Shown piece by piece: positions 1-64,000 of a stretch of 64,000 nt of DNA (position 1 is the stretch's first letter; each line of letters starts with the position of its first letter). The stretch spans positions 1 to 64,000 of the forward strand of contig NZ_JNIE01000004.1 of the NCBI RefSeq assembly GCF_000702425.1, written 5' to 3'. The notes beneath the pieces are model-generated. The model searched no databases. It had not been told where the DNA came from and saw only the letters and a list, made by a program, of their open reading frames with translations. The translations under genes were made by a program, and so were the position numbers. The DNA is from Thermocrinis jamiesonii. GTDB taxonomy: Bacteria; Aquificota; Aquificia; Aquificales; Aquificaceae.

Positions 1-556
1 CGCTTTTACTTCTGTGATAGGAGCACTAAAATATGCACCACAGCTTGGGATAGACAAAGACATAGCGGGCGCATACGTGATAGGAAGAAAAGCTTTAGGT
101 TTTAAGGAAGAAATCCCAGAGAACTATCTAAAACTTCTTTCAGACAAGGAATACTTGGAGTATGCAATCTGCACTTACGAAAAGAAAGAAAAAGAGCTAA
201 AAGAAAAACTCAAGAAAGAGACAAACCAATACAAAAGAAATGCCATAAACTCTGAGCTAAAGCAAGTTCAGAAGGCAAAGGACTTGCTTTTAGAAAAACT
301 TAAAAGCCTTCAGGACGAGCCAAGTTCCTGTGAGGGAGCCAACGGAAGGAATCCCAAGCAAGGAGGGACTAAAAAAGTCTCTCAAAGTGCTTGGCAAGTT
401 CTGAAGGCAGCCCTCCTCTTCCCTGTTCTTGGAAAGATTCTACCAAGGGACCTTTCTCCTCTGAAGCCTTTATTGGTGGAAGGGGCGTGGGACAGGGTGA
501 GGAGAAGGTTAGTTCCCTTAGAGGTTGGGGGGACGTCCCAATGAGGGATTTTTCAA
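1..556 (+). mobile_element. Right part of an IS200/IS605-type element
   Basis: The window opens inside a TnpB-like gene and the element appears to end about 12 bases after its stop codon. At 530-539 lies the perfect palindrome GGGACGTCCC, followed by AATGAGGGATTTTTCAA. The last four bases, TCAA (553-556), match the right-end cleavage tetranucleotide known for IS608. The end sits against the stop codon of the convergent hemerythrin gene. The left end and any tnpA lie outside the window. A close copy of the end sequence (26 of 29 positions) occurs alone at 18067-18095. The boundary is inferred from these signals, not proven. Confidence 0.5.
2..544 (+). CDS. TnpB-like protein, C-terminal part (cut by window edge)
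   Basis: The frame is open from the first bases of the window, so the gene starts further left. The visible N-terminal stretch contains GIDKDIAGAYVIGRKALGF. This resembles the RuvC-III segment of TnpB and TnpB-related IS200/IS605 accessory proteins, where the Asp is catalytic. It is followed by a Lys/Glu-rich helical stretch and a basic C-terminal tail. TnpB proteins are RNA-guided nucleases whose guide RNA (omega RNA) is usually encoded over the 3' end of the gene and the element's right end, so positions of about 400-556 are where such an RNA would lie. The family assignment is by motif recognition only; whether the full gene is intact cannot be seen. Confidence 0.55.
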   Translation, partial: AFTSVIGALKYAPQLGIDKDIAGAYVIGRKALGFKEEIPENYLKLLSDKEYLEYAICTYEKKEKELKEKLKKETNQYKRNAINSELKQVQKAKDLLLEKLKSLQDEPSSCEGANGRNPKQGGTKKVSQSAWQVLKAALLFPVLGKILPRDLSPLKPLLVEGAWDRVRRRLVPLEVGGTSQ

Positions 557-942
557 ACAGCCTCAGCAGTGGTAGCATCCCACCTGGCTATATGAAGAAG
601 TAGCCAAGAGACCAACTCCTCTTCTATAAATTTCTGAACTTCCTTTGGCTCTTTATGCTTTCTCCACCGTTCCAAAAGTTCGCCTATTCTTTTTCTCATG
701 CTGTCGTGTTCTGCTTTGTGCATGGGATAGGCAAAAAATTCTGCTTCTCTCATCAACTCCTCTTCCGTTGTGAAGTGATCCTCTATGTCCTGAATCAAAA
801 GCTGGAGCAGTTGATCTACCACATCTGCGTTTCCCTCTTGGCAAGCTTGATGAAGCTCGTTTATAATCTCCAGCTCATCCTCGTGCAATGCATTCATTAT
901 CGCATTGGAAACCATCGGCAAGTCCTCTTTTCTTAACACCAT
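553..942 (-). CDS. Bacteriohemerythrin-like protein
   Basis: The product is a short four-helix protein with the hemerythrin diiron ligands in order: HEDELEII near the N terminus, DHFTTEEELM, then MHKAEHDSM, and a C-terminal HIARWD. These give the His/Glu/Asp set that binds an O2-reactive di-iron centre. Likely roles are oxygen sensing, storage or delivery in a microaerophile. I chose the ATG at 942 because AAGGAGG lies 8 bases upstream; an in-frame GTG at 951 overlaps that ribosome site and is unlikely. The gene is divergent from gnd, with a palindrome between them, and its stop codon touches the IS end. Confidence 0.85.
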   Translation of the reverse strand: MVLRKEDLPMVSNAIMNALHEDELEIINELHQACQEGNADVVDQLLQLLIQDIEDHFTTEEELMREAEFFAYPMHKAEHDSMRKRIGELLERWRKHKEPKEVQKFIEEELVSWLLLHIARWDATTAEAV

Positions 943-962
943 CCTCAACACCTCCTTAAGTT

Positions 963-980
963 AGTAAGTATAAACTTACT
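963..980. promoter_or_regulatory. Perfect inverted repeat between hemerythrin and gnd
   Basis: AGTAAGT (963-969) and ACTTACT (974-980) are perfect inverted 7-base arms around ATAA. The repeat sits about 20 bases upstream of the hemerythrin start and about 50 upstream of gnd. It has the size of an operator for a dimeric regulator. No regulator gene is next to it, so which protein binds is unknown. Confidence 0.4.
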
Positions 981-1014
981 TATTAGAAAAAAGATGACAA
1001 AGCTCACGTTTTGA

Positions 1015-1020
1015 TAAAAT
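1015..1020 (+). promoter_or_regulatory. -10-like box of the gnd operon
   Basis: TAAAAT, in the extended context TGATAAAAT, ends 10 bases before the gnd ATG. There is no Shine-Dalgarno sequence between box and start, so the transcript would be nearly leaderless. No convincing -35 was found. Confidence 0.35.
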
Positions 1021-1030
1021 CTTTGGTGCC

Positions 1031-1930
1031 ATGGGAGAGATTTTTATAGTAGGTCTTGGTAGAATGGGGCAAGGAATAGGGAGGAGGCTTGTTAGGTTTG
1101 GACACAAGGTCGGGGGCTTTGATGTAAATCAGAAGAGTAGGGAAGAGGCAAGTGGATATTTCTCAGTTTTTGATAGTTTGTCCTATGTGAAAGAGTTCTT
1201 TGAGGGAAGAAAGGTGGTTTGGCTTATGGTTCCTCACGGTGTGGTAGATGAAGCAATAAAAGAGATCGTGCCATACCTTGACAAAGAAGACATTCTAATA
1301 GACGGTGGAAACTCTTACTACAAAGATTCACAAAGAAGGTATGAAGAGCTAAAAAGCAAAGGGATTTACTTTTTGGACGTGGGGGTAAGCGGTGGAGTGT
1401 ATGGAGAGGAGCTGGGATACTGTCTTATGGTGGGAGGGGACAAAAACGCTTTTGAGTTTGTGGAACCTATGTTGAAGGACCTTTCTTACGAAGGAAGGGG
1501 TTATGCCTACCTTGGTCCTTCTGGAGCGGGACACTTTGCTAAGATGGTTCATAACGGCATAGAGTATGCCATAATGGAAGCTATAGGAGAAGGCTTTGAA
1601 CTGCTAAAAGAGAGTGGTTTTAATTACGACCTTAAGGAAATCGCAAGAATTTACAACACGGGAAGCGTTATAAGGTCTTGGCTTATGGAACTTGTCCAAA
1701 AATCCTTTGAGGAATTTGGAGAGCTTGAAAACATAAAGCCCTACGTAGAAGATACTGGAGAAGGTAGATGGACTACTTTGGAAGCTGTGGATTTGGGAGT
1801 GCCTGTGCCAGTTATAGCCCTTTCACTTTTCATGCGCTTCAGATCCAGACAAGAAAACTCTTTTAGGGACAGACTTTTGGCTGTTTTGAGATACCAGTTT
1901 GGAAGACACAGCATAAAGAAGCATGAATAG
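1031..1930 (+). CDS. gnd: 6-phosphogluconate dehydrogenase (decarboxylating)
   Basis: Oxidatively decarboxylates 6-phosphogluconate to ribulose 5-phosphate. The N-terminal Rossmann motif is GLGRMG (residues 8-13), followed by IDGGNS, the family signature GVSGGVYGE, and the catalytic segment KMVHNGIEY with its Lys, Asn and Glu. At 299 residues it belongs to the short form of the family rather than the ~470-residue form. Short forms are often NAD-linked, but cofactor use cannot be told from the sequence. It is the first gene of gnd-zwf-pgl; zwf overlaps its end by 8 bases, so the three are almost certainly cotranscribed. Confidence 0.93.
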   Translation: MGEIFIVGLGRMGQGIGRRLVRFGHKVGGFDVNQKSREEASGYFSVFDSLSYVKEFFEGRKVVWLMVPHGVVDEAIKEIVPYLDKEDILIDGGNSYYKDSQRRYEELKSKGIYFLDVGVSGGVYGEELGYCLMVGGDKNAFEFVEPMLKDLSYEGRGYAYLGPSGAGHFAKMVHNGIEYAIMEAIGEGFELLKESGFNYDLKEIARIYNTGSVIRSWLMELVQKSFEEFGELENIKPYVEDTGEGRWTTLEAVDLGVPVPVIALSLFMRFRSRQENSFRDRLLAVLRYQFGRHSIKKHE

Positions 1931-3245
1931 ACCTAAGGCAATCTTCATCTTAGGTGGCACCGGAGACTTGGCAAAGAAAAAACTTCTGCCTGCACTTGCA
2001 AAAATTAGAAAAAACAGAGATGACTTAAAGGTAGTTTATTCATTGGCACGTTCCAAAAGCGAGGAGTGGGAAACTATAGCCTGTAATTTAGACCCAGACT
2101 TTAGAATTTTTTGCAACTTCATTCCCTTTGATGTCTCAAAGTGGGAAGATTATCTAAGATTGGGTCAAGTTTTGGAAGGGCTTAGTGGATACGAGCTCAT
2201 ATTTTATCTGTCCCTTTCGCCATTCCTTTATGAGCAGGCTATACTAAACCTTGGAAGACTGCTGAGAAACTTTTCCAATCCCAGAAAGCTGGTGGTGGAA
2301 AAACCCTTTGGTTTTGATTTGAGCTCTGCCCAAAAGTTAAACAACCTTCTTTACAGATACTTCATAGAAGAAGAAATATACAGAATAGACCACTTTTTGG
2401 GAAAAGACACTGTCCAGAACATCTTCTCCCTTAGGTTTTCTAACACCATATTTGAGGGGGTATGGAACAAAAACTTTATTGACCATGTGCAGATAGTGGC
2501 AATAGAGGATGTGGGTGTGGAAAACAGAATAGACTTCTACGATAAAGTAGGAGCTGTAAGGGACATGCTACAAAACCATCTACTTCAAATGCTTGCCTTT
2601 ACTGCGATGGAACCTCCCTGTCTTATGACTCCCCAGTTTATAAGGGACGAAAAGGTTAAAGTTTTGAGAAGTTTAGACATATCCGAGTTCGTTAAAGGAC
2701 AGTATGAAGGATATCCCAAGGAAGGCTCTCGCACAGAAACTTTTGTGGCAGTTAAAGCTTACATTGAAAACCTAAGATGGCAAGGTGTGCCTTTTTATCT
2801 TATGACTGGGAAAAAGCTTGGCAAAAAGCTCACCCAAATTACAGTGGTGTTTAAAGAAATCCCAAAAAGTTTTGTCTCTTTGTTGGACTGTGCGCCAAAG
2901 CAAAATCGCATAACCTTTCAGGTAGCACCAAAGAACAGCCTAAGCATAGCCTTTGAACTAAGACCACCTACGGGCAAGTTTATAGCATGTCCAATAGAAA
3001 CTGTTATGGAATATAACATAGAAGAATCCATAGGACAACCTTTGCCAGAAGCTTATGAGACCTTACTTGAGGACATACTGGACTCGGATCAAAGCCTTTT
3101 CATAAGAGCGGACGAGATAGAGGTAATGTGGGAAAAGGTAGAACCCTTGCTTTCTGAACAGGAGCTGGAGGTCTATAAGGAAGCTACTATCCCCAACGGT
3201 GCCATAAAGCTTATGGAAAAGGACCGTAGAAACTGGATCCTGTAG
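1923..3245 (+). CDS. zwf: Glucose-6-phosphate 1-dehydrogenase
   Basis: Oxidises glucose 6-phosphate to 6-phosphogluconolactone with reduction of NAD(P). The cofactor-binding GGTGDLAKKK occupies residues 11-20, EKPFGFD follows in the middle, and the active-site signature RIDHFLGKDTVQN carries the catalytic His. At 440 residues it is slightly shorter than typical enzymes (480-490). It starts 8 bases before the end of gnd, and pgl begins directly after its stop codon. Together these genes encode the whole oxidative pentose-phosphate branch, presumably for NADPH or for re-oxidising stored sugar in an otherwise autotrophic lineage (inference). Confidence 0.95.
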   Translation: MNRPKAIFILGGTGDLAKKKLLPALAKIRKNRDDLKVVYSLARSKSEEWETIACNLDPDFRIFCNFIPFDVSKWEDYLRLGQVLEGLSGYELIFYLSLSPFLYEQAILNLGRLLRNFSNPRKLVVEKPFGFDLSSAQKLNNLLYRYFIEEEIYRIDHFLGKDTVQNIFSLRFSNTIFEGVWNKNFIDHVQIVAIEDVGVENRIDFYDKVGAVRDMLQNHLLQMLAFTAMEPPCLMTPQFIRDEKVKVLRSLDISEFVKGQYEGYPKEGSRTETFVAVKAYIENLRWQGVPFYLMTGKKLGKKLTQITVVFKEIPKSFVSLLDCAPKQNRITFQVAPKNSLSIAFELRPPTGKFIACPIETVMEYNIEESIGQPLPEAYETLLEDILDSDQSLFIRADEIEVMWEKVEPLLSEQELEVYKEATIPNGAIKLMEKDRRNWIL

Positions 3246-3845
3246 ATGGAGAAAAGATTACTTTTGCTATTCCTTAGGCTTTCTAATGTTTTCCTCAGAA
3301 GAAAGGACCAAATAAACATCGCACTGGCAGGCGGTAAAACACCTATGGAATTTTACAGGCTTCTTTCAAAACAAAACTTGCCTTGGGAAAAGTTCTCTTT
3401 CTTTTTAACGGACGAAAGGTATGTTCCGCTGGACTCTGACAAAAGCAATTACAAGAACATAAAAGAAAACCTGGGAGAAAAGGCTAAGCTTTATCCGGTG
3501 GATACAAGCCTTCCCATAGATAGAGCTTGCGTGGAGTATTCAAAGCTTTTGCCAAAAAGTTTGGACATAGCCCTTTTGGGAGTGGGAGAGGACGGACATA
3601 CCGCTTCTTTGTTTCCAAGGGCAGAGTGTAAGAAAGTTACCGAAAAGGTATGTATTTCTTCAGCACCCGATGGAACACAAAGAGTTTCTCTAAGCTACGA
3701 GTATTTAAATCTTTCTTGCGTGGTGATCTTTGCTTTAAAAGGTCCAACAAAAATAGAAGCATACCAAAAGCTGTTGAGAGGGGACGATATACCAGCAAGC
3801 AAAGTAAAAGGCAGAAGAAAAACCTTTGTAGTTTTTCAGCCATAA
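3246..3845 (+). CDS. pgl: 6-phosphogluconolactonase
   Basis: Hydrolyses 6-phosphogluconolactone, the step between zwf and gnd. Family motifs are LAGGKTPMEFYRLL near the N terminus, FFLTDERYVPLDSDKSNY in the middle and LLGVGEDGHTASLFP near residue 115. At 199 residues it is shorter than the usual 220-250, mostly at the N terminus. Its ATG follows the zwf TAG with no gap, so translational coupling is likely. It is the last gene before the CRISPR leader. Confidence 0.92.
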   Translation: MEKRLLLLFLRLSNVFLRRKDQINIALAGGKTPMEFYRLLSKQNLPWEKFSFFLTDERYVPLDSDKSNYKNIKENLGEKAKLYPVDTSLPIDRACVEYSKLLPKSLDIALLGVGEDGHTASLFPRAECKKVTEKVCISSAPDGTQRVSLSYEYLNLSCVVIFALKGPTKIEAYQKLLRGDDIPASKVKGRRKTFVVFQP

Positions 3846-3875
3846 AAGTTCTTCGCATTTTGCCCTGCGTTGTGT

Positions 3876-3881
3876 TATAAT
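3876..3881 (+). promoter_or_regulatory. TATAAT box upstream of the CRISPR A conserved hairpin
   Basis: A perfect TATAAT lies 31 bases after the pgl stop and 14 bases before the hairpin at 3896-3915. The same arrangement recurs at CRISPR B (49718-49723). No clear -35 is seen here. Confidence 0.4.
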
Positions 3882-3888
3882 TTCTAAT

Positions 3889-3937
3889 AAGTCTGTGGGT
3901 CCAAAAGGGGACCCATGTCAAATTGGCAACTGAATAT
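3889..3937 (+). ncRNA. Candidate small RNA, copy 1 (upstream of leader A)
   Basis: TGGGTCC (3896-3902) and GGACCCA (3909-3915) form a perfect 7-bp hairpin with a 6-base loop. It is followed directly by TGTCAAATTGGCAA (3916-3929) and then TGAATA. The conserved segment can itself fold as TGTC-AAATT-GGCA. The second copy, at 49739-49779, has an unrelated hairpin sequence that still pairs, followed by the same 14-base motif and TGAATA. The extent of the RNA is a guess. It could instead be a leader-associated DNA signal. Confidence 0.4.
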
Positions 3938-4223
3938 GGTGTGGTTTCCTTAAAGGGTATTCCTCTAATTCTTTTAGTGATGGGCTTCGGAGGGCAATAA
4001 AATTGTGGTTTTTACTACTTTCTTCTTCTTGCGTCTCATAACTTTTAAATTTATGCCTTTATGCAAAAACATAAAGTCATAATTATGTAATTGCACAAAG
4101 TCATAATTATGCACGATTGTTTAAAGCATTGGGAGACAAGGACTTAAATTTGACAATAACACACTCAACTTTGCACAACCTCGGATTTTCGGAAAATAAC
4201 CTTCATTTGCGAGGGGTACCCCC

Positions 4224-4252
4224 TTGATAAAATTATTGATTTGTCTTATTTT
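4224..4252 (+). promoter_or_regulatory. CRISPR A leader promoter
   Basis: TTGATA (4224-4229), a 17-base spacer and TATTTT (4247-4252) form a sigma-70-type promoter. Transcription would start about 15 bases before the first repeat, so it would drive the precursor crRNA. In leader B the same -35 is the perfect TTGACA. Confidence 0.6.
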
Positions 4253-4272
4253 GATTAAGGTGGTAAGTTGGG

Positions 4273-4776
4273 GTTCTAAGCCCACTGTGTGGGATGGAGA
4301 CAACTCACGCTCTATTCTTGTTATCGTCGTTTCCGAGAGTTCTAAGCCCACTGTGTGGGATGGAGACGCTTCTCTACCGACAATATCCTCAAACCTAAAA
4401 GACTGTGTTCTAAGCCCACTATGTGGGATGGAGACTGGCACTACCTCCTTTTATTGGATTTTTTGTTTCTTTGTGTTCTAAGCCCACCGTGTGGGATGGA
4501 GACACTTGCTTTGCTGGGATTTTGCCCAGCGGAGAATGAGTTCTAAGCCCACTGTGTGGGATGGAGACATCATGCACCCACACTTCTTCAAATGGGGTTT
4601 CAATCACTGTTCTAAGCCCACCGTGTGGGATGGAGACATATCTGGTCTTAGTTTATGGATTACGTAATCGTTATAGTTCTAAGCCCACTGTGTGGGATGG
4701 AGACTTCCAGCCAGTTTCCTTCAAAGACTATTGTCTTTACCTCTGTAGTTCTAAGCCCACTGCGTGGGATAAGGAG
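4273..4776 (+). CRISPR. CRISPR array A: 8 repeats of 29 bp, 7 spacers
   Basis: Repeats begin at 4273, 4339, 4407, 4475, 4540, 4609, 4676 and 4748. Each begins GTTCTAAG, has the core CCCAC-NNN-GTGGG (a 5-bp stem with a 3-base loop) and ends ATGGAGAC. Spacers are 36-43 bases. Among the first seven repeats the only differences are in the loop (TGT, TAT, CGT). The last repeat has loop TGC and a decayed tail, which places the leader on the left and sets the orientation. The spacer at 4504-4539 contains its own hairpin (GCTGGG-ATTTT-GCCCAGC). No cas gene lies in the window, so the subtype cannot be assigned. Confidence 0.97.
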
Positions 4777-4819
4777 CTTACCTTTGTTTGGCAATTTGAC
4801 AGCAACGTGAATTTGAAAG

Positions 4820-4999
4820 ATGGAAAACGGATTCATAGCTTACCTTCTGATAGTGATTGCTCTCTTTTTGTTTTTTGGCTTAGCACTTTTGGTTTTAGCA
4901 TACTTTCTAAATCTCATCTCTGAAGCCTTTCTTCTCGTCGCCTCTTTTATAAAGCTCGCAAAGCTTTTTAGACCAAAAAAATTTCTGAATTCCCAATGA
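4820..4999 (+). CDS. Small single-pass membrane protein (59 aa), hypothetical
   Basis: ATG at 4820 opens a 59-residue frame, MENGFIAYLLIVIALFLF..., with one strongly hydrophobic segment (about residues 6-32), an amphipathic stretch and a basic end (KLAKLFRPKKF). I do not recognise a family. The upstream Shine-Dalgarno is weak. The last codons run into the decayed CRISPR-type repeat at 4989-5017, so the gene or its end may have formed after the array decayed. It could be a chance frame, but the organised hydrophobic-then-basic layout argues for a real or recently real gene. Confidence 0.4.
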   Translation: MENGFIAYLLIVIALFLFFGLALLVLAYFLNLISEAFLLVASFIKLAKLFRPKKFLNSQ

Positions 5000-5017
5000 A
5001 CTGTGTGGAGTTGAAAT
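4989..5017 (+). repeat. Decayed CRISPR repeat of the array B family
   Basis: This 29-base stretch matches the array B repeat at 23 of 29 positions, including an exact GTGTGGAGTTGAAA (5003-5016). A second exact part-match, TGTGGAGTTGAAA, lies at 5043-5055. Array A uses a different repeat, so the site just downstream of array A once held the other family. The second copy also provides GGAG in front of the MFS gene start. Confidence 0.65.
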
Positions 5018-5055
5018 AAAGACTGTGATAAGCTTGTTTGCCTGTGGAGTTGAAA

Positions 5056-6165
5056 ATGAAAAAACTCCTTTCCTTTGCACTCTTTGACTCCGGAGAGACT
5101 ATTCTTGGAGCGCTAATTTTTTCCACCTTTTATCCCCTTTACATAACTCAGCACATAGACCCCAAGCTTTACTCTTTCTTATACGGCCTTGCTTTCTTTT
5201 TTTCCTTTTTTATAGCCTTGCCTTTGGCAAAGGTGGCAGACAGCAAAGCCTTCAGAAAGCAATTTTTCACACTCTTTACCCTTTTGACCGTTTTTATGGG
5301 TGCGTTTTTGAGCTTAACAGCGCACAATCCACAAAGAAACCTCTTTATTTACCTGTGCATGGTAGTTTTTCACCAACAGGCTATGGTGTTTTATAACTCC
5401 CTGCTTGCGGGGCTTACTCAAAGAGGTTTTGCCTCGGGCTTTGGAGTGGCCTTTGGATACTTAGGGTCTTCCGTAAGCCTTATCTTTTTGGCAAGTTGGC
5501 TGAAAGTGCCGGAGGTATTCTATCAGGTTTCCCTTCTGTTTTTGATTTTAGCCCTTCCTGCCATAGCAAACTTGCCCAACCCATCTTCCAAAAAAAGAGT
5601 AAGCATAAGACAAGTAATAAGCGACAAAAAATTCTTACTTCTCATACTTTCCATCCTAAGCCTTACCGAAGTAGCCAATACGCTTATAGCCATGATGGGT
5701 GTTTATCTGAAGAATGCCTACATGCTTGAGGAAAGGGAAATCTACAGGGTGATAGGGCTATCTGCTTTGGGTGGAGTGCTGGGTGGAATAGTCTTTGGAG
5801 TGCTAACGGACAAGTTGGGAGTTAGAGCGGTTTTCCCTATGGGGTTTCTACTTTGGCCTTGTTTTTTACTTTTGCTATTTTTCATACCAAGGGACTTTGT
5901 TTTGATCTTGGGACTTTTGGGAGGGCTTTCTCTTTCGCACCTTTGGACTACCTCAAGGGTTTTGCTGATAGAAAGGTTTCCCGCAGAAGAAGTTTCCGTC
6001 AGGATGTCCTTTTTGTCTTTAACTGAAAGGATCGCATCCACCACAGGGCTTTGGACCTGGAGCCTTTTTATGCTTCTTACTCAAAACAACTACAAGCTGT
6101 CCGCTTTGTTGATGATTGTCTTCCCAACGCTGGGTTTTTTACTTTACTGGTTTTCCAAAAGATAG
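5056..6165 (+). CDS. MFS transporter (UMF1-like)
   Basis: A 369-residue integral membrane protein with about eleven or twelve hydrophobic segments and the major-facilitator signature of a short basic loop between TM2 and TM3 (ALPLAKVADSKAFRKQ). The opening FALFDSGETILGALIFSTFYPLYI resembles the UMF1 branch; the substrate is unknown. I start at the ATG at 5056 (MKKLLSF), which has GGAG 6 bases upstream. That ribosome site lies in a remnant CRISPR-type repeat (5043-5055). The 3' end overlaps the convergent gene by 22 bases. Confidence 0.85.
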   Translation: MKKLLSFALFDSGETILGALIFSTFYPLYITQHIDPKLYSFLYGLAFFFSFFIALPLAKVADSKAFRKQFFTLFTLLTVFMGAFLSLTAHNPQRNLFIYLCMVVFHQQAMVFYNSLLAGLTQRGFASGFGVAFGYLGSSVSLIFLASWLKVPEVFYQVSLLFLILALPAIANLPNPSSKKRVSIRQVISDKKFLLLILSILSLTEVANTLIAMMGVYLKNAYMLEEREIYRVIGLSALGGVLGGIVFGVLTDKLGVRAVFPMGFLLWPCFLLLLFFIPRDFVLILGLLGGLSLSHLWTTSRVLLIERFPAEEVSVRMSFLSLTERIASTTGLWTWSLFMLLTQNNYKLSALLMIVFPTLGFLLYWFSKR

Positions 6166-6464
6166 CATTCCCACCTGGGTGGGCTTAGGTTAATTCCACA
6201 ACCAAGGGAAGAAAGGTCGTAAATTTTAAAGTGCTTTGGTTCAGATGGTGTATGAACAAACAAAAAAGCGGTAGCCTGAGGTATGTATTTGTCCTTTTCC
6301 TTCCAAGACTTTATCGTCAAGATGATTTTTCTTAGCTCTTCCTTTACCTGTTGGGAGGTAAGCTTAGTTTGGGAAGAATTGTCCCTAAGTATCCACACGC
6401 CTTCTGGGATGTTTTCCAATATCTCCAAAGCCCTGTCTTCTGAAGGTATCCCGTAAAAACGCAC
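6144..6464 (-). CDS. Hypothetical protein (106 aa)
   Basis: I recognise no family. The product is soluble, starts RFYGIPSEDRALEILENIPEGVWIL and has no signal peptide or membrane segment. The early part, with its alternating charged helix and VWILRDN strand, looks like a small alpha/beta domain. The only upstream start is GTG at 6464, 19 bases from the divergent HARP gene, and the end overlaps the convergent MFS gene by 22 bases. Codon use looks like its neighbours. It could be a real conserved short gene; the start is uncertain. Confidence 0.5.
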   Translation of the reverse strand: MRFYGIPSEDRALEILENIPEGVWILRDNSSQTKLTSQQVKEELRKIILTIKSWKEKDKYIPQATAFLFVHTPSEPKHFKIYDLSSLGCGINLSPPRWECYLLENQ

Positions 6465-6466
6465 AG

Positions 6467-6472
6467 TATAAT
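6467..6472 (+). promoter_or_regulatory. -10 box of the HARP gene
   Basis: TATAAT ends 11 bases before the ATG at 6484. The bases between have no Shine-Dalgarno sequence, which suggests a near-leaderless transcript. Confidence 0.5.
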
Positions 6473-6483
6473 TTTAATTCACT

Positions 6484-7065
6484 ATGGAAATTTTTGTGCT
6501 TGATACCAGCGTTTTCACAAATCCAGACATATACTCACAGTTTGAAAAGGATCAATTGGGAGCCATAGAAAATTTTCTCTCTCTTGCTTCCCATGCAAAA
6601 GCCCAGTTTTACATGCCCACCTCTGTTTATGAAGAGTTTAACAAGATGGTCTCTTTGGGAGAGCTAAAGCCAAAGTTTGAGCTTGTGGTGCGCATAAGGT
6701 CTCCAAGACGGTTTAATCTAATGATCCCGGCGGAATTTCTGTATGAGTTTATAGAAGAAGTAAGATACAGAGTAAATAAGGGTTTAAGGGTAGCAGAAGA
6801 GCACACAAGGGAAGCGGGCAGGCTTTCAGAAACAGAAACTGGCAAAGTGATAAACAAGCTTAGGGAAAAATACAGAGAAGCACTCCGAAGTGGAATAATA
6901 GACAGTAAAGAAGATGCGGATGTTTTATTGCTTGCCTACGAATTGGACGGAATCCTCATAACAGGAGATGAAGGACTACATCGTTGGGCAGACAGGGTTG
7001 GAATAAAGCTCGTAGACCCAAAGAGCTTTAGATACATCTTGGAAAGCTTAGCAGGTATTAGATGA
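6484..7065 (+). CDS. RNA-free ribonuclease P (HARP, Aquifex Aq_880 family)
   Basis: A 193-residue PIN-domain protein of the family once called 'RNA ligase partner' and now known as HARP (homologs of Aquifex RNase P), which removes 5' leaders from precursor tRNAs without an RNA subunit. Acidic metal ligands expected for the family are present: D7 in VLDTSVF, D140, D144 and D146 in IIDSKEDAD, and D162 in TGDEGL. The Arg/Lys-rich helical stretch at about residues 70-135 fits the spike helix that binds tRNA and mediates oligomerisation. The Pab1020-type RNA ligase with which archaeal relatives are associated lies at 34569-35675. Confidence 0.93.
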
Positions 7066-7075
7066 TAGCTATCAT
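7062..7075. promoter_or_regulatory. 14-bp perfect palindrome between HARP and the A-type carrier
   Basis: ATGATAG/CTATCAT overlaps the HARP stop codon and lies about 60 bases before the next ATG. It could be an operator for the Fe-S carrier gene or a short hairpin ending the HARP transcript. The sequence alone does not separate these. Confidence 0.3.
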
Positions 7076-7133
7076 ATTGCATACTTTAAAAATCTTCTTA
7101 TCTTTTGACTAAAACTTTTTAAGGAGGTAAGCC

Positions 7134-7478
7134 ATGCAGCAAGCAGTTTATAACTTTTTTGCTACAGAGAGGGCAGTACAAGAGGTGACACGTATAGCGA
7201 AGGAGAACAACATAGCAGAGCCTATCCTAAGGATAAGGGTTGTCCCAGGAGGTTGCTCTGGGTTCCAATACGCTATGGGCTTTGACGACACCATAGAGGA
7301 AGGAGATTTCGTCTTTGAATTTCCTGGACTGAAAATAGCCATAGACCAGTTCTCTATGCCATACGTAAATAACGCAGAGCTTGACTATGTAATGGACTTT
7401 ATGGGCGGTGGTTTCACAATAAGGAACCCGAACGTAACTGGAACTTGCGGTTGTGGAAACAGCTTCTCCTGCGGATAA
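7134..7478 (+). CDS. A-type iron-sulfur carrier (IscA/ErpA/HesB family)
   Basis: A 114-residue protein that carries or inserts Fe-S clusters. The three conserved cysteines are C41 (GGCSGFQY), C105 and C107 (TCGCGNSFSCG). The intervening sequence, including the family's MGFD and MDFMGGGF segments, is standard. A strong AAGGAGGT precedes the ATG. Its neighbours are unrelated to Fe-S assembly, so IscA, ErpA and SufA roles cannot be separated by context. Confidence 0.9.
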   Translation: MQQAVYNFFATERAVQEVTRIAKENNIAEPILRIRVVPGGCSGFQYAMGFDDTIEEGDFVFEFPGLKIAIDQFSMPYVNNAELDYVMDFMGGGFTIRNPNVTGTCGCGNSFSCG

Positions 7479-7480
7479 GC

Positions 7481-7867
7481 TTATTCCCCCCTCTGGGGGG
7501 TCTCCACCACATACACTTCTACTTCTTCAGGTGCTAACTTTTCTAAGGAAATAAGTAGTTTATAGGGGTTGCTAACTTGGACCTTAAGGGTATGTTTTCC
7601 CGCAGGCAAGCCCCTAACATCCACAAAAGGTTTAACTCTATCTATCATATCCGTTGATACTAACCTTTCTATAAAGGCTATCTTCATCCTGACTTTTTTT
7701 CTGGAGAGCTTATACGTGTATTTTTGCTCTGTGTTTCTTATTTCCAGTTCCTTTTCTATGGATATCACCGACTTTGTTCCAAAATTGACTGCAAACCAAA
7801 AAAGAAAACCTATGATTAAAGCCAAGGCTTTGTAGTGAAGGTCTTCCAAAAAGAGCTTCCTCAACAT
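7481..7867 (-). CDS. YbbR-domain membrane-anchored protein
   Basis: A 128-residue protein with one N-terminal membrane segment (about residues 14-32, ALALIIGFLFWFAVNFG) and a single YbbR-like beta domain outside the membrane (VDVRGLPAGKHTLKVQV). Multi-domain relatives (CdaR) regulate diadenylate cyclase CdaA, but no cdaA or glmM lies nearby, and this form has only one domain. It overlaps the end of aroA by 7 bases and should be translated from the aroA message. Confidence 0.75.
   Translation of the reverse strand: MLRKLFLEDLHYKALALIIGFLFWFAVNFGTKSVISIEKELEIRNTEQKYTYKLSRKKVRMKIAFIERLVSTDMIDRVKPFVDVRGLPAGKHTLKVQVSNPYKLLISLEKLAPEEVEVYVVETPQRGE
7486..7500. terminator. GC hairpin between convergent genes
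   Basis: CCCCCC-TCT-GGGGGG is a perfect 6-bp hairpin 8 bases after the Fe-S carrier stop and inside the last codons of the convergent YbbR gene. Neither side has a T tract, so it may stop transcription only weakly. Confidence 0.3.
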
Positions 7868-9153
7868 GCTAACTGTTCTAAATGTTCGTAAAACTCAGGA
7901 TAGGAAATTGCTACACAATCTGGATCGTCTATGATTGTTTCACCTTCTGCTACAAGTCCTGCAATGCTAAAGCTCATAGCTATTCTATGATCTCCGTAGG
8001 TCTTTATGACAGCTCCCTTAAGATATTGTCCTCCTTCTATAGAAAAACCATCCTCATATTCTTCTACCTTAGCACCCATTCTCCTTAAGTTCTGCACTAT
8101 AGCCTTAATTCTGTCACTTTCTTTTACCCTCAGCTCTTGCGCACCCCTTACTGTAGAAACCCCATCCGCAAAAGCCATAAGTATGGCAAGGATGGGAATT
8201 TCGTCTATTAGAGTTGGCACCTCTTCTTCTTTAACCTGAATAGGCTTTAGCGTATCTGCGTATCTAACGTATATGTCAGCTACCTGTTCCCCAGATATTT
8301 CCCTAAGATTTTCATAGCTCAACTTTACTCCCATTTCTCTTAGCTTTCTAAAGAAGCCGTCCCTTGTGGGATTTATAAGCACATCTTTTAGCAAAACTTC
8401 ACTACCCTTCAAAAGAACTGCACCCGCAGCAAAAAAGGCGGCAGAAGAAGGATCTGCGGGACAAACCACATAGGCAGGCTTAAGAGTCTGTCCTCCTTCT
8501 AACTTTACTACCCTTCCTTTGTCCGTATCGTAAGATACAAGTTCCACACCCATAGCCTTTAGCATTCTTTCCGTGTGATCCCTTGACAAGTAGGGTTCAT
8601 AAACCTCTGTTATACCCTCAGCCCTTAGACCGGCAATAAGAATGCAGGACTTTACCTGGGCAGAAGCCTTTTTGTTAAAGATTGAAATACCTTTCAAATG
8701 GCCTCCTCTTACCGCTATGGGTAGTTTATCTCCCTTCTCCCTACCGTCTATTTTTGCGCCCATTTCCCTTAGGGGTTCCACAACGCGCAACATAGGTCTT
8801 CTTTTCAAACTTTGATCGCCTGTTAGCACTGAAAAGAAAGGTTGAGTGGAAAGCACACCTAACATAAGCCTTGCGGTAGTCCCCGAGTTTTTTGCATTTA
8901 GAATTTTTGTTGGTTCCTTTAGCAAAAAGTTTGACCCCTTTATTTTTAAGGTCTTGCCCTTCTTAACAATCTTAACACCTAAGGCTTTTATTATGCTTAG
9001 CGTAGCTAATGTGTCTTTGGACTCAAGCCAGTTTTCCACCACACTTTCGCCTTCTGCCAAGGAAGGTAGAATAACCGCCCTGTGGGAGATAGACTTGTCA
9101 GACGGAACCCTTAACTCTCCCTTCAAACAACGGACTTTCTGTATGATCTTCAC
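7861..9153 (-). CDS. aroA: 3-phosphoshikimate 1-carboxyvinyltransferase (EPSP synthase)
   Basis: Transfers enolpyruvyl from PEP to shikimate 3-phosphate in aromatic amino-acid synthesis. Signature segments are LRVPSDKSISHRA at the N terminus, LNAKNSGTTARLMLG, GDQSLKRRPM and KESDRI near the C terminus. The 430 residues and the two-lobed repeat organisation match the family. It is divergent from valS across an 87-base gap and is followed by the overlapping YbbR gene. Confidence 0.96.
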   Translation of the reverse strand: MKIIQKVRCLKGELRVPSDKSISHRAVILPSLAEGESVVENWLESKDTLATLSIIKALGVKIVKKGKTLKIKGSNFLLKEPTKILNAKNSGTTARLMLGVLSTQPFFSVLTGDQSLKRRPMLRVVEPLREMGAKIDGREKGDKLPIAVRGGHLKGISIFNKKASAQVKSCILIAGLRAEGITEVYEPYLSRDHTERMLKAMGVELVSYDTDKGRVVKLEGGQTLKPAYVVCPADPSSAAFFAAGAVLLKGSEVLLKDVLINPTRDGFFRKLREMGVKLSYENLREISGEQVADIYVRYADTLKPIQVKEEEVPTLIDEIPILAILMAFADGVSTVRGAQELRVKESDRIKAIVQNLRRMGAKVEEYEDGFSIEGGQYLKGAVIKTYGDHRIAMSFSIAGLVAEGETIIDDPDCVAISYPEFYEHLEQLAC

Positions 9154-9225
9154 ACTTTACGATTATAAGAGATTTCAGGTCTTCTTTGCTTACAACTTGT
9201 ATCCTCTTTTGAGGCCGGGTAAGTT

Positions 9226-9231
9226 TATAAT
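9226..9231 (+). promoter_or_regulatory. -10 box of valS
   Basis: TATAAT ends 9 bases before the valS ATG with no ribosome site between, so a leaderless mRNA is likely. Confidence 0.5.
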
Positions 9232-9240
9232 TTTTTCTCT

Positions 9241-12200
9241 ATGAAAGACATCAAAGAATATAATCACTTAGAAGTTGAGAGCAAACACTCCCAAAGATGG
9301 CTATCCTTAGCCATATACCACAGTCCAAAGCCTAATCCAAAGAATAGATTTTCGGTGGTTATTCCACCGCCTAATGTGACCGGGTCCCTTCATATGGGGC
9401 ATGCTCTTAACATAACCCTTCAGGACGTAGTCTGTAGATGGCAAAGAATGCTTGGCAAAGATGTGGTTTGGGTTCCAGGGTTTGACCATGCGGGTATAGC
9501 TACGCAATACGTGGTGGATAAAAAGGTGCAGGAGGAAGGAAAAAACAGGCTTGAAATGGGAAGGGAGGAGTTTCTAAAGAGGGTGTGGGAATGGGTGCCA
9601 CAGTCAAGAAACAGCATAAGGGACCAGCTTGTAAAACTTGGTGCCAGCGTAGATTGGAAAAGAGAGAGATTTACCTTGGATGAGGGCTTTTCAAGGCTTG
9701 TTAGATATGCCTTTAAAAGGCTTTACGAAGAAGGTTTGATATACAGAGGGGAGTACATAGTAAATTGGTGTCCTAAGGACCTTACTGCCCTTTCGGACCT
9801 TGAGGTGGAACACGAAGAGGAAGAGGGAAAGCTCTATTACATAAGGTATCCGTTGGAGGGAGAAGAAGGGTTCATAACCGTTGCAACCACAAGACCGGAA
9901 ACTATGCTTGGAGACACCGCGGTAGCGGTCCATCCAGAGGACGAAAGATACAAAGCTCTTGTAGGCAAAAAAGTTAGACTTCCTTTTGTAAATAGAGTAA
10001 TACCCATAATAGCGGACGAGAGGGTTAAGCCCGAGTTTGGAACGGGGGCAGTAAAAATCACTCCAGCTCACGATCCTTTGGACTTTGAGATTGGTAAAAC
10101 CCATGGGCTTGAAATGGTACAGATAATGGATGAGTTTGCAAGGATCAACGAAAATGGGGGAGAGTTTGCGGGGCTTGACAGATACGAGGCAAGAAAAAGG
10201 ATAGTGCAAAGATTAGAAGAACTTGGTCTTCTTGAGAAGGTAGAAAACCACAGACACAGCGTAGGAAAGTGCTACAGATGTAAAACTGTCCTTGAGCCTA
10301 TGGTATCCACTCAGTGGTTTGTCAAAGTTTCGGACCCAAGGATAAAAGAAAGGGCAGTGCAGGCGGTGCTTGGATTCCTTCAGAAAAAAGGAAAAGAAAC
10401 TAACCTTCAGATCTTATACACCCAGGGGTTGGAGGTCACCCTAAGGGTAGTAAAGGACCATCAAACAAAGCTTGTGGTTTTCATAAAGGAAGGCGTGGAG
10501 TTTGTGGTGGGGAAAAAGGACGGAGAAATATCCTATATTTACGTTCCCGAAGGCAGAGAGGACCTGTTGCAGATCGCAAAGGATCTTGGTGAACAATTCA
10601 GCAAAGCTAACCTTGTAGTCAAAGTCAAAGATGGTGCGGTTCTTATAAGGGAAGGTTTGGAGGAAAAGCTAACTGGCAGTCTTCTTTTCATTGCAGACCA
10701 GGAGGGGCTGAAATTAGAAGACAAGCTTTTGGAGAGTGGAGAAGTATTTTTGGAGGCGGTTCAAAAGTCTTTAAAGGTCAAGTGGGAAAGAAATCAAAAG
10801 GTTTGGGAAGAGGAAAGAAGAGTTCGCTTTGTGCCGGAAAATTGGAAAAAGATATACCTTCAGTGGATGGAAAATTTAAGGGATTGGTGCATATCCCGTC
10901 AGATATGGTGGGGGCATCGCATACCCGTTTGGTATTGCAAAGATTGCGGACATATAAACGTTTTTACAGATGACGACTTTGACCGAGTTTATGACAAACT
11001 TATTTTCAACCTTCTTGCGGACGGAAAAATAAAGGAAGAATTTACACCAGAGGAGGTAGAAGCGGTTTTAAAGTCTCCATCCTTTGTCCATCCAGAGCTA
11101 ACCGTGCTTGAATTTTACAAAAAGTTTGTCTTTCACAAATACCACGCTACGGATGTCTCTGCCCATTCCCTTAGGCTTTTCTTTACGCAAGACCTCAATC
11201 CCACCGCACTAATAACAAACAGAAGGAGCAGATATAGGTATAACCCTCAAACAAAAAAGTTTAGGTTTGTGCTTTATTGTAAAAAGTGTAGGTCGGAAAA
11301 TCTTGAGTGGGAAAGGGATGTGTTGGATACTTGGTTTTCCTCTGCCCTTTGGCCCTTTGGAGTCTTTGGCTATCCCGAAAACACGGAGGATCTAAAGAGC
11401 CTTTATCCAACTAACCTTCTTGTGACGGGCTTTGACATAATCTTCTTCTGGGTTGCCCGAATGATCATGATGGGAATGTTTTTTATGGAAGATATTCCCT
11501 TTGAGGATGTTTATATACACGCTCTTGTGAGGGACGAAAAAGGACAGAAGATGTCAAAAACAAAAGGAAACGTCATAGACCCACTTGATATCATAGAAAA
11601 ATACGGTGCGGATGCTCTAAGATTTACCTTAGCCATTCTTACCCAGCAGGGAAGGGATGTAAGGCTTTCGGAGAAAAGGTTTGAAGGGTATAAACACTTT
11701 GCCAACAAGCTTTGGAACGCAGGAAGGTTTATACTTCTAAACCTGGATGAGGACATTTTGTCCAAGATGCCCTACATGGCACCACCAAGGTGGGAAGACC
11801 TGTGGATCCTTACGCTTTTGAACGAAACCACCCAAAAGGTAAATAAAGCCCTTGAGGAATATGAGTTTTCCTTGGCCTGTCAGAGCCTTTACGAGTTTGT
11901 CTGGTCAGAGTTTTGCGACTGGTATATAGAGATGAGTAAGTTGAGGCTCTATGCGAAGGCTCAAAGCGAAGAGGAAAAAGACAGGATAGAGAAGGAAAGC
12001 ATAACCGCTCAAGCCTTTCTTTTGATGGTGTTTGACAGGATCCTAAAGCTTCTTCATCCCTTTATGCCCTTCATAACCGAAGAACTCTACCATCATCTTC
12101 CTACTTCAAACAAAGAAAGCCTTTCCCTTGAGAGCTATCCCACCTACAACCCTCAAGAAGTGTATCCAGAAGCAAAGGAGAAAGTAGAAAGGCTAAAGCA

Positions 12201-12663
12201 GATAATCACATCCATAAGGTCCCTTAGAAGCGACCTAAGGATAGAGCCTTCTAAAAAGATAAAGCTTTTCTACAGAGCAAACCAATCTTTGGAGTTGGTA
12301 AAAGCCTTTGAAGACTACATAAAGGCTCTGGCAAAGGTGGAGGAGCTTGTGGAAGTTTCCGACAGACCCTCTGGCTGTATAGCAGGTTTTTCAAAGGACT
12401 TTGAATTCTTCATACCGGTAGAAGGAAACGTAAATGTTCAGGAGCTTTTGCAGTCTTACAGCAAAAAACTTTCGGAAGTGGAGAAGACCTTGAACACTTT
12501 CCAAAAAAGACTGGAAAATCCCCAATTCTTAGAAAAGGCACCGGAGGAGGAAGTGGAAAAAGTAAAACAAGCGGTCCAAGAGCTGTCCCAAGAAAAGGAA
12601 AAGATAAAGTCCCTCATAGAGCTTTTGGAAGAGGTGATGTCAGGCTCCCAGATCTCTGATTAG
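9241..12663 (+). CDS. valS: Valyl-tRNA synthetase with two large insertions
   Basis: Charges tRNA-Val. Class I signatures are PNVTGSLHMGHALN (HMGH at 51-54) and KMSKTKGN (770-774). The editing domain begins near residue 170, with TTRPETMLGDTAV at 216-228. The C-terminal coiled coil typical of ValRS is present. At 1140 residues it is longer than the usual 860-950. Two regions have no counterpart in the motifs I know: about 375-520, between TQWFVKVSDP and VRFVPENWKKIY; and about 575-678, inside the zinc-binding stretch between VWYCKDCG and LYCKKCRSEN. The frame is open throughout, so these are in-frame insertions. Confidence 0.95.
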   Translation: MKDIKEYNHLEVESKHSQRWLSLAIYHSPKPNPKNRFSVVIPPPNVTGSLHMGHALNITLQDVVCRWQRMLGKDVVWVPGFDHAGIATQYVVDKKVQEEGKNRLEMGREEFLKRVWEWVPQSRNSIRDQLVKLGASVDWKRERFTLDEGFSRLVRYAFKRLYEEGLIYRGEYIVNWCPKDLTALSDLEVEHEEEEGKLYYIRYPLEGEEGFITVATTRPETMLGDTAVAVHPEDERYKALVGKKVRLPFVNRVIPIIADERVKPEFGTGAVKITPAHDPLDFEIGKTHGLEMVQIMDEFARINENGGEFAGLDRYEARKRIVQRLEELGLLEKVENHRHSVGKCYRCKTVLEPMVSTQWFVKVSDPRIKERAVQAVLGFLQKKGKETNLQILYTQGLEVTLRVVKDHQTKLVVFIKEGVEFVVGKKDGEISYIYVPEGREDLLQIAKDLGEQFSKANLVVKVKDGAVLIREGLEEKLTGSLLFIADQEGLKLEDKLLESGEVFLEAVQKSLKVKWERNQKVWEEERRVRFVPENWKKIYLQWMENLRDWCISRQIWWGHRIPVWYCKDCGHINVFTDDDFDRVYDKLIFNLLADGKIKEEFTPEEVEAVLKSPSFVHPELTVLEFYKKFVFHKYHATDVSAHSLRLFFTQDLNPTALITNRRSRYRYNPQTKKFRFVLYCKKCRSENLEWERDVLDTWFSSALWPFGVFGYPENTEDLKSLYPTNLLVTGFDIIFFWVARMIMMGMFFMEDIPFEDVYIHALVRDEKGQKMSKTKGNVIDPLDIIEKYGADALRFTLAILTQQGRDVRLSEKRFEGYKHFANKLWNAGRFILLNLDEDILSKMPYMAPPRWEDLWILTLLNETTQKVNKALEEYEFSLACQSLYEFVWSEFCDWYIEMSKLRLYAKAQSEEEKDRIEKESITAQAFLLMVFDRILKLLHPFMPFITEELYHHLPTSNKESLSLESYPTYNPQEVYPEAKEKVERLKQIITSIRSLRSDLRIEPSKKIKLFYRANQSLELVKAFEDYIKALAKVEELVEVSDRPSGCIAGFSKDFEFFIPVEGNVNVQELLQSYSKKLSEVEKTLNTFQKRLENPQFLEKAPEEEVEKVKQAVQELSQEKEKIKSLIELLEEVMSGSQISD

Positions 12664-13062
12664 CTTTTCTATTCTTTCCCTTAGTTCGTCCCTTATTTTT
12701 CTGAAAAACTCAAGCCTTTCTTCCTCTGAACCTTCGGCTTTTGCGGGGTCCGGAAGGCTCCAGTGTTCCCTTTTTGCACCCGGCACAAAGGGACAATTTT
12801 CGGCCGCGTCATCGCAAAGGGTTATAACCAAGTCAAGTTCTCCGTAAGGTATGTTCTGTAAGGACTTAGGATATTGAGAAGAAATATCTATACCTACCTC
12901 TGCCATAACCTTTATTGCTAAGGGATTAACAGAGGAAGCAGGATTGGAGCCTGCGGAGTAAATTTCTAAAGCCTTGTTATATAGCTTAGCAAAATATTTG
13001 GCAAAGCCTTCGGCCATCTGACTTCTAGCAGAATTTCCCGTGCATATAAAGCCTATCTTCAT
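12640..13062 (-). CDS. arsC: Arsenate reductase, thioredoxin-coupled type
   Basis: Low-molecular-weight phosphatase-fold protein reducing arsenate to arsenite. The P-loop is CTGNSARS with nucleophile C7; C83 and C90 in LCDDAAENC are the relay cysteines of the pI258-type enzyme, and DPA (D105) is the general acid. At 140 residues it has the family length. A TATAAT box at 13071-13076 ends 8 bases before the ATG. It is convergent with valS and overlaps it by 24 bases. No arsR or arsenite pump is adjacent. Confidence 0.92.
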   Translation of the reverse strand: MKIGFICTGNSARSQMAEGFAKYFAKLYNKALEIYSAGSNPASSVNPLAIKVMAEVGIDISSQYPKSLQNIPYGELDLVITLCDDAAENCPFVPGAKREHWSLPDPAKAEGSEEERLEFFRKIRDELRERIEKLIRDLGA

Positions 13063-13070
13063 TATAAATA

Positions 13071-13076
13071 ATTATA
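13071..13076 (-). promoter_or_regulatory. -10 box of arsC
   Basis: On the minus strand TATAAT ends 8 bases before the arsC start, with no Shine-Dalgarno sequence. Confidence 0.45.
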
Positions 13077-13152
13077 AAGCCTTCTCTTTTTCCCAAACGT
13101 TTTTGCAGGATTAAGCACTTTACTAATTTCTCACCCGACGTATATTTTGTGA

Positions 13153-13158
13153 TATAAT
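13153..13158 (+). promoter_or_regulatory. -10 box of the rpmE-prfA-dnaG operon
   Basis: TATAAT lies 20 bases before the rpmE ATG, and GGAGGT sits between them. Unlike several neighbours, this gene therefore has a normal short leader. No good -35 is visible. Confidence 0.5.
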
Positions 13159-13178
13159 TATTTTTTTGGAGGTAAAAA

Positions 13179-13376
13179 ATGAAGAAAGGAATACATCCAG
13201 AGCTTAAACCCACAAAATTTGTATGCGGTTGTGGAAATACATTTACCCTACTTTCCACAAAAGGAGGAACCGTTTATCTTGAATCGTGTAATGCATGCCA
13301 TCCTTTTTACACTGGAAAGTTAAGGATAAAACCCTTTTTGTTAGAATCTACCACTAAGTCCGAAAATGCTTCCTAA
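13179..13376 (+). CDS. rpmE: Ribosomal protein L31
   Basis: A 65-residue 50S subunit protein beginning [22 protein letters not shown]. The cysteines at C16, C18, C37 and C40 ([11 protein letters not shown]) mark the zinc-binding form of L31. A GGAGGT ribosome site precedes it. The prfA start overlaps its end by 11 bases, an association of L31 with release factor 1 seen in many bacteria. Confidence 0.96.
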
Positions 13377-14448
13377 GGACTTAGAAGAAAAGTTAAAAGC
13401 TATCCATCAAAAATACTCTCAGCTACAGTTAAAACTTTCAGACCCAGAGGTTATAAAGGATAGGCAGTTATACCTAAGGCTGAGCAAAGAATTTAAAGAT
13501 TTAGAGCCTGCCTATGAGGCTTACTCAAGATATATGAAAATACAAAAGGAAATAAGTGATGCAAAGGAACTTTTGAAAAGTAAAGAGTTTGAAGACTTAG
13601 CAAAAGAAGAGCTAAAGAGATTGAAAAAGGAAGAGGAAAATTTAGAGAAGGAAATAAAGAGACTTCTCCTTCCTACCGATGAAAGGGATACAAAAAATGT
13701 CATCTTAGAAATAAGGGCAGGAGTTGGCGGAGAAGAAGCTGCTCTATTTGCGGCAGACCTTTTGAATATGTATCAAAAGTATGCAGAAGAAAAAGGTTGG
13801 AAGTTTTCCATACTTACCGCACAAAAAACCAGCTTGGGTGGCTACAAAGAAGTAATAGCTTTGGTAGAAGGTAAAAATGTCTATTCTAAGCTAAAGTATG
13901 AAAGCGGGGTTCATCGGGTTCAGCGCGTTCCAAAGACAGAAGCAGGAGGAAGGATACACACCTCTACCGCAACGGTAGCAGTCCTTCCTGAGGTGGACGA
14001 AACGGAGGTGGAAATAGACCCTAAGGATTTAAAAATAGAGACCTTCAGAGCAAGTGGTGCGGGAGGACAGTATGTAAATACCACAGAAACTGCAGTTAGA
14101 ATTACACATATTCCTACGGGTATAGTGGTGTCATGCCAAGACGAGCGGTCCCAGTTTCAAAACAAGATGAAAGCCCTGAAAATTCTATACGCACGGGTAA
14201 AGGACTACTATGAAAGACAAAAAGAAGAACAAATAGCTAAGGAGCGCAGAGAACAGGTAGGTATGGGAGAAAGAAGTGAAAAAATAAGAACCTATAACTT
14301 TCTCCAGAACAGAGTAACGGATCACAGAATAAACTATACCTCTCACAGGCTACAGGACATACTAGAAGGAAAGTTGGACGAAATAATATCCGCTTTAGAA
14401 GAGCACGAAATAGAAGAAAAGCTAAAGTTAGTTCTCCATCAAGTTTAA
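13366..14448 (+). CDS. prfA: Peptide chain release factor 1
   Basis: Terminates translation at UAA and UAG. The catalytic GGQ is in [17 protein letters not shown] near residue 230; the preceding [19 protein letters not shown] and the long N-terminal helical domain are typical. At 360 residues it has the expected length. It lies between rpmE and dnaG, overlapping the first and ending 3 bases before the second. Confidence 0.97.
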
Positions 14449-14451
14449 GCT

Positions 14452-15984
14452 GTGGAGCTCAGAGAATTACTTAAAAGACTTGACATAGTGGATGTTATAT
14501 CCTCATATATAGATTTACAAAGGACGGGCAACAACTACAGGGCAAGGTGTCCCTTTCATCCAGATGATACTCCATCTCTTTACGTATCTCCTTCAAAGGG
14601 TATATGGAAGTGTTTTGGTTGTGGCGTGGGAGGGGACGCAGTAAAGTTTGTAGCTCTGTATGAGAACATAAGCTATACAGAAGCGCTCTTGGAATTGGCT
14701 AAAAAGTATAAGTTGCCTGTAAAAGTTAAACTTAAAAAGAAGGACGATAACGTACTGATTGCCCTACGTATGGTGGCAGAATACTATCACAATAATTTGA
14801 AAGAAAGTCTTCAAGCTTTGGAATATCTCAAAAACAGAGGTATTCAGGAGAGGACTATAAAAAAGTTTCAGCTTGGCTATTCTCCCTCCTCGGAACAGCT
14901 GGTTAGCTTTTTAAGAGAAAAACAAATCCTGGAAATCTACGAAAAGACGGGGAACATTACAAAGATAGACGAAAAACACTACAAAGACCTGTTAGCCGGC
15001 AGGCTGATAATCCCAATAAGGGACATAAAAGGGCACGTAGTGGGTTTTGGTGGAAGGTCCTTAAAAGAAAACAGTCCTAAATACATAAACTCTCCGGAGA
15101 CAGAATTTTTTAAAAAAAGAGAAACGCTTTATGGATTTTATGAAGGGCTAAGCTATATTAGGGAAAAAAGAAGGGTCATAATTGTGGAAGGATACTTTGA
15201 TGTTATGAGTATGCATCAAGAAGGTTTTCCAGAGACTGTAGCACCCATGGGCACATCCCTTGGACCGGATCATGCTAAGATCATATCCGCTTACGCTGAA
15301 GAAGTCATTTTAATGTTTGATGGAGACGAAGCAGGAAGAAAAGCCATAAAGCAAACCGCACCCCACCTTCTAAGGGAGGGTTTGAAAGTCAAAGTTTTCC
15401 TTCTTCCAGAAGGAGAGGATCCAGATACCTTTGTAAAAAAGCAAAAGAAAGAACTTCAAAACGCACTGAAAGAAGCAAAGGACATCTTCAGTTGGCTATT
15501 GGCAAAAAAAGACAGTAAAGCCATAGAGGATTACCTATACTTTTGCGGTTTTGTTAAAGATAAACTCCATCAAATTGACCTTTTAACTACCCTTTCTAAA
15601 AAAACCAACATACCCGTTTCTGTTCTTGCGGATAAACTGCCCAAACATCAAGAAAAACCAAAGGAGCAAGCAAAGGAAAAGCTTAGTTTTCACGAAAGGG
15701 TTTTCCTTTTTGGATTGTATAATGGTTTGGGAAATAAAGAAGATCTATACAAACTCAACCTATCGCCGTATGCCATGGAGCTTGCAGAAGCTATACTTAG
15801 GGAGGACTATCACCTTGTGCCAGAGGAGATAAAAAACCAAAGCCTTTACAATTTAGAGAGAGCTTTTGAAGAAAGTTTAAAGCATCTGATGATAAAGGGT
15901 AAAGTGGAAGAGAAAACAAGCTTGCAGGAAATAAGGCAAAGAAAGACCACAGTCAGACTAAGAGGAATAAAAGAGGATTTATAA
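14452..15984 (+). CDS. dnaG: DNA primase
   Basis: Makes RNA primers for replication. The N-terminal zinc domain is CPFHPDDTPSL...WKCFGCGVGGD (about residues 26-62). The TOPRIM core follows with VEGYFDVMSMHQEG and MFDGDEAGRKA. The C-terminal helicase-binding region is short, and the 510-residue total is below the ~600 of enterobacterial DnaG. The start codon is GTG, 3 bases after prfA. Confidence 0.95.
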   Translation: MELRELLKRLDIVDVISSYIDLQRTGNNYRARCPFHPDDTPSLYVSPSKGIWKCFGCGVGGDAVKFVALYENISYTEALLELAKKYKLPVKVKLKKKDDNVLIALRMVAEYYHNNLKESLQALEYLKNRGIQERTIKKFQLGYSPSSEQLVSFLREKQILEIYEKTGNITKIDEKHYKDLLAGRLIIPIRDIKGHVVGFGGRSLKENSPKYINSPETEFFKKRETLYGFYEGLSYIREKRRVIIVEGYFDVMSMHQEGFPETVAPMGTSLGPDHAKIISAYAEEVILMFDGDEAGRKAIKQTAPHLLREGLKVKVFLLPEGEDPDTFVKKQKKELQNALKEAKDIFSWLLAKKDSKAIEDYLYFCGFVKDKLHQIDLLTTLSKKTNIPVSVLADKLPKHQEKPKEQAKEKLSFHERVFLFGLYNGLGNKEDLYKLNLSPYAMELAEAILREDYHLVPEEIKNQSLYNLERAFEESLKHLMIKGKVEEKTSLQEIRQRKTTVRLRGIKEDL

Positions 15985-16006
15985 TACTCTTTGCAGGAGG
16001 TAAGGT

Positions 16007-17122
16007 ATGGATAGAAAGCTTTTGGAGAATTTAACTGTCCAAAGGGAAAGTCCAGAGTATCTTCAAATAAGCATGGCTGCTGCTATGACCTTGGGTATAG
16101 TGCCTGGACAGTTTTATAGAAATACAAAACTTAGTTGTATAAATACGCTTCTGACCTATCCTTCCGGATGCCATGCTACCTGTGCTTACTGTGGTCTTCA
16201 GAAGGCAAGGGAAGTGGAATACTCAAAGAAGAACTTCATCAGGGTTGAGTGGCCTACGGTAAAGCTGGATGAGATAATAGATAGGGCAGAAAAGGTAGGA
16301 CATGTAGAAAGACTGTGCATAGCCCAGATAACTCACCCAAGAGCCATAAGGGACACCAAGGAAGTGTTGGAAAGGGTTGTAAAGAGGTTGGGAGATAAGA
16401 TCTTTGTTTCTTTATTGATAAACGCCACGGGCACAACCTATCAGGATATACTTGATTACAAAAGGCTTGGGGCGGACACGGTTACAGTAGCAATAGACTG
16501 TGGAACACCGGAGGTGTTTGAAAGACTAAGAGGAAGACCTATGAACAGCCCTCACAGGTGGGAAACATTCTGGAAAGTTTTGGAGTGGGCTTGCGATGTG
16601 ATGGGGGATGGTTATGTAGGGTGCCACCTTGTGGTGGGACTGGGAGAAACAGAGCAGGAGATGATAGAGACAATTCAAAAAGTTAGAGACTTAGGGGCAA
16701 GAACTCACCTTTTCTCTTTTTGGCCCGAAGAAGGTTCAATGATGGAGAAAGAACCGCCCTGTCCCGCACCTCAGTTTAGAAGAGTTCAGTTTGCAAGGTA
16801 TTTAATAGACAATCAAATAGCCCGATATGAGGACATGAAGTTCAACGAAAAGGGACAGGTTATAGACTTTGGCATTCCAAAGGAAACCTTTGAAGAGCTT
16901 TTCTGGAGCGGAAGGCCGTTTATGACTTCTGGATGTAGAGGGAAAACTACCGAAACCGCTTGCAACAGACCCTTTGGAGACAGCTCACCAACAGATATAA
17001 GGAGCTATCCTTTCAAGCCTAACAGAAAAGATTTAGAAAGAATAAGAAAACAGCTCTTTGATTACGAGATGACTACAAACTATCCGGACATACTAAATCC
17101 AAGCGTGTTTAGATATCAATGA
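16007..17122 (+). CDS. Radical SAM protein, possible LipS-type lipoyl synthase subunit
   Basis: A 371-residue radical SAM enzyme with the cluster motif C55-x3-C59-x2-C62 (GCHATCAYCG), preceded by an extra C44. A C-terminal pair, C310 and C319 (SGCRGKTTETAC), could help bind an auxiliary cluster. The core resembles biotin-synthase-like proteins, with SFWPEEGSMM near the end of the barrel. This layout recalls the LipS1/LipS2 lipoyl synthases that accompany the sulfur-oxidising sHdr system in some Aquificales, but no sHdr or lipoate-binding gene is in the window, so that is only a candidate role. A strong GGAGGT precedes the ATG, and FUN14 overlaps its end. Confidence 0.6.
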   Translation: MDRKLLENLTVQRESPEYLQISMAAAMTLGIVPGQFYRNTKLSCINTLLTYPSGCHATCAYCGLQKAREVEYSKKNFIRVEWPTVKLDEIIDRAEKVGHVERLCIAQITHPRAIRDTKEVLERVVKRLGDKIFVSLLINATGTTYQDILDYKRLGADTVTVAIDCGTPEVFERLRGRPMNSPHRWETFWKVLEWACDVMGDGYVGCHLVVGLGETEQEMIETIQKVRDLGARTHLFSFWPEEGSMMEKEPPCPAPQFRRVQFARYLIDNQIARYEDMKFNEKGQVIDFGIPKETFEELFWSGRPFMTSGCRGKTTETACNRPFGDSSPTDIRSYPFKPNRKDLERIRKQLFDYEMTTNYPDILNPSVFRYQ

Positions 17123-17412
17123 GCTTGGAAGGTTTGATAGCAGACTTGGGTTATGCAGGATTTGCAGGGTTTGTGGTTGGCTTTGCGGTAAAAAAGCTGT
17201 TGAACCTTTTTTTGATGCTGATGGGACTTTACCTTCTCTCCCTTTTTTGGCTTCAGAGTAAAGGCTTTATTGATATAAACTGGACCCAGCTTTGGGTCCT
17301 TGTAAAATCTTTGTTCTCTGGAGTGGATGAATTCGTCAGGGGTATTTTTAAAACAGTAGCCTTTTCTTCTGCCTTTTCGGCAGGTTTTTTCTTGGGATTT
17401 AAAACAGGATAG
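17119..17412 (+). CDS. FUN14-family small membrane protein
   Basis: A 97-residue protein with three hydrophobic stretches (about 12-28, 31-48 and 75-93). Features typical of the FUN14 family include GFVVGFAVKKLLNLFLMLMG and KGFIDINW. The bacterial role is unknown. It starts 4 bases before the radical SAM stop, and ubiX begins 3 bases after it, so it is in the same transcript. Confidence 0.7.
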   Translation: MSLEGLIADLGYAGFAGFVVGFAVKKLLNLFLMLMGLYLLSLFWLQSKGFIDINWTQLWVLVKSLFSGVDEFVRGIFKTVAFSSAFSAGFFLGFKTG

Positions 17413-17415
17413 AAA

Positions 17416-18006
17416 GTGAAAAAAAACATAGTTTTGTGCATAACCGGTGCCAGCGGAAGTATCTATGGATACAGACTACTTGAAGTCCTTTATAGTATGA
17501 ACTTTCACTTGGACCTTATAATTTCTACCGCAGGCGCTGTGGTGCTAAAAGAAGAGTTAAATCTTTCGTTAAAAGACGTTAAGCAAAAGTTTCCAAAGGT
17601 TCGCCTTATCTCTGAGAAAGCTATAGCGGACAGAGTAGCCAGCGGTTCAAGACTGATAAACTACGCTGGCGTTTTGATTGCCCCCTGCTCAATGAGCACG
17701 CTCGGTTGCATAGCAAATGGTATAAATCAAAACCTCATCCACAGAGTTAGCGAAACAGCCCTAAAGGAAAAGGTTCCGTTGGTTCTGATCATCAGAGAAG
17801 CTCCCTATTCTTTGATCCATTTGGAAAACATGCTCAAAGTTGCCAAAGCAGGTGCTGTTATCCTACCTGCCAGTCCCGCTTTTTATCACAAACCCAAAAG
17901 CATAGAAGAGATGGTGGATTTTGTAGTAGGTAAAGCTTTGGATTGCCTAAGGATTGAGCATAACCTCTACAAAAGGTGGAAAGCAGAAGAGCTCCCCTCC
18001 GCATAG
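17416..18006 (+). CDS. ubiX: Flavin prenyltransferase UbiX
   Basis: Makes the prenylated FMN cofactor of UbiD-type decarboxylases. The N-terminal flavin-binding CITGASGSIYGYRLLE and the central IAPCSMSTLGCIANGINQNL are family hallmarks, as is REAPYSLIHLENML. The start is GTG at 17416. No ubiD lies in the window. It is the last gene of the rpmE-to-ubiX series and is followed by an orphan IS-end hairpin. Confidence 0.93.
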   Translation: MKKNIVLCITGASGSIYGYRLLEVLYSMNFHLDLIISTAGAVVLKEELNLSLKDVKQKFPKVRLISEKAIADRVASGSRLINYAGVLIAPCSMSTLGCIANGINQNLIHRVSETALKEKVPLVLIIREAPYSLIHLENMLKVAKAGAVILPASPAFYHKPKSIEEMVDFVVGKALDCLRIEHNLYKRWKAEELPSA

Positions 18007-18066
18007 ACAAACATTCCATGCATACTCACCCTTAAGGGAGAGATTTTTAAAATATTTAGGTAGGTT

Positions 18067-18120
18067 GTTCGAAAAATCCTTCATTGGGATGTCCCTTCAG
18101 CAGATAGAAGATTTTTCGAA
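18067..18120 (-). mobile_element. Orphan IS200/IS605-like end with inverted repeat
   Basis: Read on the minus strand, 18095-18067 matches the right end at 530-558 at 26 of 29 positions, including GGGACATCCCAATGA and GGATTTTTC. No transposase frame accompanies it. TTCGAAAAATC (18068-18078) and GATTTTTCGAA (18110-18120) are perfect inverted 11-base arms around a 31-base centre, so it may also act as a terminator after ubiX. It is either an insertion relic or a very small non-autonomous element. The rest of the 181-base gap holds nothing I recognise. Confidence 0.5.
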
Positions 18121-18187
18121 GCAGCTTTATATTTAGGCGTGAAATTAATGAATAGTTGCAAGACCAAGGATTAAATTTTTTTTTATT

Positions 18188-18691
18188 ATGTGGAGAGTGC
18201 TTTATCGTGTATTGGTAGTTTTATTGGTAATTTTCGCAACAGCTTACAGTGCTCCTATACCATTTCTCAAGCCCTCTTTTCTAAATCTGAAAGAGGATTT
18301 AGAAGATTCGGTCCGTGAAGGAAAGTATCTGTTTATTATGTTTCATCAAGAGGGCTGTCCTTTCTGCGACAAGATGAGAAGGATTACCTTCCAAGATAAA
18401 GATGTGCAAAACTATTACACAAAACACTTCAATATGGTGGAGATAGACATAAGGGGAAGTTTGGAAGTAGTGGATTTTGACGGTAAAAAGCTCACAGAAA
18501 GACAGTTTGCTTTAAAGCACGGCGTTAGGCTAACACCCGTCTTTATGTTCTTTGACAAGAAAGGCGAAGTTATAGCCAAAGTGCCTGGCTACATAGAACC
18601 GAAAGAGTTTATACTTATAGGAAGGTGGATAGTGGAAGAGCACTACAAGAGGACTAATTTAGTTAATTTTTTGAGAGAAAATAAAAAATGA
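18188..18691 (+). CDS. Periplasmic thioredoxin-like protein (SoxW-like)
   Basis: A 167-residue protein with an N-terminal signal peptide (about residues 1-22, ending YSAP) and a thioredoxin fold carrying the redox pair CPFC in FHQEGCPFCDKMRR. The cis-Pro region is VRLTPVFMFFDKKG. This matches SoxW-type periplasmic thioredoxins, which keep partners reduced during sulfur oxidation or cytochrome maturation. No sox genes are adjacent. The tolC-like gene overlaps its stop by 4 bases (ATGA), suggesting cotranscription. Confidence 0.75.
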   Translation: MWRVLYRVLVVLLVIFATAYSAPIPFLKPSFLNLKEDLEDSVREGKYLFIMFHQEGCPFCDKMRRITFQDKDVQNYYTKHFNMVEIDIRGSLEVVDFDGKKLTERQFALKHGVRLTPVFMFFDKKGEVIAKVPGYIEPKEFILIGRWIVEEHYKRTNLVNFLRENKK

Positions 18692-19965
18692 TCCTTTTCT
18701 TCCTGCTTCTGCTTTCCCTATGCTACGGGCAGGAGGTTGTCAAGCTTGACATAAAAAAAGCCTATCAGTTGGCACTGAAAAACAATCCGGAAATTAGAAA
18801 AATGCTAAACGAGTTATCCTCTTTGGAAGCACGGGAAGTGGAATCCAAGCTTTTTTTCCTTCCCAACATAGTCTTTGGAACGGGTGTTATTTATAACTCT
18901 CAAAGGAATGAATGGGAAAATCCTTACGGAATTAGTTTTTTGAGCACGCTGTATGAATACAGAAAAACAATACCTAAGATAAGATCTGCCAAACTTAGAA
19001 CGGAAATACAGAGAGAAGTTAAGAGCCAGTTGGAGAAAGAGCTAAAAGTTACTCTTCTTGAGCTCTTTGTGCAGGCAGAGCTTTTGGCAAAACTTACAGA
19101 GGTGAAAAGGGAAGAGATGGCAATAGCCTTTGTTAGGTTTGATAGAGCAGTTCAAAGAAAAGAGCTGGGTCTTACCACAGACTTGGAGGTGTTTAAACTT
19201 GAAGCGGTATATAGGGAAAAGAGGGCTGAGCTAATAAAAGCGCAGTATGAGTATAACCAAACCCTATATAGGATAAAAAAGCTGGTTGGGTTGAAGATGA
19301 ATGATTTTATAAACTTGGAAAGTATACACTTTGAGCCAAAGAGGGGAAGCCTTGATAAAGAAAAACTACTTAGTATAGGTAAAGAAAAGAGCTCAACTCT
19401 GAGGATAAAGAGGCTTTTACTTGCCATGTATGATCATAGATTGGAAGAGTCCAAAAGGTTTTTTGACCTTAGACTGCAACTAAGGGGAGAGATAGGAAAC
19501 ACTTTAAGGACAGGAGCCCCCATAACTAAAGCATACAGCCAAGAAGGTTGGCGCGTTGGTGTGGAGATAATACTGCCGATCTTTGATCCAAGCGCTCCCT
19601 TTAATCTAATTGAACTTAGCAATCAAAGAAACTCTTTGCTTTTGGAGATTGAGGACTCTATAAAACAGCTTGAGCTAATAATACATTCAGCAGATTACGA
19701 ATATTCTTATCTCATCTCCAAACTGGATCATGCATTGGTTATGGACAGGTATGCAGAGGAAAACCTCACCCTTAGAAGGTCCGAATACGAACTTGAGCTT
19801 GCCTTTGATTTGGGCTATGCGATGGCAGAAAAATCCGAGTCAGAAAGACAGGTTATGAAAGCAAAATACGAAATAATGCTGTTCCTTGCTAAACTATACA
19901 GTACTCTTGGCTTAGATCCGTTTTTAGTTTTGGAGGGAAGCCATGATTTTATTAAGTCTGATTAG
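18688..19965 (+). CDS. TolC-family outer membrane protein
   Basis: A 425-residue protein with a signal peptide (ending LCYGQE) and the two long alpha-helical hairpin repeats of TolC channels, rich in heptads such as LTTDLEVFKLEAVYREKRAELIKA. Such proteins form the outer-membrane tunnel of type I secretion or tripartite efflux. The short adaptor gene overlaps its end by 23 bases, but no inner-membrane pump or ABC exporter follows. Confidence 0.82.
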   Translation: MILFFLLLLSLCYGQEVVKLDIKKAYQLALKNNPEIRKMLNELSSLEAREVESKLFFLPNIVFGTGVIYNSQRNEWENPYGISFLSTLYEYRKTIPKIRSAKLRTEIQREVKSQLEKELKVTLLELFVQAELLAKLTEVKREEMAIAFVRFDRAVQRKELGLTTDLEVFKLEAVYREKRAELIKAQYEYNQTLYRIKKLVGLKMNDFINLESIHFEPKRGSLDKEKLLSIGKEKSSTLRIKRLLLAMYDHRLEESKRFFDLRLQLRGEIGNTLRTGAPITKAYSQEGWRVGVEIILPIFDPSAPFNLIELSNQRNSLLLEIEDSIKQLELIIHSADYEYSYLISKLDHALVMDRYAEENLTLRRSEYELELAFDLGYAMAEKSESERQVMKAKYEIMLFLAKLYSTLGLDPFLVLEGSHDFIKSD

Positions 19966-20437
19966 TCTTTTGATGTTTTCCTTTGGTTTTTCTCAGGAAG
20001 TGGAAGTTCATGCTATAGTCAAGGGGGTAGTGAAAAAGATCTATGTGAAAGAAGGGCAAAGAGTAGAAAAAGGCCAACTGCTTGTGGAGATAGATCCTTC
20101 CCTTTATCTTTCGGAGATTGAAAGACTTAGAGCACAGCTCTTAGCCCAAAGGCTAAAACTTGACAAAGTTGAAAGGGATTTCAAGAGGTATGAAAGCCTT
20201 TACGAGAGGGGGTTACTCTCAAGAAGTGAATACGAAGATTGGAAGAACAAATATGAGAGGGAACAAGCCGTGTATCAGTCTATCCAATCTGAGCTCAAAG
20301 GTTTGGAAAAGTTAGTGGAGTACTGCAGAATAGTTTCTCCTACCAAGGGTGTGGTAAAAAGGTTGCTGGTCAGAGAAAACTCCTTTGTAAATGGAAAGAT
20401 GAGCCCCCATCTTCTAATGGTTATTGAGGATAGGTGA
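19943..20437 (+). CDS. Short periplasmic adaptor (HlyD/MFP-like)
   Basis: A 164-residue protein with a signal peptide, a split biotinyl-lipoyl-like fold (VKGVVKKIYVKEGQRVEKGQLLVEIDPSLY, then RIVSPTKGVVKRLLVRENSFV) and a central coiled-coil hairpin of about 70 residues. Full-length adaptors have 350-400 residues; this one lacks the beta-barrel and membrane-proximal domains. GGAGGG precedes the ATG. It could be a minimal adaptor for the TolC-like protein or a truncated one. No pump gene follows. Confidence 0.7.
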   Translation: MILLSLISLLMFSFGFSQEVEVHAIVKGVVKKIYVKEGQRVEKGQLLVEIDPSLYLSEIERLRAQLLAQRLKLDKVERDFKRYESLYERGLLSRSEYEDWKNKYEREQAVYQSIQSELKGLEKLVEYCRIVSPTKGVVKRLLVRENSFVNGKMSPHLLMVIEDR

Positions 20438-20456
20438 ATTTGGGATTTTCTAAAGA

Positions 20457-21260
20457 TCACTCTTCTTCTATCAAACTTTCTATTGGGACTTCTTTTAGTC
20501 TTTCCACACCGTAAGGATTGGCTACCCATGGGACTTTCAAAAAAGGGTAGTCAGCGGAAGAATGGCAGTTTATGACTATCTTTGTTCTTATAAACCCGTT
20601 TCTTTTCAACAGTTCTGCCTCTTGCATTGAGAGGGGCTCTTCCCTTGCTACTGCATAGAGTAAGCCTTTAGTCTTTAAGATTTGAACCAAAAACTTTACT
20701 TTTTCAGACCTTTCTTTTAAGAGCTTTGGTAAGCTTCTTTCTCTTCCCATAAACCTGTCTATCTCTTTCTGTTTTTCTCCAAGCTTGACAAGAAAATTTA
20801 GCCACTCATCCACCATCTGTAGGGAACTAAAAAACCTTAGAATCTGTCCGGTTGGAGCAAAGTCCAAGACCACATACTGATACTTAGGGAGAAGTTCAGC
20901 AAGCTTGTCAAACACGGCGGTTTCTAAGGAAGTGGGGGAAGAGGATATGAGAGATGCAAACTTCTTTGCCCCTTCAAGAACAGACATTGATACACTCTCT
21001 TCCAAACTTTTTAGAACTCTGGTTACATACTGCTCTGCGATCCTTTGAGCGTCAAACTCCACCGCATGTAAGTTTGGGGAAACTTGCACAATCTCACTTC
21101 CCACAGAAACTCCTAAGATCCCAGATAGAGAGTGGGCTGGGTCTAAGGAAGCCAAAAGGGTGGAACCCTTTTCGGAGAGCCTTAACGCCAAAGCGCAGGC
21201 TAGCGTACTTTTCCCAACGCCCCCCTTCCCACCGAACATATAAACCCTTTTTAGCAACAC
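20457..21260 (-). CDS. ArsA/Get3-like ATPase
   Basis: A 267-residue P-loop ATPase with the deviant Walker A motif GGKGGVGKST near the N terminus, the A-loop DPAHSL and the switch DFAPTGQ. These define the ArsA/Get3 branch of the SIMIBI class. The length is about that of a single-domain enzyme. The gene starts (GTG at 21260) inside the end of the Cys-Cys protein gene, downstream of cytochrome c552. Metalloid export is unlikely, as there is no arsB; a role in handling a membrane or redox protein is possible but not shown. Confidence 0.85.
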   Translation of the reverse strand: MLLKRVYMFGGKGGVGKSTLACALALRLSEKGSTLLASLDPAHSLSGILGVSVGSEIVQVSPNLHAVEFDAQRIAEQYVTRVLKSLEESVSMSVLEGAKKFASLISSSPTSLETAVFDKLAELLPKYQYVVLDFAPTGQILRFFSSLQMVDEWLNFLVKLGEKQKEIDRFMGRERSLPKLLKERSEKVKFLVQILKTKGLLYAVAREEPLSMQEAELLKRNGFIRTKIVINCHSSADYPFLKVPWVANPYGVERLKEVPIESLIEEE

Positions 21261-21505
21261 GGCAAAAAGCTCAGGCTAAAATGCTCTAAACCCAAGGTCC
21301 TGTGCCAAAGATGAAACTCCGAGAGAAGTTCTGGATAGAAGTCTAAGATGTATATTCCAAGAGGATTATCTAAACCAAACCAGTCTAAGAACATACAAAA
21401 GAGAAGGGCAGACCTCAGATCTCTGAAGTCCGCCTCCACCGGTCTTTTGAAGTGAAGCAGAACAAATTCCGAAAGAAGTTCTCTTATTTTACGCTCAGAA
21501 TCCAC
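21251..21505 (-). CDS. Small protein ending in Cys-Cys (cory-CC-star-like)
   Basis: An 84-residue protein with no signal peptide, rich in aromatic residues (FCMFLDWFGLDNPLGIYILDFYPELL), that ends LPCC directly before the stop. A C-terminal Cys-Cys next to an ArsA-like ATPase matches what I recall of the 'cory-CC-star' family, whose function is unknown. The start (GTG 21505) overlaps the cytochrome gene by 22 bases, and the ATPase gene overlaps its end by 10. This tight coupling suggests the terminal cysteines are bound or handled by the ATPase. Confidence 0.6.
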   Translation of the reverse strand: MDSERKIRELLSEFVLLHFKRPVEADFRDLRSALLFCMFLDWFGLDNPLGIYILDFYPELLSEFHLWHRTLGLEHFSLSFLPCC

Positions 21506-21780
21506 TTAGCAAGTTGCTGGGCTTCTGCATCAGTCACGTTCTGAGGAGGCATAGGCACAGGACCCCAAACTCCAGCTCCACCCTTTTTGATCTTACCAGC
21601 CAAGTAATTCACAGCGTCTGGTTTGCCCGCATACCTTTTAGCTACGTCTGCATAGGATGGGCCTACTTTCTTTGCCTTCAGGTCGTGGCACGCCATACAG
21701 CCCTTTTGCTTAGCAAGTTGCTCACTGGCAAAAGACACACTTGCAAGGCCTACCATCAAGAGCACGAAAACCTTCTTCAT
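21484..21780 (-). CDS. Cytochrome c552
   Basis: A 98-residue class I cytochrome with a signal peptide (about 1-18), mature start EQLAKQKGCMACHDLKAKK, heme motif CMACH and axial Met in VPMPPQNVTDAEA. The mature protein is very close to cytochrome c552 of Hydrogenobacter thermophilus as I remember it, the best single clue to the organism. It shuttles electrons in the periplasm to the terminal oxidase. AGGAGGTG precedes the ATG. It begins a three-gene unit with the CC protein and the ArsA-like ATPase. Confidence 0.95.
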   Translation of the reverse strand: MKKVFVLLMVGLASVSFASEQLAKQKGCMACHDLKAKKVGPSYADVAKRYAGKPDAVNYLAGKIKKGGAGVWGPVPMPPQNVTDAEAQQLAKWILSVK

Positions 21781-21814
21781 GACAACACCTCCTAAGCAAG
21801 GTTATTCAAAGTAT

Positions 21815-21820
21815 TATAAT
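21815..21820 (+). promoter_or_regulatory. -10 box of murI-dtd
   Basis: TATAAT lies 24 bases before the murI ATG at 21845. Transcription would start within the short gap after the divergent cytochrome gene. Confidence 0.4.
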
Positions 21821-21844
21821 ATAAGAAACTTACCTAAAAAGAAC

Positions 21845-22609
21845 ATGAAAATTGGTATCTTTGACTCGGGTGTAGGTGGATTAACTGTTTTAAAGGCACT
21901 TAGGGAAGAGCTACCCTCTGTGGATTTTTTTTACTTGGGGGACACGGCCCGGGTCCCCTACGGAGGCAAGTCCAAGGAAACTATTCAAAGATACAGCCTT
22001 GAGTGTGCGGAGTTTTTGCTTTCCTTTGGTGTAGAGCTTTTGGTAGTTGCCTGCAACACCGCCAGCGCTTATGCTCTGGAGGCTTTGAAAGACAAACTTT
22101 CCATTCCAGTAATAGGGGTAATACAGCCAGGAGTGGAAAAGGCTATAAAAATTTCCAAACAAAAGAAGATCGGGGTAATAGGAACACGGGGCACAATTCA
22201 AAGCAAGGCCTATCAAAAGCTTTTGGAAAGCTATGGCGCACAGGTTTTTGCAAAGGCTTGTCCTTTGTTTGTCCCACTGGTAGAAGAAGGCATACTAAAC
22301 GGAACCATAGCTAAAAGCGTTATAGAATACTATCTTCAGGAGCTGAAAGGTAAGATAGACACACTTATACTTGGTTGCACCCATTACCCTCTCCTGAAAG
22401 AGCCTATAAAACAGTTTATGGGAGAGGTGGATGTGGTAGATTCGGCAGAAGCGGTTGCTAAGAAGGTTAGTCAGATAGCAAGGAATGAGGGTGAAGGTAA
22501 CCTAAGGCTTTTCTTTACAGACAATTCTCCTAACCTTAGAGCTATGATAAGGCTAATACTTGGACAGGATCTGAAGTTTGAAATAGTGCCAGTTCTTTGT
22601 AGGCTTTAG
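21845..22609 (+). CDS. murI: Glutamate racemase
   Basis: Interconverts L- and D-glutamate for peptidoglycan. Signatures are MKIGIFDSGVGGLTVLKAL, GDTARVPYGGKS, the first catalytic Cys in VACNTASAYAL and the second in LGCTHYPLL. An open frame extends 22 codons upstream, but it reads through the promoter; the ATG at 21845 gives the family's exact N terminus and 254 residues. dtd follows after 4 bases. Confidence 0.95.
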   Translation: MKIGIFDSGVGGLTVLKALREELPSVDFFYLGDTARVPYGGKSKETIQRYSLECAEFLLSFGVELLVVACNTASAYALEALKDKLSIPVIGVIQPGVEKAIKISKQKKIGVIGTRGTIQSKAYQKLLESYGAQVFAKACPLFVPLVEEGILNGTIAKSVIEYYLQELKGKIDTLILGCTHYPLLKEPIKQFMGEVDVVDSAEAVAKKVSQIARNEGEGNLRLFFTDNSPNLRAMIRLILGQDLKFEIVPVLCRL

Positions 22610-22613
22610 TGTT

Positions 22614-23048
22614 ATGCGAGTGTTGGTGCAAAGAGTAAAAGAGTCGTGGGTTGTGGTTGATGGAAAAGAGGTTGCAAGAATAGGAAAGGGATTGAATCTA
22701 TTGCTTGGTATAAGGGTGGGAGATACGGAACAGTTGGCAGACAAGCTCGTGGAGAAGGTAGTAAATTTGAGAATATTTGAAGATGAAAGGGGAAAGTTTA
22801 ATTATTCTTTACTGGACGTGGGTGGTTCTGCACTGGTGGTTTCCCAATTTACCCTCTACGCAAATACTCAAAGGGGCAGAAGGCCAAGCTTTGAAGAAGC
22901 AGAAAAGCCCGAAAGGGCAAGACAGCTTTACGAGTACTTTGTAAAGAAGCTTTCCGAATATGTGCCGGTTCAGGCAGGCATCTTTGGTGCTCACATGGAG
23001 GTTTTTATCCTAAACGACGGCCCAGTTACTATACTATTAGAGCTTTAA
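22614..23048 (+). CDS. dtd: D-aminoacyl-tRNA deacylase
   Basis: Removes D-amino acids wrongly attached to tRNA. The 144-residue product begins MRVLVQRVKESWVVVDG and carries both family motifs: SQFTLYANTQRGRRPSF and, near the C terminus, NDGPVTILLEL (Gly-cisPro is NDGPVT in DTD1). It follows murI closely, a plausible grouping because murI produces a D-amino acid. Its end overlaps the convergent HerA fusion gene by 4 bases. Confidence 0.95.
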   Translation: MRVLVQRVKESWVVVDGKEVARIGKGLNLLLGIRVGDTEQLADKLVEKVVNLRIFEDERGKFNYSLLDVGGSALVVSQFTLYANTQRGRRPSFEEAEKPERARQLYEYFVKKLSEYVPVQAGIFGAHMEVFILNDGPVTILLEL

Positions 23049-24898
23049 AGCTCAATTTCTAAGAGCATACCAAAGGGAACAGCCAACCCACTAAGGTATA
23101 ACGTGCCCGGTTTAAGCAAAGGCAGTAAATTCAAAAGCTTCCAATCCCTTTCTCCAAAGAATACAGACACCGCATCCAAATCGTTTTTCGTCACAAGCCT
23201 AAAAATGGCTTGAGTGTTCATTTGGGAGAGTATGTATTTGTTTAGGTTTGCTGGTCTTTGGGTTATGGCTATAAGCCCAACTCCAAACTTTCTCCCTTCA
23301 AGGGCGATTCTTTTTGTCATCTGCAAGGCTATGTTTTCTCTTCCTGTGGGCAAATCTGTGGCTCCTCTTTCTGGTGCAAAGTTGTGAGCCTCTTCAAGAA
23401 CTACCAATCTTCTTTTTCCATCCTTCATAGAGGAGAGGAATATTTCTTTCATAATAAGCCCCACAATGTTAAGGCGAGACTCTGGATCAATAAGGTCACT
23501 CAGATCACACAAAACTATTCCCCTTTGAGAGCTAACGATTTGCGTAGCCTTTTGCCAGACATCTTTCTGATTTCTTGTAGATTCTTCCCCAAAGTCCCTT
23601 GAGAGTAGTTCTAAAAGCTCTTGGGAGTATTCTTTGATGTCCTTGGGTGCGTCCAAGAGCATATCCTCCAAAGACCTTTCGCTGTAGGCTATTTTTCTCA
23701 AGTCTGGTTTTAAAAGCTTTCTTATTTTTCCAAAAAAGCTTTTCTCTTCTGTAGATTTTTCACTTATATCAATTCCATACCTTTTGAAAAGCTCCTTTAC
23801 ATCATCCACGCATATTGGAAATAGGGTATAGGGAATTTTCACATACTCCAGATTGTCATCTCCAAGCCTTTTATGGTATTCTCCAAACAGGTCTATAACA
23901 AACACCTGTGCGTAGTTTAGGTCTTTTATGTTTTTTAAAAGCCTTGCTACAAAGGTGGTTTTTCCAGAGCCTGTGGTGCCTAAGACCGCCATGTGCATAC
24001 TGGCAATCTTTGTAAGGTCTAAGTAAGCTGGAGTTTTAACTCCAAACAACCTTCCTGCAAATACTTTAACGTCCATAGGGTAGCCCGACATGTTGGTGCT
24101 CATAAGCTCCAAAAGCTCTTCCTCTTCGTCCATTTTCAATAACTGCGTTCCAACGTCCAAAACCCTCAAGGGAACACCAAAAGAGCTTTCTTTTTCCTCC
24201 TCTTTGGTTCTTACATATTCACAAACCATATGAACTCTTCCAACTTTTATCCTTCCACTTTCTTCCGCCATACTGTTTATCAATGCAACAACCCAGTCTT
24301 TTTGCACCATTTTCACGTTTTGCAAAAGGTTTTCCATGCCTAAGCTGTTTATGTGGTTTATCTTGCAAACCAGAAAACCTTTTTCTGTATTTACTTTTAA
24401 GAAACTTTGCTCGGGTAATTCCTCCAAAAGAAGCACGTCCAGTTCTGTGGAAGAGTAAGACCTTATAACTACCGCCACTGTCCTTTTGTCTATCTTTACC
24501 GATTCCTTCTTTACAACTTCCCAAAGGTCCAAAAGCTCTTTAATTTTAGCTCTATCTTCTAAACTCACCACCGCTTCTAAGTTGCCCTCCATAACTCCCG
24601 TATAGGTAAGGTTGGCAGAACCTACGTAAGCCTTCTTGTCATCCACTATTACAAACTTTGCATGCAACCTCGGATTTATGTAGATCTCACCGCCAAAATC
24701 TCTAACTGCTTTAAAAACTCTGTAGTCGCTTATTTCAAGGTCCTTTTTTTCGCCAGCTCTGAGTATAACCTCCAACTTTACTTTGGGCTTTATTGCCCTT
24801 ATGAGCTCTTCCAAAATCTCCCCCCTAATCCAAGCGGAGACTATCTTTACAGATTCTTTCGCAGAGGATACATCTTCCAATAATTTCTGGAGGATCAT
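23045..24898 (-). CDS. Phospholipase D-type nuclease fused to a HerA-like ATPase
   Basis: A 617-residue two-part protein. Residues 1-130 form one phospholipase D domain with a single HKD motif, H79-x-K81-x4-D86, followed by GSANLTYTG. The remainder is a HerA/FtsK-type translocase: an N-terminal HAS-like barrel (about 135-290), Walker A GTTGSGKT (307-314), Walker B LVVLEEAH (498-505) and the arginine-rich KRIALEGRKFGVGLIAITQRP. A single HKD motif implies dimerisation, while HerA rings are hexamers. Likely roles are DNA end processing or defence against foreign DNA; no NurA or defence partner is adjacent. Confidence 0.88.
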   Translation of the reverse strand: MILQKLLEDVSSAKESVKIVSAWIRGEILEELIRAIKPKVKLEVILRAGEKKDLEISDYRVFKAVRDFGGEIYINPRLHAKFVIVDDKKAYVGSANLTYTGVMEGNLEAVVSLEDRAKIKELLDLWEVVKKESVKIDKRTVAVVIRSYSSTELDVLLLEELPEQSFLKVNTEKGFLVCKINHINSLGMENLLQNVKMVQKDWVVALINSMAEESGRIKVGRVHMVCEYVRTKEEEKESSFGVPLRVLDVGTQLLKMDEEEELLELMSTNMSGYPMDVKVFAGRLFGVKTPAYLDLTKIASMHMAVLGTTGSGKTTFVARLLKNIKDLNYAQVFVIDLFGEYHKRLGDDNLEYVKIPYTLFPICVDDVKELFKRYGIDISEKSTEEKSFFGKIRKLLKPDLRKIAYSERSLEDMLLDAPKDIKEYSQELLELLSRDFGEESTRNQKDVWQKATQIVSSQRGIVLCDLSDLIDPESRLNIVGLIMKEIFLSSMKDGKRRLVVLEEAHNFAPERGATDLPTGRENIALQMTKRIALEGRKFGVGLIAITQRPANLNKYILSQMNTQAIFRLVTKNDLDAVSVFFGERDWKLLNLLPLLKPGTLYLSGLAVPFGMLLEIEL

Positions 24899-24907
24899 AA
24901 TATTAAA

Positions 24908-25441
24908 TTATCTTACAGGCACCCCCACCGAATATTCATAAACCAGCGTGCCTCCAAGGTTGCCCTGATAGAATACTCCTAAAACCAAAGCAAGACAGAG
25001 AATTAAATGCAAAATTCTAAACGCAGGATTTTTGTTTATTAAAAAACTAAACAAAAACACCGCCAAAGACAAACCAAGCAAAACAAACCCTACGCTTTGG
25101 TGCGTGTGAAGGATCTCTTGCGCTTTTTCTTCTATGGGAATGTTTGCCATGCTTTCGTGGGCAATATAACCAGTTGTTACAGAGCCAGCTATAGCAAAAA
25201 AGCTCAGAAGGGAAAGGGCTATGATGATGTCCCTTTCTCTTCTTTTAGTCAGAGAGTAAAAAGCAGATACCAAGAAAAGGATAGTAGGTAGGGCTATTGA
25301 AAAGTGAGTGGTGGGCGGATGTAGCTTAACCACCGGCGGATAGTGGATTTTTTCTTCGGGCTTTAACTCTTGGGTTGGCACTTTTTCGTGGGATAGTGCA
25401 ATGCTTAGACCTAAAGCCAGAACCAACAGTATCTTTATCAT
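24908..25441 (-). CDS. DUF2231-type membrane protein
   Basis: A 177-residue protein with a signal or first membrane segment (MIKILLVLALGLSIALS) and about four further hydrophobic helices. The HPPTTHFSIALP motif at the start of the membrane core marks the DUF2231 family, of unknown function and often found with metal or heme genes. I chose the ATG at 25441 because AGGAGG lies 8 bases upstream. It is the last gene of the copper operon, just after copB. Confidence 0.7.
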   Translation of the reverse strand: MIKILLVLALGLSIALSHEKVPTQELKPEEKIHYPPVVKLHPPTTHFSIALPTILFLVSAFYSLTKRRERDIIIALSLLSFFAIAGSVTTGYIAHESMANIPIEEKAQEILHTHQSVGFVLLGLSLAVFLFSFLINKNPAFRILHLILCLALVLGVFYQGNLGGTLVYEYSVGVPVR

Positions 25442-25452
25442 GCCAGAACCTC

Positions 25453-26151
25453 CTAAAACCACATCCTCAATCCTACTAAAAAAGTGCTTTCTTCAACTTT
25501 TCCCCTTAATTCCTTTGTTTTTCCGTAGTTTCTTTCCCAAGAAAAGCCCACATAAGGAGCTATTTCTCTTTTTATTTCATACCTTAGCCTGATAGAAAGT
25601 CCTACATTGCTTATTCCCTTACCTATTTCAAGCGGTTCTATAGTTTTAGCGCTTGCTAAAACTTCCACTTCCGGCTGAAGCACCAATCTTTGGGTTAAAA
25701 GAAGGTCATACTCTGCTTTTAATTTTCCGTAAGGCTCTCCTTTGTGAGTGAGGTAAAAACTAAGCTCAGTTTCAAACCAATAGGGAGCCAATCCTACCAA
25801 TTCTACTGCAAGCCTGGTTCTTCCCTCGTCTTTTTTTCCCGCATAGCCACCCCCAACCCTTATGTCAAAAAAGCTAGAGATAGCCTTTCCAAAGAGCAGG
25901 TCTGCCCTTTCAAACTCCCAATCTCCCCTTTTTAGTTCTTTCTTTGCTTCTAAACTAAGCCATAATTTGTGATAATCTCCTCCGTAAAAAGAATCAAGCT
26001 CTAAATTTAGGTTTTTTTCCTTTTCTCTGTATTCCAACTTATCCACAAAAACACCCCAATACCTTATTGGATGCATAGGCTCTATGGGATAGAACTCCTG
26101 CCCAAAGGTCAGAATAGGTATAAAAATTACAAAAAATATTTGCCTCATCAT
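25453..26151 (-). CDS. copB: Copper resistance protein B (outer membrane)
   Basis: A 232-residue protein with a signal peptide ending FGQEF and a beta-barrel of alternating strands ending in the aromatic VGLRMWF, typical of outer-membrane proteins. Order, size and the Met/His-poor barrel fit CopB of plasmid and chromosomal copper operons, which binds or sequesters copper at the surface. It overlaps the end of copA by 4 bases. Confidence 0.82.
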   Translation of the reverse strand: MMRQIFFVIFIPILTFGQEFYPIEPMHPIRYWGVFVDKLEYREKEKNLNLELDSFYGGDYHKLWLSLEAKKELKRGDWEFERADLLFGKAISSFFDIRVGGGYAGKKDEGRTRLAVELVGLAPYWFETELSFYLTHKGEPYGKLKAEYDLLLTQRLVLQPEVEVLASAKTIEPLEIGKGISNVGLSIRLRYEIKREIAPYVGFSWERNYGKTKELRGKVEESTFLVGLRMWF

Positions 26152-27836
26152 CCCACTTTCACTATCCTAAACATTCCTGCGTCCATGTGATACAGGATAT
26201 GGCAATGAAGAGCCCAATTTCCATAGGCATCCGCCTTGACTATAACCTCCACCACCTCAGCTGGCTTTACGTCTATGGTATGCTTTCTTGGGTTTAAGGT
26301 GTCTCCCCCGTTGTCTAAATACATCCACATGCCGTGAAGGTGTATAGGATGGTGCATCATGGTGTGATTTATGAACACAAACCTTACAGTTTCTCCATAC
26401 CTCAAAGGTATTACATCTTCAAACCTTGAGCTTAGCTTTTTGCCATCGTAAGAATACATCCTCCAGATGAATCTCTCCATGTTTCCTACCAAATGGATCT
26501 CTATGGTGCGTTCTGGTTTTCCTATGGGATACTCCTCTGCACTTACAAGATCTGCGTAGGTTAGAACTTTGTGCTTTTGATTTCTCAGCCCTACCCCAGG
26601 ATCGTCAAGCTTTGGCATAGGGTTACTTACTACCATGTCCGCATCCACACCAAAAGGGTTTTTACTCACATCCAACATCATCTTATAGCCCTCGTGGTGA
26701 TGATTGTGTCCGTGGCCCATGTGTCCGTGATGTCCCATATCCTCCATAGTCAGTTCGGGCACTTCTCTCTTTGGTGGTGGGACTGCTTTCATACCTTTCC
26801 TTGGGGCAAGGGTTCCCATAACAAAACCGCTCCTGTCCATAGCTTCTGCGTATATGGCATAGGCTTTTTCTTCTTTTGGTTCTACGATTACGTCGTACGT
26901 TTCTGCTATAGCAATACGAAACTCATCCACATCCACCGGATAGACATTTTGACCATCCGCTTGGACCACTGTCATCTTTAAGCCGGGTATTCTCACATTA
27001 AAATAGGTAGCAGCCGATGCGTTTATAAACCTTAGCCTTACCTTTTCGCCCGGTTTAAAAAGAAAGGTTGGATTCTCTTCCGTGGTTTGGCCGTTCATCA
27101 GGTAGGTGTAGGTATAGCCTGTAACATCTGCTATGTCTCTTGAGTCCATCCTCATCTGAGCCCACATGAGCCTTTCTTTTAGGGTTGGATAAAAGCCCTT
27201 TTCCCTTGCCTCCCTTAAAAAGTCCCCCAAAGTTCTTTTTTGAAAGTTGTAATATCCCGGGTGTTTTTTTAGGTTTGAGAGAATACGGTGAGGGTCTTCG
27301 TCCGTCCAATCGGAAAGCATGATCACATAATCCCTATCTGCTTTTATAACATCCTCTTCCTTCGGCTCCAGAATAAGCGGACCATACATACCCAACTGCT
27401 CTTGCATCAAAGAATGAGAGTGATACCAGTAGGTGCCATATTGAACAACCGGAAACCTGTAAGTAAATCTACTTTTGGGAGGTATTCCGGGGAAAACAAC
27501 ACCGGGCACACCGTCCATCTCATTTGGCACAAGCAAACCGTGCCAGTGGATAGAAGTAGGCTCATCCATCTCGTTTATCACATGAATGACCACTTCCTTT
27601 CCTTCCTTAAACTTAAGAAGGGGTGAGGGTAAAAGGCTGTTTATCAGAGTTCCCACTCCCCTTCTTTGTCCCACCTCCACAGGCTCCTTTCTTACAACCA
27701 ACGTATATTCCAAAAGCTCATCCTTTTCTCTGGCATCTGCCACCTCAAGCCTTCTGAAAGCGGAAAAACTCGGAACAGAGTAGGCAATGCCAAAAAGAAG
27801 CATAAGCTTTAAAAAGTCCCTTCTATGCCAGCTCAT
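26148..27836 (-). CDS. copA: Copper resistance multicopper oxidase
   Basis: A 562-residue periplasmic multicopper oxidase. The N terminus has a twin-arginine signal (HRRDFLKLMLLFGIAYS), so it is folded before export. Copper ligands are seen in order: HWHGLLVP, WYHSHSLMQEQ, HHPIHLHGMWMY and HCHILYHMDAGM, giving type 1, 2 and 3 sites. A Met/His-rich stretch (MEDMGHHGHMGHGHNHHHEG) in the middle would bind extra copper. It likely oxidises Cu(I) in the periplasm. It is translationally coupled to copB (4-base overlap) and to the upstream DUF411 gene. Confidence 0.95.
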   Translation of the reverse strand: MSWHRRDFLKLMLLFGIAYSVPSFSAFRRLEVADAREKDELLEYTLVVRKEPVEVGQRRGVGTLINSLLPSPLLKFKEGKEVVIHVINEMDEPTSIHWHGLLVPNEMDGVPGVVFPGIPPKSRFTYRFPVVQYGTYWYHSHSLMQEQLGMYGPLILEPKEEDVIKADRDYVIMLSDWTDEDPHRILSNLKKHPGYYNFQKRTLGDFLREAREKGFYPTLKERLMWAQMRMDSRDIADVTGYTYTYLMNGQTTEENPTFLFKPGEKVRLRFINASAATYFNVRIPGLKMTVVQADGQNVYPVDVDEFRIAIAETYDVIVEPKEEKAYAIYAEAMDRSGFVMGTLAPRKGMKAVPPPKREVPELTMEDMGHHGHMGHGHNHHHEGYKMMLDVSKNPFGVDADMVVSNPMPKLDDPGVGLRNQKHKVLTYADLVSAEEYPIGKPERTIEIHLVGNMERFIWRMYSYDGKKLSSRFEDVIPLRYGETVRFVFINHTMMHHPIHLHGMWMYLDNGGDTLNPRKHTIDVKPAEVVEVIVKADAYGNWALHCHILYHMDAGMFRIVKVG

Positions 27837-28201
27837 TTTACCACCTCGTATTTATCTTCGTATCCACCTTTCCCGCTCTTGATTCCGTGAGGAGAACCAA
27901 CACCTTTTATGTTTTTGTCCCTAAGAACTAACCTTACACCCTCCGGTGGCACATGACCCTCTATGAATCTTCCATCATAGACCATAGTGTGGCAAGACCT
28001 TAGGTTTATAGGAATGTTCAGCTTGCTTTTTATTCTATCCAATTCCTCGTAAGAAACTTTGACTTTATTGATTTTGAACCCCTCCTTTTCCAACTTGGAA
28101 AAGTAAGACGTGCAACATCCACAGTTTGGATTGTAGTAAGCTGTTATCTCTGGTTTTGCAAAGGCAAAAAGCGAAAAGACGAAAAAGAAAACCAAGCTCA
28201 T
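27833..28201 (-). CDS. DUF411 copper-associated periplasmic protein
   Basis: A 122-residue protein with a signal peptide (ending AFAKPE) and the DUF411 signature YNPNCGCCTSYFSKLEKEGF; further conserved residues are SCHTMVYDGRFIEGHVPPEGV. Family members carry Cys and His residues suited to copper and occur in copper and silver operons. It lies between a Met/His-rich small protein and copA, overlapping each by 4 bases. Confidence 0.85.
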   Translation of the reverse strand: MSLVFFFVFSLFAFAKPEITAYYNPNCGCCTSYFSKLEKEGFKINKVKVSYEELDRIKSKLNIPINLRSCHTMVYDGRFIEGHVPPEGVRLVLRDKNIKGVGSPHGIKSGKGGYEDKYEVVK

Positions 28202-28449
28202 CTTAGCATCTCCTCCATCATCTTTTTCATATCTGGGTTTCTTTCAAACATCTGCTTCATCATCTCCCTTCTTTCTTGCATCATATACCTCATCATCTCC
28301 TCCATATGTTTTGGATCCTCCATTACTTTCATACATCTATGAACCTGGGGGCTCATCCTGTGGTGATGATCTTGGCTTTGCTGAGCATAAGAAACTAATA
28401 CAGAAACAACTAGTGTAAGGAAAGCTAAAAAAGACAGAACTTTTACCAT
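28198..28449 (-). CDS. Small Met/His-rich periplasmic protein
   Basis: An 83-residue protein with a signal peptide (about 1-22) followed by a short mature part very rich in Met and His (QDHHHRMSP, then many MM pairs such as HMEEMMRYMMQERREMMKQM). I recognise no named family, but composition and position suggest a periplasmic copper chaperone or sponge. A strong GGAGGTGA precedes the ATG and a good promoter lies upstream. It is the first gene of the copper operon. Confidence 0.75.
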   Translation of the reverse strand: MVKVLSFLAFLTLVVSVLVSYAQQSQDHHHRMSPQVHRCMKVMEDPKHMEEMMRYMMQERREMMKQMFERNPDMKKMMEEMLR

Positions 28450-28468
28450 AGCTTCACCTCCTGCTTTA

Positions 28469-28497
28469 AGTATATGAACTACCCGACGTTAATTCAA
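28469..28497 (-). promoter_or_regulatory. Promoter of the copper operon
   Basis: On the minus strand TTGAAT (28497-28492), a 17-base spacer and TATACT (28474-28469) form a near-consensus sigma-70 promoter 19 bases before the first gene. No clear copper-regulator palindrome was found, and no regulator gene is adjacent. Confidence 0.65.
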
Positions 28498-28618
28498 GCC
28501 TTTTATTTATCGTTATTTGTGCAGTTAAATTAATATAAAAAACAAACGATGATATAGCTCACCTAAGTGTTTGGATCTGTATGTTATTTTTATAAAAAAC
28601 CATAAAGGAGGGTGTAGT

Positions 28619-30133
28619 ATGGAAACTTTAGCCTTTGAATATAGAGCCTACAAGCCAAGACCTTTTACAAAGGAAGAAAGAGCACACACCACCATACTTT
28701 TTGGTGGGCTCACCTTTAAGCACGAAAGACTCATGGAAGGAGCCTTGGAAAATATGGGATACAAGGCAAAAGCTCTTCCAAACATAGAAAGGATTGACTT
28801 GGACATAGGCAAAGAATACATAGACGTAGGTGCTTGCTGTCCTACTACCTTTACAGCGGGAAACCTGGCAAGAACTCTTATGAACATTGAAAAGTCAGAA
28901 GGTAGGGATGCGGTTAAGAACAATTACGTATTTGTTACAGTGGGAGCATGCGGTCCATGTAGATTTGGACAGTATCACGAGTCTTACGAAAGGGTTTTGG
29001 AAGGGTTAAACCTCAAAGACTTCAGGATCTTTCTTTTGGACCTTTTACAGCTTGAGCAATCTGTAGAGGGTGGGGGTTTGGAAATAAGCATGCCACTTAC
29101 TTTGGGGCTTGTTTTTTCCATGTTTATGGGGGACTTACTAACAGATATGGAGTATGCAATTAGACCTTACGAGGTTAAAAAAGGACAAACGGACCAAGTT
29201 TTAAATCAAAGTGTAGAGCTTTTATACGAAAAGCTAAAAAACAGACCTATTGTAGGTAAAAAGCTTAGGAATTTGCTTTGGCACATATTCACAGACTACT
29301 TTGTAAAGGCTCTCGAGGAAGTAAAAGCGCTGTGGAGCGAGATAGAAGTGGATAGGCTTCAGCCAAAACCAAGGGTGAAAATAACTGGGGAGTTTTGGCT
29401 TCAAACTCACGAAGGAGATGGCAACTATAACATAAAAAGATGGTTAGAAAAAGAAAACGCAGAAGTAATACCACCACCTGTGGCGGTTTGGATGGACTAT
29501 CTGATAAACATGGAGCTTTTCAAGCTGGAGGATGCCAAGCCTTTTGTGAAGAGATACTATCTAAAGAAAGCTATAATTTCCTTTTTTGCATGGCTTTACA
29601 GAAGAACTTACGACAAGCTTAGAAAAGCTCTAAATTACATTCCCAATCCACTGCCAGACCAGAGAGAACTAAAGGAGCTTGCAAGACCTTACTTTTACTA
29701 CAGATTAACCGGCGGTGAAGGGCACATGCTCATAGGAAAGGCTCTATATTCGCTCAAGCACAAACAGGCTCATATGATATGCGAGCTATCTCCTTATGGT
29801 TGTTTGCCCAATACTATGTCCGTTGGAGCTATGGCAAAGGTCTTGGCTGACTATCCGGATTTGCTTTATGCACCCATAGAAGTAAAGGGCGATTCGGAGG
29901 TGCATGCATACTCTCGTTGTCAAATGGTGCTAACAGAGGCTAAAAGAAGGGCAAAGCAGGAGTTTGAAGAGGTCTTAGAAAAAACAGGTTTAACTATTGA
30001 AAAGATAAGGGAGTTTGAGGCAGATCATCCAGAGCTAAGAAGGGCTACCTACAGGGTGCCAAGATACGGTTATATTGGCACTGCAGCCAATTACGTTTAT
30101 CATATAGCAAAGCTGATGGGGAAGGTAAGATGA
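28619..30133 (+). CDS. 2-hydroxyacyl-CoA dehydratase-like (HgdB-like) protein
   Basis: A 504-residue cytosolic protein, related to the HgdB/DUF2229-type halves of ATP-driven activase systems. Cysteines that could hold Fe-S clusters are ACCPTTFTAGNL, VTVGACGPCRFGQY and CELSPYGCLPNTMSVG. In many anaerobes this part is fused after two activase ATPase domains; here it is separate and first in order. AAAGGAGGG precedes the ATG at 28619; an open frame upstream lacks support. The ATPase gene begins 4 bases before its end. The substrate is unknown; a low-potential reductase role is inference. Confidence 0.75.
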   Translation: METLAFEYRAYKPRPFTKEERAHTTILFGGLTFKHERLMEGALENMGYKAKALPNIERIDLDIGKEYIDVGACCPTTFTAGNLARTLMNIEKSEGRDAVKNNYVFVTVGACGPCRFGQYHESYERVLEGLNLKDFRIFLLDLLQLEQSVEGGGLEISMPLTLGLVFSMFMGDLLTDMEYAIRPYEVKKGQTDQVLNQSVELLYEKLKNRPIVGKKLRNLLWHIFTDYFVKALEEVKALWSEIEVDRLQPKPRVKITGEFWLQTHEGDGNYNIKRWLEKENAEVIPPPVAVWMDYLINMELFKLEDAKPFVKRYYLKKAIISFFAWLYRRTYDKLRKALNYIPNPLPDQRELKELARPYFYYRLTGGEGHMLIGKALYSLKHKQAHMICELSPYGCLPNTMSVGAMAKVLADYPDLLYAPIEVKGDSEVHAYSRCQMVLTEAKRRAKQEFEEVLEKTGLTIEKIREFEADHPELRRATYRVPRYGYIGTAANYVYHIAKLMGKVR

Positions 30134-32280
30134 TAGTCGGTATAGATGTAGGTAGCACTACCTGCAAGTATGTTTTGGTGGACGATAACGGAAAGATATT
30201 GGACAAAGCCTACGAGAGACACAATACGAAGACCGCCGAAAAGGTTTTGGAGTTTTTGCAAAGACTTGAAAAGCATTACGGTTTGACCGCTGGCAGAGAC
30301 AGGGTCTACTTTACGGGCTCTGGTGCTACGCTGTTGGCTCCGTTGGTGGGTGGTAAGTTTGTTCAAGAAGTGGTAGCAGTTTCTACTGCGGTGGAAAAAC
30401 TACATCCGGACGTGAGGTTTGTAAGTGAAATAGGTGGGGAGGACATGAAGGCTATCTTTTTTAAGGAGGTGGAGGGCAAAAGGGTAAAGCAGGTGTTTAT
30501 GCAGAATGCTTGCGCAGGGGGAACGGGAACTTTTATAGAAAAGACCGCAAGAAAGCTTGGCATTCCACAGGAAAAACTCAGTTCTATGGGATACATAGGC
30601 TATAGTCTGCACAAGGTTAGTGCTAAGTGTGGTATATTTGCGGAAGCTGACGTGAATACTCTTCAAAAAGCTGGAGTGCCGGCAGAAGAAATAATGGCAT
30701 CCCTTTTTGAGGCGGTGGTCTATCAAAATCTGACACAGCTCACAAAGGGAAATACTCCCATGTATAAGGTGCTACTTTTGGGAGGTCCAAACCTATTTTT
30801 CAAGGGGCTTCAGGAAGCCTGGAAGGTTCATCTCAGAAGAATCTGGAAGGAAAGAAACATCATTGACTGTTCAGAGGAGGAGATGGATCAGTTGGTTGTA
30901 GTTCCTGAAAACTCCCTTTATTACGCTTCACTCGGATGCGTGTTTTACGCCATGGAAGAAGAAGGGGGATACTACCAAGGTTTAGAAAAGCTTAAATGGT
31001 GGATAGAAGAGGGGCAATACGAAGAAAAGCTAAGGGAGGGAAGAAAGGGTTTGGTATCTTCCAAAGAAGAACTGGAAGAATTTCTAAAAGAATACGAAGG
31101 ACAGTACAAAGTTATAACGCCAAAGAAGGTTAAAAGGATCGCAATAGGTTGCGATTTTGGTTCAACTACCGCCAAAGCGGTTTGTGTCTCCGAAGATGGA
31201 GAGCCTGTATTTTCCTGCTATCAGCTCAGTAAGGGCAATCCCATAGAGGACGCAAAGGGGATATTTAGACAGATAAAAGATTTCTTTGGGGAGGATGTGG
31301 AAGTTATAGGGCTTGGGCTTACTGGTTATGGAAAGGACCTTTTAAAGGATGTGCTCGGTGCGGACTATGCGGTGGTGGAAACTGTCGCTCATGCTACTGG
31401 AGCGCTGAAGTTCTTTCCGGATGCAGACTGCATATGTGATGTGGGAGGTGTGGATGTAAAGATCCTGATCCTTAGGAACGGGTCTGTGGTGGATTTTAGA
31501 TTAAACTCTCAGTGTTCCTCTGGAAATGGTGCCTTTTTGCAGGGCGTGGCAGAAAGGTTTGGCATACCACTGCAGGAGATAGCTTCCTTAGCCTTTACTG
31601 CAAAGGCTATTCCAAGCTTTACCATGGGATGTGGAGTGTTCTTGCAGAGCGACATAGTAAATCAGCAAAGGAAGGGGTGGAAGGCAGAGGAGATACTTGC
31701 GGGACTGTGTTACATCCTTCCAATGAACGTGTGGATATACGCAGGAAACATAAACAACTTAGCCCAAATAGGTAGGAAGTTTGTCCTTCAGGGTGGAACC
31801 CACAAGAACTTGGCAGTTGTAAAGGCCCAGAGGGACTTTATAAGGTCCAAGGTGCCTGGGGCTGAAGTGGTAGTCCATCCCTATCCAGGAGAGGCGGGAG
31901 CCCTTGGTGTAGCCCTGCTCGCTTTGGAAGCCAAAGGAAGGACAAGATTTAGAGGCTTTGAAGTTATAGAAAATCTAACCTACAAAACCACCACTTCTGC
32001 GGACACAGTTTGTAGGTGGTGTCCTATGAACTGCCAAAGGACGTTCATAGATGTATATGTAGGAGAAGGTGAAGGAAGAAGTTGGAGCAAAGTTCCGTTG
32101 GAAAAGGGATGGTTAAGGTTAATAGTTGGCAATGCTTGCCCAAAAGGCTTGGTGGAAGACGAGCAGGAACTAAAGGTATTACAGCAGGAGTTAAGGAGGG
32201 TTCAAAATGAGTTTCCTAACCTTTCCCAAATTGCTAAAAAGGAAGCCTTCAAGCCAAGAAGAAAGCAAAAAATCCATTAA
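30130..32280 (+). CDS. Tandem BadF/HgdC-type activase ATPase
   Basis: A 716-residue protein with two complete ASKHA-type activase modules. Module 1 has IDVGSTTCK (residues 5-13) and cysteines C128 (NACAGGTGTF) and C167 (SAKCGIFAEADV). Module 2 has CDFGSTTAK (341-349), C462 (QCSSGNGAF) and C501 (GCGVFLQSDI). In HgdC-type activases the two cysteines of two subunits share one [4Fe-4S] cluster, so one chain could do this alone. A C-terminal set C628, C631, C635 and C670 may bind another cluster. It would drive ATP-dependent electron transfer to its neighbours. Confidence 0.88.
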   Translation: MIVGIDVGSTTCKYVLVDDNGKILDKAYERHNTKTAEKVLEFLQRLEKHYGLTAGRDRVYFTGSGATLLAPLVGGKFVQEVVAVSTAVEKLHPDVRFVSEIGGEDMKAIFFKEVEGKRVKQVFMQNACAGGTGTFIEKTARKLGIPQEKLSSMGYIGYSLHKVSAKCGIFAEADVNTLQKAGVPAEEIMASLFEAVVYQNLTQLTKGNTPMYKVLLLGGPNLFFKGLQEAWKVHLRRIWKERNIIDCSEEEMDQLVVVPENSLYYASLGCVFYAMEEEGGYYQGLEKLKWWIEEGQYEEKLREGRKGLVSSKEELEEFLKEYEGQYKVITPKKVKRIAIGCDFGSTTAKAVCVSEDGEPVFSCYQLSKGNPIEDAKGIFRQIKDFFGEDVEVIGLGLTGYGKDLLKDVLGADYAVVETVAHATGALKFFPDADCICDVGGVDVKILILRNGSVVDFRLNSQCSSGNGAFLQGVAERFGIPLQEIASLAFTAKAIPSFTMGCGVFLQSDIVNQQRKGWKAEEILAGLCYILPMNVWIYAGNINNLAQIGRKFVLQGGTHKNLAVVKAQRDFIRSKVPGAEVVVHPYPGEAGALGVALLALEAKGRTRFRGFEVIENLTYKTTTSADTVCRWCPMNCQRTFIDVYVGEGEGRSWSKVPLEKGWLRLIVGNACPKGLVEDEQELKVLQQELRRVQNEFPNLSQIAKKEAFKPRRKQKIH

Positions 32281-33358
32281 GGTAGGAATACCAAAGTTTT
32301 TAAACATTTGGGGAACTGCTCCATTTTGGGTAGGATTCTTTGAAAGCTTGGGACTAAGGGTAGTCTTTAGCTCAGATACTTCAGAAGAACAGTACAGAAC
32401 TTACGGAAAGGGAAGGATAACTATGGATAGCTGTTTTCCTGTGAAGGCTTTAGCGGGTCATATAGGAGAACTGCTTCAAAAAGATATAAACATCCTTTTT
32501 GTGCCTATGATCTATTCCCTTCCTTCCTTTTTAAAAGGTCATGTGTTGGACACTCTGTGTTGCACAAGGGTGATGATGGCTCCAGAAAACATAAAGGCAG
32601 GTTTTCTAAAGGAAAGGGACGAGTTTAAGGAAAGGGGTATAAAGTATGTTTCTCCCTTTGTGCCTTTTGCAGAACCTGAGCTTTTACCAAAGTATCTTTA
32701 CGAAGCCCTAAAAGATGCGGTGGATGGTCTAACTTACAATCAGGTTGTTCAGGCGGTAAAAGAAGGTTTTGAAGCCCTTGAGGAGTTTGAAAGGTCTATG
32801 AGATCTAAGTCCCTTGAGATAATGAGGTGGTGTGTAGCAAACAACAGACCAGCCCTTTTGGTTCTTGCAAGGCCCTATCACATGGACCCAGGTATAGGAC
32901 ACGAAATAGATGCTGAGTTTCAACTTTATGGTTATCCCATCCTTTGGTATAACTACCTTCCAATAGATGATTGGCTTTTGGACTGGCTTGGCATATCTTT
33001 GGACATATCGGACGTATGGACCTCCTCTTACAGCTCAAACACCAACGAGATAATCTGGGGTGCAAAGTTTGCAAGTAAATTCCCTTGGATAACAGGAGTT
33101 ATAAGACTTTCCTCTTACGAGTGTGGTATGGACCAGCCAACCTTTACTCCAGTGCAGAAGATCGTAGAATCTTCGGGCACTCTGTTTTTCAAATTTGGAG
33201 AGCTTGACGAGACCAAACCTGCGGGCAGTGTAAAAATAAGGGTGGAGACCATAGTGTATTATTTGGAAAAATACTCCCAAGAAATAATCAAGAAAAAACT
33301 CAGCAGGCTTGGTGATATTCCTAAGAAACTCTTAGAACCAGTTTCCCAAAGTGCATAG
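32207..33358 (+). CDS. DUF2229-type activase-associated protein
   Basis: A 383-residue protein of the DUF2229/acyl-CoA dehydratase-activase-related family. Conserved Cys-containing segments are TMDSCFPVKALAGHI, LDTLCCTRVMMAPENIK and SYECGMDQPTF. Its ATG lies 74 bases inside the activase gene, but TTAAGGAGGG directly upstream supports the start, so the long overlap is probably real. It ends by overlapping the convergent alcohol dehydrogenase gene by 38 bases. It is the third part of what is often a single ~1400-residue polypeptide in anaerobes. Confidence 0.82.
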   Translation: MSFLTFPKLLKRKPSSQEESKKSIKVGIPKFLNIWGTAPFWVGFFESLGLRVVFSSDTSEEQYRTYGKGRITMDSCFPVKALAGHIGELLQKDINILFVPMIYSLPSFLKGHVLDTLCCTRVMMAPENIKAGFLKERDEFKERGIKYVSPFVPFAEPELLPKYLYEALKDAVDGLTYNQVVQAVKEGFEALEEFERSMRSKSLEIMRWCVANNRPALLVLARPYHMDPGIGHEIDAEFQLYGYPILWYNYLPIDDWLLDWLGISLDISDVWTSSYSSNTNEIIWGAKFASKFPWITGVIRLSSYECGMDQPTFTPVQKIVESSGTLFFKFGELDETKPAGSVKIRVETIVYYLEKYSQEIIKKKLSRLGDIPKKLLEPVSQSA

Positions 33359-34352
33359 AGTTTTCCAAGTATCTGTGAGCTTCTTGGGCTTGGTGCAGCT
33401 CAAAGACTCTGTCCACCACGGGCTTTAAAAGCCCCCTCTCAAAGAGGGTAGTGATCTTGAAAAGGTCTGCCCTTGGTCCCATGTAGGTGCCCAAAAGTTC
33501 AATCTCTCTAACAAACAGATACCTTATGTCTATCTGTGCGTTTGAGCCTGTTGTGGTGCCAAAGAATACAAGCTTTCCACCTTTTTTCAAACACTCCACG
33601 CTCTTCCAAAAGGTTTTCTCCCCCACATGATCCATCACCACATCTACCCCTTCCTTAAATAGCTGCCTTACCTTTTTAACCACATCTTCTTTGTAGTGAT
33701 CTATTACCACATCTGCCCCAAGTTCTAAGCATTTTCTTGCCTTTTCTTCATTGCCTGCGGTAGCTATAACAAAGGCACCAAAGAGCTTTGCTATCTGTAT
33801 GCCTGCTACACCCACACCGGAAGACCCAGCCCATATGAGAACTCTGCTGTAGGGTTTAATCTTTGCCTTTCTCACCAAAGCATTCCACACCGTAAGAAAG
33901 GTAAGAGGATAACTGCATGCTTCTTCAAAGCTAAGATTTTTTGGCTTAGGTATTACGTTCCTTGCGGGAACTTTTACAAACTCCGCATATCCTCCCTTGC
34001 TTTTAAGCCCAAGTATGTCATAATCCTTGCAAAGGTTGTCCCTTCCAGACTGGCACTCATAACAAACTCCGCAGGAAAGGCCAGGAGCGATGATAACTTC
34101 CTCTCCAACCTTTACATTTTTAACCAGACTGCCTACCTTTTCTACCACACCGCTAACGTCAGACCCAAGAACGTGGGGAAGCTCAGGCTTGACCGCCAAA
34201 GCCCCCATCCTAACCCAAATGTCCAAGTGATTAAGGGCAACCGCCTTTACTCTAACAAGGACTTCATCTTCTTCTATACTTGGCTTAGGAAAGTCCTCAA
34301 CAAATCTTAGGTTTTTCTCATCCCCAAAGTTTTCCAAAATTACTGCTCGCAT
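33321..34352 (-). CDS. Zinc-type alcohol dehydrogenase / quinone oxidoreductase family
   Basis: A 343-residue medium-chain dehydrogenase. The structural zinc site is in CGVCYECQSGRDNLC, the catalytic-zinc region in NHLDIWVRMG and VLGSDVSGVV, and the NAD(P)-binding AGSSGVGVAGIQIAK lies in the C-terminal Rossmann half. NHLD in place of the usual CxxD makes the catalytic zinc doubtful, as in quinone-reductase relatives. I chose the ATG at 34352; a TTG two codons upstream also opens the frame. Substrate unknown. Confidence 0.85.
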   Translation of the reverse strand: MRAVILENFGDEKNLRFVEDFPKPSIEEDEVLVRVKAVALNHLDIWVRMGALAVKPELPHVLGSDVSGVVEKVGSLVKNVKVGEEVIIAPGLSCGVCYECQSGRDNLCKDYDILGLKSKGGYAEFVKVPARNVIPKPKNLSFEEACSYPLTFLTVWNALVRKAKIKPYSRVLIWAGSSGVGVAGIQIAKLFGAFVIATAGNEEKARKCLELGADVVIDHYKEDVVKKVRQLFKEGVDVVMDHVGEKTFWKSVECLKKGGKLVFFGTTTGSNAQIDIRYLFVREIELLGTYMGPRADLFKITTLFERGLLKPVVDRVFELHQAQEAHRYLENSMHFGKLVLRVS

Positions 34353-34405
34353 AAGCAAAATTTTAAAATAATATAAGTCGTGGAAAAGATAAAAAGAAAA
34401 TTACC

Positions 34406-34564
34406 ATGACTGCCATAGCCACACTAAGGACTGGAAGGTATTTCGTTGGCTATGAGATTGTTCCAGAGTATGTCCAGTTGGCTTACCTTCGCATAGAAAA
34501 AAGCTTGAATAAAAATAAAAACAGAATGGAGAGTAAAGTGTATTATACTTTTATAGATACATAA
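34406..34564 (+). pseudogene. Remnant of a DNA methyltransferase C terminus
   Basis: A 52-codon frame reads MTAIATLRTGRYFVGYEI and then EYVQLAYLRI, which is the segment that directly follows motif I (DPFxGSGTT) in N4/N6 DNA methyltransferases. Motif I and the catalytic DPPY/SPPY domain are missing upstream, where the frame is only a Lys-rich run. No ribosome site is seen. The remnant lies directly before the RNA ligase and marks a lost restriction-modification gene. Confidence 0.55.
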
Positions 34565-34568
34565 CCTG

Positions 34569-35675
34569 ATGAAACACCAGATAAACCCAGAAACGATTAG
34601 GGAAGCGCTGAAGAGGAACAAAGTAAAAAGCGAAAACTACAAAGGGCTAGAATATTTAAGGTTCACAGATGATTTTAAGGACATACCCAGAGGCACAGCT
34701 ATATTTAAAACCACCGTGGTTTGGGGATATCCACATATAGGTAGAATATTCCAACTTTCCACGGGAATTAGAGAACAGTTTAGCCAAGCTTTTTACGTTG
34801 AAGAAAAGGTAGATGGATACAACACGAGGATATTCCTGTATGAGGACCAAATTTTAGCCCTCAGCAGAGGAGGGTATGTATGTCCATTTACGACAGAAAG
34901 GGTTTTGGATTTTATAAACCCGAAATTTTTTGAAGACAACCCAGACCTTATACTGTGTGCAGAAGTCGCCGGTCCAGAAAACCCCTATGTGGATGAACAT
35001 CCTCCGTATATTACAGAAGACATAAAAATTTTCGTGTTTGACATCATGAGAAAAAACTCTCGGGAATTTCTTCCTTACTCGGAAAAAGAAAGACTCATAG
35101 AGAAATATGGGTTACCTTCCGTAGAGAGGTTCGGATTATTTACACCGGATGATGTGGAAGATATTAAAAAACTGCTGAAACGTTTAAATGATGAGGGAAG
35201 GGAAGGTGTGGTTTTTAAGGAAAATTCAGAAAAGAATAAAAGAGTAAAATACGTAACTTTATATTCAAGTCTTAAGGATATAGAAATAGCCTCTGTTAAT
35301 CTCCTTGGGTTGCCATCCGATTATTTTACCAACAGACTGCTCAGGTTGGCTTTATTTATGGAAGAGGAAGGCATCGGTGCAGACCAAGAACTATTTCTGA
35401 ATGTAGGCAAAGCATTCCTAGAAGGTCTTTTAAAAGCTATCGAGTTGTCAAAGAAGGAAAGGAAGGTTTATAGAACCTTCAGGTGTAGGTTCAAGACAAA
35501 GGAAAACGCCCTTCTGTTTTTGGAAAGCATAAAACACGCCTCTTCCCAAATACAGGTTATTGAAAGAAGTCTAAAAAAGGAAGGAAACTTTTGGGTCTTG
35601 GAGTTTGATAGGGTTTACCTGAATATGACAGGACTTCTTGGTCATCTGCTGGCAGGTGGCTCTATTTTTGATTGA
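34569..35675 (+). CDS. RNA ligase, Pab1020/Rnl3 family
   Basis: A 368-residue ATP-dependent RNA ligase of the archaeal Pab1020 (Rnl3) type. Motif I with the adenylated Lys is EEKVDGYNTR (K80), followed by the nucleotidyltransferase motifs LCAEVAGPENPYV, FVFDIM and EGVVFKEN, and C-terminal KRVKYVT. Known relatives join or circularise RNA 5'-phosphate and 3'-hydroxyl ends. In archaea the HARP gene occurs next to this ligase; here HARP is at 6484-7065. A DNA methyltransferase remnant lies directly upstream. Confidence 0.9.
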   Translation: MKHQINPETIREALKRNKVKSENYKGLEYLRFTDDFKDIPRGTAIFKTTVVWGYPHIGRIFQLSTGIREQFSQAFYVEEKVDGYNTRIFLYEDQILALSRGGYVCPFTTERVLDFINPKFFEDNPDLILCAEVAGPENPYVDEHPPYITEDIKIFVFDIMRKNSREFLPYSEKERLIEKYGLPSVERFGLFTPDDVEDIKKLLKRLNDEGREGVVFKENSEKNKRVKYVTLYSSLKDIEIASVNLLGLPSDYFTNRLLRLALFMEEEGIGADQELFLNVGKAFLEGLLKAIELSKKERKVYRTFRCRFKTKENALLFLESIKHASSQIQVIERSLKKEGNFWVLEFDRVYLNMTGLLGHLLAGGSIFD

Positions 35676-36085
35676 ATGTAATCTTCCATATCTCTAAATC
35701 TCTTTTCCTCTTCCTTACTCAGCTCATGGTCATATCCAAGCAGATGAACTATACCGTGTATTAAAAGTCTTTTTACTTCTTCCTCAAGGCTTGTGCCCAG
35801 CTCTTTGGCTTGAGCCCTTGCAGTATCAACGGATATTACCACATCTCCCAAAAGCTTCCATCCACCCACCTCTTCTCCCATCGGGAAGGACAGAACATCC
35901 GTAGCCTTATCTTTGTTTCTGTATATCCTGTTTAACTCTCTTATCTCCTCGTCTGAAGTTATTAATATACTTAACTCAACTCCTTCTAAACCTAAGGCAT
36001 CCAATATTTTGTGAGCTAAATTACTGAGATACCTGGCTTTTAGACCTTTTACCTTTCTCTTTACCAGCACTCTGTTTCTTTTCAT
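35642..36085 (-). CDS. ybeY: Endoribonuclease YbeY
   Basis: A 147-residue zinc-dependent RNase of rRNA maturation and ribosome quality control. The metal site is HGIVHLLGYDH near residues 110-120, with the conserved TDVLSFPMGEE upstream. It overlaps the end of phoH by 65 bases if the ATG at 36085 is used; a later start is possible, as the first 20 residues (basic) are atypical. It is convergent with the RNA ligase gene, overlapping by 34 bases. Confidence 0.93.
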   Translation of the reverse strand: MKRNRVLVKRKVKGLKARYLSNLAHKILDALGLEGVELSILITSDEEIRELNRIYRNKDKATDVLSFPMGEEVGGWKLLGDVVISVDTARAQAKELGTSLEEEVKRLLIHGIVHLLGYDHELSKEEEKRFRDMEDYIQSKIEPPASR

Positions 36086-37031
36086 AATCTTCGTAAGCCC
36101 TTATAATCCTTGCAACTACTGGATGCCTTACCACATCCTCCTGACCAAACTTTACAAAACTAATCCCTTCAACGTTGGCAAGCACATGAATAGCCTCAAC
36201 TAACCCAGATTCTTCCTTTCTTGGCAGGTCTATTTGAGTTATGTCTCCAGTAATCACAACCTTTGAACCAAAGCCAATTCGGGTTAAAAACATCTTCATC
36301 TGTTCCCTTGTGGAGTTCTGCGCCTCGTCCAAGATTATAAAGGCATCGTTTAAGGTTCTTCCTCTCATAAAAGCCAAAGGAGCTATTTCTATTATATTCC
36401 TCTCAAGCATATATGCCGCTTTGTCGTAATCCACCATATCGTAGAGTGCATCGTACAGAGGCCTTAAGTAAGGGTCTACCTTTTCCGCTATGGTGCCAGG
36501 AAGATAACCTAACTTTTCTCCTGCCTCTACCGCAGGTCTCGTTAGTATTATCTTGCTTACTTTCTTCTCCTTTAGATGGGCCAGTGCCATCGCCATTGCC
36601 AAATATGTCTTTCCTGTGCCTGCGGGACCTATTCCAAAAACAACATCATTCTCCTTAATGGCTTTAACATACTTCTTTTGGTTTTCTGTCTTTGGAACTA
36701 TAGCCTTTCTTTTGTGGGTAATTAGTATGACCTCTTCCGAGTCTGGCATTGTAATTTCCGAAACACCTTTTACGAAAGCCTTTGCTCTATCCCTCACCTC
36801 CGCACTGCTGAGTGGTCCTTTAGCAAATTCCCTCATCATCTCTCTTATGAAATTACTCATGTTCCTAACCTTTTGCTCCTCTCCCCTTATCAAAATCTCT
36901 GTCCCTCTAGCTAAGACTTTAACTCCAAAGAGTTGGGAAAAAAGCTTTAGATTCTCATCCCCCCTTCCTACTATAGCGTAAAACCTTTCGTCAAAACTTC
37001 CTAAGTCTATTATCTCCTCTACCTTCTCCAT
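36021..37031 (-). CDS. phoH: PhoH family ATPase
   Basis: A 336-residue cytosolic P-loop ATPase: Walker A GPAGTGKTYLAMAMAL, then LTRPAVEAGEKLGYLPG and Walker B FIILDEAQNSTREQMKMFL. An N-terminal KH-like segment (about 30-70) is typical of bacterial PhoH (YbeZ). Its gene is coupled to ybeY, matching the widespread ybeZ-ybeY pairing in RNA processing. I chose the ATG at 37031 (MEKVEEIID); a frame open 20 codons further up runs into the divergent pyrB gene. Confidence 0.92.
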   Translation of the reverse strand: MEKVEEIIDLGSFDERFYAIVGRGDENLKLFSQLFGVKVLARGTEILIRGEEQKVRNMSNFIREMMREFAKGPLSSAEVRDRAKAFVKGVSEITMPDSEEVILITHKRKAIVPKTENQKKYVKAIKENDVVFGIGPAGTGKTYLAMAMALAHLKEKKVSKIILTRPAVEAGEKLGYLPGTIAEKVDPYLRPLYDALYDMVDYDKAAYMLERNIIEIAPLAFMRGRTLNDAFIILDEAQNSTREQMKMFLTRIGFGSKVVITGDITQIDLPRKEESGLVEAIHVLANVEGISFVKFGQEDVVRHPVVARIIRAYEDYEKKQSAGKEKGKRSKSQVSQ

Positions 37032-37076
37032 GCTACGCTCAGTTACTGTTTTAAAATATAAAACGTATTTAGAGAA

Positions 37077-37967
37077 ATGCAAACAAAACATCTGATAACC
37101 GTTAAGGATTTGAGCGTAGAGGAGATAAAGTATCTACAAAGTCTTTTCAAAGACTTTAAGGAAGGGAAAAAGGCTAGATTGGACGGAAGGGCGATTTTGC
37201 TATTTTTGGAAAGCTCTACTCGCACCAGACTTTCCTTTGAGATAGCCCTTAGAGACTTAGGTATGGAACCTTACTACATTGGAAAAGGTGAGTCTTCTAT
37301 AGAGAAAGGTGAAACGTTCAAGGATACCATAAAGACTATATCAGCCTTAGGTTTTAGAGTTCTTGTGTTTAGGGTTCCCTTTGTGCTTTATCCTTATGAA
37401 TCCTATTTGGTTGAAGATATAACCCTTATAAACGCTGGCGATGGGACACATCAGCATCCAACCCAAGGCCTTATAGATTTGTTTACAGCCATGGAACACT
37501 ATCCTTCTTTGGAGAACTTAAAAATTCTCTTTGTGGGAGACATACTCCACAGTAGGGTGTTTAGGTCCTCTGCAGAGCTCTTTAGGTTGTTTGGCGCTCA
37601 ATTGGGTGTTTGTGGTCCTGCAACCCTTATTCCTTCTGATCTTTCACCTTTTGGAGAGGTTATGGTTTTTGATAACGTAGACGAGGGCATAGAATGGGCG
37701 GACTTAGTAATTTATCTTAGATTGCAGGAAGAGCGATTTAAAGAGAATTACATAAACTCAAAAGAGTCATACTTTTTACAGTTTGGTCTGACAAAAGAAA
37801 GATACAGAAAACTTAAGGGATACTTTATGCATCCGGGACCTGTAAATGTTTATGTGGATGTAGATGGTGAAGTGCTATACGGTGAAAAGTCTTTGGTTTT
37901 GCAACAGGTAAGAAATGGTCCTTATGTGCGCAAGGCTGTTATCTATGGTCTTCTTGATAAACACTAA
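37077..37967 (+). CDS. pyrB: Aspartate carbamoyltransferase
   Basis: Catalyses the first committed pyrimidine step. Carbamoyl-phosphate binding motif ESSTRTRLSFE (about residues 46-56), HQHPTQGLIDLFT and the C-terminal MHPGPVNVYVD are present. At 296 residues it is of the family length. The usual RGVE after MHPGPVN is replaced by VYVD, a modest departure. It is divergent from phoH (45-base gap), and no regulatory subunit gene is adjacent. Confidence 0.92.
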   Translation: MQTKHLITVKDLSVEEIKYLQSLFKDFKEGKKARLDGRAILLFLESSTRTRLSFEIALRDLGMEPYYIGKGESSIEKGETFKDTIKTISALGFRVLVFRVPFVLYPYESYLVEDITLINAGDGTHQHPTQGLIDLFTAMEHYPSLENLKILFVGDILHSRVFRSSAELFRLFGAQLGVCGPATLIPSDLSPFGEVMVFDNVDEGIEWADLVIYLRLQEERFKENYINSKESYFLQFGLTKERYRKLKGYFMHPGPVNVYVDVDGEVLYGEKSLVLQQVRNGPYVRKAVIYGLLDKH

Positions 37968-37969
37968 GC

Positions 37970-38224
37970 TTATCCAATGTCCATTTCCTCCGCTTCTACT
38001 TCACCTAAGATTTCTATCTCCGGTATGTGCTTTTTAATGAAGTTCAGCACCTGCAATGTTCTTTCGTAAGTGTGCGGAGTGGTTATAAGATAGACTTCGT
38101 CTTTCTTTTTTTCCTTTGTGCGGACAATGGCATTTCTACCAGACCCATCCATTAAAGCTGTAAATAGACCTATTTTTGACACCGGTATTTTAAGAAGGAT
38201 TATCTTTGCCTTTATCTCTTTCAT
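37970..38224 (-). CDS. DUF4911-type small protein
   Basis: An 84-residue soluble protein with an alpha/beta pattern (KAKIILLKIPVSKIGLFTALMDGSGR..., then VYLITTPHTYERTLQVLNFIKKHI) matching what I recall of DUF4911. Function unknown. It starts 35 bases before the end of dnaX, so it is translated from the dnaX message, and is convergent with pyrB after 2 bases. Confidence 0.65.
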   Translation of the reverse strand: MKEIKAKIILLKIPVSKIGLFTALMDGSGRNAIVRTKEKKKDEVYLITTPHTYERTLQVLNFIKKHIPEIEILGEVEAEEMDIG

Positions 38225-39653
38225 AGCTTATTATCTTGGCGTTGAAAAGTGTCTTTATGTTTTTTACACTTTCGGGTAATTCCTCCTTCTTCTGTTCTTC
38301 CTCCACTATAAACTCAAGAAAAGGGAATTTTGCCTTCAGTTTTTCTATCTCCAAACTTTTAAGCTCCTTCTCTCCTACTTTTATGTATATCCTCCCTTCC
38401 TTTTCTTCCCAAGGTAGTCTTTTTAGCCTCTCAAAATCTATTCTCTTTAGATTGCTCTGGAGTATTTGCCAAAGGTCTTCCTTCCGATCCTCCTTAGGCT
38501 GTTCTTGGATCGCTTGCTTTTCCTGAGGATTATCCCCAACCTCTTTGTTTTCCTTCAAGGCTTTTATAAGTCCCTCTATGGGTAGGATATCCTTTATGAT
38601 TGCGCTTTTTACTATTGCTATCTCGCATGCCTTAAAGAGGTCCATAGCTCTTGATTCTATCCGGGCGGTGTTTATTAACTTTTCCAAATACAGTAGGGCG
38701 TTTAAGTTTGCGGATATTTCCTTGTGAAAGGGTTCCACTTTTATCACCTTTTCTGGCTCTTTCAAGCTCTTGTAAATTATTAGATTTCTAACTTCCTCTT
38801 CCACAGAGTCCCAGAATACCGACAAGTTGTAACCCTTGTCCCTTATGTCTCTTAAAAATTTCAACGCGTTGTCTGTATCTCCAGAAAGCAAAAGTTTTAT
38901 AAAGTCCCTAACCTTTTCCTGAGAAAGTATGCCCAAAAATTCTTCAATGATTTGCTCTTTTACTTGCCCCTCTCCAAAGGTGGCGGTTTGATCAAGCAAA
39001 GATACCGCATCTCTCATCCCCCCATCGCTTATGCGGGCTATGGTATAAAGAGCCCTTTCTTCGCACTGTAGATGTTCCTGCTCACATATAAACCTCAGAT
39101 ATTTAACTATGTCTTCTTCCTTTAGCTTGCTAAAAATTATGCGCTGGCAACGGGAAATTATTGTAGGAATGATTTTTTCGTATTCTGTGGTGCAAAGGAT
39201 GAAAACTGTTCTTGGCGGAGGTTCTTCAAGGGTCTTTAAAAGGGCGTTAAAGGCTTCCTTTGTTAGCATATGTGCCTCGTCCAGTATATACACCTTATAC
39301 TTGCCCTTTATGGGAGTATAAGAAACTGCGTCTCTTAGGCTTCTGATATCATCTATTCCTCTGTTGGAGGCGGCGTCAATTTCTATCAGGTCTGGAAAGA
39401 TCCCCTTATCTATGGCTATGCAATTTTCACATTCTCCACAAGGCTCTCCATCTACCGGTCTGAGACAATTTATTGCCCTTGTTAAAATCCTTGCGGTTGT
39501 GGTTTTCCCAGTTCCCCTTGGACCAGCAAAGATATAAGCGTGTGCCAGCTTACCAAGCCTTACTGCATTTAGCAAGACCCTGCTGGCAACCTCCTGCCCC
39601 ACTAATTCAGAAAACTTCCTTGGTCTGTACTTCCTTGCAAACGGCACATACAT
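38190..39653 (-). CDS. dnaX: DNA polymerase III subunit gamma/tau
   Basis: The clamp-loader ATPase. N-terminal YRPRKFSELVGQE, Walker A GPRGTGKTTTARIL, the zinc motif CLRPVDGEPCGECENC, Walker B YILDEAHML and sensor motifs are in order, with a 120-residue C-terminal tail. At 487 residues it is intermediate between gamma and tau. No obvious slippery site for frameshifting was seen. It follows lnt by 2 bases. Confidence 0.95.
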   Translation of the reverse strand: MYVPFARKYRPRKFSELVGQEVASRVLLNAVRLGKLAHAYIFAGPRGTGKTTTARILTRAINCLRPVDGEPCGECENCIAIDKGIFPDLIEIDAASNRGIDDIRSLRDAVSYTPIKGKYKVYILDEAHMLTKEAFNALLKTLEEPPPRTVFILCTTEYEKIIPTIISRCQRIIFSKLKEEDIVKYLRFICEQEHLQCEERALYTIARISDGGMRDAVSLLDQTATFGEGQVKEQIIEEFLGILSQEKVRDFIKLLLSGDTDNALKFLRDIRDKGYNLSVFWDSVEEEVRNLIIYKSLKEPEKVIKVEPFHKEISANLNALLYLEKLINTARIESRAMDLFKACEIAIVKSAIIKDILPIEGLIKALKENKEVGDNPQEKQAIQEQPKEDRKEDLWQILQSNLKRIDFERLKRLPWEEKEGRIYIKVGEKELKSLEIEKLKAKFPFLEFIVEEEQKKEELPESVKNIKTLFNAKIISYERDKGKDNPS

Positions 39654-39655
39654 GT

Positions 39656-40969
39656 TTAATACGATTTTAACCTAACAAAAAGCACTCCCCTTTCCATGTA
39701 ACTTAGTTTTTCCACAATTCTTCCGTAAGGGTCAATAACCGCTGTATCTCCGGAATTATTAACCCAAACCACAAACTTTTTAAACCTCAAAGATGCCCAC
39801 TGGGCAAACCTGAAGTGCTGGAAGGTGCAATCGCTGTCTTTAAACCATCCATCGTTTGTAAGGACAACAATAATGTTAGCGCTCTTTGCCAGTTTCTCCA
39901 TGAAGCTATAGTGAGCTATTTCAAAGCATATAGGAACCGCCATGCTAAAGTCCTTGTACTTTATGGTTTTTATCCTTTGCCCTGGGTTATAGTCAATGCC
40001 CCCTATGGATTGGAAAATGTCTTTTAAAAACTCAAAGGGTCTTGGTATAAATTCTCCCACAGGCATAAGTTTTACCTTGTCGTAGTAATCCACAAGCCTT
40101 CCTTCGGCAAACAGATAGGCGGAGTTGTAAGGCTTTAGGTCTTCCCTTATGTCTATAAGGCCCACAAGTATGGGAGCTTGAAGACTAAGCCTGTATAAGG
40201 TTTCTGTTTCCTCCTCCGAAAAGTAAAAGTGGAAGGCAGACTCTGGAAGAACTATCAGGTCCGGCTTTTCTTTTATTGCCTTTTCTATCATTCGGATTAT
40301 TTCTTTTGAGTGCTTGCTAAAGGTTTCTCTGCTCAGCTTATCTTCTTGAGGCACTGCGGTTTGAATGAGGGCTAATTTTACTCCCTCCAAGGTGTTTGGT
40401 TCGACTCTGTAAGATACATAGCTTATGAGAAGAAGGAAAGCTATTTTTAAGGTGAGCAAAAGGATCTTTTTTTGAAGGATTAGATAAGCAAAAAGCCAAC
40501 ACAGAAAGGTGTAAATCGGTATGCTTATAAAGTAAAGTGAATATTTAAACACCTGCACTTGAGATATAACCTCTCCTATTAACAGCCACGGGAAACCGCC
40601 AAAGGGAAAGTGGGACCTTATCCATTCAACAATCGTATAAAGTATGCCATAGGCAAGTGGTGAGTTTTTTAGAAAATTCTTAGAGACAAAGGCTGGTATG
40701 AAAAACTGAAAGATTGTAAATATCAACACAAATAAGGAGAATATGGAGTAAGACAGAAGTGGGTTTAGACCACCAAATTCTATGCTGGATATATTGGCAC
40801 ATCTGAGGGACAAAAAGACAAACGTATAGCCTCCAAAAGTCCAAAAAAATATAGACCTATTCTTGAGAAAAAGAAGAAGGGCTGGAAAGAGTAAAAACCA
40901 AAGGTTTAGTTTGGAAAAGGGAAAGTAAAGAAGGGTTCCTGTTAAGAGTGCCAAAAGAAAGTTTTTCAT
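39656..40969 (-). CDS. lnt: Apolipoprotein N-acyltransferase
   Basis: A 437-residue inner-membrane enzyme adding the third acyl chain to lipoproteins. About six N-terminal membrane helices precede a nitrilase-like domain with the catalytic triad: Glu in VLPESAFHF, Lys in YDKVKLMPVGEFIPRP and Cys in AVPICFEIAHY. I chose the ATG at 40969, which overlaps the stop of the EamA gene as ATGA; a longer open frame upstream lies entirely inside that gene. It is followed by dnaX. Confidence 0.93.
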   Translation of the reverse strand: MKNFLLALLTGTLLYFPFSKLNLWFLLFPALLLFLKNRSIFFWTFGGYTFVFLSLRCANISSIEFGGLNPLLSYSIFSLFVLIFTIFQFFIPAFVSKNFLKNSPLAYGILYTIVEWIRSHFPFGGFPWLLIGEVISQVQVFKYSLYFISIPIYTFLCWLFAYLILQKKILLLTLKIAFLLLISYVSYRVEPNTLEGVKLALIQTAVPQEDKLSRETFSKHSKEIIRMIEKAIKEKPDLIVLPESAFHFYFSEEETETLYRLSLQAPILVGLIDIREDLKPYNSAYLFAEGRLVDYYDKVKLMPVGEFIPRPFEFLKDIFQSIGGIDYNPGQRIKTIKYKDFSMAVPICFEIAHYSFMEKLAKSANIIVVLTNDGWFKDSDCTFQHFRFAQWASLRFKKFVVWVNNSGDTAVIDPYGRIVEKLSYMERGVLFVRLKSY

Positions 40970-41388
40970 GTTTTTGAAAGGGTTAGCAAAGCAACGCCTG
41001 ATATAATTAGCAAAACTCCCAATAACTTTTGTAAGTTTAAGCTTTCCCCCAATATCAGAAAGGCAAACAGAGCACTCCACAACGGTGAAGTGGATGCTAT
41101 GGGAGACACTATGGAAACATTACCGTGTCTTATCGCCTCAAAAAAGAAGAAAAGACCTAAGAAGCCCGATAAAATCCCGCCCAAAACCAAAAAAACTATT
41201 TCTTTAGATCCTATAACAAAGGAGCCATCTATCAGCATGTATAGGACGGATGCTAAAAGAAAGGCTGAAAGGTTATGAACTGCTAAGGCTAAAAGATTAT
41301 TCACCTCAGACTTCAGACCTATTTTTATAAAAACTGGAGCTAAACCCCATACCAAGCTGGCAAGTAAGGCAAAGATTACGCCCCTCAC
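40966..41388 (-). CDS. Half-size EamA/DMT transporter
   Basis: A 140-residue protein with four to five hydrophobic helices and one EamA domain (FALLASLVWGLAPVFIKIGLK, then ASTSPLWSALFAFLILGE). Usual EamA proteins have two such domains and about 300 residues; half-size forms act as dimers. It overlaps xthA by 4 bases and lnt by 4 bases. Substrate unknown. Confidence 0.8.
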   Translation of the reverse strand: MRGVIFALLASLVWGLAPVFIKIGLKSEVNNLLALAVHNLSAFLLASVLYMLIDGSFVIGSKEIVFLVLGGILSGFLGLFFFFEAIRHGNVSIVSPIASTSPLWSALFAFLILGESLNLQKLLGVLLIISGVALLTLSKT

Positions 41389-42167
41389 AGCTGGAAAACC
41401 CCAATTACAGGTGCGTGGTCAGAAGGTTTGGGTTCCTTTCTTTTTCTTGGCCAAGTATCCACAAATACGTCCTTTAGGTTTTCAAGCAAAGGTTTTGTTA
41501 TGAGCACATAGTCAATTCTCATTCCTTCGTTTTTCCAAACCGCACCTCCTATGTAGTCCCACCAAGTAAATTGAACCTTGTTTGGGTATAGAAACCTAAA
41601 GCTGTCCACAAAACCCCACTCCAATATTCTCCTTAGAGCTTGTCTTTCTTCTGGCATTGTGCCTATGGTGTCTCTTAAAATCTCTGGATCATACACGTCT
41701 ATGTCTTCTAAGGCTACGTTCATATCTCCAACTAATATAATCTTATCGGTAGGTTTATAGTTCTTGTTTAAAAACTCATAAAAGGCTTGGTAAAACTCCA
41801 ACTTATAGTAAAACTTTTCTTTTCCTCTCTCTTCTCCGTGGGGAAAGTAAGCGTTTATGAGCCATACCTCTTCAAACCTACCGCCTATAACTCTGCTTTC
41901 CTTGTCAAACTTGGGATTATCTATACCTTTGAAAAGGTCCTTTAGTTCAAATTTGGAGCATATGGCTACTCCGTTGTAAGTTTTCTGTCCATGCACAAAG
42001 CACTTATAACCTAAGGTAGCAAAATCCAAGGAAGGAAAATTGTGATTTTCGGTCTTTATTTCCTGAAGACAAAGCACTTCCACAGGACTTCTTTTAAGCC
42101 ACATAAAAACTAATTCTTTTCTTGCTCTTATGGAATTTACGTTATAAGTAGCTACTTTGATTAGCAT
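41385..42167 (-). CDS. xthA: Exodeoxyribonuclease III
   Basis: A 260-residue AP endonuclease/3'-exonuclease of the EEP fold. Recognisable segments are ATYNVNSIRARKE, CLQEIKTENHNFP (catalytic Glu), INAYFPHGEER, VGDMNVALEDIDV and the C-terminal SDHAPVIGVF with the catalytic Asp-His. It acts in base excision repair. Overlaps hisC by 7 bases and the EamA gene by 4. Confidence 0.95.
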   Translation of the reverse strand: MLIKVATYNVNSIRARKELVFMWLKRSPVEVLCLQEIKTENHNFPSLDFATLGYKCFVHGQKTYNGVAICSKFELKDLFKGIDNPKFDKESRVIGGRFEEVWLINAYFPHGEERGKEKFYYKLEFYQAFYEFLNKNYKPTDKIILVGDMNVALEDIDVYDPEILRDTIGTMPEERQALRRILEWGFVDSFRFLYPNKVQFTWWDYIGGAVWKNEGMRIDYVLITKPLLENLKDVFVDTWPRKRKEPKPSDHAPVIGVFQL

Positions 42168-43216
42168 AGTCTCTTTAACACTTTGATAAGTGCCTCAAGA
42201 AAAGCATCGTTTTCTTCGGGAAAGCCCAGGCTTACCCTCAAACAACCCCTTAGCCCAGGAAGGTAAGACACATCCCTTACCAAAACTCCCTCTTTTATAA
42301 GCTCTTTATGGACCAAATCCGCAGGATAAGGTGTGCTAAAGAGAAAGAAGTTAGCATCAGACGGATAAACTTTGACGCCTTCTAACTTGCTTAGCTCCTT
42401 CATAACTCTCTCCCTTTCCCTAATTACCATCCTTATGTGCTCTTCAATCAAAAAGTAGAATTCCGCAAGCATAACTTTGGCTATTGCCTGAGATGGATAG
42501 GTTATGTTAAAGGGCAGTCTTACCTTGTTTATCTCCATAGCTATATCTTCTTTTGCAATCAGAACACCTATCCTAAGCCCCGCAAGCCCTATCTTTGAAA
42601 GGGTTCTGAGCACTACCGTGTCTTCTCTGCTCAGCGCATCTTTGAGGAAGGTCTTTCCCGAAAAATGATAGTATGCTTCATCCAACACAGTAAAAACTTT
42701 CTCTTCCCTTATCCTTCTTATTTTCTCCTCGCTAAAGCAGTTTCCTGTAGGATTGTTCGGATAAGAAAAAAAAGCTATGGCTGGATTTTTTTCTCTGATG
42801 GAATTGATAAATGCGTCAAGGTTTAGGTCAAAGTCCTCCTGAAGGGGAACCTCTATTTTTTCCCTTCCCAATACGCTGGCGCATATACCGTACATAGGAA
42901 AAGTTGGTATGGGATATATCACACCTCTGTCAAACTCCCCAATGGATATAGAAAGATACTGTATAAGCTCATCTGAACCGTTACCCAAGATCAAGTTGTT
43001 TGGAGACACCCCAAACCTAAGGGCTATTATTTCTTTCAACTCAGCGGAATAAGGGTCAGGATAGCGATTAAAAGGTATGGAAGAGACCACTTCCCCTATC
43101 CTCTTTTTAACTTCCTCCGGAAACCTTATGGGAAGCTCGTTGGAGGAAAGTCTTACCTTGCAGGAAGTGGTCTCTGTTTTGTAAGGAGAAAGGTCTTTTA
43201 TCCTCTTAGGGATCAT
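42161..43216 (-). CDS. hisC: Histidinol-phosphate aminotransferase
   Basis: A 351-residue PLP aminotransferase of histidine synthesis. It shows SSNELPIRFPEEV at the N terminus, the cofactor-binding LGNGSDELIQ, SYPNNPTGN, the Lys segment RTLSKIGLAGLRIG and the C-terminal RVSLGFPEEN. HisC-like enzymes can also serve in aromatic amino-acid transamination. It overlaps the RHH gene by 4 bases and is otherwise apart from other his genes. Confidence 0.92.
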   Translation of the reverse strand: MIPKRIKDLSPYKTETTSCKVRLSSNELPIRFPEEVKKRIGEVVSSIPFNRYPDPYSAELKEIIALRFGVSPNNLILGNGSDELIQYLSISIGEFDRGVIYPIPTFPMYGICASVLGREKIEVPLQEDFDLNLDAFINSIREKNPAIAFFSYPNNPTGNCFSEEKIRRIREEKVFTVLDEAYYHFSGKTFLKDALSREDTVVLRTLSKIGLAGLRIGVLIAKEDIAMEINKVRLPFNITYPSQAIAKVMLAEFYFLIEEHIRMVIRERERVMKELSKLEGVKVYPSDANFFLFSTPYPADLVHKELIKEGVLVRDVSYLPGLRGCLRVSLGFPEENDAFLEALIKVLKRLC

Positions 43217-43458
43217 TCCTTCTTTTCTTCTTCTACTTCCTCCTCTTCTTCCATCTCCTCACCTTTTCCTAAGTATAGTTCAAGTTCAGCTACTGTAGAT
43301 TCCATAAGCTTGTCTTCCAATATTCCCTTTATTAACCTGTTTAACTTTCTTTCATCACCCATTGCAATACCGTTCAGCACATAATACAGTCTTTTGGGCA
43401 AAGATAATGATATTCTTCTGTATCTTGGACCGCCTTTTTTTCTTCCTCTCTTAGCCAT
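43213..43458 (-). CDS. Small basic DNA-binding-like protein (ribbon-helix-helix type)
   Basis: An 81-residue protein with an N-terminal basic tail (KRGRKKGGPRYRR), a beta-strand RISLSLP, two helices (KRLYYVLNGIAM and ERKLNRLIKGILEDKL) and an acidic tail (EEMEEEEEVEEEKKE). This layout suits a ribbon-helix-helix protein, but the family is not certain. AGGAGGT precedes the ATG. It begins a series running on through hisC, so it may be an autoregulator or a chromatin-like protein. Confidence 0.6.
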   Translation of the reverse strand: MAKRGRKKGGPRYRRISLSLPKRLYYVLNGIAMGDERKLNRLIKGILEDKLMESTVAELELYLGKGEEMEEEEEVEEEKKE

Positions 43459-43545
43459 TTTGTACCTCCTGATAATTTTTGAATTTCTATTTTATCACTA
43501 ATTTTTGCATTGTTGTTTTCCTTTTCAACAAAAACTGGAAAGATA

Positions 43546-44097
43546 TCAGGTTAATTTAATTATTCTTAAAAGCTCTTCTTTCCCTTTTCCCTCTTTTGCA
43601 GAGGTAGGAATGATGGGGGCGTTTGTTAAGGCTTTGATCTTTTTTATGACTTCTGCTTGCTGTTTTTGATTTGCTTTGTCCCATTTTGTAAGAACTACTA
43701 CGTATTTGTATCCCTCAAGAAACCGTAACATCTGTTCGTCCAATGGAGTTGGCCCAATTCTACTGTCTATTAGCAAAAACACCATAGCTATTCTATCTTT
43801 GCAATCCGAAAAGTATTTTTCTATGATCTCCTTCCATCTTTCTCTCTCTTGTCCAGATACCTTTGCATAACCATAGCCCGGTAAATCTACCAAGTATTGA
43901 TCTTTGCCGAAAGAAAAGAAGTTTATGGTTTTAGTCCTTCCTGGTTCTTTACTAACGTAGGCTACTTTTTTACCTGCCAACATGTTTATCAAGGATGACT
44001 TCCCTACGTTTGATCTTCCTGCAAAGACCAGGTGTTTTTTGTGATCTTTTGGAAAGTTTTCCGTGAAAGATCCACAAAACTTTACTTCTCTATCCAT
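43546..44097 (-). CDS. engB: Ribosome biogenesis GTP-binding protein EngB/YsxC
   Basis: A 183-residue GTPase for 50S assembly: G1 GRSNVGKSSLINML, G2 region GRTKTINFF, G3 DLPGYGYAKVS, G4 TKWDK and G5 TSAKEGKGK. Motif spacing and length match YsxC. It overlaps the end of folC by 16 bases. Confidence 0.96.
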   Translation of the reverse strand: MDREVKFCGSFTENFPKDHKKHLVFAGRSNVGKSSLINMLAGKKVAYVSKEPGRTKTINFFSFGKDQYLVDLPGYGYAKVSGQERERWKEIIEKYFSDCKDRIAMVFLLIDSRIGPTPLDEQMLRFLEGYKYVVVLTKWDKANQKQQAEVIKKIKALTNAPIIPTSAKEGKGKEELLRIIKLT

Positions 44098-45299
44098 TCT
44101 TTGATTTCGCCCACCAAGTAAAAGGAACCTATCACCAAAATGTCTTCCCTAAGATTTAGCACTTCTTCCGCTGATTTCAAAGTTATTATTTCCTGAAAGT
44201 TTAACCTTTCCGCTTCTTTTACTAACTCAGACAGGCTTTCACCTCTGTGGTGTCTGATCTCCAAAAGGTATATTCTTTCTGAAAAATCTCTGAGAATTTT
44301 CATAGAGTCTTTCCATTCTTTTTCTTTTAGACCTGTGAATACAGGAGTGAGCTTTATACCGCTTGCTTTTAGTTGGTTTATCACAATCTTTACGCTGTCC
44401 GCATTGTGCGCACCGTCCAAAATTAAAAGTGGTTTTTCTCTTAAAACCTCCATCCTCCCTTCCAATTTTGTATTTTCCAAAGCTAACCTTACCTTATCTT
44501 CCTTTAGCTTTACAACTTGCGCTGTAAGGGCCAAAGCTATACTTGCGTTGTCTATCTGCCACTTTCCCCAAAGGCCAAGTCTCACGTCTTTTATATGAAA
44601 AAAGTCCGATGTAAATTCCTCAAGATACGTTTGCATACCATTTACTACTCCCTTAGCAAAAAAGTCCATTCCTGCCACCAAAAGGTCTTCCTTTTGGCAA
44701 ACTTCCAAGGCTAAAGGATAAAGGGGATATTTTGGACTTCCCAAAACTATAGGTCTTCCGGGAACATATATGCCGAGCTTTTCCCTTGCCCTTTCTTCTG
44801 GAGTTTTCCCAAGCCACTTAATATGATCCCTTTGTATATTAGTTATTGCACAAGCGGAAGGATTACAAACTCTGGTCGCATCCCATCTACCTCCCATACC
44901 AACTTCAAAAACTGCAAAATCTACTCTTTCGTCTTGAAAAAACTTAAGGGCTATGAGCGTGCATGCTTCAAAGTAAGTTAGCTCAAATCTCTCAAAAACC
45001 AGCTTTAGATCCTCCACATAATACTTCAGTCTTTCTTCGGAAATTTTCTGTCCGTTTATCCTCCATCTTTCCTTTTCATCAAACAGATGAGGAGAGACGA
45101 ACCAACCTGTTTTATAACCATGATGTCTTAGGATGCTCTCTGAAAAGGCACAGGTAGAACCTTTACCGTTGGTGCCTCCAACAAGAACAGAAATGTAAGG
45201 AGGGTTCTTTAATCCCACGTATTCAACAGCTTTTTGGATTCTGTCCAACGTGGGAACTATCTTGTAGTCTTTTCCTCTGTAAAGCTCATAAAGAACCAT
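44082..45299 (-). CDS. folC: Folylpolyglutamate synthase / dihydrofolate synthase
   Basis: A 405-residue Mur-ligase-family enzyme adding glutamates to folate. The P-loop is GGTNGKGSTCAF, and FEVGMGGRWDATRV, NIQRDHIKWLG and LDGAHNADSVK are typical. A TATAAT box at 45311-45316 ends 11 bases before the ATG, with no ribosome site. It precedes and overlaps engB. Confidence 0.94.
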   Translation of the reverse strand: MVLYELYRGKDYKIVPTLDRIQKAVEYVGLKNPPYISVLVGGTNGKGSTCAFSESILRHHGYKTGWFVSPHLFDEKERWRINGQKISEERLKYYVEDLKLVFERFELTYFEACTLIALKFFQDERVDFAVFEVGMGGRWDATRVCNPSACAITNIQRDHIKWLGKTPEERAREKLGIYVPGRPIVLGSPKYPLYPLALEVCQKEDLLVAGMDFFAKGVVNGMQTYLEEFTSDFFHIKDVRLGLWGKWQIDNASIALALTAQVVKLKEDKVRLALENTKLEGRMEVLREKPLLILDGAHNADSVKIVINQLKASGIKLTPVFTGLKEKEWKDSMKILRDFSERIYLLEIRHHRGESLSELVKEAERLNFQEIITLKSAEEVLNLREDILVIGSFYLVGEIKEWIEK

Positions 45300-45310
45300 A
45301 GGAAATAAAC

Positions 45311-45316
45311 ATTATA
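45311..45316 (-). promoter_or_regulatory. -10 box of folC-engB
   Basis: TATAAT on the minus strand ends 11 bases before the folC ATG. There is no Shine-Dalgarno between, consistent with a leaderless start. Confidence 0.5.
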
Positions 45317-45332
45317 GAATTATAATACGCCT

Positions 45333-46580
45333 TTAAAGGTTTAAAATTTGCTCTGCCTTTTCGTAAGCACCCTTTGTCATTTGAAGAAGCTCCAATCTAT
45401 TTATGCCGGTAATTTTCTCTATGTTAGTTAGTATGGCAGAGTTATAAGGATCCTCCGAAGATTGAATAGTTGGATACTTTTCTTCCAGCTGAGAAGCAAA
45501 ATCAAGAATCTCTCTTAGTTTTTTATGTTTTCCGGTATATCCGTCAAGTATTACCCTATCAATGTGAATTTCCTTCAGAAAACTTATTTTATCAACTCCT
45601 AAAATCTCATCTATCAGTGAGAAAAGTCCCATAAGGTAAGCCGCATCTTCTAAGTCTGGCATAATGCGCTTTGCCATTTGACTTGCTAAGAAAGCCCTAA
45701 TTAGAGCCTTTTTCCAAAGAACAGGATTTTCCACACTTATGTAGTCATTCATAGCAAGTAAAAATATGAAGTTTCTAATATTCTTCATACCTAACATACT
45801 ACACGCTTGTTCCACGCTTTTTATCTCTTGAATAGGTGAAAAATAAGCAGAGTTAACGAACCTGAGAAGTTTTGCAGTTAGACCCGCATCGTAGGATATA
45901 AATCTGGCTATTTCTTTAATACTTTGGGCACTGTGTAGCATAGGTATTAGTTTTACTAAATTATTTTTCAAATATGGTGCTGTTTCAAATTCTTTTAAAA
46001 CGTAAGGTGCTCCTAAGTAGTTTCCTTCAAAAAAATCTCCAATTTCAACTGCTTTATTGTATTGTTTTTCATTTTCTATTTTTGTAATTAACAGTTTTTT
46101 ATCTTTAGCCTTTAAGCTTGTAACTTTTGTATCAGTTAGATGGTGAAAATCTACAGTTATAAGAAAAGCTTCTTCAACAAATTGTTGATAAGATTCTTTC
46201 AGCAGAATATCGTAGGATGCAGCTAACAGTATTCCAGATTCCTTAAATTTCTCTGCTCTTTTTAGTGCCTGATTTATGACAATGGTTCCTACTTGTATCT
46301 GAGGTGGTATCAGCTCCAGTATTAGCTTTTCTGGGGGCAGATTTTCAAAAGCTTTATTAAGAAGAGAGTCAATAGATACGTTTAACATAATTTTCTTGCC
46401 TTCGCCTATCTTATTAACACCATGCTCCATAAGGATCTCCAGTATTATGTGAGTAGATCTGTTATAAGGAACTTCCTTTGGATACTCTAACATATTCCCT
46501 TTTTTGCGAAGATATACTTCGTATGCTACTACATTGTCTTTTTTGTCAAAAATGGGCTGTTTTGCTATTAAAAAACTCAT
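45333..46580 (-). CDS. EAL-like/HDOD signalling protein with degenerate EAL
   Basis: A 415-residue cytosolic protein of YuxH/CdgJ type: an EAL-like domain (about 1-195) then an HDOD domain (about 200-415, with [26 protein letters not shown]). The EAL signature is EVYLR instead of EALLR, and the catalytic acidic residues of the DDFG loop are absent (AASYDILL), so it should not hydrolyse c-di-GMP. Such proteins act by binding partners. It overlaps the end of glyA by 35 bases. Confidence 0.82.
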
Positions 46581-47832
46581 GGAGACTTTCTTTTAATTCT
46601 GGATACAAAGGATATTGTTCGCATAACTCTAAAACTTGGCTCTTAACCCTTTCTATAACAGTTTCATCTTCCAAGTTTTTTATAACCTGAGATATAAGCC
46701 TTGCTATGAGCTTCATCTCCTCTTCCTTCATACCCCTCGTGGTTAAGGCTGCAGTGCCCAACCTTATACCGCTTGTTTTTGTGGGCGGTAGTGGGTCAAA
46801 GGGAACTGCGTTTTTATTTACAGTTATGTTGGCTTTTCCTAAGGCATCTTCCACCTGTTTGCCCGTAAGTCCAGTGTTTCTTAGATCCACCAATACTATA
46901 TGGCTATCCGTTCCACCTGTAACTATCTTAAAACCTTCCTTTTGCAATTCTTCTGCCAGCGCCTTTGCGTTTAGAACCACCTGTCTGGCATAGGCTTTAA
47001 ATTCTTCCGTCATAGCTTCTTTAAAGGCTACCGCTTTTGCTGCGATCACGTGCATTAGGGGACCGCCTTGGGTGCCAGGAAACACTGACTTGTCTATTTC
47101 CTTTGCAAACTCCTGCCTGCAGAGTATAAATCCACCTCTTGGACCTCTTAAGGTTTTGTGGGTGGTGGATGTTACAAAGTGGGCATAAGGGACTGGGTTT
47201 GGATAAACTCCACCTGCAATCAATCCAGAATAGTGAGCCATATCAACCATTAGATAGGCTCCCACCTCCTGAGCTATCTCTGCAAGCTTTTCCCAGTCTA
47301 TTACCCTTGGATAAGCTGACGCACCCCCCACGATCATCTTAGGCTTATACTCTTTGGCAAGCCTATAGATCTGATCGTAGTCTATGAGCTCTGTATTTGG
47401 ATTTACTCCGTAGTAAATGGCATTGTAAAGCTTTCCTGAAAAGTTTACCTTAGCTCCGTGGGTGAGGTGTCCGCCGTGGGCCAGATCCATTCCAAGGATG
47501 GTATCTCCCGGCTTAAGAACCGCCATATAAACCGCCATGTTTGCCTGACTTCCAGAATGGGGCTGGACGTTGGCATGCTCTGCACCGTAAAGTTTTTTAA
47601 CTCTCTCTATAGCCAACCTTTCTGCCTCATCCACCCATTCACAACCGCCGTAGTATCTTTTACCGGGCAATCCTTCCGCATACTTGTTGGTCAAAACTGA
47701 ACCTTGGGCTTCCATAACCGCAAGAGAAGTAAAGTTCTCTGAAGCTATCATCTCCAAATGGTAAAACTGCCTTTCGTATTCTTTTACCACAACCCTGTAA
47801 ATCTCTGGATCTGTCTTTTTAAGATGTTCCAT
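46546..47832 (-). CDS. glyA: Serine hydroxymethyltransferase
   Basis: A 428-residue PLP enzyme converting serine and tetrahydrofolate to glycine and methylene-tetrahydrofolate. Signatures are [56 protein letters not shown] and the PLP-Lys segment [15 protein letters not shown]. Its start lies 14 bases inside the end of nuoF, so it is cotranscribed with nuoE-nuoF. Confidence 0.97.
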
Positions 47833-49114
47833 AAACGACCTCCTCCTTTTTTAGCTTACTGAGGTAAGTTTCCCAATCTTTTGGAAACTTTTGCATAGCT
47901 TGTCTGATGAGCCTGCCTGCTACCGCACCCAAACCGCATATGGATGTGGGCTGAATATACTGATTTACAAACTTAAACCCTTCCCAATCCCTTTCTGTAG
48001 CTTTTCCTTCAACGATCTTTTTTAAGAGATAAACCTGTTCGTGTGTTCCTACCCTGCATGGAGTGCATTGACCACAGCTTTCGTGAGCGTAAAACTCTGC
48101 TATATCCAAACACGCCTTTACTATATCATCCTCTTCAGTTAGCACTATAACTGTTCCAGTTCCACCAAATCCAAAGGGGGAGTAGTCCATAGGTGTATCC
48201 AGCTCTTCTGCAGAAAAGCAATCTAAGGCTCCAGAAAAGACAGCCTTAACTTTTTTGTTTCCTATGGTTCCGCCAGCATACTTGTATATAACTTCCCTAA
48301 GGGTAGTGTTCATAGGAAGCTCGTAAACACCGGGCTTTTTTACTTTTCCACTAACCGGAAAGAGCTTTGGTCCCGGATAGTCGCTTGGTCCTATGTATCT
48401 GTATTCTTCCCAACCCATACCAACTATTAAAGGTATGTTGCAAAGGGTTTCTACATTATTGACTACAGTAGGTCTTCCAAAAAGCCCATACTGAACTGGA
48501 TAGGGTGGCTTTATCCTGGGAAAACCTCTTTTCCCTTCCAAAGACTCTATTAAGGCACTTTCTTCCCCGCAGATGTAAGCACCCGCACCTCTTGCTACGT
48601 ATATTTCAAGGTCAAAGCCAGAGTTTAGTATGTTTTTACCCAAAAAGCCCTTAGCCTTTGCTTCTTCTATGGCGTCCTTGAGTATGTAATATCCCGCAGG
48701 GTATTCACCCCTTATGTATATAAAAGCCTGATTTGCACCTATGGCGTATGCGGAGATTATTATACCCTCTATGAGCAAATGGGGATCTCTCTCTATGAGT
48801 ATTCTGTCTTTGAAGGTGCCCGGTTCAGATTCGTCCGCATTGCATATTAAATACCTTGGGGCTGGATTTTGGACTGCAAACTTCCACTTTTTACCCGTAG
48901 GAAAGCCTGCACCCCCTCTGCCCCTAAGTTGGCTTTTATCCACCCAATCTATTATCTCCTCTGGACTCATATTGAGAGCTTTTTCTAAGGCTTGGTATCC
49001 TCCATCCCTTAGGTAATCCTCTATAGTATGTACTTTTGGCTTTTTGGCTCTTCTAAGAAGTAGGTTTAAAGTAGTTTCTGCGTAAATGTTAGGTATATTT
49101 GGATAGGATCTCAT
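47819..49114 (-). CDS. nuoF: NADH dehydrogenase subunit F (NuoF)
   Basis: A 431-residue flavoprotein holding FMN, the NADH site and one [4Fe-4S] cluster. The sequence shows [13 protein letters not shown] (NADH/FMN binding), [40 protein letters not shown] and the cluster ligands [12 protein letters not shown] plus a later Cys in TSICGLGA. I chose the ATG at 49114; the longer frame overlaps nuoE. It overlaps nuoE by 26 bases and glyA by 14. No other nuo genes are present, as in A. aeolicus, where E and F form a separate pair. Confidence 0.95.
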
Positions 49115-49553
49115 AGAGCTTCTCCTCGCTTTCAAATTTGTAAGTGTCGTTATCCACCATAAAAACTGGCGCTTCAGAACAGGCACCTAAGCACTGAACC
49201 GCTATGAGCTTAAACCTACCATCCTTGCTAACCTCTCCCACCCCTATTCCCAAGTGTTTCTTTATAGCGTCCAAAAGTCTTTTCTTCCCCATCAGATTGC
49301 AAACTATACTGACACAGACCCTTATTCTGTGTTTGGCGGGCTCACCCCTGTCAAACATGTCGTAAAAGGAAACTACATTCTCCACATGGTTTAGTGGAAG
49401 GTTCAAGATCTGAGCTATTCTCTCTAAGGCAAAGGAGGGGATGTTTCCATAGTAATCCTGCACTTCGTGCAGACAAAGCAGTATGGCTTGTTCCCTCTTT
49501 GGGAAATAGTTTGCGTAAGCTTCTAACTTTTGTTCAAGCTCCACAGGTAGCAT
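49089..49553 (-). CDS. nuoE: NADH dehydrogenase subunit E (NuoE)
   Basis: A 154-residue protein with the [2Fe-2S] ligands C-x4-C (RVCVSIVCNLMG) and C-x3-C (VQCLGACSEAP), and the N-terminal helical bundle with HEVQDYYGNIPSFALERIAQ. I chose the ATG at 49553 because a TATAAT box lies 12 bases upstream; a longer open frame reads through that promoter. It passes electrons with NuoF, possibly for a soluble dehydrogenase or hydrogenase. Confidence 0.94.
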   Translation of the reverse strand: MLPVELEQKLEAYANYFPKREQAILLCLHEVQDYYGNIPSFALERIAQILNLPLNHVENVVSFYDMFDRGEPAKHRIRVCVSIVCNLMGKKRLLDAIKKHLGIGVGEVSKDGRFKLIAVQCLGACSEAPVFMVDNDTYKFESEEKLYEILSKYT

Positions 49554-49565
49554 ATTAAAGATAAA

Positions 49566-49571
49566 ATTATA
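49566..49571 (-). promoter_or_regulatory. -10 box of nuoE-nuoF-glyA
   Basis: TATAAT on the minus strand ends 12 bases before the nuoE ATG. The interval has no Shine-Dalgarno sequence. Confidence 0.5.
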
Positions 49572-49598
49572 ATACGCTGGGTGAGAAATTAAGAAAAA

Positions 49599-49652
49599 GG
49601 CAAGTTTTCTTGTCAGAAAGCCCTTTGGAGGGCAGGGATTTTTAATATCCCT
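49599..49652. other. Three consecutive hairpins upstream of CRISPR B
   Basis: Three short hairpins run one after another: GGCAAG-TTTT-CTTGTC (49599-49614, one G-T pair), GCCCT-TTGG-AGGGC (49620-49633) and AGGGAT-TTTTAAT-ATCCCT (49634-49652). They lie in the gap between the divergent nuoE promoter and the small-RNA-like element. On the minus strand the first is followed by TTTTTC, so it may be a terminator; whether this is an RNA is open. Confidence 0.35.
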
Positions 49653-49693
49653 AAACCCCACCAAAGAAGGTTTTCAATTACATCAGCAGGTGG

Positions 49694-49723
49694 TTGCTTA
49701 AAAACTTGGGAGTATGTTATAAT
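49694..49723 (+). promoter_or_regulatory. Promoter upstream of the CRISPR B conserved hairpin
   Basis: TTGCTT (49694-49699), an 18-base spacer and TATAAT (49718-49723) precede the hairpin by 15 bases, as at locus A. Confidence 0.5.
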
Positions 49724-49730
49724 CCTCTAT

Positions 49731-49779
49731 GAATTCTGAGGGCTTTTGAATAGCCCTTGTCAAATTGGCAAGTGAATAG
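49731..49779 (+). ncRNA. Candidate small RNA, copy 2 (upstream of leader B)
   Basis: AGGGCT (49739-49744) and AGCCCT (49752-49757) pair around a 7-base loop. Then TGTCAAATTGGCAA (49758-49771) and TGAATA follow. The second part can also form CTTGTC-AAATT-GGCAAG (49756-49772). Copy 1 (3896-3935) keeps the arrangement while the hairpin sequence differs, which suggests a selected RNA structure. Confidence 0.4.
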
Positions 49780-50022
49780 GGATAGTCTTTCCTTTTGTTT
49801 TGTCTCAATTTGAGATAAGCTAAGACTTTGTTTCTCAGGCTTCTGAGAGACATCAGTCATCACAAAAACATAAAGTCATAATTATGTAATTGCACAAAGT
49901 CATAATTATGCACGATTGCTTAAAGCATTGGGAGACAAAGACTTAAATTTGACAATAACACACTCAACTTTGCACGACCTCGGATTTTCGGAAAATAACC
50001 TTCATTTGCGAGGGGTACCCCC

Positions 50023-50051
50023 TTGACAAAATTATTGATTTGTCTTATTTT
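50023..50051 (+). promoter_or_regulatory. CRISPR B leader promoter
   Basis: TTGACA (50023-50028), a 17-base spacer and TATTTT (50046-50051). The start of transcription would lie about 15 bases before the first repeat. Confidence 0.65.
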
Positions 50052-50071
50052 AATTAAGGTGGTAAGTTGGG

Positions 50072-50499
50072 GTTCCTAATCTACCGTGTGGAGTTGAAAG
50101 CGCCCCATTAGAGTTGAATATAATGCACGCTTTTCCAGTTCCTAATCTACCGTGTGGAGTTGAAAGTTTCTTTACATTACCTTCTCTTCTGCTCACTAAA
50201 GGTTCCTAATCTACCGTGTGGAGTTGAAAGTGTTTTGACGAATTGGGAGTTTTTGAAAACATACCGTGTTCCTAATCTACCGTGTGGAGTTGAAAGTACA
50301 AAGCCGAAGCCACCTTTAGTCTTGTAGTCTTACCTGGTTCCTAATCTACCGTGTGGAGTTGAAAGGCCTTTAGAACTTTTTTTACAACTCATTAAGTTTT
50401 ATTAGTTCCTAATCTACCGTGTGGAGTTGAAATAGCGAACTGAGGAGTTCAAGCAAGTTGAAGTTGTTAAGTTCCTAATCTACCGTGTGGAGTTGAAAG
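50072..50499 (+). CRISPR. CRISPR array B: 7 repeats of 29 bp, 6 spacers
   Basis: Repeats begin at 50072, 50138, 50202, 50268, 50337, 50405 and 50471. Each starts GTTCCTAATC and ends GTGTGGAGTTGAAAG; the only difference is the last base of the sixth repeat. Spacers are 35-40 bases. The repeat agrees with that of array A at 18 of 29 positions, mainly GTTC at the start and the CxGTGTGG core. The sequence type (ending GTTGAAA) is that of type I-B/III arrays of thermophiles, but no cas gene is in the window. The 169 bases after the array, to rnhC, hold nothing but the rnhC promoter. Confidence 0.97.
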
Positions 50500-50677
50500 G
50501 CTCTCATGTTTTTCAGCTTGTCAGTTGAGTATATGAATGGTTTGGTTTTTATGTGCTTATAGAGAATTGATGAGGATTTTAGATGAACCTGCCTTTTTCA
50601 CCAAATCTGACACTTACGGATTTTGTGAAACATAAACCTATGTGCTTAGGTAATTTCTCATTTACCGCTTGGATGAC

Positions 50678-50683
50678 TATAAT
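50678..50683 (+). promoter_or_regulatory. -10 box of rnhC
   Basis: TATAAT ends 9 bases before the GTG at 50693, the same spacing as the leaderless-type starts elsewhere. A -35-like TTCTCA lies 17 bases upstream. This argues against the TTG at 50669, which lies upstream of the box. Confidence 0.45.
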
Positions 50684-50692
50684 ACTAATGTA

Positions 50693-51478
50693 GTGTTTTC
50701 AAACAAGCATCAGATTAGCCTAAAGCTTCCAAAGGAGTATTGGAACTCGGCGTTGGACCTTCTTTTGTCCAAGGGTTTTTACAAAAGAGATGTAGCTAAT
50801 GCTTTTTTATCACTCACCGATGGAAACAACTTCATAAACTTTTACTCTTCTGGTGTTCTTCTTATCCAAGGTAAAGATGCGCAGATTTTAAAAGAAGAGA
50901 TTTTGAAGTTGGTAAAGCTGGAGCGTGTGGTTGTTGGATGTGATGAGGCAGGAAAAGGAGATGTTTTTGGTCCATTGGTGCTGTGCTGTTGCATCTTAAA
51001 ACCAGAAAACTTTGAGAAGGTCCTGAGCTTGTCACCAAAAGATTCCAAAAAAATCAAAGACGAGGAGCTATTTAGAAAGATTCAGGCGTTGGAAAATTTG
51101 GTAGAGTTTCGGTGTATCTTCTTAAGCCCAAAAGAACTTAACCAAATCTACAAGGAAAAACCTAACCTAAATAGAATACTGGATTGGGGCTACCTAAGAC
51201 TTATAAAAGAAGTTCTGAAAGAGTATCCAGACGCTAAGGTAACGGTGGATGCTTACTCTCACCGAAATCCTTTTGGAAGTTTAGCAAGCTTTGAACACAA
51301 GGCAGAGGAAAAAGTAGAAGTGGCTTGTGCCAGTATGAAGGCACGCTATGAGTTTTTAAAGTGGCTAAAAGCTCATAATCTTCCCAAGGGTGCTTCTTTG
51401 GAAGTTATGCAAATGGCAAGAAGAATGTTAAATCAAAAGAACTACGAGGACTTTGTTAAAGCCTTCTTTCTAAAGTAA
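50693..51478 (+). CDS. rnhC: Ribonuclease HIII
   Basis: A 261-residue enzyme cutting RNA in RNA-DNA hybrids. An N-terminal TBP-like substrate-binding domain (about 1-80) precedes the RNase H fold, with the catalytic VVGCDEAGKGDVFGPLV and later acidic residues in KVTVDAYSH. The N-terminal domain and the GCDEAGKGD signature distinguish HIII from HII. I favour GTG 50693 from the promoter spacing; a longer frame from TTG 50669 is possible. It is convergent with the RND pump gene, overlapping by 37 bases. Confidence 0.9.
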   Translation: MFSNKHQISLKLPKEYWNSALDLLLSKGFYKRDVANAFLSLTDGNNFINFYSSGVLLIQGKDAQILKEEILKLVKLERVVVGCDEAGKGDVFGPLVLCCCILKPENFEKVLSLSPKDSKKIKDEELFRKIQALENLVEFRCIFLSPKELNQIYKEKPNLNRILDWGYLRLIKEVLKEYPDAKVTVDAYSHRNPFGSLASFEHKAEEKVEVACASMKARYEFLKWLKAHNLPKGASLEVMQMARRMLNQKNYEDFVKAFFLK

Positions 51479-54400
51479 CCAATCCTGTCAAAGATTTCGT
51501 AAAGCACAGGGAGTAAGAAAAGGCTAAGAGGTAGTCCTGTAAATATACCACCTATGACCACTAAGGCAAGGGGTTTTCTGAGCTCTGAGCCAGCAGTAAG
51601 ACCGAGGGCTACGGGTATCAACGCAAAAACTATGGTTATGGTAGTCATGATTATAGGCCTTAGCCTTTCTCTTCTTGCCTGAAGTATGGCTTCTCTGGTG
51701 GGAAAGCCTTCCTTTTTGAGTTGTATAATCCTTTCTATAAAGAGTACCGCATCTCTGACGATAATGCCCACCAGCAGTATTATTCCAAAGTAAGAGGGGA
51801 CACTAAGAGAAGTATTTGTGAGCCACAAAAGCCCAAAGGCTCCCATTATGGACAAAGGCACCATTACCAAAACGGTAAAGGGATGTCTGTAGCTTTCAAA
51901 CAAGGACGCAAGGACCATATAAACACCTACCAAAGCAACTATCAAAGCCAAACCCAAGCCTTGAAAAGCTCTGGCAAATTCCTTTGCCTGTCCTACCGCT
52001 TCGTAAGTATAGCCAGGTGGAAGGTTGTTTTTAAGCCAATCCTCCAGCTCCTTTACAGCCTCTGCCAAGGACTTCTCTCCAGACAAGTTTGCAAAAAAGG
52101 AAAAAGAATACTGTCTGTTGTATCTGTTTAGAAATTGGTAACCAGTTCTCTGTTCTATCTCTACCACTTCAGAAAGTGGCACTAAGGATCCGTTCAAACT
52201 TTTGAGATAAACTTTCCTTAGGTTTTCCACATCTTCCACAAAAGAAGGAATAGCCTTTATATAAACATCATAGCTTTCTGAGCCAAGCTCATAGGTTGCT
52301 ATCTGCAGTTTTCCAAAAAGCACCCTCAAGGTAGTAGAAACCTGCTCCACACTTATACCAAGGTCTGCAAGCTTTTCCCGATTAACTTTTATATGCACCT
52401 GTGGTTCGTTCAACCTAAGGTTCGTATCCACATCCCTGTATCCGGGTCTTCCTCGGAACTCTGCCACAAGTTTGTTTGCTATATTCTGAAGCTCTTCTAT
52501 ATCTGGACCTTTAACCGCATACTGTATATCCACCTGCCTTCCACCTCCCGGACCTACTATACCAGCAGACTCTACGCTAACTCTCACATCCCTTAGCTTT
52601 GCAAACTCTGCCCTTAACATTTCCATAACTTCCCTTTGATGGGGTCTTTTGTCCCTTTCCACCAGATAAACAAAGGCTAAACCACCATTAACAGTTGGTC
52701 TTCCTGCCACTCCCTGACCCATAGCCAAGCCGAACCTTTCTACGTATGGATTTTTTCTGATGATCTCTTCTACTTCTTTTGTTTTTTGTTCGGTAAATTC
52801 AAAGGATGAGCCTACGGGCGTTTCAAACCTTATCAAAAACCTACCTTCATCCACCAGTGGAAAAAACTCCTTCTTAGTCATTCTAAAAAACTGAAAACCA
52901 ATCACTACGCTGACTAAGGAAAGGCCTATAACTATAGCTTTGTGGTCCAAAGACCACCGAAGGGCTCTATCAAAATAGCTTTCAAACCTTGCATAGAGCT
53001 TAGTAAAGGGGTTTTCTGCTGGAACCTTATCTACCAATCTGGAAACAGCCATAGGCGTAAAGCTTATGGCAACCAAGTAGGAGATGGCTATGGCTACAAC
53101 CAAAGTTAGAGCAAAGCTTCCAAAAAGCTTACCTATTACACCCTTCAGAAATATGATAGGTATAAATACGATTATCAGAGAGGAGGTTGAGGCAAGCAGT
53201 GCAAAGATGACCACTCTTGTCCCCTTTTCTCCTGCTTCTAAAGGTGGTAAGTTTTCCTCTTTGCGCCTTCTGTAAATGCTTTCTAAAACTACTATAGCAT
53301 CGTCTATAACTATGCCTACTGCCACAGCAAGAGCCAAAAGGGTAAAGGTGTTCAAAGACTGGTCTATTTGATAAAGAAAGAAAATTGTTCCAAGAAGGGC
53401 AATGGGTATGGCAAAGACTGGGACAAAGGTGAGCCTTAAGCTACCTAAGAAAAAGTAAACAACCAGTGAAGTTAAGAAACTCCCGATGATTATCTCCTCC
53501 ACCGCAGCCTTTACGCTGTCTTTTACAAACACGCTGGCGTCAAAGCTTGTAGCCATCTTCAAATCAGGCGGAAGCTGTTTATTCCACTCTTCTATCCTTT
53601 GCTTTATTCTTTCCACAGTGGCTACAGTGTTTGTTTTGGACTGTTTGTATATCACAAAAGCTATAGCCTGCTCCCCCATAAACCTTGCCATACCTCTTTT
53701 TTCATCCTCTCCAAATTCTACATAACCGATATCCCTGAGCCTAAGGTTAGGGTTTATAAAAATGCTTTCCAGTTCCTTTGCGTCCTTTGCCTTGCCGTAA
53801 AATCGGATTATGTAGTCTCTTTCCTTTCCGTATATTGCACCTGCAGGTGAATCTAAGTGATTTTTAACTACCGCTTCCACAACTTCCTGAACAGCCAAGT
53901 TCCTTGAATAGAGCTTTTCTGGATCTATCCTTATCCACATTGCGTTGTCTCTAAATCCACCCAAATCCACCTGTCCCACTCCGTCTATCCTTTCAATATC
54001 CCTCTTTATAATCTTGTCAGCCCAATAGGCTAAGGTTTGATAGTCCGCAGTTTTTGAATAAAGAAGAACAACCAATATGGGTGCAAGGGAAGTATCTACT
54101 TTTCTAACTAAGGGAGGATCCACACCCTCCGGAAGCCTTCTCATAGCCCTTTGGACCGCATCTCTAACTTCCTGAGCTGCTATATCTATATCCTTTTCAA
54201 GGGAAAAGGTAATAGTAATCCGAGAAGTGCCAGAAAAACTTTGGGAAACTATAGACTCTATACCACTTATGGTTGATATTTGATCCTCTATTACTCTGGT
54301 TACATTCACATCCACCACCGTAGGATCAGCACCGGGGTAGGTGGTAACTACGCTAACTGTGGGAAAATCTACATCTGGAAGTCTATCTATGGGTATGTTC

Positions 54401-54483
54401 CGCAGGGAATAAAGACCCAAGAGGATAAAGGCAAACATAAACATCCATGAGGTGACCGGTCTGTGAATAAAAAACCTATACAT
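51442..54483 (-). CDS. RND multidrug efflux pump (HAE1/AcrB-like)
   Basis: A 1013-residue inner-membrane proton antiporter with 12 membrane helices, two large periplasmic loops and the family start FFIHRPVTSWMFMFAFILLG. The proton-relay TM4 segment is LALAVAVGIVIDDAIVVLE, with its two Asp residues, matching HAE-type drug pumps rather than metal pumps. Its message is alone: no adaptor or TolC gene is adjacent, though a TolC-like and a short adaptor gene lie at 18688-20437. Confidence 0.95.
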   Translation of the reverse strand: MYRFFIHRPVTSWMFMFAFILLGLYSLRNIPIDRLPDVDFPTVSVVTTYPGADPTVVDVNVTRVIEDQISTISGIESIVSQSFSGTSRITITFSLEKDIDIAAQEVRDAVQRAMRRLPEGVDPPLVRKVDTSLAPILVVLLYSKTADYQTLAYWADKIIKRDIERIDGVGQVDLGGFRDNAMWIRIDPEKLYSRNLAVQEVVEAVVKNHLDSPAGAIYGKERDYIIRFYGKAKDAKELESIFINPNLRLRDIGYVEFGEDEKRGMARFMGEQAIAFVIYKQSKTNTVATVERIKQRIEEWNKQLPPDLKMATSFDASVFVKDSVKAAVEEIIIGSFLTSLVVYFFLGSLRLTFVPVFAIPIALLGTIFFLYQIDQSLNTFTLLALAVAVGIVIDDAIVVLESIYRRRKEENLPPLEAGEKGTRVVIFALLASTSSLIIVFIPIIFLKGVIGKLFGSFALTLVVAIAISYLVAISFTPMAVSRLVDKVPAENPFTKLYARFESYFDRALRWSLDHKAIVIGLSLVSVVIGFQFFRMTKKEFFPLVDEGRFLIRFETPVGSSFEFTEQKTKEVEEIIRKNPYVERFGLAMGQGVAGRPTVNGGLAFVYLVERDKRPHQREVMEMLRAEFAKLRDVRVSVESAGIVGPGGGRQVDIQYAVKGPDIEELQNIANKLVAEFRGRPGYRDVDTNLRLNEPQVHIKVNREKLADLGISVEQVSTTLRVLFGKLQIATYELGSESYDVYIKAIPSFVEDVENLRKVYLKSLNGSLVPLSEVVEIEQRTGYQFLNRYNRQYSFSFFANLSGEKSLAEAVKELEDWLKNNLPPGYTYEAVGQAKEFARAFQGLGLALIVALVGVYMVLASLFESYRHPFTVLVMVPLSIMGAFGLLWLTNTSLSVPSYFGIILLVGIIVRDAVLFIERIIQLKKEGFPTREAILQARRERLRPIIMTTITIVFALIPVALGLTAGSELRKPLALVVIGGIFTGLPLSLFLLPVLYEIFDRIGYFRKKALTKSS

Positions 54484-54519
54484 TAAATGGCTATTATATC
54501 TTAGCTATAGGTCCTTACG

Positions 54520-55578
54520 TTATATTTCTATGACCTTTAACACCTCTTCTAAGACTGGCGGTAAGACTTTTGGTTGATTGCATACCTTTATGGCGGTGTC
54601 AGGATCCTTTAGCCCATTTCCGGTGAGGGTGCAAACTACCACCTCACCACCACGGAAAAAGCCTTCCCTACAGAGCTTTATAAGTCCTGCTACGGAAGCG
54701 GCAGAGGCAGGCTCACAGAATATACCCTCCTTAGATGCGATCAACTTATAGGCATGCAGTATTTCATCATCGCTTACCGCATCAATCAGACCACCTGATT
54801 CCTTAGAAGCCTGAAGGGCGGATTGCCAACTGTAAGGATTGCCTATCTTTATGGCTGTGGCTATTGTTTGTGGATTCTTTATGGGATAGCCTTTAACTAT
54901 GGGTGCAGAGCCCTCCGCTTGCCAGCCCATCATTTTGGGCAGTTTGTCAATCTTTCCTCGCTCGTAATACTCTTTATATCCTTTCCAATAGGCTGTTATG
55001 TTTCCTGCGTTTCCTACGGGTATAAAATGATAATCTGGAGCAAAGCCCAGTGCGTCGCATACCTCAAAGGCACCAGTTTTTTGCCCCTCTATCCTGTATG
55101 GATTTACCGAATTAACCACCTCTACTGGAAGTATCTCCCCTAACTTCCTGACTATTTCTAAAGCATCGTCAAAGGTTCCTTGAATTGCCAAAACCTCCGC
55201 ACCGTAGATAACAGCCTGTGAAAGTTTCCCAAGGGCTACCGCACCTTTTGGAAGAAGCACATAAGCCTTTAATCCAGCCCTGGCAGCGTATGCGGCAGCA
55301 GACGCAGAAGTGTTTCCAGTAGAGGCACATATTACAGCCTTTTTTCCACTCTCTACAGCCTTTGATATGGCAAGGGTCATACCTCTGTCTTTGAAAGACC
55401 CAGTGGGGTTTAAGCCCTCATACTTTAGGTAAATCTCTCCCTTAAAGCCAATTTCCTTAGCTAAGTTGTCTGCCTTTATAAGAGGAGTGTTTCCTTCGCA
55501 TAGGGTTATTACAGGCGTGCTGTCGCTAACAGGCAAATATTCCCTATAGTGATGTATAATTCCTCGCCAGTATTTCAC
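54520..55578 (-). CDS. thrC: Threonine synthase
   Basis: A 352-residue PLP enzyme making threonine from O-phosphohomoserine. Signatures are CEGNTPLIKADNLAKE, the PLP-Lys segment GLNPTGSFKDRGMTLA and SASAAAYAARAGLKAYVLLP. The start codon is GTG at 55578, with a TATAAT box 8 bases upstream. The next gene downstream on this strand is the RND pump, 36 bases away. Confidence 0.96.
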   Translation of the reverse strand: MKYWRGIIHHYREYLPVSDSTPVITLCEGNTPLIKADNLAKEIGFKGEIYLKYEGLNPTGSFKDRGMTLAISKAVESGKKAVICASTGNTSASAAAYAARAGLKAYVLLPKGAVALGKLSQAVIYGAEVLAIQGTFDDALEIVRKLGEILPVEVVNSVNPYRIEGQKTGAFEVCDALGFAPDYHFIPVGNAGNITAYWKGYKEYYERGKIDKLPKMMGWQAEGSAPIVKGYPIKNPQTIATAIKIGNPYSWQSALQASKESGGLIDAVSDDEILHAYKLIASKEGIFCEPASAASVAGLIKLCREGFFRGGEVVVCTLTGNGLKDPDTAIKVCNQPKVLPPVLEEVLKVIEI

Positions 55579-55586
55579 CTTAAAAA

Positions 55587-55592
55587 ATTATA
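55587..55592 (-). promoter_or_regulatory. -10 box of thrC
   Basis: TATAAT on the minus strand ends 8 bases before the GTG start and directly follows the DJ-1 gene stop. The -35 would lie inside that gene. Confidence 0.45.
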
Positions 55593-56147
55593 CTACTCAT
55601 ACTTAACCAACATTCTTTTTGCTACATCCTTTGCCTTTTCTTTACCCTCCAGCTTTTCCAAAAGTTTTAGTCCAAATTCTAAGGCAGTTCCCGGTCCTTG
55701 ACTTGTTATCACCCTTTGATCTTCTACCACAGGCTTGTCTTCAAAGATAGCAGGTTTTATTTCTTCCACTAAGGTAGGATAGACGGTTGCCCTCTTTCCT
55801 TCCAAAATGCCAAACTTTGCCAAAGCTGTGGGTGCGGCGCATATTGCGGATATGTATTTACCCTTTTGCTCCATGGCTTTTACCAGCTTTTCCACCCTTG
55901 GGTCCTGTTTTAACCTTTCCACACCACCAGCTCCTCCCGGCAGAATAACCATATCAAGTTCATCAGGGTTCAACTCATCTACAGTAACATCTGGAACTAT
56001 CCTCACATTTCTTGCGCTGGCTACAGGTTCCTTGCTCAATCCTGCAATGACAACCTCTACTCCGCCCCTTCTTAGCACATCAATGGGGGCTACAGCTTCC
56101 ACTTCCTCAAAACCTTCCGCAAGTATGATGGCAACTTTTTTAGCCAT
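55593..56147 (-). CDS. DJ-1/PfpI family protein
   Basis: A 184-residue protein of the DJ-1/YajL branch: KKVAIILAEGFEEVEAVAPIDVLRR with the conserved Glu, VILPGGAGGVERL, and the nucleophilic elbow YISAICAAPTALAKFG with the reactive Cys. Members are proposed glyoxalases, deglycases or chaperones. GTAGGAGGTGG before the ATG at 56147 settles the start over an in-frame GTG 9 bases earlier. Confidence 0.9.
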   Translation of the reverse strand: MAKKVAIILAEGFEEVEAVAPIDVLRRGGVEVVIAGLSKEPVASARNVRIVPDVTVDELNPDELDMVILPGGAGGVERLKQDPRVEKLVKAMEQKGKYISAICAAPTALAKFGILEGKRATVYPTLVEEIKPAIFEDKPVVEDQRVITSQGPGTALEFGLKLLEKLEGKEKAKDVAKRMLVKYE

Positions 56148-56159
56148 TTTAACCACCTC

Positions 56160-57080
56160 CTACTTAAAAATTTCTTTTTCCCTTACCCTTGGGTCAAGGT
56201 ATGCCAAAAGCAAATCTGCTACAAAGTTTCCAAAAAGTAACATTATGGTGCCTATGTAAAGCCCACCCATTACTAAAAACAGATCTGTTGCCAACACCGC
56301 ATCAAGCATTAAAGAACCAAGCCCGGGCCAACCCACTATTATCTCCACAAGCGCAGCTCCAGACAACAGCCCCGCTATCTCGTATCCTATGAGAGTAGTA
56401 AATGGATTCATGGCGTTTTTTATAATGTGCCTGATAAAGGTCCATCCCCTTAAACCCTTAGCCCTTAGCATAAGGACCATGGGAGAATTTAAAACTTCAA
56501 TAACAGCACTCCTCATAAGCCTAATAAGTCCTGCGGTGGATATTAAGGTTATAGTAATTATACCCACCAATAAGCTTTGCCAACCACCAACTTGGAAAAA
56601 GGCACTTTTTGAAAACATCAAAAGAAGAAGAAAGGCTAAAAAGAAAGAAGGGAAGGACATAAACACATAGGATATAAACCTTATGAGCTTATCTATGGTG
56701 GATCCTTCCTTCATGCCTGCCAAAAGACCAAGGGGAACCGCTATAAGCCAAGAGAGGACCGCAGAAGGAACAGTCAAAAGTAAGGTATTACCTATTCTTT
56801 CCTTTATCAGTTCTAAAACTGGAGTATGATACTGAAAGGAAATTCCAAGGTCAAACATTAACGCAGACTTTAGCCACTTTAGATATTGGATCAGTATGGG
56901 CTGATCCAGTCCGTATTGCTTTCTTAAGGCTTCTATGGTTTCTGGGGAGATCTGCGGGTTTAGTTTAAGCTGGGCAAAGTAGTCTGCAGGCGCAAGCTTT
57001 ATAATCAAAAAGGAAATAAAGGTTACACCTACGAGGGTAAAAAAACTTTGAATGAGCCTGAGCAAAACAAACCTGAGCAT
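56160..57080 (-). CDS. ABC transporter permease (DppB/OppB type)
   Basis: A 306-residue permease with six membrane helices and the family motif EAA-like NAMNPFTTLIGYEIAGLLSGAALVEIIVGWPGLGSLMLDAVLATD. The N-terminal segment RFVLLRLIQSFFTLVGVTFISFL is typical of the first permease of peptide or nickel importers. No binding protein, second permease or ATPase lies adjacent. It starts where the DUF1232-like gene ends (1-base overlap). Confidence 0.88.
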   Translation of the reverse strand: MLRFVLLRLIQSFFTLVGVTFISFLIIKLAPADYFAQLKLNPQISPETIEALRKQYGLDQPILIQYLKWLKSALMFDLGISFQYHTPVLELIKERIGNTLLLTVPSAVLSWLIAVPLGLLAGMKEGSTIDKLIRFISYVFMSFPSFFLAFLLLLMFSKSAFFQVGGWQSLLVGIITITLISTAGLIRLMRSAVIEVLNSPMVLMLRAKGLRGWTFIRHIIKNAMNPFTTLIGYEIAGLLSGAALVEIIVGWPGLGSLMLDAVLATDLFLVMGGLYIGTIMLLFGNFVADLLLAYLDPRVREKEIFK

Positions 57081-57442
57081 CAGAAGTAGTTTGCTATAAA
57101 GTGTGGCGTACTTTCAAAGTATCTTTTTATCTCTTCCTTGTGCTTTTCCTTTACAAACCTAATCACCTTGTAATCATCCCAAAGTCCTATAATGGGTATG
57201 CTGTCTGGTATGGAGTCCTTATTTTCCACAAAGTAAAGCAGGGCACAGGTAAAGTCCTTTTTAGCCTCTTCTTCTAATTCAAAATCTTCGTCCAAAAGAA
57301 TTCTCAGCAAGAGCTTTGCGTCAAGAATAAGGTTTCTGACATGCTCCATAGTGGGAGCTATCTTGGAAAGTTTTTCCTCCACCAACCTTTTTAACTCCAA
57401 GGTATCAATTTCTCTGCAGTATTTACTGAGCTTTGCTTCCAT
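57080..57442 (-). CDS. DUF1232-like protein
   Basis: A 120-residue protein whose C-terminal half, ALLYFVENKDSIPDSIPIIGLWDDYKVIRFV, resembles the DUF1232 (YkvA) signature, although that family is usually membrane-bound and this copy is rather polar. The N-terminal helices are charged. Function unknown. It is divergent from efp across a 19-base gap and coupled to the permease gene. Confidence 0.6.
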   Translation of the reverse strand: MEAKLSKYCREIDTLELKRLVEEKLSKIAPTMEHVRNLILDAKLLLRILLDEDFELEEEAKKDFTCALLYFVENKDSIPDSIPIIGLWDDYKVIRFVKEKHKEEIKRYFESTPHFIANYF

Positions 57443-57446
57443 GTGA

Positions 57447-57452
57447 TAAAAT
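57447..57452 (+). promoter_or_regulatory. -10-like box of efp
   Basis: TAAAAT in the context TGATAAAAT ends 9 bases before the efp ATG, as at gnd. There is no Shine-Dalgarno sequence. Confidence 0.35.
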
Positions 57453-57461
57453 TATAAAGCT

Positions 57462-58031
57462 ATGGGAGTAAAAATAGACATAAACAGCATACAGAGAGAT
57501 ATGTTTATTGAACACAACGGACAGCCCTACAGAGTTCTTGACTACGAGCATGTAAAGCCCGGAAAGGGGCAGGCTTTTGTGAGGGTGAAGGCAAAGAATA
57601 TGCAAACACAGAACGTCATTGAAATAACCTACAAAGCGTCTGACAGCATTGAGTTGGCAGACTTTGAGCAGGTTTTTGCAGAATACTCATACACCGATGG
57701 AGAATACTACTACTTTGTTAGTAAATCTACCTACGAGATTCTTCCGGTCCAAGCCAAGAGCATGGAAAACGAAGCAAAGTTTTTAAAAGAAGGTATGGAA
57801 GTTGTGGTCTTTATCTACAAAGGACAACCCATAGGAATAGAACTTCCAAGGCATGTAGAGCTTAAGGTAGTTGAAACCGAACCTGCCTTTAAGGGAGACA
57901 CAGCTGCGGGCGGTTCCAAACCAGCAAAGTTAGAAACTGGAGCGGTAATACAGGTGCCCTTCTTTGTAGCAGAGGGAGATATAGTAAAGGTGGATACGCG
58001 CACAGGAACATACGTAGAAAGGATTAAGTAA
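57462..58031 (+). CDS. efp: Elongation factor P
   Basis: A 189-residue three-domain protein relieving ribosome stalling at prolines. The tip loop HVKPGKGQAFVRVK carries Lys 35, the residue modified in many bacteria. C-terminal OB-fold motifs VVETEPAFKGDTAAGGSKPAKLETGAV and VDTRTGTYVER are standard. No modification genes (epmA/epmB) are in the window. accB follows with a 1-base overlap. Confidence 0.97.
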   Translation: MGVKIDINSIQRDMFIEHNGQPYRVLDYEHVKPGKGQAFVRVKAKNMQTQNVIEITYKASDSIELADFEQVFAEYSYTDGEYYYFVSKSTYEILPVQAKSMENEAKFLKEGMEVVVFIYKGQPIGIELPRHVELKVVETEPAFKGDTAAGGSKPAKLETGAVIQVPFFVAEGDIVKVDTRTGTYVERIK

Positions 58032-58468
58032 TGGATAAAGATTTCCTGAAAGAGCTTATAACTCTTATAAAAGAAAGCAACATAAAGCTTTTTGAGCTGG
58101 AGCAAGAAGGAGTAAGGCTAAGAATAGAGACCCACCAAAGAGAAACATTACAAAAGTTTGAAGCACCAAAAGAAATAAAGCACTTAGAAGTAATTCCCCC
58201 ATCGCAAGAGACAGAAGAAGGTAAGCTTCACGTTATAAGAAGTCCTCTTGTGGGAACTTTTTACAGGGCACCTTCCCCCGGAGCTCCTCCCTTTGTGGAA
58301 GTAGGAGATATAGTCTCTCCAGGGCAGGTGCTTTGCATCATAGAAGCTCTAAAGGTTATGAATGAAATAGAGAGCGACGTTAGGGGCAAGGTTGTTAAAA
58401 TACTGGTGGAGAACGGAGAGACTGTAGAGTACAACCAACCACTGTTTTTAATAGACACGAACATTTGA
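58031..58468 (+). CDS. accB: Biotin carboxyl carrier protein of acetyl-CoA carboxylase
   Basis: A 145-residue protein with an N-terminal helical part, a Pro-rich linker and a biotinyl domain. The biotinylation site is EALKVMNEIE with Lys 108; the usual flanking Met residues (MKM) are Leu and Val here. SPLVGTFYRAPSPGAPPFVEVGD is typical of AccB. efp-accB adjacency is common. The GT9 gene overlaps its end by 4 bases. Confidence 0.93.
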   Translation: MDKDFLKELITLIKESNIKLFELEQEGVRLRIETHQRETLQKFEAPKEIKHLEVIPPSQETEEGKLHVIRSPLVGTFYRAPSPGAPPFVEVGDIVSPGQVLCIIEALKVMNEIESDVRGKVVKILVENGETVEYNQPLFLIDTNI

Positions 58469-59250
58469 AAAAACTACTCCTCTACAGAAGGGGTGGCTTA
58501 GGCGATACACTTCTTACCTTTCCCATTTTGGAGATTTTCAAAAGAAAGGGCTTTTACACCGTAGCGGTAGGAAACACAGATTATTATAAGATAGCCAAAG
58601 CGATAGGTTGGGCAGATGAAACTCTCTACGAAAAGCCAGTTGGAAACTTTGATCTTGAAATTTCAATAGGATTGGATGGTATATACCCTTTTCCAAAGGA
58701 AAGGATTTGGATCGTTGAGTATTATCTAAAAAGCTTGGGACTTTCGGAACCCTTTTCCAAAAAACTTCCCTTAGAAGGCTACGACCAATCTCCTATCAAA
58801 GACAAAGTAGTTCTGCATCCGTCCAGTGGATCAAAAAAGAAAAATCCACCCTTAGAGCTTTTTACAAAAATAGAGGAGTTTTTCGTTGATCTTGGTTATG
58901 AGTGTATTTACCTCATTGGTGAAGCGGATAGCTGGCTAAAAAGTTATGTAAAAAACTACGTGGAATTTTTAGATCCTTTTGAGATGGCAAAGCACCTAAA
59001 AAGTGCAAAGCTCTTTGTGGGTAATGACAGTGGAGTGTCTCACCTTTCTTCTTACTTAGGAGTTCCCACCTTTGTTTTCTTTGGACCTACCGATTGGAAG
59101 GTTTGGAAGCCCATAGGAGAAAAAGTTTTCCCCATAAGCTTAGAACTTGAATGTAGTCCGTGTTTTCCCAACACTTGCCCAGAGAAGTTTTGTTTTAATG
59201 TAGATAAACTTTTTGAACTACTGAAGAGGCATAAGTCTGTAGGGTTTTAA
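58465..59250 (+). CDS. Glycosyltransferase family 9 (heptosyltransferase-like)
   Basis: A 261-residue GT-B enzyme of the heptosyltransferase type: N-terminal KKLLLYRRGGLGDTLLTFPIL, then HPSSGSKKKNPPLELF and the donor-binding FVGNDSGVSHLSSYLGVPTFVFFGPTDWKVW. It is shorter than WaaC/WaaF (about 320-350). Likely acts in lipopolysaccharide core synthesis. Start TTG at 58465. It ends by overlapping the convergent truB gene by 33 bases. C-terminal Cys residues (ECSPCFPNTCPEKFC) are unusual in density. Confidence 0.85.
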   Translation: MKKLLLYRRGGLGDTLLTFPILEIFKRKGFYTVAVGNTDYYKIAKAIGWADETLYEKPVGNFDLEISIGLDGIYPFPKERIWIVEYYLKSLGLSEPFSKKLPLEGYDQSPIKDKVVLHPSSGSKKKNPPLELFTKIEEFFVDLGYECIYLIGEADSWLKSYVKNYVEFLDPFEMAKHLKSAKLFVGNDSGVSHLSSYLGVPTFVFFGPTDWKVWKPIGEKVFPISLELECSPCFPNTCPEKFCFNVDKLFELLKRHKSVGF

Positions 59251-60081
59251 AAATCCCCCTTCACACAAGCCCACTCCCAAAAAACCTTCTTCGGAAAATA
59301 CTCTAACATACCCAAAGCACTGGATTGGTGATCTTATCTTTGCACCGTTTCTAAATAGTCTGTATTCTTTCCAATTTAGTTTTACAGCAGGAAGAAAGTT
59401 CAAAGCTTGGTCAACAGGTATGGCAACTCCCCACAGGTCTTGGATAGTTTCTAACCTTTCATAAGACAAAGCCATACTTACAGACCAATCCCCCACCTTT
59501 GTTCTTCTAAGCTCAGCAATGTGAGCTCCGCATCCCAGCCTTAAGCCTATATCATTTACCAAACTCCTTATGTAAGTGCCCGCAGACACCTCAAACTCAA
59601 AAACCACCTTCGGAATTGCACACTCCACCAACCTGGCTCTATAAATTTCTACCTCCACAGGCTTTAGCTCCAACTCTATACCCTTCCTTGCCAGTTGGTA
59701 TGCCCTTACTCCCCCTATCTTCTTTGCAGAAAAGGGTGGAGGTCTTTGGATTATCCTACCTACAAATTCCGCCATAACCCTTTCCACATCTTCGCAAGAA
59801 ACATCTACATTTCTAACCTTTAATACCCTTCCCTCCGCATCGTAAGTGTCCGTCATCACACCAAGCATGGCTGTAGCAACGTAAGTCTTGGTAAGTCTCA
59901 GAAAAAATTCGGAAAATCTCGTAGCCTCTTCTATAAGAAGTATTAACAGTCCTGTAGCAATAGGGTCTAAGGTGCCGGTATGCCCTACCTTCCTAAGACC
60001 AAAATTCTTCTTTACTTTCTCCACCACTTTAAAGGAGGTTATACCCTTTGGTTTGTCAACAAGGAGAACGGACGGAAACAT
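59218..60081 (-). CDS. truB: tRNA pseudouridine-55 synthase
   Basis: A 287-residue enzyme making pseudouridine 55 in tRNA T loops. DKPKGITSFKVVEKVKK, the catalytic GHTGTLDPIATGLL with its Asp, and the basic RPPPFSAKKIGGVRAYQLAR are typical, as is AGTYIRSLVNDIG. A C-terminal PUA-like part follows. It overlaps the sigma-factor gene by 1 base and the GT9 gene convergently. Confidence 0.95.
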   Translation of the reverse strand: MFPSVLLVDKPKGITSFKVVEKVKKNFGLRKVGHTGTLDPIATGLLILLIEEATRFSEFFLRLTKTYVATAMLGVMTDTYDAEGRVLKVRNVDVSCEDVERVMAEFVGRIIQRPPPFSAKKIGGVRAYQLARKGIELELKPVEVEIYRARLVECAIPKVVFEFEVSAGTYIRSLVNDIGLRLGCGAHIAELRRTKVGDWSVSMALSYERLETIQDLWGVAIPVDQALNFLPAVKLNWKEYRLFRNGAKIRSPIQCFGYVRVFSEEGFLGVGLCEGGFLKPYRLMPLQ

Positions 60082-61013
60082 CAGCTGAGAAAATCTTTGA
60101 GGTGCTTTTTTATAGCCATGTTCCTGAGTTTTCTGAGGGCCCTTGTCTCCAACTGTCTAACCCTTTCTCTGGAGATGTTTAAGATGTCTCCTATTTCCCT
60201 AAGCGTTTTTGGCTCTTCTCCACCTAAACCAAATCTCAATTCTATCACTCTTCTTTCTTTTTCTGGCAGTTTAGCGAGCATGTCTTCAATTTCTTTACCA
60301 AGGATTTCGCTCAGCACCTTCTCTTCCACATCCGCAGTCCCATGTTTGCTAAGAAAATCTATAAAAGAGGTGTCCTCTTCTTCACTTACAGGCGCATCAA
60401 GGGACAATGGCACCTTGGACATCTGCAAAAACTTCTCTACTTCTTCCGGAGATATCTTGTAACCTTCCTTTTTTATTCTCTTTCGTATCTCCTCTTCTGT
60501 GGGTTTCCTTCCTAATTCTCTTTCCATTTCCTTCTGCAATAGCTCTTTGGTGTATTCGTAAGCTACTTCTTCTGAAGTAGGTTCCCTCTCATATTCCTTG
60601 TAGAGCTTGCTGTATATACTGCTGATGCGATTTATTAAATGGGCTTGTTTGAGAGGTATTCTTATTGCACCAGTTTGCTGAGATAGAGCTTGCATGATTG
60701 CCTGTCTTATCCACCAGACTGCGTATGAGATAAACTTCACTCCTTTGTCTGGGTCAAACCTTTTTGCAGCTTCCATAAGGCCATGATTACCAGCTGCTAT
60801 AAGCTCAGAAAGAGGCAGTCCATATCCCAAATACTGCTTGGCTATGCTTATGACAAACCTAAGGTTCGATTCCACCAGTTTTCTGTAAGCTTCCTGGTCA
60901 CCCTCCTTTGCCCTCCTTGCTATCTCCTTTTCTTCCTCAGGCTTTAACAGTGGGATCTTTGATACCTTCTTAAGATACTGAGCTATTAGTTCTTGTTCGC
61001 TATCGGGTATCAT
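60081..61013 (-). CDS. Group 2 sigma-70 factor (RpoS-like)
   Basis: A 310-residue sigma factor with region 1.2 (QELIAQYLKKVSKIPLLKPEEEKEIA), region 2 (NLRFVISIAKQYLGYGLPLSELIAAGNHGLMEAAKRFDPDKGVKF, WWIRQAIMQAL), region 3 and region 4 (LREIGDILNISRERVRQLETRALRKLR). It lacks region 1.1, which excludes the primary sigma, and resembles RpoS-type group 2 factors. The unusual point is a long, highly charged segment between regions 3 and 4 (about residues 150-205). It overlaps truB by 1 base. Confidence 0.9.
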   Translation of the reverse strand: MIPDSEQELIAQYLKKVSKIPLLKPEEEKEIARRAKEGDQEAYRKLVESNLRFVISIAKQYLGYGLPLSELIAAGNHGLMEAAKRFDPDKGVKFISYAVWWIRQAIMQALSQQTGAIRIPLKQAHLINRISSIYSKLYKEYEREPTSEEVAYEYTKELLQKEMERELGRKPTEEEIRKRIKKEGYKISPEEVEKFLQMSKVPLSLDAPVSEEEDTSFIDFLSKHGTADVEEKVLSEILGKEIEDMLAKLPEKERRVIELRFGLGGEEPKTLREIGDILNISRERVRQLETRALRKLRNMAIKKHLKDFLS

Positions 61014-61017
61014 GTCG

Positions 61018-62436
61018 TCACCTCAGATAAAGCACTAAATAAAAGTTATTCCCTCCTCTTCTTACAAGAAGCAAAACTCTATCTTTTCCTTCAGATTTAG
61101 CTTTTTCTATTTTCGCAAAAAAATCCGACACGCTCTCTACGGGTTGATTGTTCACCATAAGAATTATATCACCCCTCCGTAGGCCACTCCTCTGTGCCAA
61201 ACTACCCCGAGCTATATCAACAACCAACACCCCCTTCACACCTAACCTCTTAACCTCCTCTGGAGAAAGGTCCCTTAGTGTCAAACCAATGTCGCTTGCC
61301 TGTTCTCTTGGTTGGACAAAGCTAACCTCCTCCGGCATTTCTCCAACCTTTACCTTAATCTGTTGGGTTTTACCGTCTCGGATTATGCTTAGCTTAATCT
61401 CTGTGCCAGGTGGAGTTTTCATTATTCTAAACTGAAGGTCCCTAACTTCTCTAACCTTCTCGCCATCCACCGCGACGATAATATCTCCAGCTTTTAGTCC
61501 AGCCCTCTCTGCAGGGCTATTGGGTGCTATCTGAGATACTAAAACCCCCTCCTTTACACCTATAGCTTCTGCAATCTCTGGAGTTATCTCCTGGATAACC
61601 ACGCCTAACCAACCTCTTGTTACTTTACCCTTAGCTATTATCTGATCTGCGACCCACTTGGCTAAGTTTATTGGTATAGCAAAACCTAAACCTTGCCCTT
61701 CCGCTACTATAGCGGTGTTTATACCTATGACCTCTCCGTGGATGTTTATGAGAGGACCACCTGAATTGCCGGGATTGATGGCTGCATCTGTTTGAATAAA
61801 GCTCTCATATTGGGTTATACCAATGGACCTCTTTAAAGCAGAAATCACTCCTATAGTCACGGTCCTTTCCAAACCGTAGGGATTTCCTATGGCTATTACC
61901 AACTGACCGACTTTTAGCTTATCTGAATCTCCAAGCTTTGCTATCCTGTTTGCGGCGTTTTCTATACCCTTGGCATCTACCTCAACCACTGCTACATCGG
62001 TTTTTGGGTCTCCACCCACGAGCTTGCCTTCCCTTTCAGTATGGGGGTCAAATCTTACCCTTATGCTCTTTGCTTTTTGAACCACGTGATTGTTGGTAAG
62101 TATGTAAAACCTATCATCCTTCAGAGCCATGATAACTCCCGACCCTAAGGACCTTCTTTCTTGGGGTATCTGAAAGGGAAAGAAAAAAGGAAACTCATCT
62201 TCAGGACTAACCAAAACCTCCTGAGTGGAGTATATGGCTACTACGGAGGGAGAAACTTTTTCTACAAGCTCTGTAAGCTCTTTCTCAAACTGAGCCAGCG
62301 CGCCAGACCCATAAGTGACAGTTTGAACATCGGTTTGTAGTTGAGAAGTTTGGACCTTCTGTGCTTTACAACCTTCTATACCAACGAGTAATATTAGAAT
62401 GAGCAAAGAAATAAAGACCATGGGGATCCTCCTCAT
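61018..62436 (-). CDS. Do-family serine protease (DegP/HtrA-like)
   Basis: A 472-residue periplasmic protease/chaperone with a signal segment ending GIEGC, so possibly a lipoprotein. The catalytic triad is His in TNNHVVQKA, Asp in KTDVAVVEV and Ser in NPGNSGGPL, followed by two PDZ domains (about 275-365 and 380-472). I chose the ATG at 62436 (MRRIPM), which gives a positive N terminus to the signal and has GAGGT upstream; ATG 62421 also has AGGAGG. bioC overlaps its start by 4 bases. Confidence 0.93.
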   Translation of the reverse strand: MRRIPMVFISLLILILLVGIEGCKAQKVQTSQLQTDVQTVTYGSGALAQFEKELTELVEKVSPSVVAIYSTQEVLVSPEDEFPFFFPFQIPQERRSLGSGVIMALKDDRFYILTNNHVVQKAKSIRVRFDPHTEREGKLVGGDPKTDVAVVEVDAKGIENAANRIAKLGDSDKLKVGQLVIAIGNPYGLERTVTIGVISALKRSIGITQYESFIQTDAAINPGNSGGPLINIHGEVIGINTAIVAEGQGLGFAIPINLAKWVADQIIAKGKVTRGWLGVVIQEITPEIAEAIGVKEGVLVSQIAPNSPAERAGLKAGDIIVAVDGEKVREVRDLQFRIMKTPPGTEIKLSIIRDGKTQQIKVKVGEMPEEVSFVQPREQASDIGLTLRDLSPEEVKRLGVKGVLVVDIARGSLAQRSGLRRGDIILMVNNQPVESVSDFFAKIEKAKSEGKDRVLLLVRRGGNNFYLVLYLR

Positions 62437-63092
62437 TTGCAGACCTCGCAAGAAAAGAATAACACTACAAAACTTGGTTTGTCAATGGAAGAAAGTATCG
62501 TTTCAATAGACTTTTTTGATCTAAAAATTTCTCCATTAGACGGATTGTAAGAGCTACCAGTATAGTGAAAAAACCTAAGGAGATCCCATCTTTTAAATGG
62601 TATATCTATGTTTTTTATTTCAACCTTTCTTAGTTTGCCTCCCAAGTTTTGCACACTTTCAAGCACCTTTTCCGCAGGATAGAAAGGGAATTTGAGCTCT
62701 TTTAAACTGCCTTCAACAGGCATTGCACAAAGAAATCTTCTTTTGCAAACCCTGAAGATCTCTTTAAAGACCACACCTATATCCGTCCAATGCAGGGCAA
62801 AATTGCTAATAACACAGTCAAAGCTTTTATCCTTGAAAGGCATGAAGTTAGCATCGGCACATATCCCTAAGAACCCCTTACTCTTGTATACCCTTAGCAT
62901 GTTCAAAGACAGATCAATGCCCACAACGTTTTTTAATCCCACACTGCTAAAGCCAGTGCCACATCCCACATCCAACACGGAACCTTCAATGGCGTCCAGC
63001 TGTTTTAGAATCTCCGCACTCAGTCTTTGGGGAATGGCCCAGTCTTCGTAAGTTTTAGAGGCCCTTGAGAACCTCAAGGATAATACCTTCAT
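62433..63092 (-). CDS. bioC: Malonyl-ACP O-methyltransferase-like (BioC)
   Basis: A 219-residue class I SAM methyltransferase. The N terminus RFSRASKTYEDWAIPQRLSAEIL is the BioC-type start, and the SAM motif I is VLDVGCGTGFSSVGL, with CVISNFALHWTDIGVVF later. BioC masks malonyl-ACP as a methyl ester so the fatty-acid pathway can build the pimeloyl chain of biotin. The adjacent bioH-like hydrolase, overlapping by 38 bases, would remove the ester; this pairing is the main support. Confidence 0.8.
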   Translation of the reverse strand: MKVLSLRFSRASKTYEDWAIPQRLSAEILKQLDAIEGSVLDVGCGTGFSSVGLKNVVGIDLSLNMLRVYKSKGFLGICADANFMPFKDKSFDCVISNFALHWTDIGVVFKEIFRVCKRRFLCAMPVEGSLKELKFPFYPAEKVLESVQNLGGKLRKVEIKNIDIPFKRWDLLRFFHYTGSSYNPSNGEIFRSKKSIETILSSIDKPSFVVLFFSCEVCK

Positions 63093-63672
63093 CTTTTGGA
63101 AAGTGTCCTCCGTGGAACGTTATTAATTTAGCCTTCTTTGTTAAATTGTAAAGTTCTACGCAGGCTCTAAAAGGAACCACCTTATCGTCTGTGCCGTGCA
63201 AAAGAGTAATGGGAGTTTTTATGTATGGAACATAGCTTCTTATGTCCGTAAGGAAGTAATCCTCAAGAAGCTTGGCGGATTTGTCTATGTCTATAAAATC
63301 CTCAAAGAGTTTTGGATAAGCCCTTGACCTAAATTCCTTTAAAAATCCCTCCCTTTCCCTTCTGAGCCTAAAAAGAAAGCCCCTTAATTCTTTTCTATCC
63401 CAAAGACAGTTAAAACAAGCGGTTGAACCCAAAAGCACCAAATGGCGAACTTTTGAAGGATAAAAAAAAGCTATCAAAAGGGCTAAGGTTCCTCCCAAGG
63501 ACCAAGCGATAAGGATGGAATTGATTGGGATAGTAAGAGCGATCTCTTGGGCAAGTGCTCTTAAGTTTAAACTCCTGAAATTAGACCTTCCGTGGTAGGG
63601 AAGTTCTAACTTGAGCCCAGGGAAGTTTTTGAAGACTTTAGAAGAAAAACCCCAACCGTGTATAAAAACAAG
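63055..63672 (-). CDS. bioH: BioH-like alpha/beta hydrolase, start uncertain
   Basis: An alpha/beta hydrolase fitting pimeloyl-ACP methyl ester esterase. The conserved N-terminal FIHGWGFSSKVF lies directly after the tRNA-Arg gene. The nucleophile elbow is AWSLGGTLAL, the acid is near GTDDKVVPFR and the His is in HGGHFPKDE. No ATG, GTG or TTG is in frame between the tRNA end (63673) and HGWG. A TTG at 63671 is out of frame by one base; one more T in the T5 run would put it in frame and give FFIHGWG. The coordinates given are the open region after the tRNA. Confidence 0.75.
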   Translation of the reverse strand, partial: LVFIHGWGFSSKVFKNFPGLKLELPYHGRSNFRSLNLRALAQEIALTIPINSILIAWSLGGTLALLIAFFYPSKVRHLVLLGSTACFNCLWDRKELRGFLFRLRREREGFLKEFRSRAYPKLFEDFIDIDKSAKLLEDYFLTDIRSYVPYIKTPITLLHGTDDKVVPFRACVELYNLTKKAKLITFHGGHFPKDEGIILEVLKGL

Positions 63673-63746
63673 CGGGCCCGGAGGGACTCGAACCCCCGAC
63701 CTAGGGATTAGAAATCCCTTGCTCTGTCCAGCTGAGCTACGGGCCC
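63673..63746 (-). tRNA. tRNA-Arg (anticodon TCT)
   Basis: A 74-base cloverleaf: acceptor GGGCCCG/CGGGCCC, anticodon stem AGGGA/TCCCT with loop TTTCTAA (anticodon TCT), T loop TTCGAGT, discriminator G. CCA is not encoded. Its 5' base is directly next to the last base of tRNA-Pro, so there is no intergenic base, and bioH follows at once. Confidence 0.97.
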
Positions 63747-63819
63747 TCGGGGCGACAGGACTTGAACCTGCGACCTCTGGCTCCCAAAGCCAGCGCTCTA
63801 CCACCTGAGCTACACCCCG
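63747..63819 (-). tRNA. tRNA-Pro (anticodon TGG)
   Basis: A 73-base cloverleaf: acceptor CGGGGTG/CGCCCCG (one T-G pair), anticodon stem CTGGC/GCCAG with loop TTTGGGA (anticodon TGG), T loop TTCAAGT, discriminator A. CCA is not encoded. It is the first of a pair; its 3' end coincides with the 5' end of tRNA-Arg. Confidence 0.97.
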
Positions 63820-63822
63820 TGC

Positions 63823-63834
63823 TAATATATTTTA
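63823..63834. promoter_or_regulatory. Overlapping divergent -10 boxes of rdgB and tRNA-Pro
   Basis: In the 19-base gap TAATAT/TATATT (63823-63831) faces rdgB, 7-10 bases before its ATG, and TAAAAT (63834-63829 on the minus strand) faces tRNA-Pro, 9 bases before its first base. The two promoters would overlap. Confidence 0.35.
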
Positions 63835-63838
63835 ATTT

Positions 63839-64000
63839 ATGGAGCTTCTCCTTGCAACTCAGAACAAAGGGAAGATAGAAGAAATAAGCAGAATGCTAAG
63901 GCCCTTGGGTGTGGATGTTATACCTCCAAAGGAGGAAGTGCCTGTGGAGGAAGAGGGCAGATCCTTTATGGAAAACGCTTATCTAAAAGCTCTGGCTTAC
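63839..64000 (+). CDS. rdgB: dITP/XTP pyrophosphatase, N-terminal part (cut by window edge)
   Basis: Fifty-four codons are visible: ELLLATQNKGKIEEISRML, then PPKEEVPVEEEGRSFMENAYLKALAY. These match the RdgB/Ham1 family, which removes non-canonical purine nucleotides; the TxNKGK and ENAxxKA motifs are in place. No Shine-Dalgarno precedes the ATG, and an AT-rich -10-like box lies just upstream. The rest lies beyond the window. Confidence 0.93.
   Translation, partial: MELLLATQNKGKIEEISRMLRPLGVDVIPPKEEVPVEEEGRSFMENAYLKALAY

Follow-up and report, generated by a model that had tools for sequence, protein, structure and literature searches.

A three-gene operon of Thermocrinis jamiesonii probably encoding a split glycerol ester reductase of the PlsA/Ger kind

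In Thermocrinis jamiesonii, three consecutive genes, here called P0001 (R), P0002 (A) and P0003 (D), very probably encode a three-subunit glycerol ester reductase of the PlsA/Ger kind, as judged from their sequence relationships. PlsA is described as a HAD-family enzyme with the parts Act1, Act2, Red1 and Red2 that converts diacyl phospholipids into plasmalogens (PMC12838417), and Ger as its homologue with two activation domains that makes saturated alkyl ethers, proven for the enzymes of Thermotoga and Desulfatibacillum by expression in E. coli (PMC11150832, PMC13274423). The features shared with these enzymes are two BcrAD_BadFG domains, a DUF2229 domain, a four-Cys linker and a second reductase domain with conserved cysteines, present as the separate P0001. 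The layout of PlsA/Ger, a single chain or plsA plus plsR, is not matched by the three genes in the window (the whole stretch of 64,000 nucleotides that was analysed); gene number was not treated as defining these enzymes, because natural one- and two-gene forms are both reported to work (PMC12838417).

Gene structure and conserved cysteines

The T. jamiesonii genome comprises 10 contigs with 1,315,625 bases, and strain GBS1T of this species is obligately microaerophilic (PMC5073254). The operon contains the following features:

28619..30133, + strand: P0001 (R), 504 aa, putative second reductase domain Red2, counterpart of PlsR or of the C-terminal domain of fused PlsA
28949-28951 and 29783-29785, + strand: C111 and position 389 of P0001, alternative Cys sites
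30130..32280, + strand: P0002 (A), 716 aa, double activase ATPase plus four-Cys linker
30136..30747, + strand: activase module 1 (PF01869) with C128/C167
31144..31923, + strand: activase module 2 (PF01869) with C462/C501
32011..32139, + strand: four-Cys linker of P0002, C628-x2-C631-x3-C635 ... C670
32207..32280, + strand: A/D overlap of 74 bases
32207..33358, + strand: P0003 (D), 383 aa, putative DUF2229 reductase domain Red1

The ORF coordinates agree with a preliminary description of this DNA, in which an HgdB-like protein, a double activase and a DUF2229 protein were encoded by genes overlapping by 4 bases (P0001/P0002) and 74 bases (P0002/P0003), and a GGAGG-type ribosome site precedes the starts at 28619 (P0001) and 32207 (P0003). 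Since the overlap of genes A and D is kept at 68-77 bases in 13 loci (11 distinct places) of Thermocrinis and related Aquificaceae, we regard it as real gene structure. Around the Thermocrinis operon, no gene other than the pls genes stood out as conserved, so that the gene context within the window is uninformative. Elsewhere in the window, a divergent gene group upstream of the operon contains a copper-resistance type multicopper oxidase (26148-27836, - strand; TIGR01480, 7.5e-215), an archaeal-type (Pab1020-like) RNA ligase is encoded near the operon at 34569-35675 (+ strand; TIGR01209, 3e-122), and the gene at 23045-24898 (- strand) encodes a HerA-like ATPase whose N-terminus is fused to a phospholipase-D-type nuclease domain and which matches HerA and DrmC defence models.

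P0002 contains two BcrAD_BadFG modules (family profile search, 2.5e-78, two stretches). The cysteine pairs that had been noticed in both modules (C128/C167 and C462/C501), as well as a third set in the linker (C628, C631, C635 and C670), are indeed present and conserved in all nine compared rows, one of which is the Aquifex activase joined by hand to the start of its neighbouring protein. In Aquifex-type genomes, the four-Cys linker is found at the start of the DUF2229 gene and not in the activase gene. As far as the aligned sequences indicate, this linker is a standing part of the PlsA/Ger-like architecture. If the two activase modules resemble HgdC-type activases in this respect, their four cysteines would hold one shared cluster and not two.

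P0003 is a DUF2229 protein (family profile search, 4e-51) in which C76, C119 and C306 are conserved in 9/9 compared rows. Within Aquificota, the same three cysteines occur in 23/23 rows of P0003, and C73, C111, C114 and C395 in 45/45 rows of P0001; in both counts the window protein appears two times and a few contigs are duplicated. Comparison of the predicted P0003 structure (pLDDT 61, pTM 0.68) with the PDB by a second-look aligner returned only HAD, DCCP or BCR entries among the top ten matches (Z 8.6 to 5.9, rmsd 4.6-5.3, 227-264 residues aligned), and from Z 5.6 down unrelated entries with about half the coverage. Foldseek alone gave no match to the PDB with an E-value below 0.001, DCCP being at rank 4, and the P0003 sequence profile had no HAD family member among its PDB matches. 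On a model of modest confidence, P0003 thus has a HAD/BCR/DCCP-type fold. The earlier assignment of the locus as an activase with a dehydratase- or reductase-like part is right. Three cysteines of the benzoyl-CoA reductase subunit BzdO, Cys95, Cys128 and Cys380, are described as holding one cluster (PMC11971306), and the three-Cys spacing of both P0003 and P0001 resembles this arrangement.

For P0001, sequence searches of Pfam, NCBIfam and the PDB gave no match, and the term HgdB-like, originally given to it, found no support in family searches; what stands of it is the homology of P0001 to the final domain of the fused proteins (tblastn against the plasmid collection, E 2e-13 to 4e-22) and a shared three-Cys pattern. 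C73, C114 and C395 are present in 10/10 compared rows. A fourth cysteine is located at C111 in six of these rows and at position 389 in the other four, never at both or neither, so that it seems to change place, possibly as a moved fourth ligand. The profile match between P0001 and P0003 is weak (probability 12%) and pairs C395 with C306; the P0001-like protein of F. animalis matches the start of DUF2229 with 1.8e-6, just below the curated cut-off. The P0001 model has a pLDDT of 49, built from a shallow alignment (11 close sequences), and at this low confidence the fact that structural searches returned no HAD/BCR/DCCP family member proves nothing; among the PDB matches of the P0001 sequence profile there was no HAD family member either.

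Three further cysteines of P0001 (C74, C388 and C434) are all present in 25 of the 45 Aquificota sequences, from Thermocrinis, Hydrogenobacter and their kin, and none of them occurs in the other 20. One clade has seven cysteines in or beside the ligand loops, four being invariant across Aquificota, and a double-cubane [8Fe-9S] cluster needs six Cys ligands. The idea that the extra cysteines are cluster ligands is weakened by P0002, which also shows many clade-specific cysteines, at hydrophobic positions. We consider it unlikely that the ester reductase of Aquificota consists of three dissociable components, works in microaerophiles and, in the Thermocrinis/Hydrogenobacter clade, holds a second or double-cubane cluster in a Red2 that has gained C74, C388 and C434 together near the conserved ligand loops; if true, this would amount to a double-cubane enzyme that reduces lipids and whose parts can be separated.

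Homologues, gene layouts and regulator genes

In a search of annotated plasmid records, P0003 matched 10 records and P0001 8, and the regions of 5 records were compared. One annotated protein spans P0002, P0003 and P0001 in series in Listeria (1475 aa), Haliovirga (1449 aa) and Collinsella (1593 aa), and an unannotated single frame of about 1430 aa in Acetoanaerobium has the same domain series. In F. animalis, a single gene covers A and D (with the linker) and is followed by a separate gene for the P0001-like part. The fused order, in which the activases and DUF2229 were placed by Pfam and the linker and P0001-like domain by alignment, is Act1-Act2-four-Cys linker-DUF2229-P0001-like. Both the domain order and the alignment of the parts end to end with proteins of about 1430-1600 aa, next to the two-gene Fusobacterium form, corroborate the initial view of the operon as a split version of one large protein. 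Against a 7-protein database, the Listeria protein matched P0002 (4.5e-92), P0003 (7.3e-32) and P0001 (2.1e-27); identity to the fused homologues is low (23-25% for P0001, 26-28% for P0003, 29-33% for P0002). Their NCBI names are only acyl-CoA dehydratase activase or 2-hydroxyacyl-CoA dehydratase; we take them as PlsA/Ger by their architecture and the published descriptions, through which they were also set beside the proven enzymes. No relative was found in viral contigs.

Among 136 Aquificota genomes, P0001 was detected in 69, P0002 in 67 and P0003 in 66; all three genes occur in 62, any of them in 72 and none in 64, and five of the 10 genomes with a partial set are less than 90% complete. 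We presume that Aquifex aeolicus, Thermocrinis albus and Hydrogenobacter thermophilus are among the gene-bearing genomes. DUF2229 was found in 4/14 control genomes, namely those of Thermus composti, Deinobacterium chartae, Thermotoga maritima and Lactococcus lactis. The last two are, or are closely related to, species with proven enzymes and count in favour of the PlsA/Ger reading, the first two against it. Across Aquificota the three genes are split or fused in at least six ways, with the linker travelling with A or with D depending on the layout:

Thermocrinis and most of genus g7: R-A-D operon with overlap
Hydrogenobacter g4 and part of g7: R-A; D lies at another place or follows an inserted ABC transporter operon
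genus g3: TetR-R-A-D, with D at another place in some genomes
Aquifex, g2: TetR-A-linker+D-R
genus g10: TetR-A-linker+D, with R elsewhere
families f4 and f5: A+linker+D fused, with R at another locus
family f3 (L052, 5596-6990): inverted D (linker+DUF2229) gene between two partner genes, its end overlapping the end of the activase gene by 4 bases

Several of these layouts include a TetR gene. A pattern scan of 60 regions and 5 named contig loci, some of them identical places and with a pattern that may miss others, found TetR at 12 Aquificota loci, in 12/12 immediately upstream of a pls gene and in the same orientation; all five upstream genes tested contain TetR_N by Pfam. The fused pls gene of Collinsella likewise has a TetR gene immediately upstream. 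A like position, counted in favour of the PlsA/Ger reading, is given for Enterococcus faecalis by a review, which places a TetR/AcrR gene directly upstream of pls, suggests oxygen sensing and states its absence from strict anaerobes (PMC9702350). The pattern in Aquificota is partly the reverse of this idea: a TetR gene is directly upstream of the fused pls gene at four loci of family f5 (L086, L090, L093 and L094), which we take to be Desulfurobacteriaceae and strict anaerobes, and the same pattern scan saw none at the Thermocrinis and Hydrogenobacter loci, a result that was counted against the PlsA/Ger reading.

The statement of the preliminary description that no dehydratase lies nearby is true genome-wide, as PF06050 (HGD-D) has no match in P0001-P0003 or the whole T. 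jamiesonii genome, and matches in 2/136 Aquificota genomes. A genome that we take to be Desulfurobacterium thermolithotrophum carries a DCCP-like HGD-D gene (L110, 1459-2670, - strand), its match continuing in another frame, and, about 67 kb from it, a lone activase (L103, 8318-9106, + strand), both beside transposase-like ORFs. The P0001 and P0003 profiles were compared with this DCCP-like protein and neither matched.

The ester reductase reading and its alternatives

In the mechanism that we propose, P0002 would be the ATPase, its two activase modules forming a pseudo-dimer around one [4Fe-4S] cluster. ATP would drive low-potential electrons singly from P0002 into the pair of P0003 (Red1) and P0001 (Red2), each of which may carry its own three-Cys cluster site, and the three proteins would form a complex. 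The pair would convert the sn-1 acyl ester of a phospholipid, most likely a membrane phospholipid, into an alkyl ether with loss of water, the product probably being a saturated alkyl ether.

The preliminary description had seen an ATP-driven low-potential electron donor with no obvious client, a view to be given up for a conventional role if relatives had a dehydratase or reductase subunit beside it. The reading without a client does not hold. Every scanned locus with an activase has at least one reductase part (DUF2229 or P0001-like) adjacent or fused to it, which favours the conventional role. P0001 and P0003 would themselves make up the reducing part, so that the client would be built in, and the described enzymes that match best have membrane lipid esters as substrates. 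A general ATP-driven donor of low-potential electrons without a substrate site of its own, serving for example ferredoxin for the reductive TCA cycle, would fit hosts that need such electrons for CO2 fixation. Activase modules of the P0002 type are indeed described to use ATP to bring electrons to a lower redox potential (PMC11971306). We nevertheless judge this reading highly improbable: the reductase halves are co-inherited with the activase (62 of the 136 genomes having all three genes), the closest described relatives are lipid enzymes, and 64 genomes have none of the genes, though the reductive TCA cycle is usual in Aquificota. An enzyme with a CoA ester as substrate, either a 2-hydroxyacyl-CoA dehydratase or one like benzoyl-CoA reductase, would agree with the NCBI names of the homologues, with the P0003 fold and with the similarity of the activase to dehydratase activators and benzoyl-CoA reductase subunits. 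The fold and the activase homology are shared with 2-hydroxyisocaproyl-CoA dehydratase (3o3m, 3o3n; Z 8.6) and its activator (4eht), and an ATP-driven activase with a HAD-type reductase is common to DCCP/DCCP-R and class I benzoyl-CoA reductase (Z 8.0 and 7.4). The former, however, uses a CoA ester and a separate activator protein and lacks DUF2229, and DCCP has an [8Fe-9S] cluster whereas P0003 has only three invariant cysteines. As DUF2229 and the four-Cys linker set this architecture apart, PF06050 is without a match in the genome and no gene of a CoA pathway was conspicuous among conserved neighbours, a CoA-ester enzyme can hardly be expected here.

The likeness to PlsA-PlsR of Clostridium perfringens, Enterococcus and Lactococcus lies in Act1, Act2, Red1 and Red2 and, in some, an upstream TetR gene; the differences are one or two genes versus three, a vinyl ether product and hosts that are anaerobes or facultative anaerobes. 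The Ger hosts Thermotoga maritima and Desulfatibacillum alkenivorans are strict anaerobes. Going by published descriptions, Ger shares with the operon the two activation domains, alkyl ether lipids and, in Thermotoga, a thermophilic host, whereas the D. alkenivorans form is a single chain of ~159 kDa (PMC11150832). PlsA and Ger are described as indistinguishable by sequence at present (PMC13274423, PMC11868695), which leaves room for a vinyl-ether (plasmalogen) synthase instead of a saturated alkyl-ether Ger, but the reports on H. thermophilus and T. albus speak of alkyl monoethers (PMC3111988, PMC3035279), and we regard a vinyl-ether product as very unlikely. Two activases, tried as a mark of alkyl as opposed to vinyl ether makers, proved not usable, because all five fused or two-gene homologues scanned, Listeria included, have two.

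Ether lipids of the Aquificales

In hot springs, alkyl ether lipids have long been known as markers of Aquificales, and they also play a part in the discussion of the bacterial-archaeal 'lipid divide'. Because the homology of the operon to PlsA/Ger coincides with ether lipids reported in H. thermophilus, T. albus and A. aeolicus, we interpret it as encoding the ester reductase that would form the monoethers of these bacteria. According to the lipid descriptions, H. thermophilus TK-6 has glycerol monoethers (82.7% C18:0) with diethers absent (PMC3111988), T. albus has probable monoester-monoether lipids (PMC3035279), and A. aeolicus has ester and ether phospholipids, its lipid section naming no enzyme for the ether step (PMC3917532). 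For T. jamiesonii, the literature yielded only fatty-acid data and no report of ether lipids. No PlsA/Ger paper on Aquificota was found either; Jackson 2021 and Sahonero-Canavesi 2022, known through citing papers, may list Aquificota. The genes P0001-P0003 are the best candidates found for the synthesis of the alkyl ether lipids of Aquificales. Moreover, since large fused forms of the enzyme are described to form inclusion bodies in E. coli (PMC11150832), the natural split into ATPase and reductase subunits, from a thermophile source, would offer a handle on this class.
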